Position numbers and translations under genes: made by a program
From: Xanthomonas arboricola
GTDB taxonomy: Bacteria; Pseudomonadota; Gammaproteobacteria; Xanthomonadales; Xanthomonadaceae
Assembly: GCF_002940665.1 (NCBI RefSeq)
Contig: NZ_MIGY01000001.1
Location: 1,054,001 to 1,118,000 of the forward strand
Reading direction: 5' to 3'
DNA: 64,000 nucleotides
Shown here: in pieces, positions 1 through 64,000 of the stretch
How positions within the stretch are numbered: the stretch's first letter is position 1
Layout: each line of letters begins with the position of its first letter
Notes under the pieces: model-generated
Databases searched by the model: none
Told to the model about the DNA's origin: nothing
The model's input: the letters and a program-made list of their open reading frames with translations, nothing else

Positions 1-317
1 TGCGCCAGATCCTTCTGACGGTTGGCTTCGGCAATTGCCTCGTGCTTGGCCGCTTCGATGATCTGGTTGGCGCGCGCATGGGCCTGATCGATGATCTCGT
101 TGGCCTTGGTGCGTGCGTCCTTCAATGCTTCGTTGACCTTTTCCTGCGCCTGCGCCAGATCCTTCTGACTGCGGTCGGCCGCGGCCAGACCTTCAGCGAT
201 CTTTTGCTGACGCTCTTCGATCGCCTGCAGCAGCGGCGGCCAGATCTTGGTCGCGACGATCCAGATCAGACCGGCGAAGGCCAGCGCCTGGGCAAAGATG
301 GTAAGGGTGATATCCAT
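1..317 (-). CDS. atpF: F0F1 ATP synthase subunit b (partial, C-terminus beyond window)
   Basis: This is the peripheral stalk subunit of the F-type ATP synthase, anchored in the inner membrane and linking F0 to F1. The visible part begins with a hydrophobic N-terminal segment ([19 protein letters not shown]) and continues as an alanine, lysine and glutamate-rich helix with [11 protein letters not shown], typical of the b-subunit stator coiled coil. The gene runs off the left edge, so about 105 residues are seen. It lies downstream of atpE in the same direction, the normal atpIBEF order. The ATG at 317 is the only start that gives the standard b-subunit N-terminus. Confidence 0.95.
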
Positions 318-430
318 GGGTCGCTCAATCGCTGTTTAGGGGTGAAAGCGCCACCGCATGGCGACGCTTTCCGACCTTCATCCGCGGACGCAACCGCACG
401 CGGTTGCCTCCACATCCTGCTACCGCTGGA

Positions 431-1607
<1,177 letters not shown>

Positions 1608-1632
1608 GTGTCCGGAGCCCTTTAAGTTCGAA

Positions 1633-1998
1633 TCAACGCCTGGCCAGAGCCAGAACCTGAAAAATCAGCCCGATGGCGATACCCGCCAACAAGGCCAGAG
1701 GAGGCAGCCGCCACAGGCCGAAGCCAAGCGCCAGCGCCACGAAAACCAACACCCACTTCAACACCATCGCCAGAATCAGCCGCACCATGGCAATGCCGGC
1801 TGCCTGAATACCGCCACCTAGCGCGGTACGTGCTGCCACCCAACCGCCCAACACCGTCGCAAACCCGGTCAATGCCAGACCGGCAGCGTAGCGGGGACCG
1901 ACCAACAGCAACCCCAGACTGGTTATAGCTACAGCGGCAAGCGGATATACCGCAGCGCGCAGCATCAACCGCCGACCCGCGTCAACGGAGTTCAGCAC
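1633..1998 (-). CDS. atpI: ATP synthase assembly protein I (AtpI-like)
   Basis: This is a small inner-membrane protein of about 121 residues with four hydrophobic segments, first in the ATP synthase operon. AtpI proteins help assemble or stabilise the c-ring and are not part of the mature enzyme. Recognition rests on position directly upstream of atpB and on the four-helix hydrophobic profile ending GLIFQVLALARR. I choose the GTG at 1998 because AAGG lies about 10 bases upstream. An ATG 11 codons further in is possible, and the open frame continues upstream to 2094 without family-like sequence. Confidence 0.85.
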   Translation of the reverse strand: MLNSVDAGRRLMLRAAVYPLAAVAITSLGLLLVGPRYAAGLALTGFATVLGGWVAARTALGGGIQAAGIAMVRLILAMVLKWVLVFVALALGFGLWRLPPLALLAGIAIGLIFQVLALARR

Positions 1999-2523
1999 TA
2001 CGGTTACCTTACGTGTGAATGAGTGGGAAGCGCAGATGCGCCTCGTCGAGCCGCGAAAGTATAGCAATGGGACAAATTGCGAGACAACCGGCAAAGGTCA
2101 TTCGTTGCTGCGTCGCACCATACAGGTTGCCGACGCGGGTGGGAACTTTGCCACAAACCGGCGGTCATAACTGGCGAGGCCTGCACATCCTCGTCGAAAG
2201 GTTTTGCCGCAGGTCGCCCATGGGAGCCCCGGGACACCGGGGCTCCTGCTTTTACGCATTTTGTCGCACCCTGCAACCTTCCCATCGGCGGTCCAATCCG
2301 CGCGGTCGGGGCACGCTACCCGCCATATCGCCCGCGATTGATGGCTAAAACGCGCGGCTTACGACTGACGTCGGACTGCCTGCCGTAGCGGACCGTTTTG
2401 TCCGATTGCTATCTCGGCCTTCACGGGTATGCGACAGCTCCTTCACTTTTGGACGACGCCGTCTTATCGAAGATGCGCGGCACAGGCCGACCGCCTGACC
2501 ATTCCAAGAATTCGGAGCTCCCC
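1999..2523. promoter_or_regulatory. Divergent intergenic region between atpI and an outer-membrane protein gene
   Basis: This 525-base gap must hold the promoters of the ATP synthase operon (minus strand) and of the outer-membrane gene starting at 2524 (plus strand). No protein-coding frame with convincing composition is visible. The clearest structure is a 10-bp hairpin at 2223-2246 followed by a short T run (listed separately), which lies on the plus strand with no gene upstream of it. A GGAG at about 2514-2517 is the ribosome-binding site for the gene at 2524. Confidence 0.5.
2223..2253 (+). terminator. Orphan terminator-like hairpin, possible end of a small RNA
   Basis: A perfect 10-bp GC-rich stem (2223-2232 pairing with 2237-2246) with a four-base GACA loop is followed by TGCTTTTA. 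It looks like a rho-independent terminator for plus-strand transcription. No plus-strand gene lies upstream within the gap, so it may end a small RNA starting around 2100-2150, or act as an attenuator in front of the gene at 2524. Confidence 0.5.
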
Positions 2524-3336
2524 ATGAAACACCTCCTCGCACTGGCCATCCCATGCGTATTGGCTGCCGCCTACGCCGCGCCGGCGCATGCCGAAGACAC
2601 CGATGACCGCTTCCAGCTCCGTCTCGGCGCGATGAACGTCGACAACGACAACACCATCCGCGGCAATACCCTGGTGGCGGGCAACAACGTGTCGGTCAAC
2701 GAAGATTTCAAGCTCGGCGGCAAGGAATGGGAGCCGCGCGTCGATGGCGTGTTCCGCATCAGCACCCGTCAGCGCCTGATCTTCGATTACTTCAAATACG
2801 ACAAGGATCGCCGCGAAACCCTGACCCAGGACATCAGTGGCGGTGGCGTCACCGTGCCGACCGGCAGCTTCATCAAGGGTGAGCTGAAGTATCAGGTCGC
2901 CACCCTGGTGTATGACTACTCGGTCATCGATTCGCCGGAAGTCAGCCTGGGCCTGCAGATCGGCGCCGAGTACGCCAAGGTCGAAGCCAATGCATACGCG
3001 GATCTGGGCAGCGTCTTCAGTGGCGACGTGCTGGACGAAAGCGAAGATGGCGCTGCGCCTGTGGTCGGCATCCGCTTCACCGCACGTCCGAGCGAGCATT
3101 GGCTGTTCAACGTGCAGGGCCAGTACCTCAACACCAGCTGGGGCGACTTCGGCGATTACGACGGCGACCTGAGCCGCGCCAACGCGATTGCCGAGTACCG
3201 CTTCACCAAGAACTTCGGCATCTTCGCCGGCTACGACTGGTTCAGGCTCGACGTCGACCAGCGCGGCAGCGACGGCCTGATCGGACTGAAGCAGGAGTTC
3301 AAGGGCCCGGTCGCAGGCGTGACGCTCGCGTTCTGA
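2524..3336 (+). CDS. Outer-membrane beta-barrel protein
   Basis: This is a 270-residue secreted protein with an N-terminal signal peptide (MKHLLALAIPCVLAAAYA, cleavage probably after AHA). The mature part alternates hydrophobic and polar residues with many aromatic and glycine residues, and ends in a C-terminal phenylalanine (GVTLAF), the usual signature for insertion into the outer membrane by the BAM complex. No more specific family is evident; it resembles small porin-like barrels in general. The ATG at 2524 is preceded by GGAG and begins the signal peptide. The gene ends in a strong terminator. Confidence 0.8.
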   Translation: MKHLLALAIPCVLAAAYAAPAHAEDTDDRFQLRLGAMNVDNDNTIRGNTLVAGNNVSVNEDFKLGGKEWEPRVDGVFRISTRQRLIFDYFKYDKDRRETLTQDISGGGVTVPTGSFIKGELKYQVATLVYDYSVIDSPEVSLGLQIGAEYAKVEANAYADLGSVFSGDVLDESEDGAAPVVGIRFTARPSEHWLFNVQGQYLNTSWGDFGDYDGDLSRANAIAEYRFTKNFGIFAGYDWFRLDVDQRGSDGLIGLKQEFKGPVAGVTLAF

Positions 3337-3625
3337 TCTGCACGCAACGTTGCACCAAAAGGCCCGCTTCTTGCGGGCCTTTTGTCTTCCTGTGATGCGC
3401 CGCGACGGCGTTGGGTAGAGCTCCGAGGCGACACATCCCGATCGCCGCTGCCTGCACAGCCTCGGCACCTGCTTTTGCTGCCTGCTGCATGCGCACGAAC
3501 TGTGCCGCATCCTGGCATTGCGACAAATCCCCTGTCATGACCGGGTCCTCACCCTCCTGCGCCTCTGCGACGCGCCGTGGGACGACAGCGCAGACCATTA
3601 GCACGCACAGCATTCCGCAGCGCAT
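3299..3625 (-). CDS. Possible small secreted hypothetical protein (doubtful C-terminus)
   Basis: A 108-residue frame starts with a credible signal peptide (MRCGMLCVLMVCAVVPRR, cleavage near AEA) followed by a short polar segment with a Cys. It lies downstream of lpd on the same strand. Its last 30 or so codons read backwards through the terminator at 3357-3383 and into the end of the outer-membrane gene, which is unlikely for an intact gene. It may be a real short gene whose stop codon has been lost, or a chance frame. No function can be assigned. Confidence 0.3.
   Translation of the reverse strand: MRCGMLCVLMVCAVVPRRVAEAQEGEDPVMTGDLSQCQDAAQFVRMQQAAKAGAEAVQAAAIGMCRLGALPNAVAAHHRKTKGPQEAGLLVQRCVQIRTRASRLRPGP
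3357..3383 (+). terminator. Rho-independent terminator of the outer-membrane protein gene
   Basis: An 11-bp stem AAAAGGCCCGC / GCGGGCCTTTT with a five-base TTCTT loop begins 20 bases after the stop codon at 3336 and runs into TTTTGTCTT on the plus strand. Confidence 0.9.
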
Positions 3626-3699
3626 GCAGTGCCTCTCCGTGGCAGTGGCCGCACCGCCTGACCGACCGTGCCGCTCGTCCTGGCGGCACGCCGCAACGA

Positions 3700-3726
3700 C
3701 AACGCCCCGCGCAGGGCGGGGCGTTG
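3700..3726 (-). terminator. Probable terminator of the aceF-lpd operon
   Basis: An 11-bp GC-rich inverted repeat (CAACGCCCCGC / GCGGGGCGTTG) with a five-base loop lies about 25 bases beyond the lpd stop codon. On the minus strand it is followed by TCGTTG, so the T tract is weak. Confidence 0.6.
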
Positions 3727-3751
3727 TTGGCCACGCAGCAGATGCCGGCGC

Positions 3752-5584
<1,833 letters not shown>

Positions 5585-5600
5585 TTGCTTCTCCTGTGGC

Positions 5601-6248
5601 TCAACCGGCCGTGCCGGCAAGCGTCTGCTGGAGTTCGTCCAGCGACGATTCGATTTGGGTCCAGCGCTTGTCGCGCTTCTTTTCCTTGCTTTCGCTGGCT
5701 TCGATCAGCAACGCGGCCTGCTGCAGCAGCAACTCGCCGACGCCGCAGCTCGGGCGGGTGCCGCTGTAACGCACGCCATCGACCTGAAACGAGAGCACTT
5801 CGCCCTCGCTCACCGGCGCGCTGCGACCGGTGGGCGCCAGTTGCGTCAGTGCGCCGGTCCAGTTGCTGACCAGGCGCCTGGCCAACGCTGCCGGAATCGG
5901 GATCTCGACCGTTTCCGGGGTCTGCTCGGTGCGGAACTGCACGCTGCCGCGATCGCTCTGGCTGACCCAGCTGTAGACGCGCTCGTCGGCGCGGCTATGC
6001 CGCAGGGTCCAGTCGACACCGTCCTTGCCCGCTACCAGCGACACCCCGCTTTCCACGCCCCGGGTGGGCAGCGTCAGCAACGACAGGCTCGGCCTGGTGC
6101 CGGCGTCGAGCAGCGTGGTCACCGCGCTGCCGTAGTTGCCCACCGCTGGCGGCCAGCCGCGCCCGAGCGTGCTCTGGCACTCGCGTGCTGCCGCGGATGT
6201 CCACGGCAGCACGCCCAGCAGGGCGAACGTCAGCAGCACTGCTCTCAC
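5601..6248 (-). CDS. Conserved secreted hypothetical protein between aceF and lpd
   Basis: I do not recognise this 215-residue protein. From the GTG at 6248 it has a signal peptide (RAVLLTFALLGVLPWTSAAA, then RECQS), so it should reach the periplasm. The C-terminal third ends in a Lys/Glu-rich stretch and a helical segment (SSLDELQQTLAG). The GTG start overlaps the aceF stop codon, and the stop lies 16 bases before lpd, so it is translationally embedded in the pyruvate dehydrogenase operon, although a periplasmic protein cannot act inside that cytoplasmic complex. Longer upstream starts would run deep into aceF and lose the signal peptide. Confidence 0.75.
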   Translation of the reverse strand: MRAVLLTFALLGVLPWTSAAARECQSTLGRGWPPAVGNYGSAVTTLLDAGTRPSLSLLTLPTRGVESGVSLVAGKDGVDWTLRHSRADERVYSWVSQSDRGSVQFRTEQTPETVEIPIPAALARRLVSNWTGALTQLAPTGRSAPVSEGEVLSFQVDGVRYSGTRPSCGVGELLLQQAALLIEASESKEKKRDKRWTQIESSLDELQQTLAGTAG

Positions 6249-8050
6249 AGCAGGACGCGGCGCATGTCGGCCAGTACCTGACTGAGGTAGGTGGTGAAGC
6301 GTGCGGCCAGCGCGCCGTCGATGACGCGGTGGTCGTAGCTCAACGACAGCGGCAGCATCAGCTTGGGTGCGAACTCCTTGCCGTTCCATACCGGCTGCAT
6401 CGCCGACTTGGACACACCCAGGATCGCCACTTCCGGCGCATTGATGATCGGCGTGAACGCCGTACCACCGATGCCGCCGAGCGAGCTGATCGAAAAACAG
6501 CCGCCGCTCATGTCGGCCGGGCCGAGCTTGCCGTCGCGCGCCTTCTTCGCCAACTCGCCACTTTCCTGCGCGATCTGCAGCACGCCCTTCTTGTCGACGT
6601 CGCGGATCACCGGCACAACCAGGCCGTTCGGGGTGTCGGCGGCAAAGCCGATGTTGATGTACTTCTTCAACGTCAGGTTTTCGCCGGCCGCATCCAGCGA
6701 GGCGTTGAACTCGGGGAACTTCTTCAACGCCGCGGCGCTGGCCTTGACCAGGAAGGCGAGCATGGTCAGCTTGATGCCGGCCTTCTCGTTTTCCTTGTTG
6801 AGGGCCACGCGCAGGGCTTCCAGATCGGTGATGTCGGCCGATTCGAACTGGGTGACGTGCGGAATCATCGCCCAGTTGCGCGCCAGGTTGGCACCGGAAA
6901 TCTTCTTGATGCGCGACAGCGGCTGTGTCTCGGTCTCGCCGAACTTGCTGAAGTCCACCTTCGGCCAGGCCAGCAGGTTCAGGCCATTGCCGCCACCAGC
7001 CGGTGCGGCACCGGCTGCGGCGGGCGCGCCGCCGCTGAGTGCGGCCTTGACGAAGCGCTGCACGTCCTCACGGGTGATACGGCCGCCCTTTTCGCTGCCC
7101 TTGAGCTGGTTCAGATCCACGCCGAGCTCGCGCGCAAACACGCGCACCACCGGGCTGGCGTAGGCCACCTTGGACGGCAGCACGCTGTCGGCGTCGAAGG
7201 TCACCGGCGGGCTGGACGGCTGACCGGCCGACGGCTGGCCGCCCTGCGCAGGCTGCGACGCCTCGCTGGACCGCGCGCCCTGCACCTGCGCGATCTCGCG
7301 CTGGGCCAGCTTGTCCGGTACCGCGGACACGGCGACCGGCTCGACCTTGCCGGCGGTTTCGGCGGTCTCGGTGGTGGGCTTGGCCGGGGACTGCGCCGCA
7401 CCGGCGCCGCCATCGCTGGCAGCGATGATCGCCACCACATTGCCCTGCGAGAGGGTGTCGCCCACCTTGACCTTGAGTTCCTTGACCACACCGGCGGCCG
7501 AAGACGGCACCTCCATCGTGGCCTTGTCCGATTCCAGCGTGACCAGGCTCTGGTCCTTGGCGACGGTATCGCCGACGGCGACCAGCACCTCGATCACCGG
7601 GATGTCGGTGTAATCGCCGATATCGGGCACGCGGGCCTCGATCAGGCCGCCTTCCGAGGACGCGGCAGGCGCAGCCGGTTCTGCCTTGGCGGCAGGCGCC
7701 GGCGCGGCAGCGGGCGCAGCCTTGGCCGGGGCGGCGGGAGCGGCGGCGGGTGCAGGGGCGGCGGGAGCGGCGGCGGGTGCAGGCGCGGCGGCGGTTTCGG
7801 CACTGGCGTCGGCCACTTCGATCAAAGCCACCAGCGCGCCCTGCGACAGCGCATCACCGACCTTGACCTTGATCTCCTTGACCACGCCGGACACCGACGA
7901 GGGCACTTCCATCGTGGCCTTGTCCGATTCCAGCGTGACCAGGCTCTGGTCCTTGCTGACCGCATCGCCGACCGACACCAGCACCTCGATTACCGGGACA
8001 TCGCTGTAGTCACCGATATCGGGGACAAGTGCTTCCTTGATTTCGGCCAT
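6245..8050 (-). CDS. aceF: Pyruvate dehydrogenase E2, dihydrolipoamide acetyltransferase
   Basis: This is the core of the pyruvate dehydrogenase complex; it moves acetyl groups from E1 to CoA. The 601-residue protein has two lipoyl domains (1-80 and about 136-212; lipoyl-lysines K44 and K176, both in ESDKATMEVPSS), separated by an Ala/Pro linker (about 85-130) made of near-repeated APAAAPAAP units. An E1/E3-binding domain follows (about 292-333, VAYASPVVRVFARELGVDL). The catalytic domain ends with SYDHRVIDG (H574, D578). The start at 8050 follows GGAG. No E1 gene (aceE) is adjacent, so E1 must be encoded elsewhere. Confidence 0.97.
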   Translation of the reverse strand: MAEIKEALVPDIGDYSDVPVIEVLVSVGDAVSKDQSLVTLESDKATMEVPSSVSGVVKEIKVKVGDALSQGALVALIEVADASAETAAAPAPAAAPAAPAPAAAPAAPAKAAPAAAPAPAAKAEPAAPAASSEGGLIEARVPDIGDYTDIPVIEVLVAVGDTVAKDQSLVTLESDKATMEVPSSAAGVVKELKVKVGDTLSQGNVVAIIAASDGGAGAAQSPAKPTTETAETAGKVEPVAVSAVPDKLAQREIAQVQGARSSEASQPAQGGQPSAGQPSSPPVTFDADSVLPSKVAYASPVVRVFARELGVDLNQLKGSEKGGRITREDVQRFVKAALSGGAPAAAGAAPAGGGNGLNLLAWPKVDFSKFGETETQPLSRIKKISGANLARNWAMIPHVTQFESADITDLEALRVALNKENEKAGIKLTMLAFLVKASAAALKKFPEFNASLDAAGENLTLKKYINIGFAADTPNGLVVPVIRDVDKKGVLQIAQESGELAKKARDGKLGPADMSGGCFSISSLGGIGGTAFTPIINAPEVAILGVSKSAMQPVWNGKEFAPKLMLPLSLSYDHRVIDGALAARFTTYLSQVLADMRRVLL

Positions 8051-8177
8051 ACGGGAACTCCGGCAACAGAATGGGGAAACCCCTATTGTGGCCGGCTGCG
8101 GGCCGCAGCGCCAACCATTGCCGTGGAAAAAATCGCGCACCGGACGGGATGCAGCGTTCGCCGGTGCATGCGCCGGA

Positions 8178-8936
8178 TCATTTCGACGCGCGTCGATCGA
8201 CCCGCAACAGTTGCAGTGGCTCGCCCGAAGGCAAACGATACGCCAGCGCATTGTCCAAGCCGTCGAGCGCTTCGACCCGCGCACACAGGTCTTGCGCGCG
8301 TGGCCGCAGCGCACGCGCCTGCGGCTCGATCAGGCGCTCGATGCGCGTTTCCACCCCCTCCAGCGACCGCAGCTGCAGATCGTTCCCGGTCAGTGCCGAC
8401 TGCACCGCGCCGGCGACGACATCGCCGATCAGCTGCGGCAGCAGTTCGGCCACCATCGCGCCGATGTCGTCATCGATATCGATCGAGGTGAGCTGGTGCC
8501 TACCGAAGCTCTGCTTCAGGCGCGTGTCGATCTTTTCGCGCACGGCCGCCAGTTGCACGCGCGTAGCCTCGGGACTGCGGCTGAAGCCGGCCGCCACCTC
8601 GCCCAGCGCGGTGACGGCGATATCGGCCGCTTCCCGCCCGACCTCCTGCGCCAGCGGCACCACCTCGCGGGTCTGCCGCTCGAACTGGATCAACCGGGCG
8701 CGATCGTGCGCGCTCATCGCGACCCAGCGGTCGTCGACGAACAACGCGCCCTGGCGCATCACCAGCCGCTGCGGCGTACCCGACGCGCGGATCAGGATCA
8801 CGCTGCGCGGGTTGAGCGTGAGGTCGTAGTCGCTGCTGACGTTGCAGTGCAGATCGTCGGCGCTGGCGGCCGGTACGGCGACCAGCAGGCCCAGCAGCAG
8901 GCCCGCTGCCATCGGTAGTGCGTGCTTGATCGCCAT
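8178..8936 (-). CDS. DUF2884 (YggN-like) periplasmic protein
   Basis: This 252-residue protein has a signal peptide (MAIKHALPMAAGLLLGLLVA, cleavage near ASA) and then the YggN-like pattern: an early Cys (DDLHCNVSSDYDLTLNPRSV), a short beta-rich segment, and a long helical region ending with a Cys (AQDLCARVEAL). Family members are of unknown function and are predicted to be periplasmic. The start at 8936 gives the signal peptide and follows GGAAG; upstream in-frame codons lie in low-quality sequence. It is transcribed in the same direction as aceF but separated from it by 127 bases. Confidence 0.85.
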   Translation of the reverse strand: MAIKHALPMAAGLLLGLLVAVPAASADDLHCNVSSDYDLTLNPRSVILIRASGTPQRLVMRQGALFVDDRWVAMSAHDRARLIQFERQTREVVPLAQEVGREAADIAVTALGEVAAGFSRSPEATRVQLAAVREKIDTRLKQSFGRHQLTSIDIDDDIGAMVAELLPQLIGDVVAGAVQSALTGNDLQLRSLEGVETRIERLIEPQARALRPRAQDLCARVEALDGLDNALAYRLPSGEPLQLLRVDRRASK

Positions 8937-9165
8937 CTGGTCGCTTCCGTTGATGCGTTGGCTGCAGCATGCCTGCACGAGAGCGGCACTTGCCCGTGCC
9001 GGACGCTGGCATGACTTCCGGCCAGTGGCTGGACCCTGACCAACACGGCCGGCGCTGCAGTGGTGACAGGTGTCGGCCAACTCCGCCACGACGCAGGCAC
9101 ATCGCTCGCACGCCGCCATTCGCTGACGTCTTCGATCATCGATTGGTCGCGGCGATCCAGCGTCG

Positions 9166-9687
9166 CTAATCCAGCGCGTCGCGCAGCGGCTGCCAGGCCG
9201 CGCGCAGCCGTGGCAGCGACCACGCTGCATTGGCCGGGCTGGTGGACGGCAACGCCCACACCGGCACCGTGTGCAGTGCGAGCGGCAGCAGCGGCTGCAC
9301 ATGGCGGCGCCATGCCTGCGCGGCGGCCGCACCGTTGCAGGCGACAGCGCGCAGCTGCGGCAGCGTTGCCAGCTGTGCCGCCAGCGGGTTGACCACGATG
9401 CTGCTGGCGACGATGGCGGTGTCCAGGCTGCCGCGCCGCTCGCATTGGCCGATCACATCCCACAGGCCGACCCTGCAGCCGGCCAGCGCCTGCAGGCGCG
9501 CCGGATACGCCAACCCGGCATCGATGCCCAGCAGTTCCTGCATCAGCGGCCAGAAACGGTTGCGCGGATGGGCGTAGTACATCGCCACATGCAACGAGGT
9601 GTTGCCCGGCATCGAGCCAAGCACCAGGACACGGCACTCGTTAGGAATGTGCGCTGGAAGGCCCTGCAACAGGTCGGTTTTCGTCAC
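9166..9687 (-). CDS. Hypoxanthine/uracil-DNA glycosylase superfamily protein (DNA-deoxyinosine glycosylase type)
   Basis: This 173-residue protein belongs to the uracil-DNA glycosylase superfamily, probably the family that removes deaminated adenine (hypoxanthine) from DNA in base-excision repair. Visible signatures are LVLGSMPGNTSL (motif A, 21-32), AHPRNRFWPLMQELLG, VGLWDVIGQCERRGSLD, and the C-terminal WALPSTSPANAAW (leucine-loop motif). Motif A lacks the Asp/Asn seen in classical UDG, as in this family. A GTG at 9687 is used; the residues before LVLGS are few, so no nearer start fits. A second member of the superfamily, UdgX-like, is at 44050. Confidence 0.88.
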   Translation of the reverse strand: MTKTDLLQGLPAHIPNECRVLVLGSMPGNTSLHVAMYYAHPRNRFWPLMQELLGIDAGLAYPARLQALAGCRVGLWDVIGQCERRGSLDTAIVASSIVVNPLAAQLATLPQLRAVACNGAAAAQAWRRHVQPLLPLALHTVPVWALPSTSPANAAWSLPRLRAAWQPLRDALD

Positions 9688-9868
9688 GGCGATCGCATCT
9701 GCGTGAATGTCTTTTTCAGCTTGCCTGTTGCAGCCACGGCCTTCTCCGGAAAGTTGCTGAACAAACGAAATTTTAGCGAGCCACGGGTGGGCGTGGATTC
9801 AGATTTTCAGGAATAGCTTTGGCGCGGCCCACTCCACGGGCCTAACAAGAACACTGAGGAGACCCCCA

Positions 9869-10540
9869 ATGCGTGCCATTTCCATCCTGAGCCTGGCTGC
9901 CGTATCCGCACTTGCGTTTGCGCCGTCGGCATTTGCACAAGACACCACCTACACCGGCGACACCTCCTCGGCTTCCACCAGCGCTGATAGCGCTTCCGGA
10001 AAGCATTGGGCAGTGGTCGGCGGTGTTGCTCTGATCAAGCCGAAGAACGACCCGGCTCCGGGCCTGGACGTCGACGGCGGCCCGGCACCGACGCTGAGCG
10101 CCAGCTACTACATCAACGACAACTGGGCCGTTGAGCTGTGGGGCGCTGCCGACAAGTTCAACCACCGTGTCAACGCCGATGGCGTGGGCAAGATCGGCAC
10201 CGTCGAGCAGCAGCCGATCGCCATCAGCGGCCAGTACCACTTCGGCCAGGCCGATAACGTGTTCCGTCCGTTCGTGGGCGTGGGCTACTACGAGTCGAAC
10301 TTCAGCAACGAGAAGATCGACGCGGCGTCGGCCACCGGCCAGCACGTGGGCCTGGACACCGCCAAGGGTGTCATCGGCACCGTCGGCGTGGACATGAACA
10401 TCAACTCCACCTGGTTCGCACGTGCCGACGCCCGCTACATGCGTTCGCGCCCGGAACTGCGCGTGGGCGGCCAGGGCACCGGCAGCGAGCTGGAACTGGA
10501 TCCGTGGACCGTCGGCTTCGGCGTCGGCGCGCGCTTCTAA
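9869..10540 (+). CDS. ompW: OmpW family outer-membrane protein
   Basis: This is a 223-residue eight-stranded outer-membrane barrel of the OmpW family. It has a signal peptide ending SAFA (residue about 23), a short Ser/Thr/Asp-rich linker, then HWAVVGGVALIKPKND and the family pattern PTLSASYYINDNWAVELWGA, where OmpW proteins form the hydrophobic channel for small non-polar molecules. It ends in the C-terminal Phe (GFGVGARF). GAGGAG lies ahead of the ATG at 9869. A terminator follows within 40 bases, so it is probably monocistronic. Confidence 0.93.
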   Translation: MRAISILSLAAVSALAFAPSAFAQDTTYTGDTSSASTSADSASGKHWAVVGGVALIKPKNDPAPGLDVDGGPAPTLSASYYINDNWAVELWGAADKFNHRVNADGVGKIGTVEQQPIAISGQYHFGQADNVFRPFVGVGYYESNFSNEKIDAASATGQHVGLDTAKGVIGTVGVDMNINSTWFARADARYMRSRPELRVGGQGTGSELELDPWTVGFGVGARF

Positions 10541-10572
10541 GCACGCCGGCAAGCGACGTTCCAGTCGAACAG

Positions 10573-10599
10573 AAAACGGGCCGCAAGGCCCGTTTTTTT
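10573..10599 (+). terminator. Rho-independent terminator of ompW
   Basis: Stem AAAACGGGCC / GGCCCGTTTT with a GCAA loop, followed by a run of seven T, 33 bases after the ompW stop codon. Confidence 0.95.
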
Positions 10600-10779
10600 A
10601 TGCGCTGAAATCGTGGCGCCGCATCCACTTCGGAGCACCGAATCTCGCGCGCGATCTGTGAGAGAGCGCTGCGTGTGCTGGGTGGCCCGCCCGCGCCCGT
10701 GCCCATTGCATACCGGTGCGAGTGCGGGTGATGCGGGTGACAGTGAAGCATCGACATTCGCTGATGTACAAGCGCGGGC

Positions 10780-11337
10780 TCAGCGCCAGTAGACGCTGCC
10801 GCGCAGGCGCGCGCTGCGCCAGCGCCACCACAGCAAGGTGGCATAGGCGAGCGCATAGCCGAGCAATACGCCGGCCGCGCCCAACAGGCTGGCGTGACTG
10901 AGCCACCCTTCCGTGGGCCAGGCCACCCCCTGCCAGGTGCTGCGCCACCCCTGCACCATGCCGGCGATCACGCGTACCACCACCAGCGCGGTCAAGGCCA
11001 GCACCAGCCACAGGTTGGGCCGGTAGAACAGCCCCTGCTGGGTGCGCTCGAAGCGGGTCAGACGCAGTGCCAGCAGCCCCAGCGCCAGCCCGCAGGCCCA
11101 GCCGAAGGCGGCATGGCTGATCGCGCCGGGCCAGAACGCGGCGGCGATCAACACGAAGATCACGAACAACACGGTGGAAAGCCCGGCCGAGACCAGATTG
11201 ATCATCAACAGCCAGCCGCGTGCCTGCCGCCGCGCGGTGCCGACGCGAAAGCGCTGCACCAGCGACAACGGCAACAGCACCGCGAACACCGCCAGGGCGA
11301 TGATCACGGCCAGCGGTATGGCAAGGAGAAGTGGCAT
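10780..11337 (-). CDS. Integral membrane protein (CcdC/DUF1453-like)
   Basis: This 185-residue protein has about five hydrophobic helices (starting MPLLLAIPLAVIIALAVFA) separated by short basic loops (FRVGTARRQARG; LRLTRFERTQQG). The arrangement resembles the DUF1453/CcdC-like membrane proteins, but no catalytic motif is visible and the assignment is tentative. I start at 11337, where a GGAG is present upstream and the first helix begins immediately; the frame is open to 11454 with unlikely sequence. It lies between ompW and metQ, both with their own signals, so no operon partner is evident. Confidence 0.7.
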   Translation of the reverse strand: MPLLLAIPLAVIIALAVFAVLLPLSLVQRFRVGTARRQARGWLLMINLVSAGLSTVLFVIFVLIAAAFWPGAISHAAFGWACGLALGLLALRLTRFERTQQGLFYRPNLWLVLALTALVVVRVIAGMVQGWRSTWQGVAWPTEGWLSHASLLGAAGVLLGYALAYATLLWWRWRSARLRGSVYWR

Positions 11338-11499
11338 CGGATGCTCGATGGCGGCGAAGGGTGGCAGCACAGCCCGTGGCGATCGGGCGTCAGGTGGCGT
11401 GGGAGGTTGTGCAGTCACCGGCGTATCGGCGTCGTACACGCCGATGCCGAGCACCGCTCGCGCGCCTTGCGGTGAGCGCAGTGGTGTTGTCAGGCGCCC

Positions 11500-12303
11500 T
11501 TAGAACGCCGGCAACACTGCGCCTTTGTACTTCTGCTCGATAAACGCCTTCACTTCCGGGCTGGTCAAGGCCTTGGCCAGCTTCTGCACGCGCGGATCGT
11601 CCTTGTTGTCCGGGCGCGCCACCAGGAAGTTCACGTATGGCGAGTCCTTGCTTTCGATCGCCAGGGCGTCGCGGGTCGGATTGAGGCCGGCGTCGAGTGC
11701 GTAGTTGGTGTTGATCAGCGCCAGATCGACCTGGTCGAGCACGCGCGGCAGCATCGCCGAGTCGAGCTCGCGGAACTTCAGCTGCTTGGGGTTTTCGACG
11801 ATATCGCGCTGGCTGGACAGGGCGTTGCTGGGATCCTTGAGTTTGATCACGCCCGCCTTGTCGAGCAGGATCAGCGCGCGGCTGTTGTTGCTCGGGTCGT
11901 TGGGAATCACCACATCGGCGCCGTTGGGCAGCTCGGCCAATGCCTTGAACCGGCGCGAGTAGGCGCCGAACGGCTCGATATGCACGCCGATCACGGTCAC
12001 CAGCTGGCTCTTGCGGTCGCGGTTGTAAGCGTCCAGATACGGCTCGGTCTGAAAGTAATTGACGTCGATCTGCTTCTGCACGACCTGGTCGTTGGGCTGC
12101 ACGTAGTCGTTGAACACGCGCACGTCCAGCTTGACGCCCTGCTTGGCCAGCAGCGGTTCGACCACCTCCAGGATCTCGGCATGCGGCACCGCGGTGGCGG
12201 CCACCGTCAGCGTGTCGCCGCCGCTGCTGCCACCGCTACCGCCACAGGAGGCCAGGGCCAGCGTGGCCGCAGCCAGGAGGGAACGAAACGCGAATGTGCT
12301 CAT
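11500..12303 (-). CDS. metQ: Methionine ABC transporter substrate-binding lipoprotein
   Basis: This is the periplasmic solute-binding lipoprotein that captures methionine for MetNI. It has 267 residues with a lipobox (LALASC, Cys near residue 18) followed by a Gly/Ser linker that tethers the domain to the membrane. The NlpA-type domain starts LTVAATAVPHAEILEVV, and contains VQKQIDVNYFQTEPYLD and DLALINTNYALDAGL, which line the ligand cleft in this family. It is third in metN-metI-metQ, 140 bases after metI. The start at 12303 gives the lipoprotein signal. Confidence 0.95.
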   Translation of the reverse strand: MSTFAFRSLLAAATLALASCGGSGGSSGGDTLTVAATAVPHAEILEVVEPLLAKQGVKLDVRVFNDYVQPNDQVVQKQIDVNYFQTEPYLDAYNRDRKSQLVTVIGVHIEPFGAYSRRFKALAELPNGADVVIPNDPSNNSRALILLDKAGVIKLKDPSNALSSQRDIVENPKQLKFRELDSAMLPRVLDQVDLALINTNYALDAGLNPTRDALAIESKDSPYVNFLVARPDNKDDPRVQKLAKALTSPEVKAFIEQKYKGAVLPAF

Positions 12304-12442
12304 GTGGGGGTCCGTGGGAGGAGGAATGCGGCACTGCCGCAAGCGCTAAACCTAGCAGACCGCGGGTGTAGCGGCGATCGGCAGGCCCGTGTTTCTTGCA
12401 TGGCCCTGTGCGCGCCACGGCGACACGCGGTCCCGATCGAGC

Positions 12443-13138
12443 TCAGCGCCGGCTGTAGCGCGCCACCAGCCGGTCGCCCAGCATCTGCAGCAGCTGCACC
12501 AGCACCAGCAGGGCGATCACGGTGATCAGCGCGACATCCGAATGCGAGCGCAGATAGCCCTCGCGGTACGCGACATCGCCCAGCCCGCCGGAGCCGATCG
12601 CACCGCCCATCGCGGTGAAACCGATCAGCGCGATGGTGGTCACGGTGGCGCCGGCGATCAGGCCCGGGCGCGCTTCGGGCAGCAGCACGCGCACCACCAG
12701 CTGGCGGGTGGTGGCGCCCATCGCCTGGCTGGCTTCGATGATTCCACGGTCCACTTCGCGCAAGGCGGTTTCCACCAGCCGCGCGTAGAACGGTGCGGCG
12801 CCGACCACCAGCGGCAGGATCGCGCCGCGCACGCCCAGCGAGGTGCCCATCAGCATCAACGTGAGCGGAATCATCGCGATCATCAGGATGATGAAGGGCA
12901 CCGAGCGCAGCAGGTTGATCAGTGCCGCGAGCACGCCATACAGCACCGGGCGGCGGCGCAGCTGCGGCGCACCGCACAGGAACAGCGCCACGCCCAGCGG
13001 CAGGCCGATCAGCAGCGTCAACGGCAGCGCACCGGCCAGCATCAGCAAGGTATCGAGCGTGGCCTGGCCGATGTCGCCCCACTTGGCGGCGTCCAGATTG
13101 CGGAAAAACCCGCTTGTCGCGGCGATCGACAGAGTCAT
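12443..13138 (-). CDS. metI: Methionine ABC transporter permease
   Basis: This inner-membrane permease of the MetNIQ importer has 231 residues and about five helices. The coupling-helix EAA motif is seen as [22 protein letters not shown], which docks on MetN. It ends RYSRR. The start codon overlaps the metN stop by four bases (ATGA), so the two are translationally coupled and are expected to be made in fixed ratio. Confidence 0.95.
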
Positions 13139-14142
13139 ACGCGCAGATCCTCCACTTGCACGCCGGCGGCGACGAAGCCGGCGCGTGCCGCGTTATGGTC
13201 GCCGCCGGTCAGCGCGACGATGAGCTGGCCATACGGGGTGTCCTTGATGCGGTCCACGCGCCCGGACAGGATGTTGTAGTCCACCCCGGTCTCGCGGGCG
13301 ATACGGCCAAGCACCGGTTCGTAGGTGCCGTTACCCAGGAAGGTCAGCCGCACGATGCGCCCGCCCACCGCAGCGAAGTCGCGATGCAGCTCGGCTTCGT
13401 CCACGTGCTCGGCCTCGGACACGAAACGCCGGGTGGTGGCGTGCTGCGGGTGCAGGAACACCTCGGTCACCGGGCCGGTTTCCACCAGCCTGCCGGCATC
13501 CAGCACCGCGACGCGGTCGCAGACGCGGCGGATCACGTCCATCTCGTGCGTGATCAGCACGATGGTCAGGCCCAGCTCGCGGTTGATCTGCGCCAGCAGC
13601 TGCAGCACCGAAGCGGTGGTTTGCGGGTCCAGGGCGCTGGTGGCCTCGTCGCACAGCAGGATCTGCGGCCGGGTGGCCAGCGCGCGCGCAATGCCCACGC
13701 GCTGCTTCTGCCCGCCGGACAACTGTGCCGGATACTTGCTGGCATGCTGCTCCAGCCCGACCCGCGCCAGCAGCTCGGCCACGCGCGCATCGACCTCGGC
13801 GCGCGGGGTGCCGGCCAGTTCCAGCGGAAACGCCACGTTGCCGGCCACGGTGCGCGAGGACAGCAGGTTGAAGTGCTGGAAGATCATCCCGACACGCCGG
13901 CGCAGCGCGCGCAGGCCCTGGCTGTCCAGCGCGGTGACGTCCTCGCCGCCGATCAGCAGCCGCCCGCCGCTGGGTTCTTCCAGCCGGTTGATCAGCCGGA
14001 TCAGCGTCGATTTGCCGGCACCGGAGTGGCCGATGATGCCGAACACCTCGCCGGGGCCGATCCGCAGATCGAGTGGATGCAGCGCCACGATCTGGCGACC
14101 GTCAACGGAATAAGACTTGTGCAGGCGCTGAAACTGGATCAC
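13135..14142 (-). CDS. metN: Methionine ABC transporter ATP-binding protein
   Basis: This is the ATPase of the methionine importer, 335 residues. It carries Walker A (GHSGAGKST, 38-46), signature LSGGQ ([17 protein letters not shown]), Walker B ([12 protein letters not shown]) and the switch His (LITHEMDVI). The C-terminal 90 or so residues form the NIL regulatory domain ([19 protein letters not shown]), which binds methionine and inhibits transport when the cytoplasm is replete. It is first in the metNIQ operon. The 160-base region upstream contains a long inverted repeat of G-run sequence rather than an obvious riboswitch. Confidence 0.97.
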
Positions 14143-14217
14143 CGCGCGTGGCCGATTGGGGGGCCGTGAAGCCTACCAGTCAATGTTTGCGGACGATATT
14201 CCATTGAGTTCTAAGGT

Positions 14218-14303
14218 GGGGATTCGGGAGTCGGGATTGGGGATTCGTCACAGCCAAAGCGCCTTGCCGTTGCTCTGGCGAATCCCAAATCCCGAATCCC
14301 CAA
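14218..14303. repeat. Inverted pair of G-run repeats after the DMT transporter gene
   Basis: A G-rich copy (14218-14247, GGGATTCGGGA...GGGGATTCG) and its near reverse complement (14279-14303) can fold into a long hairpin. The second copy directly abuts the stop codon of the gene at 14304-15200, with the G-rich strand as that gene's mRNA strand. It belongs to the dispersed family also found at 31997, 37159, 37597, 40981, 45516 and 55541. Confidence 0.8.
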
Positions 14304-15200
14304 TCACGGCTTATCCAGCGACATCGGCAGATCCCCCTGGCGAATCCGCTCGCGGCGCAGCAGATACAGCCCGCTGGCGACGATGATGCCGGCGCCGGTC
14401 CAGGTCCAGCCGTCGGGCAGGGTCTGCCACAGCAGCCAGTCCCAGCCGATCGCCCAGACCAGGCCGGTATATTCCAGCGGCGCGATCATCGAGGCCTCGC
14501 CGCGCAGGAAGGCCTGGGTCAGCGCGATCTGTCCCAGCGCGCCGGCCAGGCCCATGCCGGCGATCAGCCAGGCGTGCTCGCCCCGCAACGGCACCCAATC
14601 GGGAATGGCCAGCAGGCCGGCGCCGACCGCCATGAACAGCAGGAACCACACCACCATCGCCTGCGGGGTATCGGTGCGGGTCAGCAGGCTCACGCTGATG
14701 GCGGCGATGGCATAGGCGGTGGCCGCCAGCAGCACCATCAGCCCGGGCAGCGAGACCAGCCCGTCCACGCCCGGGCGCAACACCACGATCACCCCGATCA
14801 GGCCGATGCCGATCGCGGTCCAGCGCCGCGGGCCCACATGCTCGCCCAACAATGGCACCGACAGCGCCGCCACCAGCAACGGAGCGACGAAATACAGCGT
14901 GTAGGCGGTCGACAGCGGCATGCGCTTCAGGCCGTAGACGAAGCAGCCGATCATCACCATGCCCAGCGCCCCGCGCAGCAGGTGCAGGCCCCAGCGCACC
15001 GGCACGATCGAGCGCGGGCCGGCGGTGGCAAATACCCACACCAGCACGAACGGCAGCGAGGCGGCGCCCCGCAGCAAGGTGACCTGCAGCGGCGGGTAAT
15101 GCGCCGACAGCAGCTTCATCGCCGCGTCCATCAGCGAGAAGCAGGCCACGGCGACCACCATCCAGGCAATGGCGGGAAGCGGAGAGCGGGTGGTAGGCAT
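14304..15200 (-). CDS. DMT superfamily (EamA) transporter
   Basis: This 298-residue inner-membrane protein has ten predicted helices in two EamA halves (about 10-140 and 150-285), each with the typical start (WMVVAVACFSLMDAAMKLL; GLMVLLAATAYAIAAISVSL). The family exports or imports metabolites such as amino acids or nucleotide precursors; the substrate here cannot be told. The first half carries the LRGA motif and PLLVAALSVPLLGE. It diverges from yajQ, so 15201-15306 must hold both promoters. The start at 15200 precedes the first helix by about 10 residues. Confidence 0.9.
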   Translation of the reverse strand: MPTTRSPLPAIAWMVVAVACFSLMDAAMKLLSAHYPPLQVTLLRGAASLPFVLVWVFATAGPRSIVPVRWGLHLLRGALGMVMIGCFVYGLKRMPLSTAYTLYFVAPLLVAALSVPLLGEHVGPRRWTAIGIGLIGVIVVLRPGVDGLVSLPGLMVLLAATAYAIAAISVSLLTRTDTPQAMVVWFLLFMAVGAGLLAIPDWVPLRGEHAWLIAGMGLAGALGQIALTQAFLRGEASMIAPLEYTGLVWAIGWDWLLWQTLPDGWTWTGAGIIVASGLYLLRRERIRQGDLPMSLDKP

Positions 15201-15306
15201 GGACCATTATCGCTGCGCTTGCGCGCAGACTGCCAACCGTGTGTCGACAGGGGCGATGACGCGATGCCCTAGAATGGCGGCTGTTTATACAGAGCAGGAG
15301 CTTTGC

Positions 15307-15792
15307 ATGCCTTCCTTCGACGTGGTGTCCGAAGTCGACAAGCACGAACTGACCAATGCAGTGGACCAGGCCAATCGCGAGCTGGATACCCGCTTCGATT
15401 TCAAGGGGGTCGAGGCCAGGTTCGAGCTGGAAGACGGCAAGGCGATCAACCAGTCCGCACCCAGCGATTTCCAGGTCAAGCAGATGACCGACATCCTGCG
15501 CGCGCGCCTGCTGGCGCGCGGCATCGACGTGCGTTGCCTGGAGTTCGGCGACATGGAAACCAACCTGGCCGGTGCGCGCCAGAAGGTCACCGTCAAGCAG
15601 GGCATCGAGCAGAAGCAGGCCAAGCAGCTGGTGGCCAAGCTGAAGGAAGCCAAGCTCAAGGTCGAGGCGCAGATCAATGGCGACAAGCTGCGCGTGAGCG
15701 GCAAGAAGCGCGACGATCTGCAGGACGCGATGGCGCTGTTGAAGAAGGCCGATTTCGAGCTGCCGCTGCAGTTCGACAACTTCCGCGACTGA
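15307..15792 (+). CDS. yajQ: YajQ family cyclic-di-GMP-binding protein
   Basis: This is a 161-residue cytoplasmic protein of the YajQ family with two similar RRM-like folds. It begins MPSFDVVSEVDKHELTNAVD and includes RFDFKGVEARFELEDGK and KRDDLQDAMALLKKADFELPLQF, all diagnostic. In Xanthomonas campestris the family member binds cyclic di-GMP and acts with a LysR-type regulator to control virulence genes; that function is inferred here from family identity. AGGAG lies just ahead of the ATG at 15307, and earlier in-frame starts reach back into the divergent promoter region. Signalling genes follow at 15926. Confidence 0.95.
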   Translation: MPSFDVVSEVDKHELTNAVDQANRELDTRFDFKGVEARFELEDGKAINQSAPSDFQVKQMTDILRARLLARGIDVRCLEFGDMETNLAGARQKVTVKQGIEQKQAKQLVAKLKEAKLKVEAQINGDKLRVSGKKRDDLQDAMALLKKADFELPLQFDNFRD

Positions 15793-15925
15793 GTGCGCCT
15801 GGTGGCATACATGACGCCTTGTCCTGCCGCGCTGGGCAGGCGGGCCGCGCAGCGCGGCGTGCCGGCCATCCGACACCCGGGCATCGGTGACGGTCGCGCC
15901 GACGCGTTACGGATCTGAAGCGCGG

Positions 15926-16390
15926 ATGCGCGGCCTGTTCTCCAGCTTGCTGCAACGCGCGCGCCCGGAAACACCGCCCCAGGCGCTGCCCGCTGCCGGG
16001 ACGGCGGGCGCCGTGGCGCATGCACAGCCACGCATCGAAACCGGCTCGACGCTGCACACGCTGGCCGGGCTGGACCCGGTGGCGGCTGCAGCGCTCGCCG
16101 ATGCCTTTGCGGCGGAAGTGCAGCATTCCATTGCCAGCTGCACCCTCGGCCAGGCCGGCACCACCCGGGCGCAGGCAATGGAGCAGATCCATTCGCTCAA
16201 GAACACGATCTCGCTGACCGGCTCTGGCGAACTGCTGAACGCCTGCGACCAGCTGCGCAACGATGTCGACGGCGGCGAACCCGGGTCGGCGCTTGCGCAG
16301 CGCTACACCGCGACTGCAACCGCGGCCGGCCTGCTGGTCAAGAATTACCGGCGCACCCTCCCCAACGACGGCACCGCCCCCCATGCGTAG
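15926..16390 (+). CDS. HPt domain phosphotransfer protein
   Basis: This 154-residue protein has a C-terminal histidine phosphotransfer domain. The phospho-accepting His is H89 in QIHSLKNTISLTG, which matches the HPt consensus HxLKGxxxxxG except that Asn replaces the usual Gly. The first 45 residues are Ala/Pro-rich and probably unstructured. It overlaps the downstream hybrid kinase by eight bases, so it probably receives phosphate from that kinase's receiver domain, which itself lacks an HPt. A GTG at 15887 would add 13 residues; I prefer the ATG at 15926. Confidence 0.8.
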   Translation: MRGLFSSLLQRARPETPPQALPAAGTAGAVAHAQPRIETGSTLHTLAGLDPVAAAALADAFAAEVQHSIASCTLGQAGTTRAQAMEQIHSLKNTISLTGSGELLNACDQLRNDVDGGEPGSALAQRYTATATAAGLLVKNYRRTLPNDGTAPHA

Positions 16391-18116
16391 TGGATCCAAC
16401 CGTGCAGCGCCCGGCCTGATTCTGGCCGCCCGGCAGCTGCGCAATGACCGACTGGTGCGGCTGTTCGAATCGTTCCTGGAATACCGCGCCTGCGTCGGCC
16501 GGGTGATCGTGCAGACCATCGTGGCCCTGTGGTGCTTCGGCTGGCTGCACGGGCCGCAGCCGGTGCTGGTCAAGGATGCGCAGGCAGTCTTCCCCACCGC
16601 GGCGACGCTGTGGGTGGTGGCGGTGATCTGGATGGTGCTGGTGCGACGCAGGATCATCCCGCCGGGCGAATGGCTGGATGCGCTCGGATTTGCGATGAAC
16701 CTGCTGTTCATCGGCATCCAGACCTATCTGGCCTTCATCCTGCTGATGTCGCTGAATGCCTTCCTGCCCTTCATCACCATCGCCGCGGTGGCGCGCTACG
16801 GGCAGAAGGCGACGCTGCCGGTGCTGCTCAGCACCTTCGTGTTGATGCTGTTGACCGCGCCGGCCGGCTACTGGCTGTCGCGGCCGGCGTACTTCGTGTA
16901 TGCGGTGGCACTGAGCGTGGTGCTGCCGCTGCTGGTGGCGCGCATCGTCAGCGCGATGCAGGAGATCGCCTTGCAGGCGCTGGCCTCGCGCGATGCGCAG
17001 AGCCGCTTCATCAGCACCATGAACCACGAGCTACGTACGCCGTTGAACGCGGTCATCAACTGCGCGCAGCTGATCGATACCGACACCTTGTCGGCGCAAC
17101 AGCGCGAGCTGATGCAGGCAATGACGGTCAATGCGATCGCGCTGCGGCATCGCGTGAACGAAGTGATCGACGTGGCCAGCATCGACGGTGGCCGCCTGCA
17201 GCTGCACAGCAAGCCGCTGAGCCTGCTCGACGTGCTGGCCACGGTCAAAGCGGTGTGCGCGAGTGCAGCGTCGACCAAGGGGGTGGCGCTGAAGTTGCGC
17301 AGCGATGCGGCGCCTGACGTCATCGGCGACGAGGGGCGTATCGAACAGGTCATCACCAATCTGGTCATCAATGCGATCAAGTTCACCCCGGCCGGTGGCG
17401 CGGTCGACGTGCTGATGACCGCCACGCCGGTGCAGCAGCGCTGGGCGATCGCGGTGACCGTGACCGATACCGGCATCGGCATTCCCGACGCCCAGAAGGC
17501 CTACATCTTCACCCCCTTCACCCAGCTCAGCACCGGTTTCAGCCGCGCCGAAGGCGGAGTCGGCCTGGGCCTGTTCATTGCGCTGTCGGTGTCCGATGCG
17601 ATGGGCGGCAGCCTGAGCGTGCGCGACAACCCCGGCGGCGGCAGCGTCTTTCGCTGGACCTTCGAACTGACCGCTGCCGCGGCGCAAGGTTACCGGCCCC
17701 CGGAACTGCGCGAGGCACTGCAACAGCACGCCGCGACGGTGCCGCCGCTGCATTGCCTGGTGTTCGAGGACATGGACACCAATCGGCTGGTGATCGGCAA
17801 TCTGCTCACCCGCGCCGGGCATCGGGTGAGTTTTCACAGCGATGGCAGCAACGCGGTGCAGCGCATCCGCGAGGCGGCGCCGGACCTGGTGTTTCTCGAC
17901 CTGCACATGCCCGGCACCTCCGGCTGGGACGCGCTGGGCGAGGCGCGCGCGGCGATCGCCGCCCTGCCGCCGATCATCGTGCTGACCGCCGACACCCGCA
18001 CCGATTCCATGCGCGAAGCCACCGCTGCCGGCGTGGCCGGCTATCTGTCCAAACCGATCAACGCGCACGAATTGCTGGCCATCCTCGCCGCGCATGCCAC
18101 CCATGCAACCGGCTGA
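16383..18116 (+). CDS. Membrane hybrid histidine kinase/response regulator
   Basis: This 577-residue protein has about six N-terminal membrane helices (40-190), then HisKA with the phospho-accepting H215 in NHELRTPLNAV, an HATPase domain (N box NLVINAIKFTPAGG, G1 DTGIGIP, G2 GGVGLGLFI), and a receiver domain (acceptor D506 in VFLDLHMPG, K557 in LSKP). There is no periplasmic sensor, so the stimulus is likely sensed in the membrane. The architecture resembles RpfC of this genus but with the HPt on a separate gene (15926), which overlaps this start. The ATG at 16383 directly begins the cytoplasmic N-terminus. Confidence 0.93.
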   Translation: MRSGSNRAAPGLILAARQLRNDRLVRLFESFLEYRACVGRVIVQTIVALWCFGWLHGPQPVLVKDAQAVFPTAATLWVVAVIWMVLVRRRIIPPGEWLDALGFAMNLLFIGIQTYLAFILLMSLNAFLPFITIAAVARYGQKATLPVLLSTFVLMLLTAPAGYWLSRPAYFVYAVALSVVLPLLVARIVSAMQEIALQALASRDAQSRFISTMNHELRTPLNAVINCAQLIDTDTLSAQQRELMQAMTVNAIALRHRVNEVIDVASIDGGRLQLHSKPLSLLDVLATVKAVCASAASTKGVALKLRSDAAPDVIGDEGRIEQVITNLVINAIKFTPAGGAVDVLMTATPVQQRWAIAVTVTDTGIGIPDAQKAYIFTPFTQLSTGFSRAEGGVGLGLFIALSVSDAMGGSLSVRDNPGGGSVFRWTFELTAAAAQGYRPPELREALQQHAATVPPLHCLVFEDMDTNRLVIGNLLTRAGHRVSFHSDGSNAVQRIREAAPDLVFLDLHMPGTSGWDALGEARAAIAALPPIIVLTADTRTDSMREATAAGVAGYLSKPINAHELLAILAAHATHATG

Positions 18117-18930
18117 CCTGAAACCGGGCAACGCGTCACGTCGGCACTGGCACACCGCCGCGCAGACGCGCACGCCGCTGGCGCTGCTGTACCTGCATGG
18201 GTTCACCGCCAGCCCGGGAGAAGCCGGCGAACTGCCCGAGCAGATGGCCGACGCGCTGGCTGCCAACCTGTACGTGCACCGTTGGCCCGGGCATGGCCGC
18301 AGCGCCGCCGATGCGATGCAGGGGCTGACGCCGGCGATGTTGCAGGCCTCGGCAATGGATGCCCTGGCGCAGGCGCAGCGCATGGGCGCGCGCGTGGCGA
18401 TCGTCGGTTCGTCCATGGGCGCCACGCTGGGCCTGTGGCTTGCGGCGCAACGTCCCGACGCGGTGGCTGCGGTAATCGCCTGGTCACCGGGCATCCGGCC
18501 GGCCGACCCGGCGCTGCTGGATCAGGTCTGCGCCGCGCAAACGCCCTTGACCGACCCGCGCCCGCGCACCGCCGCGTCCCTGGCGTTCTGGTCCAGCACC
18601 ATCCACCCGGATGGATTCCGCGCGCTGCGCAGCCTGTTCGACGCGGTTGCCGCCGATCCACCGTGGCCCCGCGTGCGATGCCCGGTGTTTCTGGGCTATT
18701 ACCGCGCTTCCAACGGCGAGCAGGATCCAACCGCCTCGGTGCCGGCGATGCTGGCGATGTTCGCTGCGCTCGGCACCGCGCCGGAGCACACCTGCGCGAT
18801 GGCCTTCGACACCGGTGCACATGCGATCGGCTCGCCGCACAAGACCGCGCACGCCGAAGAGGTTGCAAAGGCATCGAGTGCGTTTCTGTGTCTGCATGTC
18901 GGCGCAGATGCGCACGCGGATGACGCCTAG
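18094..18930 (+). CDS. Alpha/beta hydrolase
   Basis: This 278-residue alpha/beta-hydrolase carries the oxyanion motif LYLHGFTASPGE, the nucleophile elbow VGSSMGATLG (Ser), and a C-terminal His in DTGAHAIGSPHK. The substrate is unknown; esterase or lipase activity is typical. The start at 18094 overlaps the end of the hybrid kinase by 23 bases; an alternative ATG at 18103 also overlaps. Overlap and shared direction suggest co-transcription with the kinase and HPt genes. There is no signal peptide, so it is cytoplasmic. Confidence 0.88.
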   Translation: MPPMQPADLKPGNASRRHWHTAAQTRTPLALLYLHGFTASPGEAGELPEQMADALAANLYVHRWPGHGRSAADAMQGLTPAMLQASAMDALAQAQRMGARVAIVGSSMGATLGLWLAAQRPDAVAAVIAWSPGIRPADPALLDQVCAAQTPLTDPRPRTAASLAFWSSTIHPDGFRALRSLFDAVAADPPWPRVRCPVFLGYYRASNGEQDPTASVPAMLAMFAALGTAPEHTCAMAFDTGAHAIGSPHKTAHAEEVAKASSAFLCLHVGADAHADDA

Positions 18931-19076
18931 GCTGCACGAGAGCTGCAACTGCTGTGGTTTCTTCCCGACCGCACCCAGTTTTTCGGCAGGGCCTGTTCTG
19001 CGCTGCGCCACTTCGGCACAGGCGGCCGCGCCGGCAGCGATCGCATACACTGGCCCACCATCACGCCGCCGCCACG

Positions 19077-19637
19077 ATGACGACCACGCCTGCCACGCTC
19101 GACCCGTTGACCACCACCCGCCAGTGGATCGAGCGCGCGGTGATCGGCCTGAATCTGTGCCCGTTCGCCAAGGCGGTCTACGTCAAGGAGCAGGTGCGGC
19201 TGGTGCTCAGCGATGCCAGCACGCCCGAAGCGCTGCTCGAACAACTGGCCGAAGAACTGGTGTTGCTGCGCGACACGCCGGCCGAGCAGATCGACACCAC
19301 CTTGATCGTGCATCCGGACGTGCTCACCGATTTCCTGGACTACAACGACTTCCTCGACAACGCCGATGCGGCGGTGGAAGCGCTGGATCTGGGCGGCGTG
19401 TTGCAGGTGGCCAGCTTCCATCCGGACTATCAGTTCGCAGGCGCGGCGGTGGATGACGTGGCCAACTTCACCAACCGCTCGCCCTATCCCACCTTGCACC
19501 TGCTGCGCGAAGACAGCGTGGAGCGTGCGGTGGCCGCGTTTCCGGACCCGGACGTGATCGTCGAACGCAACATCCAGACGCTGGAACGCCTGGGCCAGGA
19601 CCGCTGGGAGCGGTTGTTGAGCGCATCGCAGCACTGA
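19077..19637 (+). CDS. DUF1415 family protein
   Basis: This 186-residue cytoplasmic protein matches DUF1415: it opens with RQWIERAVIGLNLCPFAKAV, and contains LIVHPDVLTDFLDYNDFLD, VASFHPDYQFAG and FTNRSPYPTLHLLREDSV, the conserved blocks of the family. The conserved Cys, His and Asp residues suggest an enzyme, but no activity is known to me. The ATG at 19077 begins a short Thr-rich lead before the family start. It stands alone: 146 bases after the hydrolase gene and 170 or so bases before the next one. Confidence 0.88.
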   Translation: MTTTPATLDPLTTTRQWIERAVIGLNLCPFAKAVYVKEQVRLVLSDASTPEALLEQLAEELVLLRDTPAEQIDTTLIVHPDVLTDFLDYNDFLDNADAAVEALDLGGVLQVASFHPDYQFAGAAVDDVANFTNRSPYPTLHLLREDSVERAVAAFPDPDVIVERNIQTLERLGQDRWERLLSASQH

Positions 19638-19824
19638 CCGCTGCATCGCGTGCTGCGGCGCGTGCCTGAAACGCGCAACGATGCCGGCGCGCAGCGGCTC
19701 GGCATGACGCGATGACTGCGGACAAGGCATCAATCTGCGTGCTTCGCACGCAGCGACCCCGTTGCTACGGCCACCACGGCGCCCGCGTTACAGTGCGCGC
19801 GACTTCACTGCCATGGTGCGCCCG

Positions 19825-20631
19825 ATGCCCCTGACCCCCGCCGTCTCCGCATGGAGTCCCTCCCCGTTACAGGACCGCGTGGTGGTGATCACCGGCGGCG
19901 CCCAAGGCATCGGCCGTGGCATCGCGCAGGCAGTGCTGGGCGCCGGCGGCAGCGTGGTGATCGGCGACCTGGATGCCGATGCCGGCAAGGCCTGCCTGCA
20001 GGAGTGGGCATTGCCGCGACGCAGTGCCTTCGTGCGTTGCGATGCCGCGCGCCCGGCCCAGGCAGCGCGCCTGATCGCCACCGCGCTTACACGCTTTGGG
20101 CGCCTGGATGGCCTGGTCAACAACGCCGGCGTGGCCGATCCGCATGTGCCGCCATTGCCGCAACTGGACTGGGACGAGTGGAATCGACGGCTGGCCAGCC
20201 TGCATGGCGCTTTCCTGTGCAGCAAGCAGGCCTTGCCCGCACTGGTGCAGGCCCAGGGCGGCGGCGCGATCGTCAACATCGCCTCCACCCGCGCCTGGCA
20301 ATCGGAGCCGCATAGCGAAGCCTATGCCGCCGCCAAGGGCGGGCTGGTGGCCTTCACCCACGCCTTGGCGCTGAGCGAAGGCCCGCAGGTGCGTGTCAAC
20401 AGCATCAGCCCGGGCTGGATCAGCACCGACGCCTGGCGCGCACCGCAGCGTCGGCGCACACCCAAGTTGTCGCGGCGCGATCATGCCCAGCATCCGGCCG
20501 GACGGGTCGGCACGCCGGAAGACATCGCGCAACTGGCGGTCTATCTGCTGTCGCCGCAGCTGTCCGGCTTTGTGACCGGGCAGGACTTCATCGTCGATGG
20601 CGGCATGTCGCGCAAGATGCAGTACGTCTGA
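19825..20631 (+). CDS. Short-chain dehydrogenase/reductase
   Basis: This 268-residue NAD(P)-dependent oxidoreductase of the SDR superfamily has the cofactor motif TGGAQGIGRG, an Asp (VIGDLDADAG) after beta-2 that favours NAD, the NNAG motif, the catalytic Ser in NIASTRAW, and the catalytic YAAAK pair (Tyr and Lys). The end (GFVTGQDFIVDGGMSRKMQYV) is typical of the classical subfamily. The substrate is unknown. Starts at 19813 and 19825 are both possible and neither has a strong ribosome-binding site; I give the shorter. It converges on rsuA. Confidence 0.9.
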   Translation: MPLTPAVSAWSPSPLQDRVVVITGGAQGIGRGIAQAVLGAGGSVVIGDLDADAGKACLQEWALPRRSAFVRCDAARPAQAARLIATALTRFGRLDGLVNNAGVADPHVPPLPQLDWDEWNRRLASLHGAFLCSKQALPALVQAQGGGAIVNIASTRAWQSEPHSEAYAAAKGGLVAFTHALALSEGPQVRVNSISPGWISTDAWRAPQRRRTPKLSRRDHAQHPAGRVGTPEDIAQLAVYLLSPQLSGFVTGQDFIVDGGMSRKMQYV

Positions 20632-20707
20632 GGCATTGCCGCGTAGGCGACTTGCCGCAGACCGCGCGTGCCGGGAGCGCAGCATGCGCAATCACTAGCG
20701 GCGCGGC

Positions 20708-21421
20708 TCAGGCCTGCGCGCTGCGGCCGAACAACACCGCAAGATCCCCCGCCGCCAGCGCGCGCCATTGCCCGGGCGGCAGACCGTCCAGCGCCAAGCC
20801 ACCGATGCGGCTGCGGTGCAAGGCCACCACGTGATTGCCGGCGGCGGCGAACATGCGCCGCACCTGGTGGTAGCGGCCTTCGTGCAGGGTCAGGCGTGCC
20901 TGGCGTAGGCCGAGCACTTCCAGTTCGGCCGGCAGCAGCGGCTTGGTTTCGCCGTCCAGCAACAGCGTGCCGCTGGCAAACAGCGCCGCTTCGTCGCCAC
21001 GCAGATCGTCGGCGAGAGTAACGTCGTAGACCTTGTCCAGCGCCGACTTGGGCGAAATGATCCGATGCAGCAGCGCGCCGTCGTCGGTCATCAGCAACAT
21101 GCCGCTGGTCTCGCGATCCAGCCGCCCCACCGGCGCCAGCACCGGTGCGCGCGAACGGAAGCGCGGCGGCAGCAGTTCGTAGATCAGCCGGCCGGTGTCC
21201 TTGGTCGAGCAGGTGTAGCCGCTGGGCTTGTGCAACAACAGGCTGAAGCCCGCTGGCGGATCCAGCGGTTCGCCATCGATACGGATCGCATCGTGCTCCA
21301 CCTGGTCGTCGGCATACAGCACCTCGCCGGCGGCGTCGGTGACCGCGCCCTGGCGAAACAACTGGGTCACCTGCTTGCGGCTGCCGTAGCCGAGGTTGGC
21401 GATGTGCTTGACCAGCTTCAT
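20708..21421 (-). CDS. rsuA: 16S rRNA pseudouridine(516) synthase
   Basis: This enzyme isomerises U516 of 16S rRNA to pseudouridine. The 237-residue protein has an N-terminal S4 RNA-binding domain (MKLVKHIANLGYGSRKQV) and the catalytic core with the nucleophile Asp in VGRLDRETSGMLLMTDDG, plus KPSGYTCSTKD and EGRYHQVRRMFAAAGNHVV, which match RsuA rather than RluE or RluF. Its start overlaps the rsmC stop codon by four bases, so two small-subunit rRNA modification enzymes are coupled. Confidence 0.9.
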   Translation of the reverse strand: MKLVKHIANLGYGSRKQVTQLFRQGAVTDAAGEVLYADDQVEHDAIRIDGEPLDPPAGFSLLLHKPSGYTCSTKDTGRLIYELLPPRFRSRAPVLAPVGRLDRETSGMLLMTDDGALLHRIISPKSALDKVYDVTLADDLRGDEAALFASGTLLLDGETKPLLPAELEVLGLRQARLTLHEGRYHQVRRMFAAAGNHVVALHRSRIGGLALDGLPPGQWRALAAGDLAVLFGRSAQA

Positions 21422-22515
21422 GCGCGCGCTCCGCGGCCGCGGATGGCGGAAATCAGCTTGAAACCATCGCGTTCGGCGGCCACGCGCACCTGTCCGAAGC
21501 TTTCGTTGAGCACGTACTCGTAGGGCAGATGCCGGTTGGCGACCAGCAGCAGCTGTCCACCCGGGCGCAGGGCCTGCGCGGCCACGGCGATGAAGCGCTG
21601 ACCGATATCCGGGCGATCGGCACGCGAGGGCGTGTGGAAGGGGGGATTGCTGACGATGAAATCGTACTGCGCCACCAGGCCGGCGGTGACGTCGCGCCAG
21701 TGGTACTGCAGCTGCGCCGGGTGCGCGACGGCCTGCAGATTGCGCTGTGCCAGGGTCAGCGCGCGCGCCTCGGCCTCGTACAGATCCAGTCCGGTGACCT
21801 TGGGGCAACGCGCCAGCACCTCGGCCGACAGATAGCCGAAGCCCGCGCCCAGATCGGCGCCGTGTCCGGCCAGCGTGCTCGGCAGATGCTCGACCAGCAG
21901 CGCAGAGGCAGGATCGATGCGGTCCCAGGCGAACACACCGGGGCGGCTGACGAAGCGCCCGTCCAGAATCGTGCGCGGCGCATCCAGTGCTGCCCAGCGC
22001 GCCTGCAGCGCCGCATCGGTGTCGGCAGGCAGCGGCGCGCTCCAGTAGGTGCGGCAGTGGTGCTTGGTCAGGCTGCCGGCCAGACCGGTGAGCTGACGCA
22101 GATCCGCCTCGCCCGAGCGCGCACCCTCGTTGTTGGACTGGCAGGCCACCACGCGGCCGCCCGGTGCGGCCAGCGCAACCGCACGCGCGAACAAGGCACG
22201 CGCTTCCTCGCGTTGCCGCGGCGGCAGCACCAGCACCAGGGCATAACGGGTGCTGTCGGATTCGATCTCGCTCTCGTCGCGCACGCTCCAGCCATTGCGC
22301 TCCAGCGCCTCGGCAAAAGGGCGAAAGCTCTGCTCGCAGGTCAGTGCGTCGGCGGCCGCATGCTCGCGCAGCGGAAACCCGTCGCGCGCGCGCAGGAACA
22401 GCACAGGGCCGCTGGGCCATGGCAGCACGCCCTGGGCAAAGGGCAGAAACAGAGCTTGAAGCGGGGCATCGTGCGGGCCAGCCATCGGATCATCGGGTCG
22501 GGAACAGGCGGCCAT
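21418..22515 (-). CDS. rsmC: 16S rRNA guanine-N2 methyltransferase (RsmC-like)
   Basis: This is a 365-residue class I methyltransferase with the two-domain layout of RsmC, which methylates G1207 of 16S rRNA using S-adenosylmethionine. The N-terminal half (1-190) is a degenerate copy of the fold. The C-terminal half has the SAM motif GADLGAGFGYLSAEVL, the acidic LDLYEAEARAL, and the catalytic NPPFH. It is followed by rsuA with a four-base overlap. Starts at 22515 or 22485 (MAGPHDAP) are possible, and neither has a clear ribosome-binding site. Confidence 0.85.
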   Translation of the reverse strand: MAACSRPDDPMAGPHDAPLQALFLPFAQGVLPWPSGPVLFLRARDGFPLREHAAADALTCEQSFRPFAEALERNGWSVRDESEIESDSTRYALVLVLPPRQREEARALFARAVALAAPGGRVVACQSNNEGARSGEADLRQLTGLAGSLTKHHCRTYWSAPLPADTDAALQARWAALDAPRTILDGRFVSRPGVFAWDRIDPASALLVEHLPSTLAGHGADLGAGFGYLSAEVLARCPKVTGLDLYEAEARALTLAQRNLQAVAHPAQLQYHWRDVTAGLVAQYDFIVSNPPFHTPSRADRPDIGQRFIAVAAQALRPGGQLLLVANRHLPYEYVLNESFGQVRVAAERDGFKLISAIRGRGARA

Positions 22516-22677
22516 TGTAAGGGAGCGGCGCCTGCCGCCCGCCCTGGCGCCCGCTTGGGTAAGCGGTCCATTGCGTGACCTGCGGACGGCCGCCCTTTCA
22601 ATGTCTATACGGACTATTGATGCGCACGCAACATCCGCCCGCCTAGGCTGGAATCACACCAATACCGGAGAGACGCG

Positions 22678-22938
22678 ATGCGAGCCCTGTTCGTAGGTGG
22701 AGTGGTCGACAACAGCGAAATGGATCTGGATGACACCCCGCCGCCGATGCATTATCCCGAAAACACCGGCGCCGGCCGGCCACGTTATCGCCTGCACCAG
22801 GTCGGCGAGCGCGAGGATGGCAGCGTGGCGTATGCGGTCTACGGCGCGCCGGAAATGGCCGATGACGACATCAGCCGGATCACCGAAGAACGCGGCTATG
22901 CGCGGCGCTTCAGCGCGTCGCCGGAACCGCCGCGCTGA
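22678..22938 (+). CDS. Small conserved hypothetical protein
   Basis: I do not recognise this 86-residue protein. It starts MRALFVGGVVDNSEMDLDD and is acidic, with a Pro-rich stretch (about 18-24) and a C-terminal segment MADDDISRITEERGYARRF that looks structured. No signal peptide or membrane segment is present. GGAGAG lies eight bases ahead of the ATG, and a strong terminator follows the stop at once, so it is a well-delimited single gene. The promoter should lie in 22516-22677. Confidence 0.75.
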   Translation: MRALFVGGVVDNSEMDLDDTPPPMHYPENTGAGRPRYRLHQVGEREDGSVAYAVYGAPEMADDDISRITEERGYARRFSASPEPPR

Positions 22939-22987
22939 GCGTAAACGCATTGGCGTGATGCCGCGCATGACCGCGGCACGCGCATCA

Positions 22988-23014
22988 AAAACCGGGCCTG
23001 GGCCCGGTTTTTTT
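22988..23014. terminator. Bidirectional rho-independent terminator
   Basis: A 10-bp stem AAAACCGGGC / GCCCGGTTTT with a four-base CTGG loop, followed by extra T residues on the plus strand and by TTTTTGATG on the minus strand. It sits between two converging genes and can serve both. Confidence 0.92.
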
Positions 23015-23046
23015 GTTTGAACGCCCGGGCCAGCGCGTCGTCAGGA

Positions 23047-24381
23047 TCAACGCGTCTTGGGTGTCACGCGCCAGATCACATTGCCGACATCGTCGGCCAC
23101 CAGCAGTGCCCCGGTATTGTCGGGACTCACGCCCACCGGGCGCCCCTGCGCATTGCCTTCGGCATCCAGAAAACCGTCCAGCACAGTGATCGGCGTGCCG
23201 CTGGGTCTGCCGTCGGCAAACGGCACGAATAGCACCTTGTAGCCACTGGGCGGATCGCGATTCCACGAGCCATGCTGGCCGATGAAGGCGCCCTGGTGGA
23301 AGCGCTCCGGCAGCAAGGTCCCGCTGGCAAAGCTCAGACCCAGCGAGGCGGTATGCGGGCCCAGCGCGTAGTCGGGCTTGATCGCCTTGGCCACCAGTTC
23401 GGGGTTTTGCGGTGTGACCCGCTCGTCCACATGCTGACCGTAGTAGCTGTAGGGCCACCCATAAAACCCGCCGTCGCGCACCGAGGTCAGGTAGTCGGGC
23501 ACCAGATCGCTGCCGATCTCGTCGCGCTCGTTGACCACCACCCACAGCGACTTGCTCTGCGGCTCCCAGGCGGTGCCGACCGGATTGCGCAGGCCGCTGG
23601 CGAACACCCGGCTGCTGCCGGTGGCCGGGTCGATCTCCAGGATCGCGGCGCGGTTGAGTTCGGCCTCCATGCCATTTTCGGCCACGTTGCTGTTGGAGCC
23701 GACGCCGACATACAGCTTGCTGCCGTCGGCGCTGGCCAGCAGCGACTTGGTCCAATGGTGGTTCAGGCCGCCGGGCAGATTGGCCACGAAGGTCGGCTTG
23801 GCGGTGATATGCGTCTCGCCGGGCTTGTACGAAAAGCTCACCAGCGCATCGGCATTGGCGACATAGAAACGATCGCCGATCAAGGCCATGCCGAACGGTG
23901 AAAACAGCCCGCTGACGAACTGGGTGCGCACTTCGGCCACGCCGTCGCCATCGGCATCGCGCAGCAAGGTGATGCGGTTGGCACTGGGTACCACGGCGCC
24001 GGCCTTGCTCATCATTGCGCCCTGCACCTTCTTGCGGATGCCGCCGCCGTCGGCCTCTTCCGGCTTGGGCGGCTCGGCGGTCTCGGCCACCAGCACGTCA
24101 CCGTTCGGCAGCACGTAGACCCAGCGCGGGTGATCCAGGTCGCGCGCAAACGCGGCAACCTGCAGGTCGTCGGCAGCGATCGGCTTGGCGTTTTCGGTCC
24201 AGCGCTTGACCGGCGCCACCTTGACGGTGGGGATCAGGCGTTTGACCGGCTCGGGCAATTGCGGGTTCGGCCCGGTCCCCTGTTCGATGGCAAGCGTGGC
24301 GGTATCGCCGCAGGCGGCGAGGATGGCGACGGTCAATAACGACAGCGGCCAGCGGGCGAGCTTCAACGCGGGAGCATTCAT
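23047..24381 (-). CDS. PQQ-dependent sugar dehydrogenase-like lipoprotein
   Basis: This 444-residue secreted beta-propeller is related to soluble glucose/sorbosone dehydrogenases that use pyrroloquinoline quinone. It has a lipobox (LLTVAILAAC, Cys near residue 24), then propeller blades with LDHPRWVYVLPNGDVLVAET, LNHHWTKSLLASADGSKLYVG, GLRNPVGTAWEP, GGFYGWPYSYYG and GQHGSWNRDPPSGYKVLFVPF, where the His and Arg residues contact PQQ in the family. The sugar substrate is unknown. It is anchored facing the periplasm and transcribed alone, ending at a shared terminator. Confidence 0.9.
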   Translation of the reverse strand: MNAPALKLARWPLSLLTVAILAACGDTATLAIEQGTGPNPQLPEPVKRLIPTVKVAPVKRWTENAKPIAADDLQVAAFARDLDHPRWVYVLPNGDVLVAETAEPPKPEEADGGGIRKKVQGAMMSKAGAVVPSANRITLLRDADGDGVAEVRTQFVSGLFSPFGMALIGDRFYVANADALVSFSYKPGETHITAKPTFVANLPGGLNHHWTKSLLASADGSKLYVGVGSNSNVAENGMEAELNRAAILEIDPATGSSRVFASGLRNPVGTAWEPQSKSLWVVVNERDEIGSDLVPDYLTSVRDGGFYGWPYSYYGQHVDERVTPQNPELVAKAIKPDYALGPHTASLGLSFASGTLLPERFHQGAFIGQHGSWNRDPPSGYKVLFVPFADGRPSGTPITVLDGFLDAEGNAQGRPVGVSPDNTGALLVADDVGNVIWRVTPKTR

Positions 24382-24468
24382 TGCGCGATCAATCCTGAAC
24401 AGTTACGACAATCGGCCATCATGCCGCCAACGCCATGACGAGAAGTAAACACATCGTCAATGCGCGGC

Positions 24469-24777
24469 TCAGGGCGCAACTTGCGGATCAGAGCCCAACG
24501 GCAGGGGGTGCACTGCCACGATGCGATCCATCCAGATCCAGTGCGGCTCCTGCGCGGCATCGAGCCGGTCGATGCGCAACTGGCCGTTGAGTCCTTCGCG
24601 CTGCTGGTCGTCCAGATAGGTCTGGATGCTCGGACGCACGGCGACGGTGCCGCTGATCATGCTGCCGTCGTCGAGCTCGACGCGGACGCGCTCCTGACCA
24701 CCGAGCAGCGATACCCAATGTTCGAGCGTGGCGATCTGCACCTGTTCCGAATAGACATGCGGGGCGTATCTGGACAT
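24469..24777 (-). CDS. DUF3247 family protein (Sm-like fold)
   Basis: This 102-residue protein is characteristic of xanthomonads. It has VSLLGGQERVRVELDDGSMISGTVAV, a beta-strand pattern like that of Sm/Hfq-type folds, followed by LNGQLRIDRLDAA. I recall that a structure of a Xanthomonas family member shows an Sm-like variant, but RNA binding is not established. GGAGATG lies ahead of the ATG at 24777. It is downstream of the hybrid kinase on the same strand with 124 bases between. Confidence 0.82.
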   Translation of the reverse strand: MSRYAPHVYSEQVQIATLEHWVSLLGGQERVRVELDDGSMISGTVAVRPSIQTYLDDQQREGLNGQLRIDRLDAAQEPHWIWMDRIVAVHPLPLGSDPQVAP

Positions 24778-24901
24778 GGCGTCATCTCCATCGAGGGAAC
24801 GCACCACGCTAGGCCACACGCTGTGAAAGAGGCAGCAAACAGCCTCGTTCGCCTGGCAGCGGGTCTGACGACGCAGCGGCGCGACATCGCCGCCTTTGGC
24901 C

Positions 24902-26923
24902 TCACTCCACCGATTCGCGCGCGGCGCGCACCGCAGTGACCAGTTGGGCAACGCTGTAGGGCTTGGCCAGATGCTCCTGGAAGCCGGAGTCCAGCGCGCG
25001 CTTGCGATCGTCGTCACGTGCCAGTGCGGTCACCGCCACGGCCGGCAGTGCCGCCGCGTCCAGTCCCATGTTGTCGCGCACGGTGCGGATCAGCCCGTAG
25101 CCATCCATGCCCGGCATGCCGATGTCGGTCAGCATCAGATCGAAGCGCGCGTGGCCGCGATGATCGATCAGTGCCAGCGCGTCGGTGGCGCTGCCGGCGG
25201 TGACCACTTCGGCGCCCTGCTCTTCCAGCAGACGGCGCAGGTAATCGAGCATGTCCGGCTGGTCTTCCACCGCCAGCAAGCGCAAGCCGTTGAGCGCACG
25301 CGCTTCGATGATCTGCTCGGACATCAGCCGCCGGCGCAGCTCGCGCCGCGGACGCCTGGCCTGATCGGGAATGTGCTCGGGCAGGCGTACGGTGAACGTG
25401 GCGCCCTTGCCGCGACCGCCGCTGGTGGCGCTGACCTGGCCGCCATGCATCTCCACAAGCTGCTGCACGATCGCAAGGCCCAGGCCCAGGCCGCCATGCT
25501 GACGCGTGGTAGTACCGTCTGCCTGACGGAACCGGCCGAACAGGTGCGGCAGGAATTCCGCTGCAATGCCGTCGCCCGAGTCGCGTACCGATACCAGCAA
25601 GTGGCCATCGTCGCGCTTGATGCTGACGTCGATGCGGCCATGTGCCGGGGTGAACTTGATCGCATTGGATAGCAGATTCCACAGCACCTGCTGCAGCCGC
25701 GTGGCATCGCCCAGCACCAGACACGGCGTCGGCGGAGCATGCACCTCCAGCATCTGGTCCTTGCCTTCGGCAGCCAGCTCCTGGGTGTTCAAGGCCTCGC
25801 GCACCTGTTCGACCAGATCCAGCGACTCGACCTCCAGCTGCACCTTACCCAGCAACATGCTGCTGAGATCGAGCATGTCCGAGATCAGGCGTTTCTGCGC
25901 CCGCGCGCTGCTGGCGATCACCGACAGACCCTTGTAGTTGGGATGGCCTTCCTCGACCCGCTGCAGCAACAGCTCGCTCCAGCCCAGGATGGTGGTCAGC
26001 GGCGTGCGCAATTCATGCGACAAGGTGGCCAGGAACTCGTCCTTCAGCCGCGCCATGCTCTCGGCTTCGTTGCGCGCGCTGCGCTCGGATTCGAGCAGCT
26101 GCTCGCGTGCCAGTTCGATCTCGCGCTGTTCAGTCACATCCGGGCTGCTGCCGGCCAAGCCGATGAAACGCCCGTCGGCCGAGTAGCGCGGCGTGGCGGT
26201 CATCTCGATCCAGCGCCACTGCCCGTCGTGGCGACGCGCGCGCACCAGGGCGTGCAGGCCGCGCTGCTCTTCCAATGCCGTGGCGAGTTCGAACTGGAAG
26301 ATGGACAGATCCTCCGGATGCAGCAACTCGCTCCAGGCCGACACCGTGCCGCTGGAAATGTCGATACCGAAAAATTCGCCATAGGCACTGTTGACGAAAC
26401 GCACCACGCCTTGTGCGTCCAGCACCCAGACCGGCATCGGCAGGCCATCGGCCAGGGCGCTGAAACGCGCCTCGCTCTCGGCCAGTTCGCGCTCCACCCG
26501 CTTGCGCTCGGTGATGTCCATGAATAGCACCGCCACCCGCGCCTGCTCCGGTTGCCCCACCCGGAAGGCATCGACCGAATACCAGCGGCGCAGCGCCTTG
26601 GCCTGCATTTCGAAGTGAATCCGGTTGCCGGTGCGGGCGACGTAGCCGTAACGGTCGAACCATTCCTGCTCGTGATCGGCCAGCATGCCGCGAATGGACA
26701 CATTCAATACATTGGACAGGCCGGTGTAGCGCTCGAATGCGCCGTTGGTCATGCGGATCACATAATCGACGGCCTGCTCGCCATCGAACACCAGATCGAT
26801 GACGCAAAAGCCCGCGTCCAGATTATGGAAGATCTCGTGGTACATCCCCGGATCGAGGAGGGGCTCGGCGAGTGCTGCCGGGAGGCTGGTGGCCAGATCA
26901 GGGCTGGTGGTCGAGGTGCTCAA
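24902..26923 (-). CDS. Cytoplasmic PAS-PAS hybrid histidine kinase/response regulator
   Basis: This 673-residue soluble sensor has two PAS domains (about 30-140, ending VLFMDITERKRVERE, and 150-270), HisKA with H303 in LSHELRTPLTTILG, HATPase (NLLSNAIKFTPAHG, DSGDGI, GGLGLGLAI) and a C-terminal receiver (D600 in LMLTDIGMPGMDG; LAKP). There are no membrane helices, so it should sense an intracellular signal through PAS. No HPt or separate output gene is adjacent. The start at 26923 is the first good codon; its Ser/Thr-rich lead precedes PAS1. Confidence 0.93.
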   Translation of the reverse strand: MSTSTTSPDLATSLPAALAEPLLDPGMYHEIFHNLDAGFCVIDLVFDGEQAVDYVIRMTNGAFERYTGLSNVLNVSIRGMLADHEQEWFDRYGYVARTGNRIHFEMQAKALRRWYSVDAFRVGQPEQARVAVLFMDITERKRVERELAESEARFSALADGLPMPVWVLDAQGVVRFVNSAYGEFFGIDISSGTVSAWSELLHPEDLSIFQFELATALEEQRGLHALVRARRHDGQWRWIEMTATPRYSADGRFIGLAGSSPDVTEQREIELAREQLLESERSARNEAESMARLKDEFLATLSHELRTPLTTILGWSELLLQRVEEGHPNYKGLSVIASSARAQKRLISDMLDLSSMLLGKVQLEVESLDLVEQVREALNTQELAAEGKDQMLEVHAPPTPCLVLGDATRLQQVLWNLLSNAIKFTPAHGRIDVSIKRDDGHLLVSVRDSGDGIAAEFLPHLFGRFRQADGTTTRQHGGLGLGLAIVQQLVEMHGGQVSATSGGRGKGATFTVRLPEHIPDQARRPRRELRRRLMSEQIIEARALNGLRLLAVEDQPDMLDYLRRLLEEQGAEVVTAGSATDALALIDHRGHARFDLMLTDIGMPGMDGYGLIRTVRDNMGLDAAALPAVAVTALARDDDRKRALDSGFQEHLAKPYSVAQLVTAVRAARESVE

Positions 26924-27038
26924 ATCGGGGTCCAGGGGTGATGCCAGGGCGGATGACGAGCAGATGAAACCACGCCCGGTGTCGTCAGCGGGTGCACGGC
27001 CAGCCGACGCGGTTCGCTCGCGCCACCGGTGCCCGCGT

Positions 27039-27329
27039 TCACCACAGCAATGCCGCGCACAGTGCGATACACCCCGCCAGCACCACGATCCCGGCGATCA
27101 CGCCACGAAATACCCACTCGCCCTCGCGGCGCAACTGCTCGTCCATCCAGCGCTGCGCTTCTTCGCGCCAAGCCGTGGAACGCGCGTACTCGGCATCCAG
27201 CAACAACAGTCGCACCCGCGACAGGCCCAACTTGGTGCATTCGCTACGGCAGCGCTCACTGAAGCCGTCCTCGCCGCTGGCGACCTGCGCGCCCAGTGGC
27301 AGCTGCAATTCGAGTTCATGCCTGGACAT
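27039..27329 (-). CDS. Small membrane protein with C-terminal anchor
   Basis: I do not recognise this 96-residue protein. The first 70 residues are charged and helical (MSRHELELQLPLGAQVASGE; RSECTKLGLSRVRLLLLDAEY), with a Cys pair typical of neither a signal peptide nor a metal site. The end is a single transmembrane helix (GVIAGIVVLAGCIALCAALLW), so it is a tail-anchored protein. The start overlaps the end of the next gene upstream by 14 bases, so the two are probably co-translated. Confidence 0.7.
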   Translation of the reverse strand: MSRHELELQLPLGAQVASGEDGFSERCRSECTKLGLSRVRLLLLDAEYARSTAWREEAQRWMDEQLRREGEWVFRGVIAGIVVLAGCIALCAALLW

Positions 27330-27813
27330 AACGGGGGCGCTCCTGGTCAAGCTCGTGTTCCAGCGCCATCCGCGCCAGTTGTGTGTAGTTGGCGCGCGGG
27401 CCCTGGCCTCGGCCGGTGAGCATTCCCTGGTAATCCAGGTCCTGCCAGACCCGCCCGGTCCACTCGACGCAATCCTCGGCGATCACCAGCATCAACGAGT
27501 AGCGATACTCGAGTCCGTTGGCCGCGGTATAGGCGTAAACCGGTGGAAACTGCACGGCCACATCGCCTTGGCGCGCCAACGCGGCCAGATGCTCGCGCAA
27601 GGTCTCGCGTGGTGAGGCGCCCGGCTCCAGGCGTAGCGTGCGCGTCGCCAGATCCAGATCCACATCGCTTTGCAGGGCAACGAAGGCGGCTGCCCCGGTA
27701 GCGGGGTTATGGCCGTGCTGCTTGGCCCAGTCGATGAACTGCAGGCGCACGTCCGCCGGCATATGTGCCGGCGCCGAAGAAGCTGACTTTGTGCGGAAAG
27801 AATGGGTGTCCAT
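27316..27813 (-). CDS. Conserved hypothetical protein
   Basis: I do not recognise this 165-residue soluble protein. It begins MDTHSFRTKSASSAPAHMPA, then VRLQFIDWAKQHGHNPATG and VYAYTAANGLEYRYSLMLV, which look structured; the final segment ends DQERPRYVQA. No signal peptide is present. It overlaps the gene at 27039 by 14 bases, in the same direction, which suggests a joint function with that tail-anchored protein. The divergent gene at 28012 leaves 198 bases for promoters. Confidence 0.7.
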   Translation of the reverse strand: MDTHSFRTKSASSAPAHMPADVRLQFIDWAKQHGHNPATGAAAFVALQSDVDLDLATRTLRLEPGASPRETLREHLAALARQGDVAVQFPPVYAYTAANGLEYRYSLMLVIAEDCVEWTGRVWQDLDYQGMLTGRGQGPRANYTQLARMALEHELDQERPRYVQA

Positions 27814-28011
27814 GCCGGCGATCTTCCCGGCTACACCGTGAAGCGCAGGCGCAGGCGCAGTGAACCCGCCGTCATGGCGCCACCGCTGCGGATTAACCGG
27901 GTATCAATGGACCTGCCAGTCCTTGCACGGCAAGCGTTGCCGGGGACCGGACACGCCCCCACACTGCAGGTACGCCCGGTGCTTCCGGCACCCTCCGCCT
28001 GGAGACCTTCC

Positions 28012-28587
28012 ATGAAACGTTCCAGCCTTTACGGCGCCAGCCTGTTGCTGGCAGGACTGCTCGCGGCAACCGGCGCGCAGGCACGCGTACGCAACGTCAC
28101 CGACCCGCAGGCGCCGCGCGCGCTGACCGGCGACGGCAAGGTCGATGTGCGCTGGACAGACCCGGCACAGTTCTCCGAAGTGCGCTTCAGCGGCAATCGC
28201 TGGGAAGCGCAGCGCGGCGACTGGGTGACCCAGCTGGCGACCTATTTCCAGCACAGCGCCGCGCGCAAGCTCCCCGACGGCCAGCACTTGAGCGTGACCA
28301 TCACCGACATCCGCCGCGCCGGCCAATATGAGCCGTGGCACGGGCCGCGCATGCAGGACGTGCGCGTCGTCAAGGACATCTACCCGCCGCGCCTGAGCTT
28401 CACCTACACGCTGACCGGCGCCGATGGCCAGGTGATCGACCAGGGCGAACGCAAGCTGGTGGATTCGGCCTTTCTGATGAGCGGACCGCGCCTGACCGAC
28501 AGCGACCCGTTGCGCTTCGAGAAGGCGATGATCGACGACTGGGTGCGCAAGCAGTTCCGCGGCGATCGGACTACCGCCGGGTTGTGA
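28012..28587 (+). CDS. DUF3016 family secreted protein
   Basis: This 191-residue protein has a signal peptide (MKRSSLYGASLLLAGLLAA, cleavage near AQA). The mature domain fits DUF3016: VDVRWTDPAQFSEVRFSG, HLSVTITDIRRAGQYEPW, DIYPPRLSFTYTLTGADG and DPLRFEKAMIDDWVRKQF. The family is periplasmic and of unknown function. GGAGA sits upstream of the ATG at 28012; longer in-frame starts lack a signal peptide. It ends at a good terminator. Confidence 0.87.
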   Translation: MKRSSLYGASLLLAGLLAATGAQARVRNVTDPQAPRALTGDGKVDVRWTDPAQFSEVRFSGNRWEAQRGDWVTQLATYFQHSAARKLPDGQHLSVTITDIRRAGQYEPWHGPRMQDVRVVKDIYPPRLSFTYTLTGADGQVIDQGERKLVDSAFLMSGPRLTDSDPLRFEKAMIDDWVRKQFRGDRTTAGL

Positions 28588-28636
28588 TTGGTTGGTGCTG
28601 ACGGCGCCCGAAAAGCAACTCGGTTTTGTGTGACAA

Positions 28637-28665
28637 CGGCGCGTGGCGACGCGCCGCTTTTATTT
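28637..28665 (+). terminator. Rho-independent terminator of the DUF3016 gene
   Basis: An 8-bp stem CGGCGCGT / ACGCGCCG with a GGCG loop (28637-28656), followed by CTTTTATTT, about 50 bases past the stop codon. Confidence 0.85.
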
Positions 28666-28731
28666 GCAGGCGCGCAAGGTGATGACGCATCCGCAATGCC
28701 ATGAGGGTTAACAAGCGCTATACGAGTTGCC

Positions 28732-28977
28732 AGCGCACTTCCGGCGGACGGCGACCGCTTCGCGCCTCTCTCCCGGCGGGGCGATAAGGCACTGCCTGTA
28801 CGCCACTGGCGCGCGTGCCTTGGAGTGCCCGCGCTGCTGGCGGGCCGGGGCGCAGAGCGGGGGTTGAAGTGAGGGCACGGGGCGAAGCCTACGTGTGATT
28901 CCAAGTGCATGTGGCTTCGCACCTACCCTCATCCGCCCCTTCAAGGCCCCTTCTCCCGATGGGAGACGGGGCACACC
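28732..28977 (-). repeat. Long dispersed intergenic repeat, copy 1 (beside dadX)
   Basis: About 245 bases, read on the minus strand from the dadX stop, include a CTCCCATCGGGAG hairpin, GGATGAGGGTAGGTGCGAAGCC, then CCCTCACTTCAACCCCCGCT and GCGCCCCGGC, and end with CGGGAGAGA. The same series of blocks recurs at 32581-32820 in the opposite direction. No coding potential is credible here. The rest of this 390-base gap holds the terminator at 28637. Confidence 0.75.
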
Positions 28978-30078
28978 TCACCGCGTGACTCCCTCGCCCA
29001 CTGCCGCCTCACCCACATACGCGCGCGGCACGCGCTTGAGTCCGCACAGCAGTTGATAGGCGCTGACATTGCACTGCGTTGCCAGCGGACTGACGCGCGG
29101 CGTATCGCCCCAGAGCTGCACGCTGGAACCGATGTCGGCCTGCGGGTGCTCAGTGAGATCCACGGTCAGCATGTCCATCGACACCCGACCGATCAACGGG
29201 CAGACCTGTCCATCCACCAGCACCGGCGTACCGTTGGGTGCAAACTGCGGGTAGCCGTCGGCATAACCCATCGCCACCACGCCCACGCGGGTCGGACGCT
29301 CGGCGACGAAGCGGGCGCCATACCCCACCGGTTCGCCGGCCGGCAGCTCGCGCACGGAGATGATGCGCGAGCGCAGCGTCATCACCGGGCGCAGTTGCGC
29401 GGTGGTGTCGGTGTCCTGCGCAAACGGGTTTGCGCCGTACAGCATCAGCCCCGGACGCGACCAATCGTTGCGCAACGCCGGCCAGCCGAGCAGGCCGGGC
29501 GAATTGCGCAGGCTGGTTTCCGCGCGCATGCCACCTGCGGTGAGCGCGAACGCCACCGCCTGCTCGTCGGTGCGGCTGCACTCCAGCTCATCGGCGCGCG
29601 CCAGGTGGGTCATCAGCACCAGCGAGGCGATCTGCGGCAGCCCGCGCAGGCGCAACCACGCCGCACGAAAATCTTCCGGCGACAGACCCAGCCGGTGCAT
29701 GCCGCTGTCCAGCTTCAGCCATACCCGCAACGGACGCGGGCTCTGGAACTCGGCCAGCGCGCGCACCTGCTGCGGCGTGGCCACCACCGTCCACAGATCA
29801 TGCTCGGCAACCAGGCGCAGTTCGTCGTGCTCGAAGAACCCTTCCAGCAGCAGGATCGGCGCGCGGATGCCGGCCTGACGCAGCTCCAGCGCCTCTTCGA
29901 TACAGGCCACCGCAAAGCCGTCGGCCTCGCCGTCCAGCGCCTGCGCGCAGCGCACCGCGCCGTGGCCGTAGGCATCGGCCTTGACCACCGCCAGGGCCTT
30001 GCTGCCGCCCAGGCGCTTGGCCAGGCGGTAGTTGTGACGCAATGCATCCAGGTCGATCAACGCTTGCGCAGGACGCAC
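28978..30078 (-). CDS. dadX: Alanine racemase (catabolic type)
   Basis: This PLP enzyme interconverts L- and D-alanine. The 366-residue protein has the PLP lysine K33 in [10 protein letters not shown], the catalytic Tyr in EPVGYGARF, and [11 protein letters not shown]. The GTG start shares its first base with the last base of the dadA stop codon, so the two are tightly coupled: the racemase makes D-alanine, which DadA oxidises. That context favours the catabolic DadX over the biosynthetic Alr. The frame is open far upstream, but only as an antisense-like reading of dadA. Confidence 0.92.
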
Positions 30079-31367
30079 TACGCGGCCTCCTGCTGCGCGC
30101 GGGCGCTGCGTGGCGACAGGTAACGGAAGATGTCCAGGCCTTCGCTGTCGATGTCGGGCGTACGGCCCTGCATCAGGTCGGCCAGATAGCGGCCCGAGCC
30201 GCAGGCCATGGTCCAGCCCAGGGTGCCGTGGCCGGTATTGAGGAACAGGTTGGCATACGGCGTGGCACCGACCACCGGCGTACCGTCCGGCGTGGCCGGG
30301 CGCAGACCGGTCCAGAACTCGGCCCGGGCCAGATCGCCGGCGCCGGGGAACAGGTCGTTGACCACCATCTCCAGCGTGGCGCGGCGGCGCGGATTCAACG
30401 ACAGGTCGAAGCCGGCCACTTCGGCCATGCCGCCAACGCGGATACGGTCGTCGAAGCGAGTCAGCGCGATCTTGTAGCTCTCGTCCAGCACCGTGGAGGT
30501 CGGCGCGCGCTGTGCATCCACGATCGGAATGGTCAGCGAGTAGCCCTTGAGCGGATACACCGGCAGATGCAGGCCGAGCGAGAGCAGCAGGTCGGCCGAG
30601 TAGCTGCCCAGCGCCAGCACGTAGCGGTCGGCGGTTTCGATACGGCCATCGATCTGCACGCCGGTGACGCGCCCGCCTTGATGCTGCAGGTGCTCGATCT
30701 GCTGCCCGTAGCGGAACTCCACCCCGGCCTGCGCGGCCAGCTCGGCCAGGCGTTGGGTGAACAGCCGGCAGTCGCCGGTCTGATCTTCGGGCAGGCGCAA
30801 GGCACCGGCCATCCGCGCGCCACCACCGGCCAGCCCCGGTTCGAACTGGGCGATCTGCGCCGGGGTCAGCAGTTCGTAGGGCACGCCGTACTGGGCCAGC
30901 ACCTCGATGTCCTGCGCGGCGGCATCCAGCTGCTGCTGGGTGCGGAACAGCTGGGTGGTGCCGAGCTGGCGGCCCTCGAACTCGATGCCGGTGCTGGCAC
31001 GCAATGCATTCAGGCAATCGCGGCTGTAGTCGGACATGCGCACCATGCGCGCCTTGTTCACCGCATAGCGCTCGGCAGTGCAGTTGCGCAGCATCTGGCT
31101 GAGCCAGGCCAGCTGACGCAGATCGCGGGTGGGCCGGATCGACAGCGGTGCATGCTGCTCGAACAGCCACTTCACCGCCTTGCCGGGTACACCGGGCGCA
31201 GCCCACGGCGAGGTGTAGCCGAACGACAGCTGGCCGGCGTTGGCGTAGCTGGTTTCCAGCGCCGCCGCCGGTTGCCGGTCGACCACGGTGACCTCGCAAC
31301 CGGCCTGCGCCAGATACCAGGCCGTGGTGGTGCCGATGACGCCGCTACCGAGAATGAGCACCCGCAT
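30078..31367 (-). CDS. dadA: D-amino acid dehydrogenase small subunit
   Basis: This FAD enzyme oxidises D-alanine and other D-amino acids to 2-oxo acids and feeds electrons to the respiratory chain at the inner membrane. The 429-residue protein has the N-terminal Rossmann motif [36 protein letters not shown], and the C-terminal [17 protein letters not shown] and [16 protein letters not shown], all standard for DadA. AGGAG precedes the ATG at 31367. It is followed by dadX and divergent from an Lrp-type regulator, the classic alanine-catabolic arrangement. Confidence 0.95.
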
Positions 31368-31515
31368 GTCGTTCTCCTGAAAAGGGCATTCCCCCACAAC
31401 CAGGCGCCGAGGGGGACAGTTAGACGCAGTATATTGCGAGCCAGGCAGTGCCATTTCTGGAATCAGTGCACCTTAGCAGTGAATCCTCCTGTCAAATCCT
31501 GTGGAAACAGACCCA
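31368..31515. promoter_or_regulatory. Divergent control region of dadA and the lrp-type gene
   Basis: This 148-base region separates dadA from the divergent regulator. For dadA, TATACT at 31433-31428 (minus strand) is a good -10 candidate. A near-symmetrical CAG...CTG box at 31446-31459 (CAGTGCCATTTCTG) resembles half of the Lrp consensus and would be a plausible operator. Both are read from sequence only. Confidence 0.4.
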
Positions 31516-31995
31516 ATGACGACCCGCACCCGTGAGCTGGACAAGATCGACCGCAAGATCCTGCGCATCCTGCAGCAGGAGGGGCGGATTTCCTTTACCG
31601 AACTGGGCGAGCGGGTGGGCCTGTCGACCACTCCCTGCACCGAGCGCGTGCGCCGGCTGGAGCGCGATGGCGCCATCACCGGTTACTACGCGCGGCTGGA
31701 CCCGCACTATCTCAAGGCGAGCCTGCTGGTGTTCGTGGAGATCAGCCTGGCCTACAAGTCCGGCGACATCTTCGAGGAGTTCCGGCGCGCCGCGCTCAAG
31801 TTGCCCAACGTGCTGGAATGCCACCTGGTCTCGGGCGATTTCGACTACCTGCTCAAGGCGCGCATCAGCGAGATGGCCTCCTATCGCAAGCTGCTCGGCA
31901 GCACCTTGCTGACCATGCCACATGTGCGCGAATCCAAGAGCTACATCGTGATGGAAGAGGTCAAGGAGACCCTGGCGCTGCCGATCGAGGGCTGA
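31516..31995 (+). CDS. Lrp/AsnC family transcriptional regulator
   Basis: This 159-residue regulator has an N-terminal winged helix-turn-helix (LDKIDRKILRILQQEGRISF, then LGERVGLSTTPCTERVRRLE) and a C-terminal RAM ligand-binding domain (YLKASLLVFVEISL; NVLECHLVSGDFDYLLKARI). It is close in sequence to leucine-responsive regulators. Placed divergently next to dadAX, it probably controls them in response to alanine, like DadR. A GTG at 31501 would add five residues; GGAA upstream favours the ATG at 31516. A G-run repeat starts two bases after the stop. Confidence 0.92.
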   Translation: MTTRTRELDKIDRKILRILQQEGRISFTELGERVGLSTTPCTERVRRLERDGAITGYYARLDPHYLKASLLVFVEISLAYKSGDIFEEFRRAALKLPNVLECHLVSGDFDYLLKARISEMASYRKLLGSTLLTMPHVRESKSYIVMEEVKETLALPIEG

Positions 31996-31996
31996 G

Positions 31997-32030
31997 ATTT
32001 GGGATTCGGGGGGTGGGGATTGCGGATTGG
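31997..32030 (+). repeat. G-run repeat directly after the lrp-type gene
   Basis: The sequence contains GGGATTCGGGG, GGGGATT and GCGGATTGG and begins two bases after the stop codon, with the G-rich strand on the mRNA. It belongs to the dispersed family described at 14218. Confidence 0.8.
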
Positions 32031-32042
32031 TAACGGCATGGG

Positions 32043-32474
32043 TCAGCGCACCACACGCATGCCGTCGCCGGTCGGGACTGCGTCGTAATAGCGCCCGGTC
32101 TTGGTGTCCAGCACCCGGTTGGCGCCTGCCGGCTGCATGCCCTGCAGCAAGCGGCCATTGCGGTCGTAGACCATCGGGGCGCTGGCCGGCGCAACCTGGC
32201 TGCCGGCCGGGGCCACCGGCGTCTGTGCCGGGCCACGGGTCGGGATGGTGGGCGCGGACGGGCGCTGGCCCAGCTGCGAGGGCACCGGAGCTGCGGCCGG
32301 CGCGGGCTGCACTGCGCGCGGCGCCGTCAGCGTGGGCCGGGCGGGCGTCGGGGTGGTGATCGGCTGCAGCGTATTGGACGAGCGCGTGCTGGTGGCCGAT
32401 TGCGCCGCCGCAGCGCCGGCGGCAGCCAACAGGCCACACAGCAGCAGGCTGCGCAGTGAAGAAGGGATCGCCAT
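32043..32474 (-). CDS. Secreted Ala/Pro-rich hypothetical protein
   Basis: This 143-residue protein has a signal peptide (MAIPSSLRSLLLCGLLAAAG, cleavage near AAA-QSA). The mature chain is mostly Pro/Ala/Thr-rich (ITTPTPARPTLTAPRAVQPA) and ends with a compact segment with VYDRNGRLLQGMQPA and DTKTGRYYDAVPTGDGMRVVR, which looks like the only folded part. No family recognised. The low-complexity half suggests a surface or cell-wall spacer. A start three codons upstream (GTG) is also possible. Confidence 0.7.
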   Translation of the reverse strand: MAIPSSLRSLLLCGLLAAAGAAAAQSATSTRSSNTLQPITTPTPARPTLTAPRAVQPAPAAAPVPSQLGQRPSAPTIPTRGPAQTPVAPAGSQVAPASAPMVYDRNGRLLQGMQPAGANRVLDTKTGRYYDAVPTGDGMRVVR

Positions 32475-32580
32475 GACGGACACCGTGTTTGATCGAGGAG
32501 TACGCATTGGATGGGGGCGCCGGCGTGCAGCGGCAATGCATCGAGTCGGCGATGGCCTGAATGCGTTCGCCAGATGCGTG

Positions 32581-32820
32581 CGGCGCGAAAGGCACTTCTC
32601 CCATCGGGAGAGGGTGGCGCGCAGCGCCGGCAGCCGGATGAGGGTGCGTGCGAAGCCTGGCAATCCGTACTGCGTCATGGCTTCGCCGCCGTACCCTCAC
32701 CCCAACCCCCGCTCCGCGCCCCGGCCTGCGCCAGCGGCGCAGGCGCACCAAGGCACGCGCCAGTGGCGCGCAAGCTGTGCCGTGGCGCCCCGGCGGGAGA
32801 GGGGCTTGCTCCCCCGCACG
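32581..32820 (+). repeat. Long dispersed intergenic repeat, copy 2 (upstream of msrB)
   Basis: This copy has the same ordered blocks as 28732-28977 but in the opposite direction: CTTCTCCCATCGGGAGAGGG, GGATGAGGGTGCGTGCGAAGCC, CCCTCACCCCAACCCCCGCT, a GCGCCCCGGC and a final GGCGGGAGAGGGG. It fills most of the 421-base gap 32475-32895 between a minus-strand gene and msrB; the msrB promoter must lie in or after it. Confidence 0.75.
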
Positions 32821-32895
32821 CTTGAACCACGCCGACAACGCCCACATCACGGATGCAGGCGTGGCACCCTGCCAGCGCGCGCATGCGAGAACCCC

Positions 32896-33360
32896 ATGAG
32901 CCAGTTCGATCTAACCCCTCCCTCCCCCGCCCAACGCGATGCCCTGATCGCCGGGCTCAGCGACGAGGAACAGCGCGTGCTGCTGCACCATGGCACCGAA
33001 GCGCCGTTCTGCGGGGTGTTCCTGGACAACAAGCTCGATGGCGTCTACACCTGCCGCCTGTGCGGGTTGCCGTTGTTCCGGTCCAGCGCCAAGTTCGAAT
33101 CCGGTACCGGCTGGCCGAGCTTCTTCGCCCCCTACGATACCGCCCATGTGCGCGAAATCCGCGATATCAGCTACGGCATGATCCGCACAGAGATCGTCTG
33201 CGCACGCTGCGACAGCCACCTGGGCCACGTGTTCCCCGACGGTCCGCCGCCGACCGGCGAACGCCACTGCCTGAACTCGGTCTCGCTGGGTTTTACCGAA
33301 CACGGTCAGGCGCTGCCGAACCCATTGCAACGCGAAGGCGCCGACGCACAATCGGCCTGA
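32896..33360 (+). CDS. msrB: Peptide methionine-R-sulfoxide reductase
   Basis: This enzyme reduces the R epimer of methionine sulfoxide in proteins. The 154-residue protein has the SelR fold: zinc Cys pairs in CRLCG and CARCD, the motif GTGWPSFF, GHVFPDGPPPTGERHCLNSV with the catalytic Cys, and the end SVSLGF. There is no signal peptide, so it is cytoplasmic. An extended N-terminus (LSDEEQRVLLHHGTEAPFCGVF) matches the family. The start at 32896 is the first in-frame Met before the domain. Confidence 0.95.
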   Translation: MSQFDLTPPSPAQRDALIAGLSDEEQRVLLHHGTEAPFCGVFLDNKLDGVYTCRLCGLPLFRSSAKFESGTGWPSFFAPYDTAHVREIRDISYGMIRTEIVCARCDSHLGHVFPDGPPPTGERHCLNSVSLGFTEHGQALPNPLQREGADAQSA

Positions 33361-33769
33361 GCCGAAACGGGTATTCCGGCTCGGAGTGATTCCGTGCCGG
33401 AGCCGTCTCGCCATATTTGCGCGGGCGCTCGCAGGCGCCGCCTTGCTGCCGACGCAACGCGGCCGCGACGACCAGGCGTCAAATCACCATTGCAACCCGG
33501 CGCGATTCACCTGAGCCGAACTGCATCATGACGCGCACTACAGAGACTGCTTGCGGCAGACGCAGCCGGGCTGCGAAATCCGTTGGTCAAGGGTGCAACG
33601 GTTCAGACGCGACCTGGCACGACCAGCGGCATTGCGGCGGACCTCCCGCGTAAAGATCTGCTGCCTGAGCCGGTCGTTCAGTTACACCGCACACCTTCAC
33701 GCCGTGTGCTTCAAGAATCCGCCGCGCAAGCCGAAACAACAGCAACCTAAGTTTGCTTCTGGCTGCGCC
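33361..33769. promoter_or_regulatory. Intergenic region upstream of motA with a possible FliA promoter
   Basis: This 409-base gap has no credible gene. At 33651-33676 TAAAGATC is followed after ten bases by GCCGGTCG, which partly fits the flagellar sigma-28 consensus (TAAAGTTT, spacer 11, GCCGATAA). The match is imperfect in the -10 half and the spacer is one short, so it is only a candidate for the class III promoter expected for motAB. An imperfect inverted repeat (GGCTCGG / CCGGAGCC) near 33378-33405 may terminate msrB. Confidence 0.35.
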
Positions 33770-34624
33770 ATGCTCATCATCATCGGCTTCATCGTCGTCA
33801 TCGTCAGCGTCCTCGGCGGCTATGTGCTGTCGCATGGCAAGCTGGGCGCGCTCTGGCAGCCGTACGAGCTGATGATCATCGGTGGCGCGGCGTTCGGTGC
33901 GTTTCTGGTCAGCACGCCAGGCAAGATCGTCAAGGAGACCTTCGCCAGCATCCTGGGTGTGTTCAAGGGCCCGCAGTACAAGTCCGACGACTACCAGGCC
34001 ACCCTGAGCCTGATCTACGAGCTGCTCAACAAGGCGCGCCGCGACGGTTTCATGGCGCTGGAAGATCACGTCGAAAAACCGCAGGACAGCACCATCTTCG
34101 GCAACTACCCCAAGGTGGTCGCCGACCATCACCTGCTGGACTTCATCACCGACTGCCTGCGCCTGATGATCGGCAGCAACATCGAGCCGCACGAGCTGGA
34201 GCCGCTGCTCGAGCTGGAGCTGGAAAAGCATCACCACGAAGCGCTGGCGCCCTCGCATGCGTTGAGCAAGGTGTCCGACGGCCTGCCCGGCTTCGGCATC
34301 GTGGCGGCCGTGCTCGGCATCGTGATCACCATGGGCGCGATCGGCGGGCCGATCGAGGAGATCGGCCACCATGTCGGCGCCGCCCTGGTCGGCACCTTCC
34401 TGGGCATCCTGCTGGCCTATGGCTTCGTCGCGCCGCTGGCGGCAGCGATGGAAGCGCGTGCCGATCAGGACGGGCGCATGTACGAGGCGGTCAAGACCGC
34501 GCTGCTGGCCTGCCTGCGTGGCTACAACCCGAAGATTGCGCTGGAGTTCGCGCGCAAGACGCTGCCCTCCAACGTGCGTCCGAGCTTTGCGGATTTCGAA
34601 ACGCACCTGAAGACGATCAAGTAG
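33770..34624 (+). CDS. motA: Flagellar motor stator protein MotA
   Basis: This is the proton-channel stator subunit of the flagellar motor, 284 residues, with four membrane helices: the pair at 1-50 (MLIIIGFIVVIVSVLGGYVL; ELMIIGGAAFGAFLV) and the pair at about 165-225 (FGIVAAVLGIVITMGAIGGP; GAALVGTFLGILLAYGFVAP). The cytoplasmic loop between them contains the conserved region used to push FliG. The long in-frame extension upstream of 33770 carries no family sequence. It is followed 10 bases later by motB. Confidence 0.96.
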   Translation: MLIIIGFIVVIVSVLGGYVLSHGKLGALWQPYELMIIGGAAFGAFLVSTPGKIVKETFASILGVFKGPQYKSDDYQATLSLIYELLNKARRDGFMALEDHVEKPQDSTIFGNYPKVVADHHLLDFITDCLRLMIGSNIEPHELEPLLELELEKHHHEALAPSHALSKVSDGLPGFGIVAAVLGIVITMGAIGGPIEEIGHHVGAALVGTFLGILLAYGFVAPLAAAMEARADQDGRMYEAVKTALLACLRGYNPKIALEFARKTLPSNVRPSFADFETHLKTIK

Positions 34625-34634
34625 GACCGCGGTC

Positions 34635-35837
34635 ATGGCCGAGGGCAAATCCACCGTCGTCATCCGACGGGTCAAGAAGGTGCAGGGCGGCGGCCATCAT
34701 GGCGGCGCCTGGAAGGTGGCGTTTGCCGACTTCGTGACCGCGATGATGGCGTTCTTCCTGGTGCTGTGGCTGATGGCCGCCACCACCAAGGAGCAGCGTG
34801 CGGCGATCTCGGAATACTTCCGCAATCCCAGCCCGTTGTCGGGCAAATCGCCGGCGCCCTCGCCGGGCATGAACGGCCCCGGCGGCGCCAGCACCTCGAT
34901 GATCAAGCTCGGCGGCACCGCCGACATGGCCAAGGGGCAGAAGGACGAGATGGGCCGCAAGCGCGACAACGCCGCCGACACCAGCGAAGACAGCCGCGCC
35001 AAGGACAAGAAGCGCCTGGAAGCGCTGATGCAGGACCTGAAGGAGGCCATCGACAAGAGCCAGGCGCTGGAGCCGTTCAAGGACCAGCTGCTGCTCGACC
35101 TCACCCCGGACGGCCTGCGCATCCAGATCGTGGACAAGCAGAACCGGCCGATGTTCGACATGGGCCGCGACCAGCTCAAGCCGTACACCGTGGCGATCCT
35201 GCGCGAGCTGTCCAGCTTCATCAACCAGGTGCCCAACCACATCAGCATCACCGGCCACACCGACACCACCGCCTATAGCAACGATACCGGTTACACCAAC
35301 TGGGAACTCAGCGCCGACCGCGCCAATGCCGCGCGCCGTGCGCTGGTGGGCGGCGGTATGGACGATGCCAAGGTCACCCGCGTGGTGGGGCTGTCCTCGT
35401 CGGTGCTGTTCGACAAGACCGACCCGCAGAACCCGATCAACCGCCGCATCAGCATCGTGGTGATGACCCAGGATGCCGAACAGGCCGCGCTGGCCGGCGC
35501 CGGCCAGGGCATTGCGCTGGGCAAGCCCACCCACGATGCCGACACCCATGTGCCGGATCTGAGTGCCGCAGCGACCACCGCCACCACCACGGCAGTGGGA
35601 ACACCGGCCGCGCAGCCTGCGGCAGGACCCGCTGCAGCTGCGTCGGCGGGCGGACCTGACACTGCGGCCAGCGTCAAACCGACCGCTGCAGCGACCCCGG
35701 CCCCCAGCGCCGTGCCGGCGGCACCGCGCGTCTCCACGCGCACCCAGGTGGCTTCGGCCACAGCGCTGGCCAAGGCCGCCGAAGCTGCCGTGGCCGCACC
35801 GCGCACTGCCGTCGGCGAAGCACCCGCGCGGCGCTGA
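34635..35837 (+). CDS. motB: Flagellar motor stator protein MotB
   Basis: This partner of MotA anchors the stator to peptidoglycan. It has 400 residues against about 310 in E. coli. The proton-binding D32 lies in FADFVTAMMAFFLVLWLM, the single membrane helix, with the plug region after it. The periplasmic OmpA-like domain (about 140-275) carries ISITGHTDTTAY and LSADRANAARRALV, the peptidoglycan-binding pattern. The extra length is a C-terminal Ala/Thr/Pro-rich tail (290-400) of low complexity that may extend across the cell wall. It is the second gene of motAB. Confidence 0.95.
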   Translation: MAEGKSTVVIRRVKKVQGGGHHGGAWKVAFADFVTAMMAFFLVLWLMAATTKEQRAAISEYFRNPSPLSGKSPAPSPGMNGPGGASTSMIKLGGTADMAKGQKDEMGRKRDNAADTSEDSRAKDKKRLEALMQDLKEAIDKSQALEPFKDQLLLDLTPDGLRIQIVDKQNRPMFDMGRDQLKPYTVAILRELSSFINQVPNHISITGHTDTTAYSNDTGYTNWELSADRANAARRALVGGGMDDAKVTRVVGLSSSVLFDKTDPQNPINRRISIVVMTQDAEQAALAGAGQGIALGKPTHDADTHVPDLSAAATTATTTAVGTPAAQPAAGPAAAASAGGPDTAASVKPTAAATPAPSAVPAAPRVSTRTQVASATALAKAAEAAVAAPRTAVGEAPARR

Positions 35838-36266
35838 CGGCGGCTGCGGGCACCTGGCAAGACGTTGCCTGGCGGTTGTTGGGGTTGTTGGGGTTGTTGG
35901 GGTTGCGGGCTGCGGGCTGCGGGCTGCGGCTACCGCTACCGCTGCGGCAGACGGTAGACGTTATCGTGCATCTCGAATCTGACGTGCATGCCGAACTTGA
36001 TGTACATGTCGGATCTGGCCACCCTGCGGGCTGCTTGTCGTCCCGAATGCCGATTCTGACCAGCATTCGCACTGGCGCTCCGGCAGACGCGCGGTGCTAG
36101 CCGCTGCAGCCTGTCCGAAATATCGCGTCAGCGGCCTTCGGAACGCCGGAAGAGCCGACAGCAGCATCGCCTGCGCGGCTGGCGTTTACCGGCCTGGCGG
36201 CGGCACCCGAGCCGGGTCGCGCGCAAGCGCCTAGAATGGTCGGCCATTCCCAGCGTCGAGAACACC
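35838..36266. other. Non-coding gap with short tandem repeats
   Basis: No gene is visible in these 429 bases. At 35874-35904 a 9-base unit (GGGTTGTTG) occurs about three times, followed at 35905-35926 by three copies of GCGGGCT and then CTACCG repeats. They lie about 40 bases after the motB stop. Such short tandem repeats often vary in number between strains. The rest has no clear promoter or terminator. Confidence 0.6.
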
Positions 36267-36863
36267 GTGTCCCGCAATTCCAAGGCCAAGCGCGACAAGC
36301 GCAAGAAGTCCCAACCCAAGCGTCCGATCTTCCGTCTGGGCCAGGCGCCGCAGATCGCCAACCATGCCGTACTGCAGGATGCCGACGGCCGCGTGGTCGC
36401 TGCGATCGGCTTGCAGAACGGCAGCGAATGGCTGCTGTCGATCGGCGGCCAGACCATGGGCAGTGCCGACAACCCGGTGCCGATGCTGGCCATGCTCAAG
36501 CACCTGGCCAATCTGCAGGAGAAGGAAGGCAAGACCATCTCGCTGGAATACTCCACCCAGCTGCAGCAGATGATCGACGACCTGGCCGCCGAAGACGGCA
36601 AGACCGCCGAGGAATACCTGACCACGCTGGTGTCCGAGTTCGAGAACAGCGACGCTGAGGGCGACGACGGCGAGGCCGGAGATGCAGAGGCAGAGGCCGA
36701 CGCAGACGCCGAGGCGAGCGATGCCCAGGCAGCTGCCGATGCGGACATCGGTGCCGACGCCACCGCCGAAGACGCCGCTGCCGCGACTGCAGGCGACGCA
36801 TCGCAGGACGACGCCGGCGACGCAACCGACGACAGCAAGAAAAAGAAGAGCAAAAAGGCCTGA
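36267..36863 (+). CDS. Conserved hypothetical protein with acidic low-complexity tail
   Basis: This 198-residue protein has a basic start (SRNSKAKRDKRKKSQPKRP), a compact middle (20-125) with NHAVLQDADGRVVAAIGLQN, WLLSIGGQTMG and LQQMIDDLAAEDG, and a very acidic tail (130-190) of Glu/Asp/Ala ending DDSKKKKSKKA. The start is GTG at 36267. I do not recognise the family. The charge pattern (basic, folded, acidic, basic) is seen in nucleic-acid or ribosome-associated proteins, but that is only analogy. The next gene begins 10 bases later. Confidence 0.75.
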   Translation: MSRNSKAKRDKRKKSQPKRPIFRLGQAPQIANHAVLQDADGRVVAAIGLQNGSEWLLSIGGQTMGSADNPVPMLAMLKHLANLQEKEGKTISLEYSTQLQQMIDDLAAEDGKTAEEYLTTLVSEFENSDAEGDDGEAGDAEAEADADAEASDAQAAADADIGADATAEDAAAATAGDASQDDAGDATDDSKKKKSKKA

Positions 36864-36873
36864 AGGCCGGCAG

Positions 36874-37158
36874 GTGGCCGTCTACGTCGACGATGCGGTG
36901 CATCTGTGGCGCGAGCAGCGCTGGGCGCACCTGCTCGGCGATACGCTGGACGAGCTGCATGCGATGGCGGCGCGGCTGGGCATTCCCCGCCGCGCCTTCC
37001 AGAACAAGCTCAGTGGCGCGCACTACGACGTGCCCGCTCCGCTACGCGCCGAAGCGATCGCGCTCGGTGCCATCGCAATCTCCCGTCATACCGACCGTGT
37101 CTTGCTCAAGGCCTTGATCGCCAATGCACGTGCACAGGCGCGCGGCGCGGTGCCTTGA
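36874..37158 (+). CDS. DUF4031 family protein
   Basis: This 94-residue protein matches DUF4031: VYVDDAVHLWREQRWAHLLG, then LDELHAMAARLGIPRRAFQN and the KLSGAHYDV block followed by LRAEAIALGAIAIS. The family has no known function; the conserved Asp-Asp, His and Lys/Tyr residues suggest an enzymatic or metal-binding role. The GTG at 36874 places the family start two residues in. It lies 10 bases after the acidic protein gene, so the two are probably co-transcribed. A G-run repeat follows the stop directly. Confidence 0.82.
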   Translation: MAVYVDDAVHLWREQRWAHLLGDTLDELHAMAARLGIPRRAFQNKLSGAHYDVPAPLRAEAIALGAIAISRHTDRVLLKALIANARAQARGAVP

Positions 37159-37190
37159 GGCGGGGATTGGGGGAGTCGGCATCGGGGAGT
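37159..37190 (+). repeat. G-run repeat directly after the DUF4031 gene
   Basis: It contains GCGGGGATTGGGGGAG and CATCGGGG and begins one base after the stop codon, with the G-rich strand as mRNA. It is the same family as 14218 and 31997. Confidence 0.75.
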
Positions 37191-37230
37191 TGTAACAGCG
37201 GTGGCCGCGCCCTGATTGGCGGCACGCCGT

Positions 37231-37297
37231 TGTAGGAGCGCGCCTGAGCGCGAGGAGCCGTCCCGGTAACGCCCGTCGCGCGCAGGCACGCTCCTAC
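37231..37297. repeat. 67-bp palindromic repeat, copy 1
   Basis: The element runs from TGTAGGAGCGCGCCTGAGCG to GCAGGCACGCTCCTAC, with ends that are inverted repeats, so the RNA or single strand folds into a long hairpin. A nearly identical copy is at 37388-37454, and a diverged one at 40885-40953. The elements lie in the 478-base gap 37159-37636, where there is no credible gene. Confidence 0.85.
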
Positions 37298-37387
37298 GTG
37301 GCAATCCGTGGTACGTGGTTGGCCTGGAGGCCTGCGATTCCAGCAGCCGCGATGACGGCATGCCTCTGCACCATGACGGCATGCCCT

Positions 37388-37454
37388 TGTAGGAGCGCGC
37401 CTGAGCGCGAGGAGCTCTCCCGGTAACGCCTGTCGCGCGCAGGCACGCTCCTAC
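37388..37454. repeat. 67-bp palindromic repeat, copy 2
   Basis: It matches copy 1 (37231-37297) except for a few central bases (AGCTCTCC for AGCCGTCC, CCTGT for CCCGT). Similarity continues past the right end (GTGGCAATC), so a slightly longer unit of about 76 bases was probably copied. Between the two copies a 13-base stretch (ATGACGGCATGCC) is also repeated. Confidence 0.85.
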
Positions 37455-37596
37455 GTGGCAATCGCTGGGCCGCGGACAACGCCGGCTTCCCAGATCTAAC
37501 GGCCTCCACGCGCTGGGCGCCCCGCCGTGGAAGCGCACGCCACCACGGCCTGTCCCGCCCCCCACACACACTCAGAGCCAGCTCTTGCGGCCCCCC

Positions 37597-37632
37597 TAAT
37601 CCCGATTCCCCAATCCCGATTCCCCAATCCCA
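37597..37632 (-). repeat. G-run repeat directly after the DUF6630-like gene
   Basis: On the minus strand it reads GGGATTGGGGAATCGGGATT twice over and lies four bases past the stop codon of the minus-strand gene at 37637, so the G-rich strand is the mRNA strand. Confidence 0.8.
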
Positions 37633-37636
37633 CCCC

Positions 37637-38188
37637 TCAGAACGCCTCATTCCCCAGCCGCACTTCCACCCCCAGCAGCGAGGTCAGCGCCAGCATGGCA
37701 TCGTCGTCGCGGCTGAGCGCGATCCAGCCGGCATAGGCATCGCCGCCGGTGTTCCAGTTCCACAGCGAGTAGCCGTGCTCGCGCAGACGATCGAAGGCCA
37801 CCGCCATCAGGTCGGGCACACTGAGATCGTGGGAAAATTCCTCGTCGTCCAGGTCGCCGCCCCAGTCGATGCGCAGGTTCCAGCGCGCGCTGAGTTCGTC
37901 GATGGCGGCAATGAACGCGCCGGTGTCCTTCCAGTCCACGAAGAAGCCCGAGCGCCAGTCGATCGCATCCTTCAAGGCCCACAACCAGGCATCGTCGCCC
38001 TCGTCGTCGTCCAGGTCGGCCTGCGCCTCGCGCCAGGTATCGAACTGGCCCAATGCGGTGTCTTCATCGCCAGGGTTGATCAGCACCAGCAGATTCCACA
38101 CCCGCGCCGGGTGGTCGTCGACATCGTCTTCGTCGCCCTCGGGCTGCAGGCCTTCGTCGTCTTCGTAGTCGGCGCTGTTATCGGGCAT
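37637..38188 (-). CDS. Conserved acidic protein (DUF6630-like)
   Basis: This 183-residue acidic cytoplasmic protein starts with an Asp/Glu-rich tail (MPDNSADYEDDEGLQPEGDE) and then a compact domain: VWNLLVLINPGDEDTALGQF, ALKDAIDWRSGFFVDWKDTG, LRIDWGGDLDDEEFSHDL and YSLWNWNTGGDAYAGWIAL. I believe this corresponds to DUF6630, a family of unknown function, but the assignment is from memory of its pattern. The start at 38188 is the only Met before the domain. It diverges from the DUF3297 gene. Confidence 0.72.
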   Translation of the reverse strand: MPDNSADYEDDEGLQPEGDEDDVDDHPARVWNLLVLINPGDEDTALGQFDTWREAQADLDDDEGDDAWLWALKDAIDWRSGFFVDWKDTGAFIAAIDELSARWNLRIDWGGDLDDEEFSHDLSVPDLMAVAFDRLREHGYSLWNWNTGGDAYAGWIALSRDDDAMLALTSLLGVEVRLGNEAF

Positions 38189-38350
38189 GGCGGTCTGGTT
38201 CCAGGAGTGCAGGCGTGAGTGTGAGGCCTGGCGACGCGCAAGCAAACCGGTCGGGGCGTGCGCACACATCGCCGGGGCTGATCTTCGCGGCGCGGGCCCG
38301 TATCCTGTGCGGCCGAAGACGGCCATCCCGGCCGCCATGACGCCTTTCCC

Positions 38351-38617
38351 ATGAGCGATACCCCTCCCGATCATCTGGCCATCGATGCACGCAGCCCGTT
38401 CCACAATGCCGATGCGCTCGGCCGCGGCGTCGGCGTGCGCTTCAACGGTGTCGAACGCGACAACGTCGAGGAGTATTCGGTCAGCGAAGGCTGGATCAAG
38501 GTGCAGGTCGGCAAGGCCCGCGACCGTCGCGGCAACCCGATGACGATGAAGATCAAGGGCGAAGTGGCAGCGTATTACCTGGACACCAAGCACGACGCCA
38601 AGCCGGCTGCCGAGTAA
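38351..38617 (+). CDS. DUF3297 family protein
   Basis: This 88-residue cytoplasmic protein matches DUF3297: HLAIDARSPFHNADALGRGV, GVRFNGVERDNVEEYSVSEG and WIKVQVGKARDRRGNPMTMK. The family is small, conserved in many proteobacteria, and of unknown function; some databases wrongly name it glutathione peroxidase. The ATG at 38351 lies 162 bases from the divergent gene at 38188. No ribosome-binding site stands out. Confidence 0.85.
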   Translation: MSDTPPDHLAIDARSPFHNADALGRGVGVRFNGVERDNVEEYSVSEGWIKVQVGKARDRRGNPMTMKIKGEVAAYYLDTKHDAKPAAE

Positions 38618-38686
38618 GCGCGGCCGGCAACACGACTTGACGTCAGGCTACGGCAGGCCGGCTGCTCTGTGCCCTGGCTGCAGGGC

Positions 38687-38782
38687 GCCCGCCCACCCTC
38701 GCGCGCGACACGCTGCAGGTACGTCCTCGTAAGCTCTTGCGCGGCATCCATGCCGCGTCAGGCCCCGCGACGGTGGGCGGGC
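38687..38782. repeat. 96-bp element with 17-bp terminal inverted repeats
   Basis: The ends are inverted repeats with one mismatch (GCCCGCCCACCCTCGCG at 38687-38703 and CGCGACGGTGGGCGGGC at 38766-38782). Inside is a second perfect hairpin, CGCGGCAT / ATGCCGCG (38740-38757). It looks like a REP or a miniature element. It lies in the 412-base gap 38618-39029, which otherwise has no credible gene. Confidence 0.7.
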
Positions 38783-39029
38783 AAGGACCCGTCGGGAATA
38801 TCGGTATGCATGGTTTTCAACATGACAACCGACCAACTCTCTAGCGTGGTGCCCTCGCCGATTGCGGGACCGTGTGGCGGCACGGATGCCGCCACCGAGC
38901 CCCCAGGGCCGGGTTCACGACGTGTCCCGCGAGCGGCGAGGGTGTCGCGCCCTCGACCCACTCGGCGTTGACCTGGACTTCCGACGGCAGCCACCAGGAT
39001 GCGGCCGGCAAAACCACTGCATTCACCAC

Positions 39030-39787
39030 TCAGGCCTTGAGCCGGTAACCGCTGCGGAAGATCGCCGCCACCATGCCCAGGCACACCAGCAGGAACAGGA
39101 ACGTCATGCCGGTGCTTACCGCGATGTGCACGTCGGCCTTGCCGTAGAAACTCCAGCGGAATCCGCTGATCAGGTACACCACCGGATTGAACAGGGTGAC
39201 CTTCTGCCACAGCGGCGGCAGCATGTTGATCGAGTAGAAACTGCCGCCCAGGAACGTCAGCGGCGTCACCACCATCAGCGGGATCACCTGCAGTTTTTCG
39301 AAGCCGTCGGCCCAGATGCCGATGATGAAACCGAACAGGCTGAAGGTCAGCGCAGTGAGCACCAGAAAGCCCAGCATCCACAGCGGATGCGCGATCTCGT
39401 AAGGCACGAACAGCCGTGCGGTGAGCAGGATCAGCAACCCCAGCAATACCGACTTGGTCGCCGCCGCGCCCACATAGCCGATCACGATCTCCCACCATGC
39501 CACCGGCGCCGACAGCACCTCGTAGATGGTGCCGGCCCAGCGCGGCATGTAGATGCCGAACGAGGCATTGGAAATGCTCTCGTTGAGCAAGGACAGCATC
39601 ACCAGCCCCGGTATGATGAAGGCGCCATAGCTGATGCCGTCGATGTCGCCCATGCGCGAGCCGATCGCCGCACCGAACACCACGAAATACAGCGAGGTCG
39701 ACAACACCGGCGAGGCGATCGACTGGGTCAGCGTGCGGAAGGCACGTGCCATCTCGAAGCGGTAGATCGCCGCGATCGCATGCCGGT

Positions 39788-39791
<4 letters not shown>
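39030..39791 (-). CDS. ABC-2 type exporter, permease subunit (YadH-like)
   Basis: This 253-residue inner-membrane protein has six helices in the ABC-2 pattern (starting [17 protein letters not shown], then [20 protein letters not shown] and [15 protein letters not shown]). It pairs with the ATPase encoded upstream, overlapping it by four bases. The family exports drugs, lipids or polysaccharides; the E. coli YadGH pair is of unknown substrate. The order ATPase-permease without a membrane-fusion protein is normal for this type. Confidence 0.92.
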
Positions 39792-40732
<941 letters not shown>

Positions 40733-40884
40733 GTCTTGTGCACTGGAACCATCAGCCGCACAGGGTAGGCCGTGCGCCATGAAGATGGGAGAAGTGCGGA
40801 TGGAATGGTGTCTTCCGGCGCGCGCCGGGGAGCCTCAGCGAACTGGACCGCGCACGCCTGCTGCCGTTTGCTGGCGCATCTCCC

Positions 40885-40953
40885 TGTAGGAACGCGCCTG
40901 CGCGCGATGGCGCTTTCCCGCCAATGCCCCATCGCGCCCAGGTGCGCTCCTAC
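40885..40953. repeat. Diverged copy of the 67-bp palindromic repeat
   Basis: It begins TGTAGGAACGCGCCTGCGCG and ends CAGGTGCGCTCCTAC; the arms match 37231-37297 but the loop differs (GATGGCGCTTTCCCGCCAAT). It lies upstream of the ABC exporter genes in the gap 40733-41016. Confidence 0.75.
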
Positions 40954-40980
40954 CCAGACACGGCAACCGCTGCTGCTCTT

Positions 40981-41010
40981 GCGATTCCCCAATCCCCAAT
41001 CCCGATTCCC
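40981..41010 (-). repeat. G-run repeat directly after the antiporter gene
   Basis: On the minus strand it reads GGGAATCGGGATTGGGGATT then GGGGAATC, starting six bases after the stop of the antiporter gene. It is another member of the family at 14218. Confidence 0.8.
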
Positions 41011-41016
41011 GCGCGC

Positions 41017-42654
41017 TCACGCGCGCTTGCGCGACTCGATCAGATCCAGATTGCGCACCAGCCGGCGCGACAGGTCATCGGAAATCTCGCGGCGCCTGGC
41101 CAGCTTGAACAACTCGTTGCGCTCGGCCACCAAGGCTGCATGGCGGAACTGGCGCAGCGCCTGTTCGTAGGCGCCGGCCTCTTCCGGATCGGTCTCGGCC
41201 ATGTCCACCGCACCGAGCTTGCGCTGATAGCGCTGGCTGACCTGGTTGGCGGCGGCGTTGTAGCGCTCGGCATGCTTGCTGCCGTCCACCAGCCGCTGAC
41301 GCAGCTTTTCCACCGCTTCCAGCGCCGCCTGCGATGCGGCCTTCACCGCCAGATCTTCCTTGAGCTGCTCATCTTCTTCCTCGGGCAATTCCAGCCCGCG
41401 CAGCAGCCGCGGCAAGGCCACACTGGCCACCAGCAACGATACCAGGATCACCGACGCGGCCAGGAAGATCGCCAGCTGGCGGGCCGGAAACGGCGAGCCG
41501 TCCTCCAGCATCAGCGGCAGCGTGAGCACGCCGGCCAGGGTGATCGCACCGCGCACGCCGGCCAGCGACACCGCCACCACGATCCGCCACGGCGGGCTGA
41601 CATGCTGCTCGCCGCGCCACTGCGCCTTGAAGATGTTCCAGCGCAGCGACAGGAACACCCATACGAAACGCAACGCCATCAGGCTGGCGCTGATGGTGGC
41701 CACGTACACCGCCAGCCACCACGGATTGAGGTGCCCAGCCTCCTGCACGCTGCGCACCGCCCCGTCCAGGATGCCCGGCAACTGTTCGCCCAGCAGCACG
41801 AAGATGATGCCGTTGAAGGTGAACTGCACCGTGTCCCACACCGCCGAGCGCTGCAGGCGCATATTGCCCGGCGCGTTGCCGGCCATTTCCACGTAGCTCA
41901 TGGTGACGCCGGCGGCCACTGCGGCCAGGATGCCGGAAGCATGGAAGGCCTCGGCCAGCAGATAGGCCGCGAACGGTGTCAGCAGATTGACCAGGATCGC
42001 CGAACCCGGCTCCTCGCCGAAATGGCGCCAGATCCAGGCCTGGATGCGGCTCAGGCCGAACGTGGTGGCCACGCCCAGCGCCAGCCCGGCCAATGCCACC
42101 CACAGGAAGGTCAGCGAGGCGGTGGCGATCGAGAAGCTCCCGGTCAGCACCGCGGCCACCGCGAACTGGAAGCACACCAGTCCGGAGGCATCGTTGAGCA
42201 GGGACTCGCCTTCCAGGATGTGCATCAGCCGCTTGGGGATCGGCACCTTGGAGGCGATCGAGGACACCGCCACCGGATCGGTCGGCGAGATGATCGCTGC
42301 CAGCGCGAAGGCCACCGCCAGCGGCATCGCCGGGATCAGCCAATGGATCAGCAGGCCCGCACCGATCACGGTGAACACCACCAGACCCAGCGCCAGCTCG
42401 AGGATGGCCGCCTTGTCGCGGAACAGGCCTTGTTTGGGAATGCGCCAGCCATCCAGAAACAGCAACGGCGGCAGGAACAACAGGAAGAACAGCTCCGGTT
42501 CCAGCTCGTGCCCGGCATCGAACACACCCGAGACCACCGCGCCAAGCGCGATCTGCACCAACGGCAGGGGCAACGAGAACGGCAGGATGCGGATCAGATA
42601 ACCGCTGGCCGCGACCGCCAGCAACATGGCGAGGACGACATCGATCGAATGCAT
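41017..42654 (-). CDS. CPA1 family Na+/H+ antiporter
   Basis: This 545-residue inner-membrane antiporter has about twelve helices, with the CPA1 blocks LFFLLFLPPLLFLDGWRIPK, ALAAIISPTDPVAVSSIASK, LEGESLLNDASGLVCFQFAV (ion-binding Asp) and AGVRGAITLAGVLTLPL. A cytoplasmic tail of about 120 residues follows (HVSPPWRIV onward is membrane; EEEDEQLKEDLAVKAASQ begins the helical tail). It resembles YjcE/NhaP-type exchangers involved in pH and sodium homeostasis. No partner gene is adjacent. Confidence 0.93.
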   Translation of the reverse strand: MHSIDVVLAMLLAVAASGYLIRILPFSLPLPLVQIALGAVVSGVFDAGHELEPELFFLLFLPPLLFLDGWRIPKQGLFRDKAAILELALGLVVFTVIGAGLLIHWLIPAMPLAVAFALAAIISPTDPVAVSSIASKVPIPKRLMHILEGESLLNDASGLVCFQFAVAAVLTGSFSIATASLTFLWVALAGLALGVATTFGLSRIQAWIWRHFGEEPGSAILVNLLTPFAAYLLAEAFHASGILAAVAAGVTMSYVEMAGNAPGNMRLQRSAVWDTVQFTFNGIIFVLLGEQLPGILDGAVRSVQEAGHLNPWWLAVYVATISASLMALRFVWVFLSLRWNIFKAQWRGEQHVSPPWRIVVAVSLAGVRGAITLAGVLTLPLMLEDGSPFPARQLAIFLAASVILVSLLVASVALPRLLRGLELPEEEDEQLKEDLAVKAASQAALEAVEKLRQRLVDGSKHAERYNAAANQVSQRYQRKLGAVDMAETDPEEAGAYEQALRQFRHAALVAERNELFKLARRREISDDLSRRLVRNLDLIESRKRA

Positions 42655-43256
42655 GGAAAACCCGGAAGAAGAAGCGGCGCGCGCGTACGGCATCGCATCG
42701 TGCAACGCACCATCACGCGCCTACGGGAACATACCGGTTTGCACGCGACGATGAAACCTTTGCGCCACCTCGCCCGGCTTGCCGTGTGGCAGGGCAGATC
42801 TGCATTCAGGGCCTGGCAATGCCGCGCGGTCGCCGATCGGCATCGACCCGGCGCTGTTGGATACGCCAGCGGACGGACGCGCGGACCCGACGTTGCCAAT
42901 CCCCTCCGACCAACCACCGTGGCACTTGCCGGTAGCTGTCGTTCGCCATGCATCGCGCACACCTGCGCCGGCTCGGCACTGACTGGACAGCGGCAGGTCG
43001 ATCGCGTCCTGCCGGCAATCGCACCTGGACCTGCATCACCTGAGTTCCAACCACCGACAGATCATGGCGTTGCAGCTGCCGCATGAGCGCGGCGACCGCA
43101 ACAAGCGGCATCGATGCCTCCTGCATCTCGCGCTCGCCCAGCGCAGCGCCGGTCAGCCGGTGTAAAAACCGCGTGATGCATCCGCGCTGCATCCACCCGC
43201 GTATCCAGGACGACGATTGCCATCCAGGCAGTTGCTTACCCAAGGATCGATGCCTC
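42655..43256. other. Non-coding gap before the fasciclin gene
   Basis: These 602 bases carry only open frames with shadow-like composition on both strands. I see no repeat family member or strong hairpin. AAGG at about 43241 may be the ribosome-binding site of the fasciclin gene. Promoters for both flanking genes are expected here but none is clear. Confidence 0.4.
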
Positions 43257-43814
43257 ATGAAGACCTCATTCCAGTCGCTTGCCGTCGCCACTGCCATTGC
43301 CCTGACCAGCGCCATGGCCCCTGCCTACGCCGCATCGAACCCGACCGTGGGCGGTGCGCCGATGCTGGTGACCAAGGACATCGTCGACAACGCCGTCAAC
43401 TCCAAGGACCACACCACCCTGGTGGCGGCGGTCAAGGCCGCCGGCCTGGTCGACACGCTGAAGGGGCCCGGCCCGTTCACCGTGTTCGCACCCACCAATG
43501 CCGCATTTGCCGCACTGCCGGCCGGCACGGTGGACACGTTGCTCAAGCCCGAATCCAAGCCCATGCTGACCAAGGTGCTGACCTATCACGTGGTACCGGG
43601 CAAGGTCGACGCTGCATCGCTGATCGCCAAGATCAAGGCCGGCGGCGGCAGCGCCACGCTGACCACCGTGCAGGGCGAGGCACTGACCGCAAAGCTCAAC
43701 GGCAAGAAGGTCACCATCACCGATGCCAAGGGCAACACCGCCAACGTCACCATTGCCGATGTCATGCAGAGCAATGGCGTGATCCATGTGGTCGACAAGG
43801 TGTTGATGCCGTAA
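43257..43814 (+). CDS. Secreted fasciclin (FAS1) domain protein
   Basis: This 185-residue protein has a signal peptide (MKTSFQSLAVATAIALTSAM, cleavage near AYA) and one FAS1 domain. The H1 motif is FTVFAPTNAAFAALP, followed by LTKVLTYHVVPGKV and the H2 end SNGVIHVVDKVLMP. FAS1 domains mediate adhesion or matrix contacts; bacterial single-domain forms are usually periplasmic or secreted. About 230 bases of untranslated sequence follow before a strong terminator. Confidence 0.92.
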   Translation: MKTSFQSLAVATAIALTSAMAPAYAASNPTVGGAPMLVTKDIVDNAVNSKDHTTLVAAVKAAGLVDTLKGPGPFTVFAPTNAAFAALPAGTVDTLLKPESKPMLTKVLTYHVVPGKVDAASLIAKIKAGGGSATLTTVQGEALTAKLNGKKVTITDAKGNTANVTIADVMQSNGVIHVVDKVLMP

Positions 43815-44023
43815 GCGCAGCCTCTACCTGAAGCAGGCAGCTGCATGTGCGTGACCTCCATCGGCGGAACCGAGCCGGGTGACGCGCTGCAGACACTGTC
43901 GAATCGTTGCATCCGCGCGTGTCTGGAAACTGGGTCCAGGCAGCGCCACCGCACCGCAAAGCGGCGGTGAGGGGTCACTGGCCCGCCAGTGATCTCACTT
44001 GGTGTCATCGTTCTCCGACACCG
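43815..44023 (+). ncRNA. Structured 3' untranslated region or possible small RNA
   Basis: The stretch between the fasciclin stop and the terminator at 44024 is unusually long for a terminator distance. It contains a near-perfect hairpin TCACTGGC / GCCAGTGA (43976-43993) and other G/C-rich pairings. It may be a long 3' UTR, or carry a small RNA sharing the terminator. No promoter is clear. Confidence 0.3.
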
Positions 44024-44051
44024 TGCGCGTGCACTTGCACGCGCATTTTTT
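44024..44051 (+). terminator. Strong rho-independent terminator
   Basis: A 9-bp stem TGCGCGTGC / GCACGCGCA with an ACTT loop is followed by six T. It ends plus-strand transcription, from fasciclin or from a small RNA, and its T run overlaps the stop codon of the converging udgX-like gene. Confidence 0.92.
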
Positions 44052-45492
44052 ATCTACTCGCCATGCGCTGATCTGCAGCGATCGGTGCATCCAGCAACTG
44101 GCGCAGGTCCTCGACAAATCCGCGGTAGCCTTCCTCGCGCGCGGCCTCCGAGCCTTGCCGCAACACCCAGGAGGGATGCACGGTGGCCAGCACCGGCGTG
44201 CCGTCGTCCAGCCGCTGCCACTGGCCGCGCTGCTGCATCAAGCGGAAGCCGTTTCCCAACACCGCCTGTGCGGCGGTTGCGCCCAGGCACACGATCTGCG
44301 CCGGACGCAGCTGCGCGCGTTCGGCATGCAACCAGCCACTGCAGGCTTGCACATGCGACCGTTCCGGATTGCGATGCAGCCGCCGCTTGCCGCGCTGCTC
44401 GAAACGGAAATGCTTGACCGCATTGGTCACGTAGACCGTGGCGCGGTCGACGCCGATCTCGCCCAGCGCCATGTTGAACAAACGCCCGGCCGGCCCGACG
44501 AACGGACGCCCGCTCAGATCCTCTTCGTCGCCGGGCTGCTCGCCGATCACCATCACCGACGCGTCGCTCGGTCCTTCGCCGAATACCGTCTGCGTTGCCG
44601 GTTGCCATAACGCGCAGCGCCGGCAATCGCGCGCGGCCACGCGCAACTGCGCCAGGTTTTGCGTGACCACTTCCGGGGTCGGCGGCGGCGCCGCCGGCAC
44701 TCGCCGCCTCACCGGTTCGGGCGCACGCTCGGCCATCTCGCGCACGCGCACACCCGCCTCGCGGATCAGCTCCGGCAACAGGCTCGCCTCGGGCAGGTTC
44801 TTCCAGTATTTCTGCGGCATTTCCTGCCGCATCATGGTCGGGTTGAGTCGCGCCGGATTGAAGATATGCGCGTAATAGGTACGCCAGAGCATCTCCTGCG
44901 CATCGTCGGCCGGCACCTGAGTGCGCACGGCGCCTTCGCCGAACGTCAACGCCTCGCCGTCCCAGCGCACGCTGCGATATGGGGTGAGGATCGCCCAGCG
45001 CATGCCGGCGAAGCGGCGCGCGAAAAACGGCGCCACCCGATCCACGATCCAATGTTCGGGCTCGAACCACGCCACGAAGTCTTCCTCTTGCACCGGCAAA
45101 CGCCGAAAGCGTACGAACGCCTTCATCTTGTGGGTGTCGCGCTGCACCGCCTTTTGCCACTGCGTCACCCGATGCACGTCGACATCGGTGGCCCGCTCCA
45201 GCAGCGCGCGTTCCCCGCACGCCACCCGCCACAACAACCGGTACAGCACCGCGTAGCGCTGCGGATCGCGGTGACACAACACCGCCCCCGCCATCTGCAG
45301 GAACTGCGCCGATACCCGCGGCGGCGCAGCCACGGCCGGCAAATCCGGCAGCCCCTGCCCCATCAACAAGCCGCCCTGCGCTCCGCCATTCCACGCGATG
45401 GCGTCGGGCTCCACCTGCGCGCACCAGCCCGCCCGCGCCAGCGCACGCCATGCTTCAAGGCTCCAACCCGGCTCGACGTCAGCGTTGTACAT
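44050..45492 (-). CDS. DUF4130-UdgX family uracil-DNA-binding/repair protein
   Basis: This 480-residue protein joins two domains. The N-terminal part (about 60-260) is DUF4130-like (RLLWRVACGERALLERATDV; QREMPQKYWKNLP in variant form). The C-terminal 190 residues form a UDG-superfamily domain: motif A GEQPGDEEDLSGRPFVGPAG (317-336), KRRLH (369-373) and HPSWVLR (439-445). In UdgX the KRRIH histidine forms a covalent bond with deoxyuridine in DNA; here H373 is kept, with Leu for Ile. The expected role is to trap or excise uracil in DNA. A radical-SAM gene lies upstream in the same direction. Confidence 0.9.
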   Translation of the reverse strand: MYNADVEPGWSLEAWRALARAGWCAQVEPDAIAWNGGAQGGLLMGQGLPDLPAVAAPPRVSAQFLQMAGAVLCHRDPQRYAVLYRLLWRVACGERALLERATDVDVHRVTQWQKAVQRDTHKMKAFVRFRRLPVQEEDFVAWFEPEHWIVDRVAPFFARRFAGMRWAILTPYRSVRWDGEALTFGEGAVRTQVPADDAQEMLWRTYYAHIFNPARLNPTMMRQEMPQKYWKNLPEASLLPELIREAGVRVREMAERAPEPVRRRVPAAPPPTPEVVTQNLAQLRVAARDCRRCALWQPATQTVFGEGPSDASVMVIGEQPGDEEDLSGRPFVGPAGRLFNMALGEIGVDRATVYVTNAVKHFRFEQRGKRRLHRNPERSHVQACSGWLHAERAQLRPAQIVCLGATAAQAVLGNGFRLMQQRGQWQRLDDGTPVLATVHPSWVLRQGSEAAREEGYRGFVEDLRQLLDAPIAADQRMASR

Positions 45493-45515
45493 CGCGGTGG
45501 TCAGGATTGCAGAGG

Positions 45516-45546
45516 TGGGAGTGGGGATTGGGAATTGGGGATTCGC
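45516..45546 (+). repeat. G-run repeat upstream of the udgX-like gene
   Basis: The sequence GGGAGTGGGGATTGGGAATT followed by GGGGATTCG is a member of the G-run family, but here it lies in the 202-base gap between the radical-SAM and udgX-like genes, with the C-rich strand on their transcript. It is not beside a stop codon on the G-rich strand. Confidence 0.75.
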
Positions 45547-45694
45547 AAGGCGTCGTGTTCCTGTGTCAGCACTGGTGTTCGGTGGCAGCTTCGCGCCTGA
45601 TGCGCCCCTTATCCGCGCTTCGGGCAGCTTGCCCGGCAACAGGGAGAGGCCAGCGGAAGCGGTGGGGCGCCGATGCCGGCGGCCAGCTGCGGTT

Positions 45695-46939
45695 TCAATC
45701 GAACAGACTCGCCTGCCTGGGCGCCGGCGCCAATTGCGCGCGCAACCGCACCGGATCGTCCAGGCGCTGGCGCGGATGATGATCCAGCACGCTCACAAAC
45801 GGCAGCAGCTTCTTCATCGGCACCCGCAACCGCGCCAGGTCCCCCACCCGCAACCGCGCATGCCGGCGCGACAACAACAGGCGCTCCACATTGCGCGTGC
45901 CCAGGCCTGGCACCCGCAGCAGCATCTCGCGCGGCGCCGCGTTCAGATCCACCGGAAAACGCTCCGGATTGCGTAGCGCCCATGCCAGCTTCGGATCCAC
46001 GTCCAGATCGAGCATGCCGCTGGACTGCGCCGGTGCGATCTCCTCCACGCTGAACGCGTAGAAGCGCAGTAACCAGTCGGCCTGATACAGCCGGTGCTCA
46101 CGCTGCAACGGCGGTGCCTGCAGCGGCAATTTGGACGAGGCATCCGGGATCGGGCTGAAGGCCGAGTAGTACACCCGGCGCATCCGGTAATTGCCATAGA
46201 GATTGTGGCTGGTGTCCAGGATGCTGCGGTCGTTGGCATCGTCGGCGCCGACAATCATCTGCGTGCTCTGGCCAGCCGGCGCAAAGCGCGGCGGCTTGGC
46301 GCGGCGCAGCTTTTCGGCCTTGCGCTCCAGCTGGTTTTCTTCGATGCGCCAACGCAACTCGCCCATTGCCGAACGGATGCCGCCGACACTTTTCTCCGGC
46401 GCCAGCAACGTCAATCCCTGCTCGGTCGGCAGCTCCACGTTGATGCTCAACCGGTCGGCATAGCGGCCGGCGGCGGCCAACAATTCCGGCGATGCATCGG
46501 GGATGGTCTTGAGGTGGATGTAGCCGGCGAAGTGATGCACCTCGCGCAGCTGCCGCGCCACCTCCACCAGCTGCTCCATCGTGTAATCGGAGTTGCGGAT
46601 GATGCCGCTGGACAGGAACAGGCCTTCAATGTAATTGCGCTTGTAGAAGTCCAGCGTCAGCGTGACCACTTCTTCCGGCGTGAAGCGCGCACGGCGCACG
46701 TTGCTGGATACGCGGTTGACGCAATACGCGCAATCGAACACGCAGAAATTGGTGAGCAGGATCTTCAACAGCGACACGCAGCGGCCGTCGGGCGTGTACG
46801 AGTGGCAGATGCCCATGCCCTCGGTGCTACCGATCCCACCGGTGCCGAGCGAATTGCGCTTGTTCGCGCCGCTGGAGGCGCAGGACGCGTCGTATTTGGC
46901 CGCATCGGCCAGCACTGCGAGTTTGTCGAGGATTTTCAC
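45695..46939 (-). CDS. Putative DNA modification/repair radical SAM protein
   Basis: This 414-residue protein has a radical SAM core with C66-x3-C70-x2-C73 (NFCVFDCAYCVNR) for the 4Fe-4S cluster, preceded by GIGSTEGMGICHSYTPDGRC. The barrel continues with GLFLSSGIIRNSDYTMEQLV and RLSINVELPTEQGL. The C-terminus has a helix-hairpin-helix (330-359, LLRVPGLGTRNVERLLLSRR), a DNA-contact motif. It belongs to the family regularly found next to UdgX/DUF4130, thought to act on DNA, but its reaction is unknown. GTG at 46939 is used as start. Confidence 0.9.
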   Translation of the reverse strand: MKILDKLAVLADAAKYDASCASSGANKRNSLGTGGIGSTEGMGICHSYTPDGRCVSLLKILLTNFCVFDCAYCVNRVSSNVRRARFTPEEVVTLTLDFYKRNYIEGLFLSSGIIRNSDYTMEQLVEVARQLREVHHFAGYIHLKTIPDASPELLAAAGRYADRLSINVELPTEQGLTLLAPEKSVGGIRSAMGELRWRIEENQLERKAEKLRRAKPPRFAPAGQSTQMIVGADDANDRSILDTSHNLYGNYRMRRVYYSAFSPIPDASSKLPLQAPPLQREHRLYQADWLLRFYAFSVEEIAPAQSSGMLDLDVDPKLAWALRNPERFPVDLNAAPREMLLRVPGLGTRNVERLLLSRRHARLRVGDLARLRVPMKKLLPFVSVLDHHPRQRLDDPVRLRAQLAPAPRQASLFD

Positions 46940-47256
46940 GCAAGCAGCATGTCGCGAAGGCGTCTCAGCCTGTGAGACTGCACGGCACTTCATCGTGAAT
47001 GCTTCAGAGCGCTGCGCTGCCGGCCCTTGCGGGCAGCATGCCTTGTCGCTGCGGGTCGGTGTGCCGTAGGTACCAGGCCGTATCGCCATGGGTCTTGCCT
47101 GGTGTAGCCATTGCACCACAGCGGTTTGCAGCGGCAGTAACTGGCCACATGCCATGGCTTGCAGGCGGCTGGGCAGTGCCTCGGGATTGCGGGGCCGGCA
47201 TGCCGCCTGCACCGTCGATGACAGCGACGGTGCAGGCGTGCTGCGATCGCCTGGAC
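46940..47256. other. Gap between the radical SAM and ygiD genes
   Basis: These 317 bases carry a 13-bp hairpin at 47205-47237 (listed separately) and no credible gene. The radical-SAM promoter should lie near 46950-47100, but no -10/-35 pair is convincing. Confidence 0.4.
47205..47237 (-). terminator. Hairpin ending the doxX-ygiD operon
   Basis: A perfect 13-bp stem GCCTGCACCGTCG / CGACGGTGCAGGC with a seven-base loop lies 20 bases past the ygiD stop. There is no T run after it, so termination is likely but may need Rho. Confidence 0.55.
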
Positions 47257-48087
47257 TCAGGCGGCGGCCGGGCCCGCAAGCGCGCGATCATCACCGGGAT
47301 CGCCGTCGAACCGGTAGATATCCATCGCCAGAAACCCCGCGTCGATGCCGGCATCGATGCGTTGCGCGCCGAGCCGGTCGGCGCCGGCGGCGCCCATCGC
47401 CACATACAGCGGCAACAGGTGCTCGTCGGTGGGATGCGCCCGTGCGGCATGCGGTGCCTGCCGGCGATAGTCCAGCAACGCGGCGATGTCGTCCTCCACC
47501 AGTTTGCGCTCGGTCCACTCGATGAAGGGCCGCACATAGGGCGCCTCGCGCTCGGCGCTGTAGCCGTGGCGGAAGTCGTGCAGGTTATGGGTGATGCTGC
47601 CCGAGCCGATCACCAGCACCCCGTCCTCGCGCAGCGGCGCCAGCGCGCGACCGACCGCAAACTGGTGCGCCGGTCCCAGCTCGGGCTGGATCGACACCGA
47701 CACCACCGGGATGTCGGCGGTCGGATACAGCAGGCGCAGCGGCACCCACACGCCATGATCGAAGCCGCGCTGCGGATCCAGATGCGGATGCAGGCCGGCC
47801 TGCTCCAGCCGGCGCAGGATCTGCTGCGCCAGCGCCGGCTCGCCGGGCGCGGGATATTCCAGCTCGTACAGCGGCGCCGGGAAGCCGCCGAAGTCATGAA
47901 TGGTGGGCGGCCGCGCCGCGCCGCTGACCAGTGGGCGGCGGCCCAGCCAGTGCGCGGACGCAACGACGATCGCGCGCGGCCGCGGCAAGGCCTGCGCGAG
48001 CTCGGCCAGGCGCTCGCCGACCTGCCCCGGCTGCAATGCAGTCATTGGCGATCCGTGCGAGATGTACAGGGAAGGCAAACGGGTCAT
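47257..48087 (-). CDS. ygiD: 4,5-DOPA dioxygenase-like extradiol dioxygenase (YgiD family)
   Basis: This 276-residue class III ring-cleaving dioxygenase (LigB fold) shows the metal-binding SHGSP near the N-terminus, the block VASAHWLGRRPLV, FDHGVWVPLRLLYP and VIGSGSITHNLHDF. YgiD of E. coli opens the ring of DOPA and is a zinc-dependent family member; the natural substrate in this genus is unknown. The GAGGAG before the ATG at 48087 is strong. It lies 31 bases after doxX and divergent from a LysR gene. Confidence 0.9.
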   Translation of the reverse strand: MTRLPSLYISHGSPMTALQPGQVGERLAELAQALPRPRAIVVASAHWLGRRPLVSGAARPPTIHDFGGFPAPLYELEYPAPGEPALAQQILRRLEQAGLHPHLDPQRGFDHGVWVPLRLLYPTADIPVVSVSIQPELGPAHQFAVGRALAPLREDGVLVIGSGSITHNLHDFRHGYSAEREAPYVRPFIEWTERKLVEDDIAALLDYRRQAPHAARAHPTDEHLLPLYVAMGAAGADRLGAQRIDAGIDAGFLAMDIYRFDGDPGDDRALAGPAAA

Positions 48088-48118
48088 GGCGCACTCCTCG
48101 AAAGAACGACAGGCAGCC

Positions 48119-48529
48119 TCAACGCGCCGGCTTCAGCGCCCACGCGCCTTCGCCGAGCAGCGCTTGCACGATCAGCAACACCGCCCACAGCGCCGGGTAT
48201 TCCCAGCCGCCGCCCGGATTGGAGAAACCGAAGCCGTTGCCGCCGTGCACGCTGACGATGGTGCCCAGCAGCAGCGGCACGCCCAGCAACCCGATCCAGC
48301 GCGCATAGATGCCCAGCAGCAGGGACAGGCCCAGGCCCAGTTCCAGCGCGATGGTGAGGTAGGCCAGCGCGCCCGGCAGGCCCAGCGAGTGGAAATAGGC
48401 CACGGTGCCGGCCGGGGTGAACACCAGCAACTTGGTCAGGCCATGGGCCAGAAACAGCGCGCCCAGGCTGATGCGCAACAAGCCGGCGCCATAGGCAGCG
48501 GTACGCGGGGAAGCAAGCGAGGTGGACAT
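48119..48529 (-). CDS. DoxX family membrane protein
   Basis: This 136-residue inner-membrane protein has four helices in the DoxX pattern: GLLRISLGALFLAHGLTKLL, LPGALAYLTIALELGLGLSL, YARWIGLLGVPLLLGTIVSV and WAVLLIVQALLG. DoxX proteins are linked to quinone or thiol redox systems. It is the first gene of doxX-ygiD, facing the LysR gene; the pair suggests a response to aromatic or quinone stress. Confidence 0.88.
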   Translation of the reverse strand: MSTSLASPRTAAYGAGLLRISLGALFLAHGLTKLLVFTPAGTVAYFHSLGLPGALAYLTIALELGLGLSLLLGIYARWIGLLGVPLLLGTIVSVHGGNGFGFSNPGGGWEYPALWAVLLIVQALLGEGAWALKPAR

Positions 48530-48634
48530 TGGGCGGACTCCAGTGAGGACCTGCACAGCCTATTGCTTACAGATTTCTGATAAATAGTTTTAGTTCGGAT
48601 AATTTATTGCGATCGAAGCAACAATCGGACATCC
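48530..48634. promoter_or_regulatory. Divergent promoter with AT-rich dyad, probable LysR operator
   Basis: This 105-base region is much richer in A and T than its surroundings. An ATAAAT / ATTTAT inverted repeat (48580-48585 and 48602-48607) with a 16-base centre fits the spacing of LysR-type binding sites. It could bind the regulator encoded at 48635 to control doxX-ygiD and itself. Confidence 0.5.
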
Positions 48635-49528
48635 ATGGATACCCTCGATGCGATGCGCGTGTTCGCAGCAGTGGCCGAACGCAGCGGCTTCAGTGCGGCC
48701 GCCGATGCGCTGGACCGCTCCACCGCCAGCGTGACCCGGCAGGTCGCCGCGCTCGAGCAACGGCTGGGCACCCGCCTGCTCAACCGCACCACCCGGCGGG
48801 TCAGCCTGACCAGCGCCGGCACCGCGTATTACCAGCGCTGCCTGCAACTGCTGGCCGACCTGGACGATCTGGAGGCCACGGTCGGCGCGCAGGCGCTGGA
48901 GCCGGCCGGGGTACTGCGCGTCAATGCGCCGGTGAGCTATGGCATCGAGCGCCTGGCCGCGCTGCTGCCGGGCTTTTGCGCGCGCTACCCGCAGGTGGAA
49001 CTGGACCTGTCGCTGTCGGACCGGCTGGTGGACATGGTCGAAGAAGGCTTCGATGTCGCCATCCGCATCACCCGGCAGCCGGCGCCGACGTTGATCGCCC
49101 GGCGCCTGGGCACGGTCCGCCTGGTGCCCTGCGCGGCGCCGGCCTACCTGGCCCGTGCCGGCACCCCGATGCACCCGTCCGACCTGGCCGGCCACGACTG
49201 CCTGCTGTACCACTACTCGCCCAACGGCGACGAAGTGCGCTTCCATGGGCCCGATGGCGATAGCGATGTGCGCATCCACGGCAGCCTGCGCGCCAACAAC
49301 GGGCATGTGTTGAGCGCGGCGGCGGTGGCCGGCCTGGGCATCGCGATGCAGCCGGACTTCCTGGCCGACGAACATCTGGCCGCTGGCCGGCTGGTACGCA
49401 TCCTTCCGCAGTACGCACTGGGGGAGATCGGCATCTTTGCCGTCTATACCAGCCGCAGCCACCTGGCCCCGAAGGTGCGCAGCTTCATCGACTACCTGGT
49501 CGACAGCCTGGGCGATGCCGGGCGCTGA
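48635..49528 (+). CDS. LysR family transcriptional regulator
   Basis: This 297-residue regulator has the N-terminal winged helix (MDTLDAMRVFAAVAERSGFS, helix-turn-helix ADALDRSTASVTRQVAALEQ, LLNRTTRRVSLTSAGTAYY) and the periplasmic-binding-type effector domain (about 90-290). It lies divergent from doxX-ygiD and, in the same direction, ahead of the WrbA-like and aldo/keto reductase genes. The effector is likely a quinone or aromatic compound, by analogy with LysR genes at such loci. The ATG at 48635 is the natural start. Confidence 0.93.
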   Translation: MDTLDAMRVFAAVAERSGFSAAADALDRSTASVTRQVAALEQRLGTRLLNRTTRRVSLTSAGTAYYQRCLQLLADLDDLEATVGAQALEPAGVLRVNAPVSYGIERLAALLPGFCARYPQVELDLSLSDRLVDMVEEGFDVAIRITRQPAPTLIARRLGTVRLVPCAAPAYLARAGTPMHPSDLAGHDCLLYHYSPNGDEVRFHGPDGDSDVRIHGSLRANNGHVLSAAAVAGLGIAMQPDFLADEHLAAGRLVRILPQYALGEIGIFAVYTSRSHLAPKVRSFIDYLVDSLGDAGR

Positions 49529-49621
49529 TGAGCCCGGCAACAGTACGTCCCGTCGATGGTCATTAACCTGACGCCGCATGTGTGGTCACAATCAAGATCC
49601 CCTCGAGCCACAGGATTGCGC

Positions 49622-50191
49622 ATGAGCAAGATCGCCATCATCTATTTCAGCGGCTACGGCCACACCGTCAAACTGGCCGAAGCCGTGCACGCCGGCGCCG
49701 CCAGTGTCGGCGAGGCCACGCTGTACCGCATCGATCAGGACGGCAACCTGCCCGACGACGCCTGGGAGGCAATCGCCGCCGCCGACGCCATCATCTACGG
49801 CAGCCCCACTTACATGGGCGGGCCGGCGTGGCAGTTCAAGAAGTTTGCCGACGCCAGCTCCAAGCCATGGTTTGCGCAGGCCTGGAAGGACAAGATCGCA
49901 GCCGGCTTCACCAACTCGGCCTCGGTGAACGGCGACAAGTACGCCACCATCCAGTATTTCTGGACGCTGTCGCAGCAGCACGGCCAGGTCTGGGTGGGTA
50001 CCGGCCTGCTGCCGTCCAACACCAAGGCGCACGGTCCGCAGGACATCAACTGGACCGCCGGCTCGGCAGGCGCGCTGGCGATCTCGCCTTCCGATGCCTC
50101 GCCGGAAGAAGCACCACGCAGCGGCGACCTGGAGACCGCCAAGCTGCTCGGCAAGCGCGTGGCCGAATTCGCCGGCAAGCTCAAGGGCTAA
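49622..50191 (+). CDS. Flavodoxin-like NAD(P)H:quinone oxidoreductase (WrbA family)
   Basis: This 189-residue FMN protein has the flavodoxin fold: MSKIAIIYFSGYGHTVKLAE at the FMN phosphate loop, IIYGSPTYMGGPAWQFKKFA at the isoalloxazine loop, and AAGFTNSASVNGDKYATIQY. These blocks are typical of WrbA-type enzymes, which reduce quinones by two electrons and avoid radicals. It follows the LysR gene by 93 bases and may be under its control. The start at 49622 begins the first beta-strand. Confidence 0.9.
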   Translation: MSKIAIIYFSGYGHTVKLAEAVHAGAASVGEATLYRIDQDGNLPDDAWEAIAAADAIIYGSPTYMGGPAWQFKKFADASSKPWFAQAWKDKIAAGFTNSASVNGDKYATIQYFWTLSQQHGQVWVGTGLLPSNTKAHGPQDINWTAGSAGALAISPSDASPEEAPRSGDLETAKLLGKRVAEFAGKLKG

Positions 50192-50491
50192 GCCGCATGT
50201 AGCGGCGCCCGCGTAACAGCACCCGTGCATGGCGGTGGGCCTAGGTCTGCTGGCATGCGCGGACTTTTGCGTGGAGTCGCAGCGCGCGTTCGGGTTTGCG
50301 CGCTGTAACGCCGGATGCACGATACCGCAGCGATCCGGCATTGGGCGCAGTCGTCAGCCCCACCCCGTCGCCACGCGCCGCAACCGCGGCATGCAAGCCC
50401 CCCACAGCGCGTCATCGTACGGGCCACATCGTGCTCACGCGCGCCGCCGCATCCTTCCCCTGCCTTCTTTGACGCACGGAGTTTCCTCACC
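50192..50491. other. Gap before the aldo/keto reductase gene
   Basis: These 300 bases show no gene or repeat family member. A CGGAG about 14 bases before the ATG at 50492 is the ribosome-binding site. I see no clear promoter. Confidence 0.4.
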
Positions 50492-51487
<996 letters not shown>

Positions 51488-51603
51488 GCGCGCCGCGTGG
51501 GAGCACATGCAGTCGCGGCCGTCTGACTGTGTGCGCTCACGCCATCGCACCGGTGTGGCTCGCACACTTGCCAGCACCGCCATCCGAGTGACACGCCCTG
51601 CCC

Positions 51604-52299
51604 ATGCTGTCTTTCGTGATCCCCGCCCATGACGAGGCCGCGCTGATCGGCCAGACGCTGCACTGCCTGCACGCCTGTGCGCAGGCCATGCAGCTGGACT
51701 ACGAGGTCATCGTGGTGGCCGATGCCTGCGAAGACGACACCGCCGCCATTGCATGCGCGGCCGGTGCGCGGGTGCTGGACGTGCAATTGCGTCATATCGC
51801 CGCCACCCGCAATGCCGGCGCGCAGCAGGCGCAAGGCGACCGCCTGCTGTTTCTGGACGCCGATACGCTGATCGACCCGCAGGTGGTCGGCGCGGCGCTG
51901 GCGGCGCTGGATGCCGGCGCGGTCGGCGGTGGCGCACAGGTGCATCTGCAAGGCAGGCGCGCGTGGTTCGAGCGCATGGCGCAGGCGACGTTCGGCTGGC
52001 TGTTCCGTCTCGGCGGCATTGCCCCGGGCTGCTTCCTGTTCTGCACGCGCGCCGCATTCGTCAGCGCCGGTGGTTTCGATACGCGTTACTACGCCGGCGA
52101 AGATGTGGCATTGAGCCGCGCGCTGGCACGCTGCGGGCGGTTCGTGATCCTGCGCCAGACCGTGCATACCTCCGACCGCAAGCTGCGCAGCTTTTCCAAG
52201 CGCGAACACCTGAGCCTGCTGCTGCGCTTTCTGTGGCGTGGGCGAAGCATGCTGCAGACCCGCGATGCACTGGGCTTCTGGTACCAGCGCCGGCGCTGA
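51604..52299 (+). CDS. Glycosyltransferase family 2
   Basis: This 231-residue GT-A fold transferase begins MLSFVIPAHDEAALIGQTLH and has VVADACEDDTAAIA (nucleotide-sugar binding), the metal motif LLFLDADTLID, and GGFDTRYYAGEDVALSRALA, where the ED(V) acts as catalytic base region. No membrane helix is present. Sugar and acceptor are unknown, and no other glycan gene is near. The start at 51604 gives the first beta-strand directly. Confidence 0.9.
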   Translation: MLSFVIPAHDEAALIGQTLHCLHACAQAMQLDYEVIVVADACEDDTAAIACAAGARVLDVQLRHIAATRNAGAQQAQGDRLLFLDADTLIDPQVVGAALAALDAGAVGGGAQVHLQGRRAWFERMAQATFGWLFRLGGIAPGCFLFCTRAAFVSAGGFDTRYYAGEDVALSRALARCGRFVILRQTVHTSDRKLRSFSKREHLSLLLRFLWRGRSMLQTRDALGFWYQRRR

Positions 52300-52415
52300 A
52301 CCGCGCGTGTCCGCAGGGCTGCTGCACCGGGTGCGCGCTGCCATCGCGCCGGGACGTGGCGTCGGCGGCAATTTACACTGGCAAGTCTGTTTTTCGTTTT
52401 CCGAGTTGCGCTCGC

Positions 52416-54515
52416 ATGGCTCTTTTGCACCGTCCTGTCCTGATCGCTGCGCTGTCGGCTGCCCTGCTGAGCACCGCCGCGTGCCACCGCGATGACACCT
52501 CACCGGCGACGCACGCCAAGCCCACGCCCACCACGCCGAAGCTGGGCGATTTCGGTTTCGATGCGGCAGGCATGGACCGCAGCGTGTCGGCAGGCGACGA
52601 CTTCTTCAGCTACGCCAGCGGCAACTGGGTCAAAACCACCCAGATCCCGGACGACCGCTCCAGCTTCAACAGCTTTGTCAGCATCGCGATCGCGACCGAG
52701 CAACATAGCCGCGACATCATCGAAGGCGCCGCCGCCAACGACCGTGTCACCGGGGAAGACAAGCAGATTGGCGATTACTTCGCGGCCTACATGGACGAAG
52801 CCGGGATCGAGGCCAAGGGCGCAGGCCCGGTGCAACCGGAACTGGACGCGATTGCGCGGCTAGATGACAAACAGGCGCTGGCGCGCACCCTGGGCGGGCA
52901 GCTGCGCGCCGATGTGGACCTGCTCAACTCCACCAATTTCCATACCGACCGGCTGTTCGGCCTGTGGATCTCGCAGGATCTGCATCACCCGGAGCGCTAT
53001 GCGCCGTATCTGGTGCAAGGCGGTCTGGGCATGCCGGACCGCAGCTTCTATCTGGACGAGGGACGCATGACGCAGATGCGCGACGCCTACCGCGCGCACA
53101 TCGTCAAGCTGCTGGACCTGGCCGACATCGATGACGCGGCGGCCAGGGCCGAGCGCATCCTGGCCCTGGAAACCGCGATGGCGCGCGTGCACGCCACCGC
53201 CGAACAGACCAACAACGTGCAGGCCGGCGCCAACGCCTGGAAACAGGCCGATTTTGCGCGTAACGCACCTGGCCTGGAATGGGCGCCGTTCTTCGACGCG
53301 GCCGGCCTGAAGGCGCAGCAGGACTTCATCGTCTGGCAGCCCGGGGCGGTGACCGGGTTGTCGGCGCTGGTGCGTTCCGAATCGCTGCAGACCTGGAAGG
53401 ATTACTTGAGCTTTCGCGCCCTGGACCGCGCCTCGCCGTATCTGTCCAAGGCCTTCGCCGATGAGCGGTTTGCGTTCTACGGCACCACGCTGGAAGGCAC
53501 GCCGCAACAACGGCAGCGCTGGAAGCGAGGCATCGATGCCACCAACGCGGCCTTGGGCGAAGCGGTGGGCGAGCGCTATGTGCAGAAGTACGTCAGCGCC
53601 CAGACCAAGACGCGTGCCGAGGAGATGGTCAAGAACATCGTCACTGCCTTCGGCAAACGCATCGACGCGCTGGAGTGGATGAGTCCGCAAACCAAACAGC
53701 ATGCCAAGGCCAAGATTTCCGGGCTGACGGTGGCGGTGGGGTATCCGGACACCTGGCGCGACTACAGCGGGCTGGAGGTGCGCCGCGACGATGCGCTGGG
53801 CAATGTGCAGCGTGCCGAACTGTTCGAGTACCGGCGCAATCTGGCCAAGCTGGGCAAGGCCGTGGATCACCGCGAGTGGTACATGCTGCCACAGGAGGTC
53901 AACGCGCTGAACGTGCCGTTGGAAAACCGCCTGTTGTTTCCGGCAGCGATCCTGCAGCCGCCGTTCTTCGACCCGGCGGCCGACGATGCGGTGAACTACG
54001 GCGCCATCGGCGCGGTGATCGGCCACGAGATCAGCCACAGCTTCGACAACATGGGCGCGCAATTCGACGAACATGGCGAGCTGCACAACTGGTGGACGCC
54101 GCAGGATCTGAAAAAATTCGAGGCCGCCGGCAATGCGCTCGCCGCGCAGTTCAGTGCGTACAAGCCGTTCGACGACCTGAGCGTCAACGGCAAGCTGACG
54201 CTGGGCGAGAACATCGCCGACGTGGCCGGCCTGGCGACTGCCTACGATGCCTATCAGCTATCGTTGCAGGGCAAGCAACCGCAGACCATCGACGGTTTCA
54301 GCCCGGATCAACGCTTCTTCCTGGGCTTTGCGCAGGCCTGGCGCGGCAAGTATCGCGACGCGGCGCTACGCAATGCCGTACTCACCGACGTGCACGCACC
54401 CGGACGCTTCCGTGCACAGACCGTGCGCAATCTCGATGCCTGGTATCCGGCGTTCGATGTGCAGCAGGGCGAGCAGTTGTACCTGCCGCCCGAGCAGCGG
54501 GTGCGGATCTGGTAG
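52416..54515 (+). CDS. M13 family zinc metallopeptidase (lipoprotein)
   Basis: This 699-residue neprilysin-like oligopeptidase has a lipobox (LLSTAAC, Cys near residue 23), placing it on the outer or inner membrane facing the periplasm. The N-terminal domain (50-400) has GDDFFSYASGNWV. The catalytic domain shows the zinc motif HEISH (537-541), the third ligand in GENIADVAGLATAY, NWWTPQDLKKFE, and the C-terminal DVHAPGRFRAQTVRNLDAWY that holds the substrate Arg. It cleaves short peptides. Start at 52416 gives the signal; the long frame upstream belongs to another gene. Confidence 0.94.
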   Translation: MALLHRPVLIAALSAALLSTAACHRDDTSPATHAKPTPTTPKLGDFGFDAAGMDRSVSAGDDFFSYASGNWVKTTQIPDDRSSFNSFVSIAIATEQHSRDIIEGAAANDRVTGEDKQIGDYFAAYMDEAGIEAKGAGPVQPELDAIARLDDKQALARTLGGQLRADVDLLNSTNFHTDRLFGLWISQDLHHPERYAPYLVQGGLGMPDRSFYLDEGRMTQMRDAYRAHIVKLLDLADIDDAAARAERILALETAMARVHATAEQTNNVQAGANAWKQADFARNAPGLEWAPFFDAAGLKAQQDFIVWQPGAVTGLSALVRSESLQTWKDYLSFRALDRASPYLSKAFADERFAFYGTTLEGTPQQRQRWKRGIDATNAALGEAVGERYVQKYVSAQTKTRAEEMVKNIVTAFGKRIDALEWMSPQTKQHAKAKISGLTVAVGYPDTWRDYSGLEVRRDDALGNVQRAELFEYRRNLAKLGKAVDHREWYMLPQEVNALNVPLENRLLFPAAILQPPFFDPAADDAVNYGAIGAVIGHEISHSFDNMGAQFDEHGELHNWWTPQDLKKFEAAGNALAAQFSAYKPFDDLSVNGKLTLGENIADVAGLATAYDAYQLSLQGKQPQTIDGFSPDQRFFLGFAQAWRGKYRDAALRNAVLTDVHAPGRFRAQTVRNLDAWYPAFDVQQGEQLYLPPEQRVRIW

Positions 54516-54565
54516 CCAGCCCCCGCGTCACACCACCGCCCTGCACACCAGGCAAGTACCCGCAC

Positions 54566-55492
54566 TCACCGCTCCCCGGGCCACTCCAGCAGCATGGTCT
54601 GCGGTAGCTGCATGCGACGGCACGCGCGTGCGGACAGCCCGTCGCGTAGCGCGGTGCGGAACAGTGGCGACAGACTGCGCAGCAGCCGCGCCGACGCATG
54701 TGCCTGTGCGCGCTGCGTGGTGGTGCGGCCGAGCATGTCGCTGGCCCAACCCGGCAACAAAGCGGTGCCGGCACCGAGGAACACGCCGCGCGACAGACCG
54801 GCCGCCGGCACCGGCAGCTGGATGCTAGTGAGGATGTCGAGCACTTCGCGCGAGCGCGTATCCATGCGCAACTGCCCGCGCACGGTGGCGAAATACGCAT
54901 CGACCTGCGCCTCGCTGGCGGGCACATCGGTGGCGCCCAGCGCTTCGGCGACGCGGCGCGCTTCGTCGTAGTAACGATCGGCGATGCGCGCCGGCACATC
55001 ACGGCAGTAACGTCGGCAGCCCTGCAGAAAACCGTAGGCTTCGGTGACGTGCACCCAGGTCAGCAACTGCGGATCGTTGGCGTCGTAAGGCACGCCGTCG
55101 GCGGTGTGGCCGTGGATATGCGAATGGATGCTGCGCACGCGGGCGATCAATTGCTCGGCTTCGGCGCGCGGGGCGTAGGTGGTGCCGGCGACGAAATTGG
55201 TGGTGCGCCGCAGCCGCCCGATCAAATCGGCGCGGAAGTTGGAATGGTCGTAGACCCCGGCCAGCGCGCGCGGATGCAGCAGTTGCAGCATCAATGCGCA
55301 CAGTCCGCCGGACAACATGCCGGGGAATTCGGAATGCACGCGCCAGGTGACACTGTCGGGCCCGAAGATGCCGGTATCTCCGAGGGGCTGGTCGTAGTCG
55401 ATAGTGCTCTGACCACGCGGAAATGCGCCCAGCACCCAGCGCTGGATCTGCCTGGCGGCGGGGGCAGTGAGGGTACGCAGGACGGCTGACAT
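54566..55492 (-). CDS. DUF2236/MpaB-type oxygenase family protein
   Basis: This 308-residue protein matches DUF2236 (MpaB catalytic domain type): VTWRVHSEFPGMLSGGLCAL, LMLQLLHPRALAGVYDHSNF, HSHIHGHTADGVPYDANDPQ, LLTWVHVTEAYGFLQGCRRY. The His residues of HxHxxG and the WVHV block bind heme in characterised relatives. Reactions in the family include rubber and mycophenolate chain cleavage; the substrate here is unknown. The start at 55492 precedes the domain by about 30 residues. Confidence 0.85.
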   Translation of the reverse strand: MSAVLRTLTAPAARQIQRWVLGAFPRGQSTIDYDQPLGDTGIFGPDSVTWRVHSEFPGMLSGGLCALMLQLLHPRALAGVYDHSNFRADLIGRLRRTTNFVAGTTYAPRAEAEQLIARVRSIHSHIHGHTADGVPYDANDPQLLTWVHVTEAYGFLQGCRRYCRDVPARIADRYYDEARRVAEALGATDVPASEAQVDAYFATVRGQLRMDTRSREVLDILTSIQLPVPAAGLSRGVFLGAGTALLPGWASDMLGRTTTQRAQAHASARLLRSLSPLFRTALRDGLSARACRRMQLPQTMLLEWPGER

Positions 55493-56021
55493 GCACACAA
55501 GGATACGTAGGCGGCTGCAAGACCGCGTCGTGGCGCTGAGGGGCTGGGATTTGGGATTTGGGATTGGTGAAAGGCGGCGCCGTGTGCGCTGTTCGTATCC
55601 ATGCGCGCCGACCGTCTCGACGGGGGCTTGCCCGCCTGTCGCGGGATTTTGCGCGGCATGCATGCTTGCGCGGCGCTCACGCGATCTGTACGCCGGACTG
55701 GGTCGCACCGGTCGCAACCGCCACGGATGCAATCACGCAGGCGCGGGTGTGCAGTGCAGCAAGAATGGCGGCGCATCGCAGCTGCAGCCGCCCGGCAAAT
55801 GCTGCAAAGCGCCTGAATACCGCGATCTGTGCGCCGGTGCGCAGCATTGGGCCGCCGTCGGCTCGCAGCAGGCATTGCCAAGCACAGCGAAAGTGCTAGA
55901 ACTAGGGCCGTCCGCGCACCGGCCTGCATCACTGCCAGCCGTCTGCCCGGTCGCTCCAGGGCACCGGCGCGTTGCCGGGTGCAGCAAGTCGTTCGTACCA
56001 GCCATCCGTCAGGAGCTTGTC
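55493..56021. promoter_or_regulatory. Divergent gap with a promoter candidate for the gene at 56022
   Basis: Besides the G-run repeat at 55541, this 529-base region has TTGCCA (55875-55880) and TAGAAC (55897-55902) with a 16-base spacer, a fair sigma-70 promoter for the plus-strand gene at 56022. Open frames across the region have shadow-like composition. The gene at 56022 has AGGAG eight bases upstream. Confidence 0.4.
55541..55568 (+). repeat. G-run repeat upstream of the MpaB-like gene
   Basis: Contains GGGCTGGGATTTGGGATTTG and GGGATTGG. It lies in the 529-base gap after the minus-strand start at 55492, with no plus-strand stop codon near; it is one of two family members not beside a stop. 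Confidence 0.7.
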
Positions 56022-56651
56022 ATGATCGTTTTGTTCCAGGGTTTGGGCCTGCTATTGCAGGACAACGCACTCCATCGGCTCTCCTTCGACGAGCAGGTCG
56101 CGCACTGGCGCGAAAAGAGCGACGAACAGCTCGACCAGGAGCTCAATCTGCTCAAGGTGGCCAAGAAACAGTGGGTGATCGCCTCGATCATCGGCTGGCA
56201 GGCGATCTCGCTGGTACTGCTGGGCGTGATCACCCACCAGCTCTGGCAGAACGACTACCACCTCACCTTCAGCCGCGTGGTGATCATCTTTACCTCGTGG
56301 GCCTCGATCCTGTTCGTCATGTGGTACATCGCCGATCTGTTCGATCACAGCGCCGGTTTCGAACGCTGGCTGCGCGCCTTCAACAGCCGCGCGCGGGTCA
56401 CCCCGGATGCCGACTCGGTCGAATGCGTGGCCGATGCGCTGGACATGACGCGCCGCTACCCGGAAGTGCTGCGCTACAAGCAGGAGGTGACCTCTAGGCG
56501 CGAGCTACGCCACGAGGACATCGTCAACATGCGCGAGATGGGGCGGCTGCGCCGCTACACCGAACTGTTGCGCGATCTGGACCGCTTCGATGGTGCGCCG
56601 CGCCTGGTGACCAATTCCACTACCCATAGCGCGGCAGGGACGCTGGCGTAG
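56022..56651 (+). CDS. Hypothetical membrane protein with two helices
   Basis: I do not recognise this 209-residue protein. The N-terminal 50 residues are helical and charged (LSFDEQVAHWREKSDEQLDQ), followed by a helical hairpin in the membrane (WVIASIIGWQAISLVLLGVI and VVIIFTSWASILFVMWYIAD), and a cytoplasmic C-terminal half rich in Arg and Glu (RRYPEVLRYKQEVTSRREL). AGGAG precedes the ATG at 56022. No family is apparent. It stands alone between divergent and convergent neighbours. Confidence 0.75.
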   Translation: MIVLFQGLGLLLQDNALHRLSFDEQVAHWREKSDEQLDQELNLLKVAKKQWVIASIIGWQAISLVLLGVITHQLWQNDYHLTFSRVVIIFTSWASILFVMWYIADLFDHSAGFERWLRAFNSRARVTPDADSVECVADALDMTRRYPEVLRYKQEVTSRRELRHEDIVNMREMGRLRRYTELLRDLDRFDGAPRLVTNSTTHSAAGTLA

Positions 56652-56800
56652 CGGTTGCGCGATGGACGCAGGTTGCCGGGAGACGCCGACAACCCCGCGT
56701 GTCTGGTGGAACGTGCTGATTGATCCGCCCGCGACACCGGGTGCGCTGCCGGGCAGCGCCAATTGCCGCACCCGATGGCGTGTGCGGCGGCCAACAAGAA

Positions 56801-56827
56801 AACGGCCGGTGCAGTGCACCGGCCGTT
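56801..56827 (-). terminator. Rho-independent terminator of the APC permease gene
   Basis: A perfect 12-bp stem AACGGCCGGTGC / GCACCGGCCGTT with a three-base loop, followed on the minus strand by TTCTTGTT, 65 bases after the permease stop. It may also stop transcripts of the converging gene. Confidence 0.85.
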
Positions 56828-56892
56828 CCTGTTTGCGGCGCCCGAAGACTGGCGCCTGCTCGATCCGTCGTCAGCAATCAGCGATCAGACGC

Positions 56893-58488
56893 TTACGCCC
56901 GCGCGACGGCCTTCTCCACCGACGGCGTACGCCAACCGCTGCGCACACCCCAGATGTAGAACACCGCGCCGACTGCAGCCACTACCGCAAGATCGGTGCC
57001 GTAGCTGAGGTAGCCGTGCCCGCCGAAGTCGCTGCTGCCGGCCCAGGACAGCAGCGCGATCGTCGGCAGGTAGCAGATCATCCAGGCCGCGCCCTTGAGG
57101 TTGCGCCCAAGATCCGGCCAGCCCTGCTTGGCCTGGTAGTAGCAGTACACCGGCAGCGCCACGACCATCAGCAGGATGATCTCGCCGGTCAGCGGCCAGC
57201 GTGCCCAGTACAGCAGTTCGGTCGCCATCACGAAGGCCACGCCGGCCAGCACCGGCAGCGCGGCGATGCGCAGCGGGCGATGCAGTTCCGGGGCATGACG
57301 GCGCAGCGCCATCGCGCTGATCGGGCCGGTGAGGTAGGAAATGATGGTCGCCACCGAGATCACCGCCGCCAGCGTGCCCCAGCCGCGGAAGAAGAACAGG
57401 AACACGAACGACACCGCCAGGTTGAAGAACATCGCCATGCGCGGCACGCCCCAGACCGGGTGCAGCTTGCCCAGCACCGACGGCATGGTGCCGTTCTTTT
57501 CCATGCCGTAGACCATGCGCGCGGTGGTGGCGGTATAGGTGATGCCGGTGCCGCTGGGGCTGACGAACGCATCGATGTACAGCAGCATGGCCAGCCAGTG
57601 CAGGTTGACGATGATGGCCAGCTCGGCGAACGGCGAGCGGAAATCGATGCCGTGCCAGCCAGCCTTGGCCAGCAGGTCCGGCGGCACCGCGCCGATGTAG
57701 GCTACCTGCAGGATCACGTAGACCACCGTGGCCAGCGCGATCGAGCCGAGCACCGCGAACGGAATGCTGCGGCCCGGGTTGCGTGCTTCACCGGCCAGGT
57801 TCACCGGGCTCTGGAAGCCGTTGAAGCTGAAGACGATGCCGGCGGTAGCCACCGCGGTGAGCACCGCGGCCAGGTCGATCACGTGCGCGTCGCCGTGGAT
57901 GCCGACGCTGAAGTTTTCGCTGTGGAAGCCGCTGGCGATCAAGGCCACGCCGGTCGCCGCCGGCACCACCAGCTTGAACACGGTGATCAGCGTATTAGAG
58001 CGCGCGAACAGCTTGACGCTCCAGAAATTGAGGAAGAAATACACCAGCACCAGCACCGCCGAGATCAGCAGGCCGGGCACCGACAACTCCCCCGCCCCGC
58101 CGGGTGCCTGCACATACAGGCCCTGCGCCCAGGCCCATGGCCAGGAGGCCATGTACTGCACCGAGGCCTCGGCCTCGACCGGGATCACCGACACGATCGC
58201 GATCCAGTTGGCCCAGCCGGCGATGAAGCCCACCAGCGAGCCGTGCGAGTAATGGCTGTAGCGCACCATGCCGCCGGACTCGGGGAACATCGCGCCCAGT
58301 TCCGCGTAGGACAGCGCGATGGTGGTGATGATCGCTGCACCCAGGATCCAGGCCCAGATCGCACCGGGGCCGGCCAGGCCGGCAGCGCGCCAGGCACCGA
58401 ACAGCCAGCCGGAACCGATGATCGAGCCCAGGCCGGTGAGCATGAGGGCGAAGGGGCCAACGTCGCGGCGTAGCGATTGTTCGGACAT
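56893..58488 (-). CDS. APC family amino acid permease
   Basis: This 531-residue inner-membrane transporter has 12-14 helices and the APC start GPFALMLTGLGSIIGSGWLF, where the unwound first helix binds the amino group. Other blocks are ALSYAELGAMFPESGGMVRY, GIVFSFNGFQSPVNLAGEAR (helix 6) and TATTARMVYGMEKNGTMPSV. It resembles aspartate/proton symporters of this superfamily, but the substrate is inferred only from overall similarity. The gene is single, with its own terminator. Start at 58488 matches the family N-terminus. Confidence 0.92.
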   Translation of the reverse strand: MSEQSLRRDVGPFALMLTGLGSIIGSGWLFGAWRAAGLAGPGAIWAWILGAAIITTIALSYAELGAMFPESGGMVRYSHYSHGSLVGFIAGWANWIAIVSVIPVEAEASVQYMASWPWAWAQGLYVQAPGGAGELSVPGLLISAVLVLVYFFLNFWSVKLFARSNTLITVFKLVVPAATGVALIASGFHSENFSVGIHGDAHVIDLAAVLTAVATAGIVFSFNGFQSPVNLAGEARNPGRSIPFAVLGSIALATVVYVILQVAYIGAVPPDLLAKAGWHGIDFRSPFAELAIIVNLHWLAMLLYIDAFVSPSGTGITYTATTARMVYGMEKNGTMPSVLGKLHPVWGVPRMAMFFNLAVSFVFLFFFRGWGTLAAVISVATIISYLTGPISAMALRRHAPELHRPLRIAALPVLAGVAFVMATELLYWARWPLTGEIILLMVVALPVYCYYQAKQGWPDLGRNLKGAAWMICYLPTIALLSWAGSSDFGGHGYLSYGTDLAVVAAVGAVFYIWGVRSGWRTPSVEKAVARA

Positions 58489-58638
58489 GAGAAGCCTGGC
58501 AGTGAGGACGCCGTGAACCGGCAACAAGCCGGCAATGATCGCAGAAGCGGCCGCTGATCGTCAGTGCGTATTCAGGCTTGCATGCGGCTGCATCCGTGCC
58601 TTACCACACGGACGGAAGTGTTTTAGCAGGCCGCTCGC

Positions 58639-59010
58639 TCAACCATGGCAATCGGCGCTGGGCGCGCTGGCATCCACACAGGTATGCGCCTGACGCGGGA
58701 TGCCGCGCAATTCGCGCACTTGCCCGGGGGTCAGCGCAAAGCTGTCCAGGGTTGTGCGTGCGCAGGCCGGCGTGCCCGAGGTCTGGCCCGCGGCGGGCGC
58801 GGCGCAGTGCTCTTCGTAGACCAGGTAATGGCAGCGACCGCTGCTACTGGCCAGGCAGTGCACGTTGAGGTCGGTGGCGGTGGCCAGGGTCTTGCTGAAG
58901 ATCACGTCCCGGCCATTGCTGGTGGCGCGGGTGATGGAGGTGGTGCCGTTGCGGTCGTGGCAACCGGCCAAGGCAAGCAGGCAATACACGAGGGAGGCGA
59001 TCAGGCGCAT
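58639..59010 (-). CDS. Small Cys-containing lipoprotein of unknown function
   Basis: This 123-residue protein has a lipobox (LLALAGC, Cys at residue 17). The mature part has seven or so Cys residues (LNVHCLASSSGRCHYLVYEE, HCAAPAAG, PACARTTLDS, HTCVDA, DCHG), which could form disulfides in the periplasm. AAAGGA lies ahead of the ATG. It follows the LytTR regulator gene by 36 bases on the same strand, so it is probably part of that operon and may be its target or sensor accessory. Confidence 0.75.
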   Translation of the reverse strand: MRLIASLVYCLLALAGCHDRNGTTSITRATSNGRDVIFSKTLATATDLNVHCLASSSGRCHYLVYEEHCAAPAAGQTSGTPACARTTLDSFALTPGQVRELRGIPRQAHTCVDASAPSADCHG

Positions 59011-59045
59011 ATCAGCAATCCTTTCAGTCGAGGCGATCGGGGGAC

Positions 59046-59822
59046 TTACATGCCGCGGAACAGGCTCATGAAGGGCTGGCTGACGGTGAGCGTTTCGCTG
59101 CGCCCGCGCAGTGCCAGCCGGCCCTTGCCGGTGTCCTCGCGCACCACCGAGGCAACCGCCTTCATGTTGACGATGGTGGAGCGGTGGATCTGCTTGAACA
59201 CCTGCGGATCCAGCACGTCGAGCAATTCGCGCAGCGGCGTGCGCACGATCGCCTCGCCGGCGGCGGTCATCACCGTGGTGTATTTCTGGTCGGCCTGGAA
59301 ATACGCCACCTCGTCCAGCGCGATCAGGCGCGTCTCGCGGCCGCTGCTGGCGGTGAGCCAGGCCAACGGCGGCGCGGCGCTGGCGGCAGCAGGGCGTGCG
59401 GACAGGCGCTGCAGCAAGGCCTCCAGCAGCTGAGCATCCGGCTGGCCGGAGGTGGCGCGCTGTTGCACGCGCTGCCAGGTGGCCTGCAGGCGCTCGCGGC
59501 TGATCGGCTTGAGCAGATAGTCCACCGCGCCGTGTTCGAACGCATCGATGGCGTACTGATCGTAGGCAGTGACGAACACCACCTGGGTACGCGGGCTGAC
59601 CTCGCGCAGGGCACGCGCCACCTCGATACCGGTGAGCCCGGGCATGCGGATATCCAGAAACACCACATCGGGCTGTTGCGCGGCGATGGTCTCCAACGCG
59701 CCGGCGCCGTCTTCGCATTCGCCCACGATCTGCAGTTGCGGGCACACCTGCGCGAGTAGGGTCAGCAGCGATTGCCGCAGCAGCGCCTCGTCTTCGGCGA
59801 TCACCGCACGCAACGCGCTCAT
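59046..59822 (-). CDS. LytTR family response regulator
   Basis: This 258-residue regulator has a receiver domain (acceptor D57 in VVFLDIRMPGLTG; YLLKPIS Lys) and a C-terminal LytTR DNA-binding domain (RLIALDEVAYFQADQKYTTV, VFKQIHRSTIVNMKAV). It pairs with the kinase gene upstream, overlapping it by four bases. In Xanthomonas such pairs often control surface or virulence functions, but the targets of this one are unknown. Upstream in-frame sequence belongs to the kinase. Confidence 0.92.
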   Translation of the reverse strand: MSALRAVIAEDEALLRQSLLTLLAQVCPQLQIVGECEDGAGALETIAAQQPDVVFLDIRMPGLTGIEVARALREVSPRTQVVFVTAYDQYAIDAFEHGAVDYLLKPISRERLQATWQRVQQRATSGQPDAQLLEALLQRLSARPAAASAAPPLAWLTASSGRETRLIALDEVAYFQADQKYTTVMTAAGEAIVRTPLRELLDVLDPQVFKQIHRSTIVNMKAVASVVREDTGKGRLALRGRSETLTVSQPFMSLFRGM

Positions 59823-61150
59823 GCCTGCACCTGCGCGGCATGGGTGTGCGCGTCGGGCAGCGGCGGCGGCATGCGTGTGGCCAGCACCTGTGCCGGCAGC
59901 GGCAGACTGATCGTGGCTGCCACACCGCTGGGGAAATTGGACACGATGGCAAAGCTGGCTTGGCCGGCATAGATCAGCTGCAAGCGCTCGCGCAGGTTCT
60001 TCAGGCCGATGCCGGTGCCTTGGGTGTGGGTGCCGAAGCCCTGGCCATCGTCGGCCACGGTCAGCGTGGCGTGGTCGTCGACGCGACGCGCCAGGATCCA
60101 TATCGTGCCGCCGCCGGGCTTGGGTTCCAGCCCGTGCTTGATCGCGTTCTCCACCAGGGTCTGCAACATCATCGAGGGCAGTTGCAGTGCGCGCAGCTCG
60201 TACGGCACTTCCACCTGCAGGGCCAGCCGCGTGCCCATGCGGATGCGCAGGATTTCCAGATAGGCCTGGGTGCGTTCGAGTTCTTCGCCCAGGGTGGAGA
60301 TGGCCCCGTCGGCGCTGGGCAGCGAGCTACGCAGGTACTGGATCAGGTGCCCGATCATGATCTCCGCGCGCGGCGGGTCGGTGCGTGCCAGCACCTGTGC
60401 GCTGGCCAGCGTGTTGTAGAGAAAGTGCGGCTCGACCTGGGCATGCAGCAGGTTCAGGCGGGCCACGGCCAATTCCTTTTCCATCACCGATTGCTCGGCC
60501 GCGGCCTGCTCGTCGCGACGCTGCTCGCCGACCCGGCGCACCACCGCGCGGTTGATCGCCTCGGCATTCTCGAAATTGCTGCCTTCGTCCACCGCGAACA
60601 GGTCCACCCAGGCGCTGGCGTCGGGCTCGCACAACACGGTGACGCTGCTGGTGCCCTGCCCTGGCGCGATCGTCACCAGCACCTGGTTGCGCTTGATCGC
60701 AAAACGCGCGAACAGGTTCCAGCGCGAAGGTTGACGTCCTTCATACGGGTCGATGCGGCGCACCTTGGCGCGGATCAGCAGGCTGCCGGGCGCGCATTCG
60801 ATGTCCTGCACGCGCGGCAGCGCGCGCACCGCCTCTTCGACCACGGCGAAGCTGGCCTGCACCTCCAGCGGCACCTCGATCTGGCGGCGCTGGCGGGTCG
60901 ACAGGGTGTCGTGATCCAGCCGCCCGGCGATCAGGCGCACCCGTCGCACATGGGTGATCGCACTCATCAAGGCCAGCGTCAGCAGCACCACGCAGATCAG
61001 CACGAAGAACGCGCCGGTGGAGCCGAACAGCTGCGCCCACATGATCCCGGCCACCACCAATGCCGCAGCCCAGGCGAACACGATACGTACGATCAGGAAG
61101 ACGCTGGCAGACACGGGTGGGAGCTCGTTGGATCGGGACGCGGCGAGCAT
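59819..61150 (-). CDS. LytS-type sensor histidine kinase
   Basis: This 443-residue kinase has two N-terminal helices (VFLIVRIVFAWAAALVVAGI; FFVLICVVLLTLALMSAI) and a 130-residue cytoplasmic region, then the HisKA_3-like/LytS kinase core: the phospho-accepting His in HAQVEPHFLYNTLASAQVLA, N box LVENAIKHGLEP, and GTGIGLKNLRERL. The C-terminus overlaps the regulator start by four bases. With only a short periplasmic part it probably senses the membrane. Start at 61150 is chosen for a Met just ahead of the first helix; upstream frame is long but unlikely. Confidence 0.88.
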   Translation of the reverse strand: MLAASRSNELPPVSASVFLIVRIVFAWAAALVVAGIMWAQLFGSTGAFFVLICVVLLTLALMSAITHVRRVRLIAGRLDHDTLSTRQRRQIEVPLEVQASFAVVEEAVRALPRVQDIECAPGSLLIRAKVRRIDPYEGRQPSRWNLFARFAIKRNQVLVTIAPGQGTSSVTVLCEPDASAWVDLFAVDEGSNFENAEAINRAVVRRVGEQRRDEQAAAEQSVMEKELAVARLNLLHAQVEPHFLYNTLASAQVLARTDPPRAEIMIGHLIQYLRSSLPSADGAISTLGEELERTQAYLEILRIRMGTRLALQVEVPYELRALQLPSMMLQTLVENAIKHGLEPKPGGGTIWILARRVDDHATLTVADDGQGFGTHTQGTGIGLKNLRERLQLIYAGQASFAIVSNFPSGVAATISLPLPAQVLATRMPPPLPDAHTHAAQVQA

Positions 61151-61420
61151 AGCCGGCAAGCGATCGGACGAAAGCCCCGGGCGACGAATGGCTGCCAGCG
61201 CGGCCCCAATTGCCCGGATCGCGGTGCGAAACCCGGCCTGGTCGGCCGTGGCAGGTGCAGATGCGCGCGGTATGCTCGGCGTCGGTGACCTTGCGGCATC
61301 TGTCGCTGGCGCGCAGCGCGGGGCCTGGCCTGTACGGATCCTGCGCGCCGCGCGCCGCGCGTGGCCGATAGCGCAGCCGCCGTTACCCCGATCACCTTGT
61401 CCACCTCGCTCAGGAGTCGC

Positions 61421-62635
61421 ATGCACCGTCGTCATTTCCTGCACAGCGCCGGTCTTGCGCTCGCGGCCGCTTCGACCGGGAGCTGGGCCGCCACCGGCAA
61501 GCCTGCCGCTGCGCCGTCTTCGCCACTGCCCGCCGCGCCACTGGGCGCCTTGTCCGACCAGTTCGCCGCAGCGCCGACGCTGGCGCCGATCCGTGCGGCG
61601 GTCGATCGCATCATCGCGATCAACGGCTGCACCCGTCCGTTCCGTGCGCAGGGGCCACGGATCGAGGCCGAGCGCATCGGTCGCAAGACGGTGGTGCACA
61701 ACTACGGACACGGCGGCAGCGGGTGGTCGTTGTCGTGGGGCGCGGCCGAGCACGCACTGCGGCTGGTGCGTGCCGCCGATGCGGATGCGCGCGAGCTGGC
61801 GGTGATCGGCTGCGGCGCGATCGGGCTGACCACCGCGCTGGTGGCGCAACGTGCGGGCCTGCGCGTGCGCATCTATGCGCGCGAGCGCCTGCCGGACGTG
61901 CGCTCGTTCTACGCCACCGGCGTGTGGTCGCCGGATTCGCGCGTGTGCACCAGCGAACACGCTACCGCGGATTTCAGGACCCGCTGGGAAGAGATGGCGC
62001 GCATCGCGTTTCGCCGCTACCAGACCCTGCTGGGCCTGCCGGGCGATCCGATCGAGTGGCGCGATGGGTATGCGTTGTCGGATGTGCCGTTCGATCAACC
62101 GAGCGCATCGGCCGAAGCGCACGAGCCGGACTACCCGCCGCTGGAGCGCGAACTGCTCGATGATCTCGGCCCGCGCTCGCAACCGGTCGCGCCCGGCGGC
62201 CATCCGTTTCCGGTACCGTTCGTGCGTCGCTACAGCCAGCTGACCTTCAACCTCAGTGCGTATGCGCGGCTGTTGATGGACGACTATCTCCAGGGCGGCG
62301 GCGAGCTGTATACGCGCAGCTTCGAGCATCCGCGCCAGTTCGACCAGTTGCGCGAAAAGATCCTGGTCAATGCCACCGGCTATGGTGCGCGGGCATTGCT
62401 TGGCGACCACAGCGTCATCCCGGTGCGCGGGCAGACAGCGCGCCTGATTCCGCAGCCGGAGGTGACCTACGGGTTGGTCTGGCGCGGCCACAATCTCAAT
62501 GTTGTGCCACGCCGCGATGGTTTGCTGGTGCAGTCGCAAGGTGCCAACGATTTCAACAACCCCGATGCCACGCCGGATCACGCAGCGTCCGCAGCAGCGA
62601 TCCGCGAACTGGCACGGTTGTTTCCTTCAGCCTGA
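61421..62635 (+). CDS. D-amino-acid oxidase-like FAD flavoprotein, apparently circularly permuted, with Tat-type signal
   Basis: This 404-residue protein has a twin-arginine-like signal (MHRRHFLHSAGLALAAAS). The D-amino-acid oxidase signature that normally ends the family (RPFRAQGPR at 72-80, then VVHNYGHGGSGWSLSWG at 91-107) comes first, and the FAD Rossmann motif (VIGCGAIGLTTA, 128-139), normally at the N-terminus, comes after it. The middle (LTFNLSAYARLLMDDYL; ILVNATGYGARALLG) and the end follow in normal order. It probably oxidises a D-amino or similar acid in the periplasm. AGGAG precedes the ATG. Confidence 0.82.
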   Translation: MHRRHFLHSAGLALAAASTGSWAATGKPAAAPSSPLPAAPLGALSDQFAAAPTLAPIRAAVDRIIAINGCTRPFRAQGPRIEAERIGRKTVVHNYGHGGSGWSLSWGAAEHALRLVRAADADARELAVIGCGAIGLTTALVAQRAGLRVRIYARERLPDVRSFYATGVWSPDSRVCTSEHATADFRTRWEEMARIAFRRYQTLLGLPGDPIEWRDGYALSDVPFDQPSASAEAHEPDYPPLERELLDDLGPRSQPVAPGGHPFPVPFVRRYSQLTFNLSAYARLLMDDYLQGGGELYTRSFEHPRQFDQLREKILVNATGYGARALLGDHSVIPVRGQTARLIPQPEVTYGLVWRGHNLNVVPRRDGLLVQSQGANDFNNPDATPDHAASAAAIRELARLFPSA

Positions 62636-62658
62636 GTCAGTTTGCCCGCGCGCTGCGA

Positions 62659-62853
62659 TCAGGACTCGCCAAGCGAGGCCTGCAGCGCGCGGGCCAGTGC
62701 GGCATCGCCGCTGACGAGCTCGTCCCACCGCAACACCACGCCTTTGCGTCGGCCTTTCTCGACCAGCTTCAGACCCCGCGGGTCGACGATCAAGGTATAG
62801 GCCTGTTCGCCGATCTGCAGCTCGCGGCGTAGCGGTTTGTCCAACGGCGTCAT
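62659..62853 (-). CDS. Small conserved hypothetical protein
   Basis: This 64-residue protein begins MTPLDKPLRRELQIGEQAYT and continues LIVDPRGLKLVEKGRRKGVV, which suggests a small beta-sheet domain with a helix at the end (AALARALQASLGES). GGGGAA lies upstream of the ATG at 62853. I do not recognise a family with confidence. It converges on the flavoprotein gene, ending 24 bases from it. Confidence 0.65.
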   Translation of the reverse strand: MTPLDKPLRRELQIGEQAYTLIVDPRGLKLVEKGRRKGVVLRWDELVSGDAALARALQASLGES

Positions 62854-63391
62854 GGCGATTCCCCGGGCAAGGACGAGCCTTCAGTTGTAGCGCATCTGTC
62901 TGCAACGACGTGCATGCCCCGTCGTGCATGCCGCACATTGCCGGTGTAATCGCTGAGCCAGCATCGACATCCGCGCAGCTGGGATCAACGTCAGCACACG
63001 CGCTTGGGTAGTGCGGGATGCGCGGCCGTGGACATGCGCACTGCACGTACGCGCCTCGGCAAGCCAGCATCGGCCTGGGTCAATGCAATGCGACGGCCAC
63101 GGTTGGGCACTACCGCATCGATCGCCCGCCAATCGCCAGCGCGCAGCTTGCGGCACAGGTCGTCATCGCATCGGGATCACCGCATCCACCGATTGCGCTA
63201 ACACGCCGACGACTAGCTTAGCGACACGCCACACAGCCTGAGCGAGCACGACAACAACGCTGCCTTGCGGCATCGCCTGACCAAGCGATGCCATGCCGGG
63301 GTGATGACGCAGCTGGCTCGCAATCGAAGGCAAAGACGCACACACAGTGCATCGCACTGTTTTAACCACTCATCCATCCAAGGAGCCGCCC
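62854..63391. other. Gap before the YciE-type gene
   Basis: These 538 bases hold no credible gene. A directly repeated CGTGCATGCC occurs near 62910-62932. AAGGAG at 63380-63385 is the ribosome-binding site of the gene at 63392. A stress-type promoter might be expected for the YciE gene, but I cannot identify one by eye. Confidence 0.4.
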
Positions 63392-63898
63392 ATGGCGATC
63401 AAGACAATTGAAGAGCTTTTCGTCCACGAACTGTCGGACATCTACAGTGCAGAAAAGCAGTTGACCAAATCGCTGCCGCGTCTGGCACGTGCGGCGACCG
63501 AACCCAAGCTGGTAGAAGCGTTCAAGCTGCATCTGGAAGAAACCCAAGGCCAGATCGAACGCATCGACCAGATCGTCGAACTGCTCGGCATCAAGCTCAA
63601 GCGCATCAAGTGTGCCGCGATGGAGGGTCTGGTCGAGGAAAGCCGCGAGGTGATCGACGAGATCGAAGAAGGCCCCGTGCGCGATGCGGCGCTGATCGGC
63701 GGCGCACAGAAGGTGGAGCATTACGAGATCGCCTCGTACGGCACCATCGCTGCGATTGCAAAGCAGCTGGGCTATACCGATGCGGTCAGCTTGCTGCTTT
63801 CGACCCTGGAAGAAGAAAAAGCTACCGATGAAAAGCTGACGTTGCTCGCCGAGCAGGGCGGCAATCAGAAAGCAGCCAAGGCCAGCAAAGCGGCCTGA
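63392..63898 (+). CDS. YciE/YciF-type ferritin-like DUF892 protein
   Basis: This 168-residue four-helix protein fits DUF892: IEELFVHELSDIYSAEKQLT, FKLHLEETQGQIERIDQIVE and KVEHYEIASYGTIAAIAKQL, with Glu and His residues that bind a di-iron centre in relatives. The family is induced by osmotic and stationary-phase stress in enterics. The C-terminus is Lys/Ala-rich. The start at 63392 has AAGGAG seven bases ahead. It ends at a hairpin. Confidence 0.92.
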   Translation: MAIKTIEELFVHELSDIYSAEKQLTKSLPRLARAATEPKLVEAFKLHLEETQGQIERIDQIVELLGIKLKRIKCAAMEGLVEESREVIDEIEEGPVRDAALIGGAQKVEHYEIASYGTIAAIAKQLGYTDAVSLLLSTLEEEKATDEKLTLLAEQGGNQKAAKASKAA

Positions 63899-63906
63899 CA
63901 CATCGC

Positions 63907-63927
63907 GCAGGCGGCGCTGCCGCCTGC
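63907..63927 (+). terminator. Hairpin after the YciE-type gene
   Basis: A 9-bp stem GCAGGCGGC / GCCGCCTGC with a three-base loop lies eight bases after the stop. T residues are few (GTTCG), so it is a probable but weak terminator. Confidence 0.55.
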
Positions 63928-64000
63928 GTTCGCCCGCATCGCGCGGGCAACCTCCACCGTAGCCAGCCTCAGGGCTCTGCCCGCATGCCGCGTTGCAGTT

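Follow-up and report, generated by a model that had tools for sequence, protein, structure and literature searches.

At the locus analysed here, a radical-SAM protein (rSAM) is encoded beside a fusion of a DUF4130 domain with a UdgX-type uracil-DNA glycosylase domain, and the question is what the rSAM does and whether its work depends on UdgX. In an ORF check, both genes lay on the minus strand of the window (the whole analysed stretch of 64,000 nucleotides from Xanthomonas arboricola), where the initial annotation had placed them. The rSAM gene (45695-46939, GTG start) encodes 414 aa and matched TIGR03916; the fusion gene (44050-45492) encodes 480 aa from the ATG at 45492 and matched TIGR03915, TIGR03914, and Pfam DUF4130 and UDG. 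Model scores were far beyond chance, which confirmed the proposed pair of a DUF4130-UdgX fusion and an rSAM with a C-terminal helix-hairpin-helix (HhH). The fusion ORF is open from a TTG at 45639, and domain homology starts only behind the ATG at 45492, from which residue H373 had been correctly counted. The two genes are separated by a 202-bp gap containing a repeat element (45522-45545, minus strand; three window matches with at most 3 mismatches, 0 expected), an intergenic repeat that falls inside the extra 5' part (45639-45492) of the fusion ORF.

The rSAM scored 559.6 bits against TIGR03916 (curated cut-off 343.5), named by NCBIfam 'putative DNA modification/repair radical SAM protein'. 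Its CX3CX2C cluster motif (C66, C70, C73; 46721-46744, minus strand) was invariant in 47/47 rSAMs and kept in 14/14 of an rSAM set including distant members. An N-terminal segment (46778-46882, minus strand) held extra conserved cysteines, C20, C45 and C54, which are possible ligands of an auxiliary cluster or metal; these were present in 47/47 rSAMs and in 13/14 of the set with distant members, the exception being Gemmatirosa (L167), which had lost them and was also without DUF4130 in its flanks. The HhH DNA-binding element, at about aa 327-372 (45824-45961, minus strand), matched ComEA and RuvA; profile searching supported it as well, with a match to the ComEA-related 2duy (E 6e-5). Among radical SAM proteins, SplB acts on DNA. 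The SplB family was not among the family-model matches of the rSAM at E up to 0.01, and the SPL structure was not matched at E up to 1 (single sequence) or up to 0.1 (profile), so direct reversal would have to be argued from context; the HhH, the extra cysteines and a clamp-type tail also distinguish the rSAM from SplB.

In the fusion, the DUF4130 domain (aa 11-236; 44785-45462, minus strand) scored 219.4 bits against TIGR03915 (cut-off 112.25) and 140.6 bits against Pfam DUF4130 (cut-off 27). A PDB profile search gave no meaningful solved relative of DUF4130, a designed protein (E 0.06) being rejected as meaningless. The UdgX domain (aa 238-465; 44098-44781, minus strand) scored 318.8 bits against TIGR03914 (cut-off 189.95), and the UDG part matched UdgX chains of known structure (E about 1e-58). 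Residues were tabulated for 97 of 103 fused UdgX domains, 6 cut by locus ends being dropped. Motif A, GEQPGDEED (44518-44544, minus strand), holds E318, Q319, D322 and D325, equivalent to E52, Q53, D56 and D59, which were kept in 97, 96, 97 and 94 of the 97 domains. The R-loop KRRLH (44374-44388, minus strand) holds R371 (R107) and the cross-linking-type H373 (H109), each kept in 97/97, and H439 (H178) of motif B, HPSWVLR (44158-44178, minus strand), was kept in 95/97, with 2 gaps. With Mycobacterium smegmatis UdgX this domain shares motifs A and B, an R-loop of the form KRR[I/L]H and the residues tested for excision and cross-linking; the M. smegmatis protein is stand-alone with KRRIH, and the present domain is fused to DUF4130 with KRRLH. 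The motifs that the initial annotation had read in the window, and the excision and cross-linking residue set, were thus kept, and by analogy the domain should excise uracil and link covalently to the abasic site via H373.

The association of the three families had been described as known, and NCBIfam indeed already annotates TIGR03914, TIGR03915 and TIGR03916 as linked. Co-occurrence was counted in 150 Pseudomonadota genomes with curated cut-offs for rSAM, DUF4130 and UdgX, as which sub-cut-off matches were never counted (weak matches: rSAM-like 5, DUF4130 1, TIGR03914 98). The rSAM and DUF4130 exceeded cut-off in the identical 22/150 genomes, a linkage far beyond chance (Fisher 7.6e-27, kinship ignored), and UdgX in 17/22 rSAM genomes versus 4/128 others. 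Among the latter four, one UdgX was a 212-aa stand-alone frame and one genome had a broken DUF4130 remnant. Caulobacter vibrioides, one of the control genomes, gave matches to all three families, some of them perhaps below cut-off. DUF4130 lay downstream on the same strand in 79/80 genome_contigs loci, the 80th having just 80 bp of room, and the gap to the rSAM was at most 100 bp in 71/79. Many loci are closely related, so these counts are not independent. Scans of viral_contigs yielded two loci, of which one was truncated; viral contig L001 had the rSAM but no DUF4130 in 777 bp downstream. The 10 'phage' records comprised 8 unannotated faecal contigs and 2 named Acinetobacter phage MD-2021a.

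UdgX was missing from the operon in 12/76 scorable named genome_contigs loci; 10 of these 12 genomes were without UdgX over cut-off anywhere and 2 had UdgX, and all 12 carried some TIGR03914 match. Genome G099, scored UdgX-less, carried a TIGR03914 match of 110 bits. Where UdgX was present in named loci, it was always in the same ORF as DUF4130 (64/64). On the rSAM tree (quick LG+G4, long outer branches; L001, L163, L167 and any locus too short downstream omitted; L002 and L014 scored UdgX-less via whole-genome search), UdgX presence changed 14 times, at least 10 of the changes being forced by well supported branches. No UdgX was found in the flanks of the Bacteroidota, Fusobacteriota and Clostridia pairs. 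DUF4130 is the constant partner of the rSAM, and UdgX looks like a dispensable, optional module; its repeated absence suggests an add-on to a system that would work without it.

The rSAM ends in QASLF (aa 409-413 of 414; 45701-45715, minus strand), one residue before the stop, which by sequence fits the QL[S/D]LF-type peptide of sliding-clamp (DnaN) binders; this consensus, usually C-terminal, is quoted in PMC3716654. Such a C-terminal motif was present in 102/110 rSAMs by patterns fixed after the tails had been inspected, versus a mean of 4.1 and at most 11 in shuffles and 7/432 in control ORFs. The count took 110/111 rSAMs, with the cut L163 left out and the window standing for its own-genome copy L013. 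As a positive control ImuB failed, 0/10 neighbouring ImuBs matching near the C-terminus and one matching internally. None of the papers listed by the literature search mentioned a clamp-type tail on this rSAM. To judge from the motif, the tail seems built to hold the replication clamp.

Within 150 bp upstream, LexA-type boxes of the alpha type were present in 59/78 loci versus 19/492 control upstreams, and strict CTG-type boxes, as settled after inspecting the data, in 9/78 versus 1/492, with one or the other in 68/78. The loose CTG-N10-CAG box was weakly enriched (13/78 versus 243/2662 background windows); the Firmicutes type occurred in 2/78 (background 12/2662) and the TTA-N6-TACTA type in 0/78 (background 1/2662). 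Among UdgX-less loci with room, 9/12 had a LexA-type box (L086, L096, L104, L110, L127, L130, L137, L139, L152). We take COG4277 to be the rSAM family of this locus. Passages of PMC8565304 report SOS control of COG1573-COG4277 in Bacteroidetes, citing Verrucomicrobia and Alphaproteobacteria, and describe SplB as SOS-regulated in several species.

None of the scanned LexA box types was present at the window rSAM promoter. In place of a LexA box stands an operator-like palindrome, GTCTCA-N5-TGAGAC (46962-46978, upstream of the rSAM), which is undescribed and occurs in perfect form 3 times in the genome (4.75 Mb). It was rejected as a Xanthomonas LexA site, the lexA1 promoter having TTAGTAGTAATACTACTAA and the second lexA promoter another palindrome. 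Behind another copy in the same genome, at 255 bp, lies a SRAP gene (PF02586). Proteins of the SRAP/HMCES (YedK) type shield AP sites covalently, a functional parallel to UdgX; they belong to a different Pfam family (PF02586) and are absent from the rSAM/DUF4130 operon.

Homologues of imuA/imuB adjoined 10/80 loci, and DnaE2 exceeded cut-off in 17/22 rSAM genomes versus 31/128 others. Among 18 recurrent flank clusters, some resembled wrong-frame ORFs by eye; the 5/18 representatives scanned were ImuA, ImuB, DnaE2, one dehydrogenase subunit and one without family, and no base-modification gene was recognised among them. Replacement of Ung by the system was rejected (Ung in 12/22 rSAM genomes versus 49/128 others, p 0.17), and the host genome itself has Ung. 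The LexA-type boxes, the imuA-imuB neighbours and the clamp-type tail point to damage-induced repair at replicating DNA. Together with the HhH, they make DNA the likely substrate of the rSAM, as had been proposed from the HhH.

We consider it somewhat probable that the locus encodes an inducible, clamp-tethered rSAM and DUF4130 repair pair, to which UdgX would add a detachable covalent anchor at uracil or AP sites. The operon would be induced by DNA damage, and the rSAM and DUF4130, given their near-strict co-occurrence and adjacency, would form one functional unit. The HhH would hold the rSAM on DNA, and the tail, if it binds as its motif suggests, would bring it to replicating or repair-synthesis DNA. 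There the rSAM, with DUF4130, would most likely perform radical chemistry on a damaged nucleotide, presumably repairing directly, or processing, a lesion that the replication and translesion machinery runs into. Where present, UdgX would excise uracil and bond the abasic site via H373, and the bond would anchor DUF4130 and the rSAM at uracil/AP sites or shield such sites. A more specific version is put forward tentatively: the clamp-tethered rSAM, together with DUF4130 as a novel type of partner, would use radical chemistry to repair a lesion or abasic-site cross-link, and the fused UdgX would be a covalent anchor holding the enzyme at AP sites derived from uracil.

The initial annotation had raised the idea that the rSAM repairs or releases the adduct that UdgX forms covalently with DNA, or else produces a modified base for UdgX to read. 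In this reading the rSAM, DUF4130 and UdgX would belong to one uracil pathway. The strong association of UdgX with the rSAM, the fusion of UdgX to the constant rSAM partner in every named locus that has it, and the near-invariant UdgX active site favour this; nevertheless, UdgX over cut-off was absent from 5/22 rSAM genomes and UdgX from 12/76 operons, 4/150 genomes have UdgX without the rSAM, and distant phyla carry the pair with no UdgX in the flanks. Moreover, in the parts of PMC10359453 concerned, resolution of the mycobacterial UdgX adduct is proposed via RecA-dependent routes or proteases. As DUF4130 is constant (22/22), UdgX repeatedly missing and genomes with UdgX but no rSAM exist, adduct service is unsupported as the core job of the rSAM, and we regard this pathway as quite improbable; a role on the adduct limited to the fused lineages is possible. 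An SOS base-excision system, the name used in the SOS literature, cleaning uracil and AP sites after error-prone polymerases, with UdgX as the main enzyme and the rSAM and DUF4130 as accessories, would accord with the mutasome neighbours and with the SOS regulation of COG1573-COG4277 in passages of PMC8565304, but wild-type UdgX traps, AP product release not being seen in the portion of PMC10776899 that treats it. Ung is also not depleted in rSAM genomes, and the LexA-type box is kept in most UdgX-less loci with room, which makes such a system unlikely.

Radical-SAM chemistry is compatible with C-H functionalisation, as would suit a pair that installs or removes a modified base. This role in modification, not repair, would agree with the NCBIfam wording of TIGR03916 and with the suggestion of Aravind and colleagues that DUF4130 may modify thymines (figure legend in PMC3765255). 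However, the damage-type promoters and the clamp-type tail would suit repair better than constitutive marking, and with no base-modification gene recognised in the flank clusters (5/18 representatives scanned) we consider modification improbable.

In genes, order and fusion, the locus is identical to the TIGR03914/15/16 linked families and to the COG1573-COG4277 operon, all over curated cut-offs, and SOS control of that operon is already published (passages of PMC8565304). It differs from the families as catalogued in that UdgX appears dispensable and DUF4130 does not, and in the clamp-type tail of the rSAM. The published label 'uracil-DNA glycosylase system' is poor for Bacteroidota L164, since the partner there is DUF4130 with no UDG in the flanks. 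These linked families have been catalogued without function, COG4277, DUF4130, PF13566 and TIGR03916 being rarely mentioned in the literature searched, and the question is redirected to the rSAM and DUF4130, without UdgX, as an enzyme acting on damaged DNA with the clamp. If this repair pair is real, the clamp-tethered rSAM would count as a radical enzyme coupled to the replisome. Should the tail bind DnaN, radical-SAM chemistry would be tied to the replication machinery, with a hint as to why UdgX, a suicidal uracil trap, stays fused to a second domain with its active site intact.

The radical-SAM protein with the C-terminal helix-hairpin-helix (rSAM, HhH) is encoded at 46939..45695 on the minus strand (414 aa from GTG), and the DUF4130-UdgX fusion at 45492..44050 on the same strand (480 aa from ATG), 202 bp downstream. 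A longer fusion ORF, with its start at 45639, begins 5' of the domain homology and takes in an intergenic repeat. The closest named relative of the window rSAM, among the matches listed, was that of X. dyei (97% identity). All three parts passed the curated NCBIfam cut-offs (TIGR03916 'rSAM_link_UDG', TIGR03915 'SAM_7_link_chp', TIGR03914 'UdgX family'), and because these model names carry the linkage, the association of the families is already known, as the initial annotation had said. The distance from rSAM stop to DUF4130 match had a median of about 12 bp in other loci versus 202 bp in the window. A CCCAATCCC-type short repeat occurs at three window sites (45522-45545, 14279-14302 and 40982-41005), and the copy at 45522-45545 sits in the 202-bp gap.

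Among 150 Pseudomonadota genomes, rSAM was over cut-off in 22 and DUF4130 in the identical 22, with rSAM-like matches in 5 genomes and a DUF4130 match in 1 below cut-off and uncounted. UdgX was over cut-off in 21 genomes, 17 of them common to the rSAM set; sub-cut-off TIGR03914 matches in 98 further genomes were taken as other UDGs. Five genomes had rSAM and DUF4130 without an over-cut-off UdgX (G074, G023, G082, G046 and G099, the last counted as UdgX-less with a 110-bit TIGR03914 match), and four had UdgX without rSAM (G055, G051, G071, G139). Directly 5' of UdgX in G071 (loci L052/L061) is a DUF4130 remnant, its final 50 positions, interrupted by a stop codon, so this genome appears to have lost the rSAM-DUF4130 pair while keeping UdgX.

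Gene order was compared in named loci from genome_contigs (best 80 of 590 confirmed). DUF4130 lay downstream of rSAM on the same strand in 79 of these 80, and the remaining locus, with only 80 bp downstream, had no room for it. UdgX was present in 64 of the 80, in one ORF with DUF4130 every time, and absent in 15, 12 of those with room downstream; when these 12 genomes were searched, 2 had an over-cut-off UdgX at another place and 10 had none. DUF4130 was the constant partner of rSAM in these genomes and loci; UdgX was not. No UdgX was found in the fetched stretch beside the pair in Spirosoma (Bacteroidota), Fusobacterium, Acetoanaerobium (Clostridia), Acinetobacter and two faecal contigs, and the control genome of Bacteroides ihuae was positive for rSAM and DUF4130 and negative for UdgX. 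The DUF4130 of two Acetobacteraceae loci (L087, L116; Pararoseomonas and an uncultured relative) matched in two separate pieces, which suggests an internal insertion.

The rSAM tree (132 rows, 103 with UdgX and 29 without; root not inferred) required 14 changes of the UdgX label, at least 10 of them at well supported branches. The seven distant rows were all without UdgX, which makes a single gain and many later losses the simplest explanation on this unrooted tree. On viral contig L001 (7210-7995), the ORF after rSAM looks hemerythrin-like by eye and takes the place of DUF4130. A divergent Gemmatirosa rSAM (L167, 4836-6026; about 35-37% identity) has HhH and a QLSLW tail, no DUF4130 was found in its flanks, and C20, C45 and C54, retained in the other 13 members of the distant set, are missing; it is perhaps a sister family.

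Promoters were scanned over 150 bp upstream of rSAM at 78 loci (2 of the best 80 of 590 had no room). Of these rSAM upstreams, 59/78 carried the LexA box typical of Alphaproteobacteria (GTTC-N7-GTTC or complement) vs 19/492 control upstreams, and 9/78 a strict CTG-type box, defined after a first look at matches, vs 1/492; either box was present in 68/78. Loose CTG-N10-CAG occurred in 13/78 vs 243/2662 background windows, and the CTG evidence therefore depends on the strict form and on position near the start. When 200 bp upstream were scanned at 21 loci from whole genomes, the alpha box was found at 15, CTG-N10-CAG at 4 others, the palindrome GTCTCA-N5-TGAGAC at 1 and nothing at 1. LexA-type boxes were also present at 9 of the 12 UdgX-less loci with room. 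We take COG4277 to be the rSAM of the present pair. SOS control of the COG1573-COG4277 operon is already published, for Bacteroidetes in PMC8565304, which cites Verrucomicrobia and Alphaproteobacteria for the same control. Before that, PMC3765255 had assigned DUF4130 to this network and suggested thymine modification as a possible role.

In the window, GTCTCA-N5-TGAGAC (46962-46978) stands upstream of the operon in place of a LexA box. It was found at rSAM in 18 of 29 Xanthomonadaceae loci, mostly about 39 bp before the rSAM start and with free spacer letters, and was missing in 11. Perfect copies numbered 1-3 per genome in 9 genomes. The own genome has three: one at rSAM, one adjoining the start of an MrfA/Hrq1-type helicase with a PAQR-like gene (by eye) on the other side, and one 255 bp 5' of an SRAP gene. 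Eight other genomes have 19, 8 of them at rSAM; among the 9 viewed of the remaining 11, 5 precede MrfA/Hrq1-type helicases, 3 precede mraZ (about 150-240 bp upstream) and the ninth is at locus L214. The MrfA zinc domain was seen at the own-genome helicase only, because the other helicases were truncated at locus ends. Neither host lexA promoter carried the palindrome. The sites upstream of the rSAM operon, helicases, SRAP and mraZ (window 46962-46978; L172, L173, L210, L212, L216, L217 and L219-L222) possibly form a small DNA-damage regulon.

The rSAM C-terminal residues are QLSLF and near variants, and resemble the sliding-clamp (DnaN)-binding consensus QL[S/D]LF, for which PMC3716654 gives the C-terminal position as the commoner one. 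Penta- or hexapeptide clamp patterns, broadened after tails had been seen, matched the last 40 residues of 102/110 complete rSAMs, exactly at the C-terminus in 70 of the 102, vs a mean of 4.1 (maximum 11) for shuffled tails and 7/432 for other ORFs of the same loci. Narrow Q[LM]x[LF][FL] alone matched 72/110 (shuffle mean 1.1; control ORFs 3/432). The 8 non-matching tails (QGSLF, QRSLF, QLSIF and similar) still have the glutamine and largely follow the pattern, and the window tail is QASLF, with the stop one residue later. ImuB from the same loci, taken as positive control, gave no C-terminal match. Among the papers listed by a literature search, judged partly by title and abstract start, none joined radical SAM with the clamp motif.

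In the set of the best 80 of 590 loci, 10 have imuA and imuB homologues beside the operon, and three Sphingomonadales loci (L138, L142, L151) have the one-strand order imuA-imuB-rSAM-fusion-dnaE2; with one representative of each scanned, DnaE2 was clear, ImuB was recognised by a weak Pol IV match alone and ImuA was below cut-off. DnaE2 was over cut-off in 17/22 rSAM genomes vs 31/128 others (p = 3e-6, uncorrected for kinship). Ung had no comparable relation to rSAM (12/22 vs 49/128; p = 0.17).

The window UdgX part matched solved UdgX chains with E about 1e-58. Of 103 fused domains, 6 truncated at locus ends were excluded; in the 97 complete ones, the equivalents of M. smegmatis E52, D56, F65, N91, R107 and H109 were identical in 97/97, those of Q53 and K94 in 96/97, of D59 in 94/97 and of H178 in 95/97 (gap in 2). 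Mutating these residues weakens or abolishes excision or cross-linking, according to PMC10776899. The prediction of H373, the H109 equivalent, as the cross-linking residue is well founded at the level of sequence. Fe-S-type cysteines (window-equivalent C290, C293 and C384) were missing in about 12/97 domains, with C384 replaced by Y or A (e.g. L043, L045) and active-site residues retained. Genome G043, which also has a fused operon, encodes a second UdgX over cut-off (G043:C890:29941-30513; 221-aa frame).

DUF4130 had no meaningful relative among solved structures; H121, R128, F129, E144, R160, W203, Y206 and R215 were among its residues best conserved across phyla. The rSAM matched no SPL model or structure at the thresholds used, and 'SplB-like' is therefore a functional analogy only. 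The pairing of the genes, the conserved residues, the boxes in the promoters, the motif in the tail and the HhH profile are direct observations. The rSAM and DUF4130 may form a two-component enzyme, which damage would induce, which clamp and HhH would bring to DNA and which would act on a lesion via radical chemistry, and UdgX may anchor covalently at uracil/AP sites or shield them.
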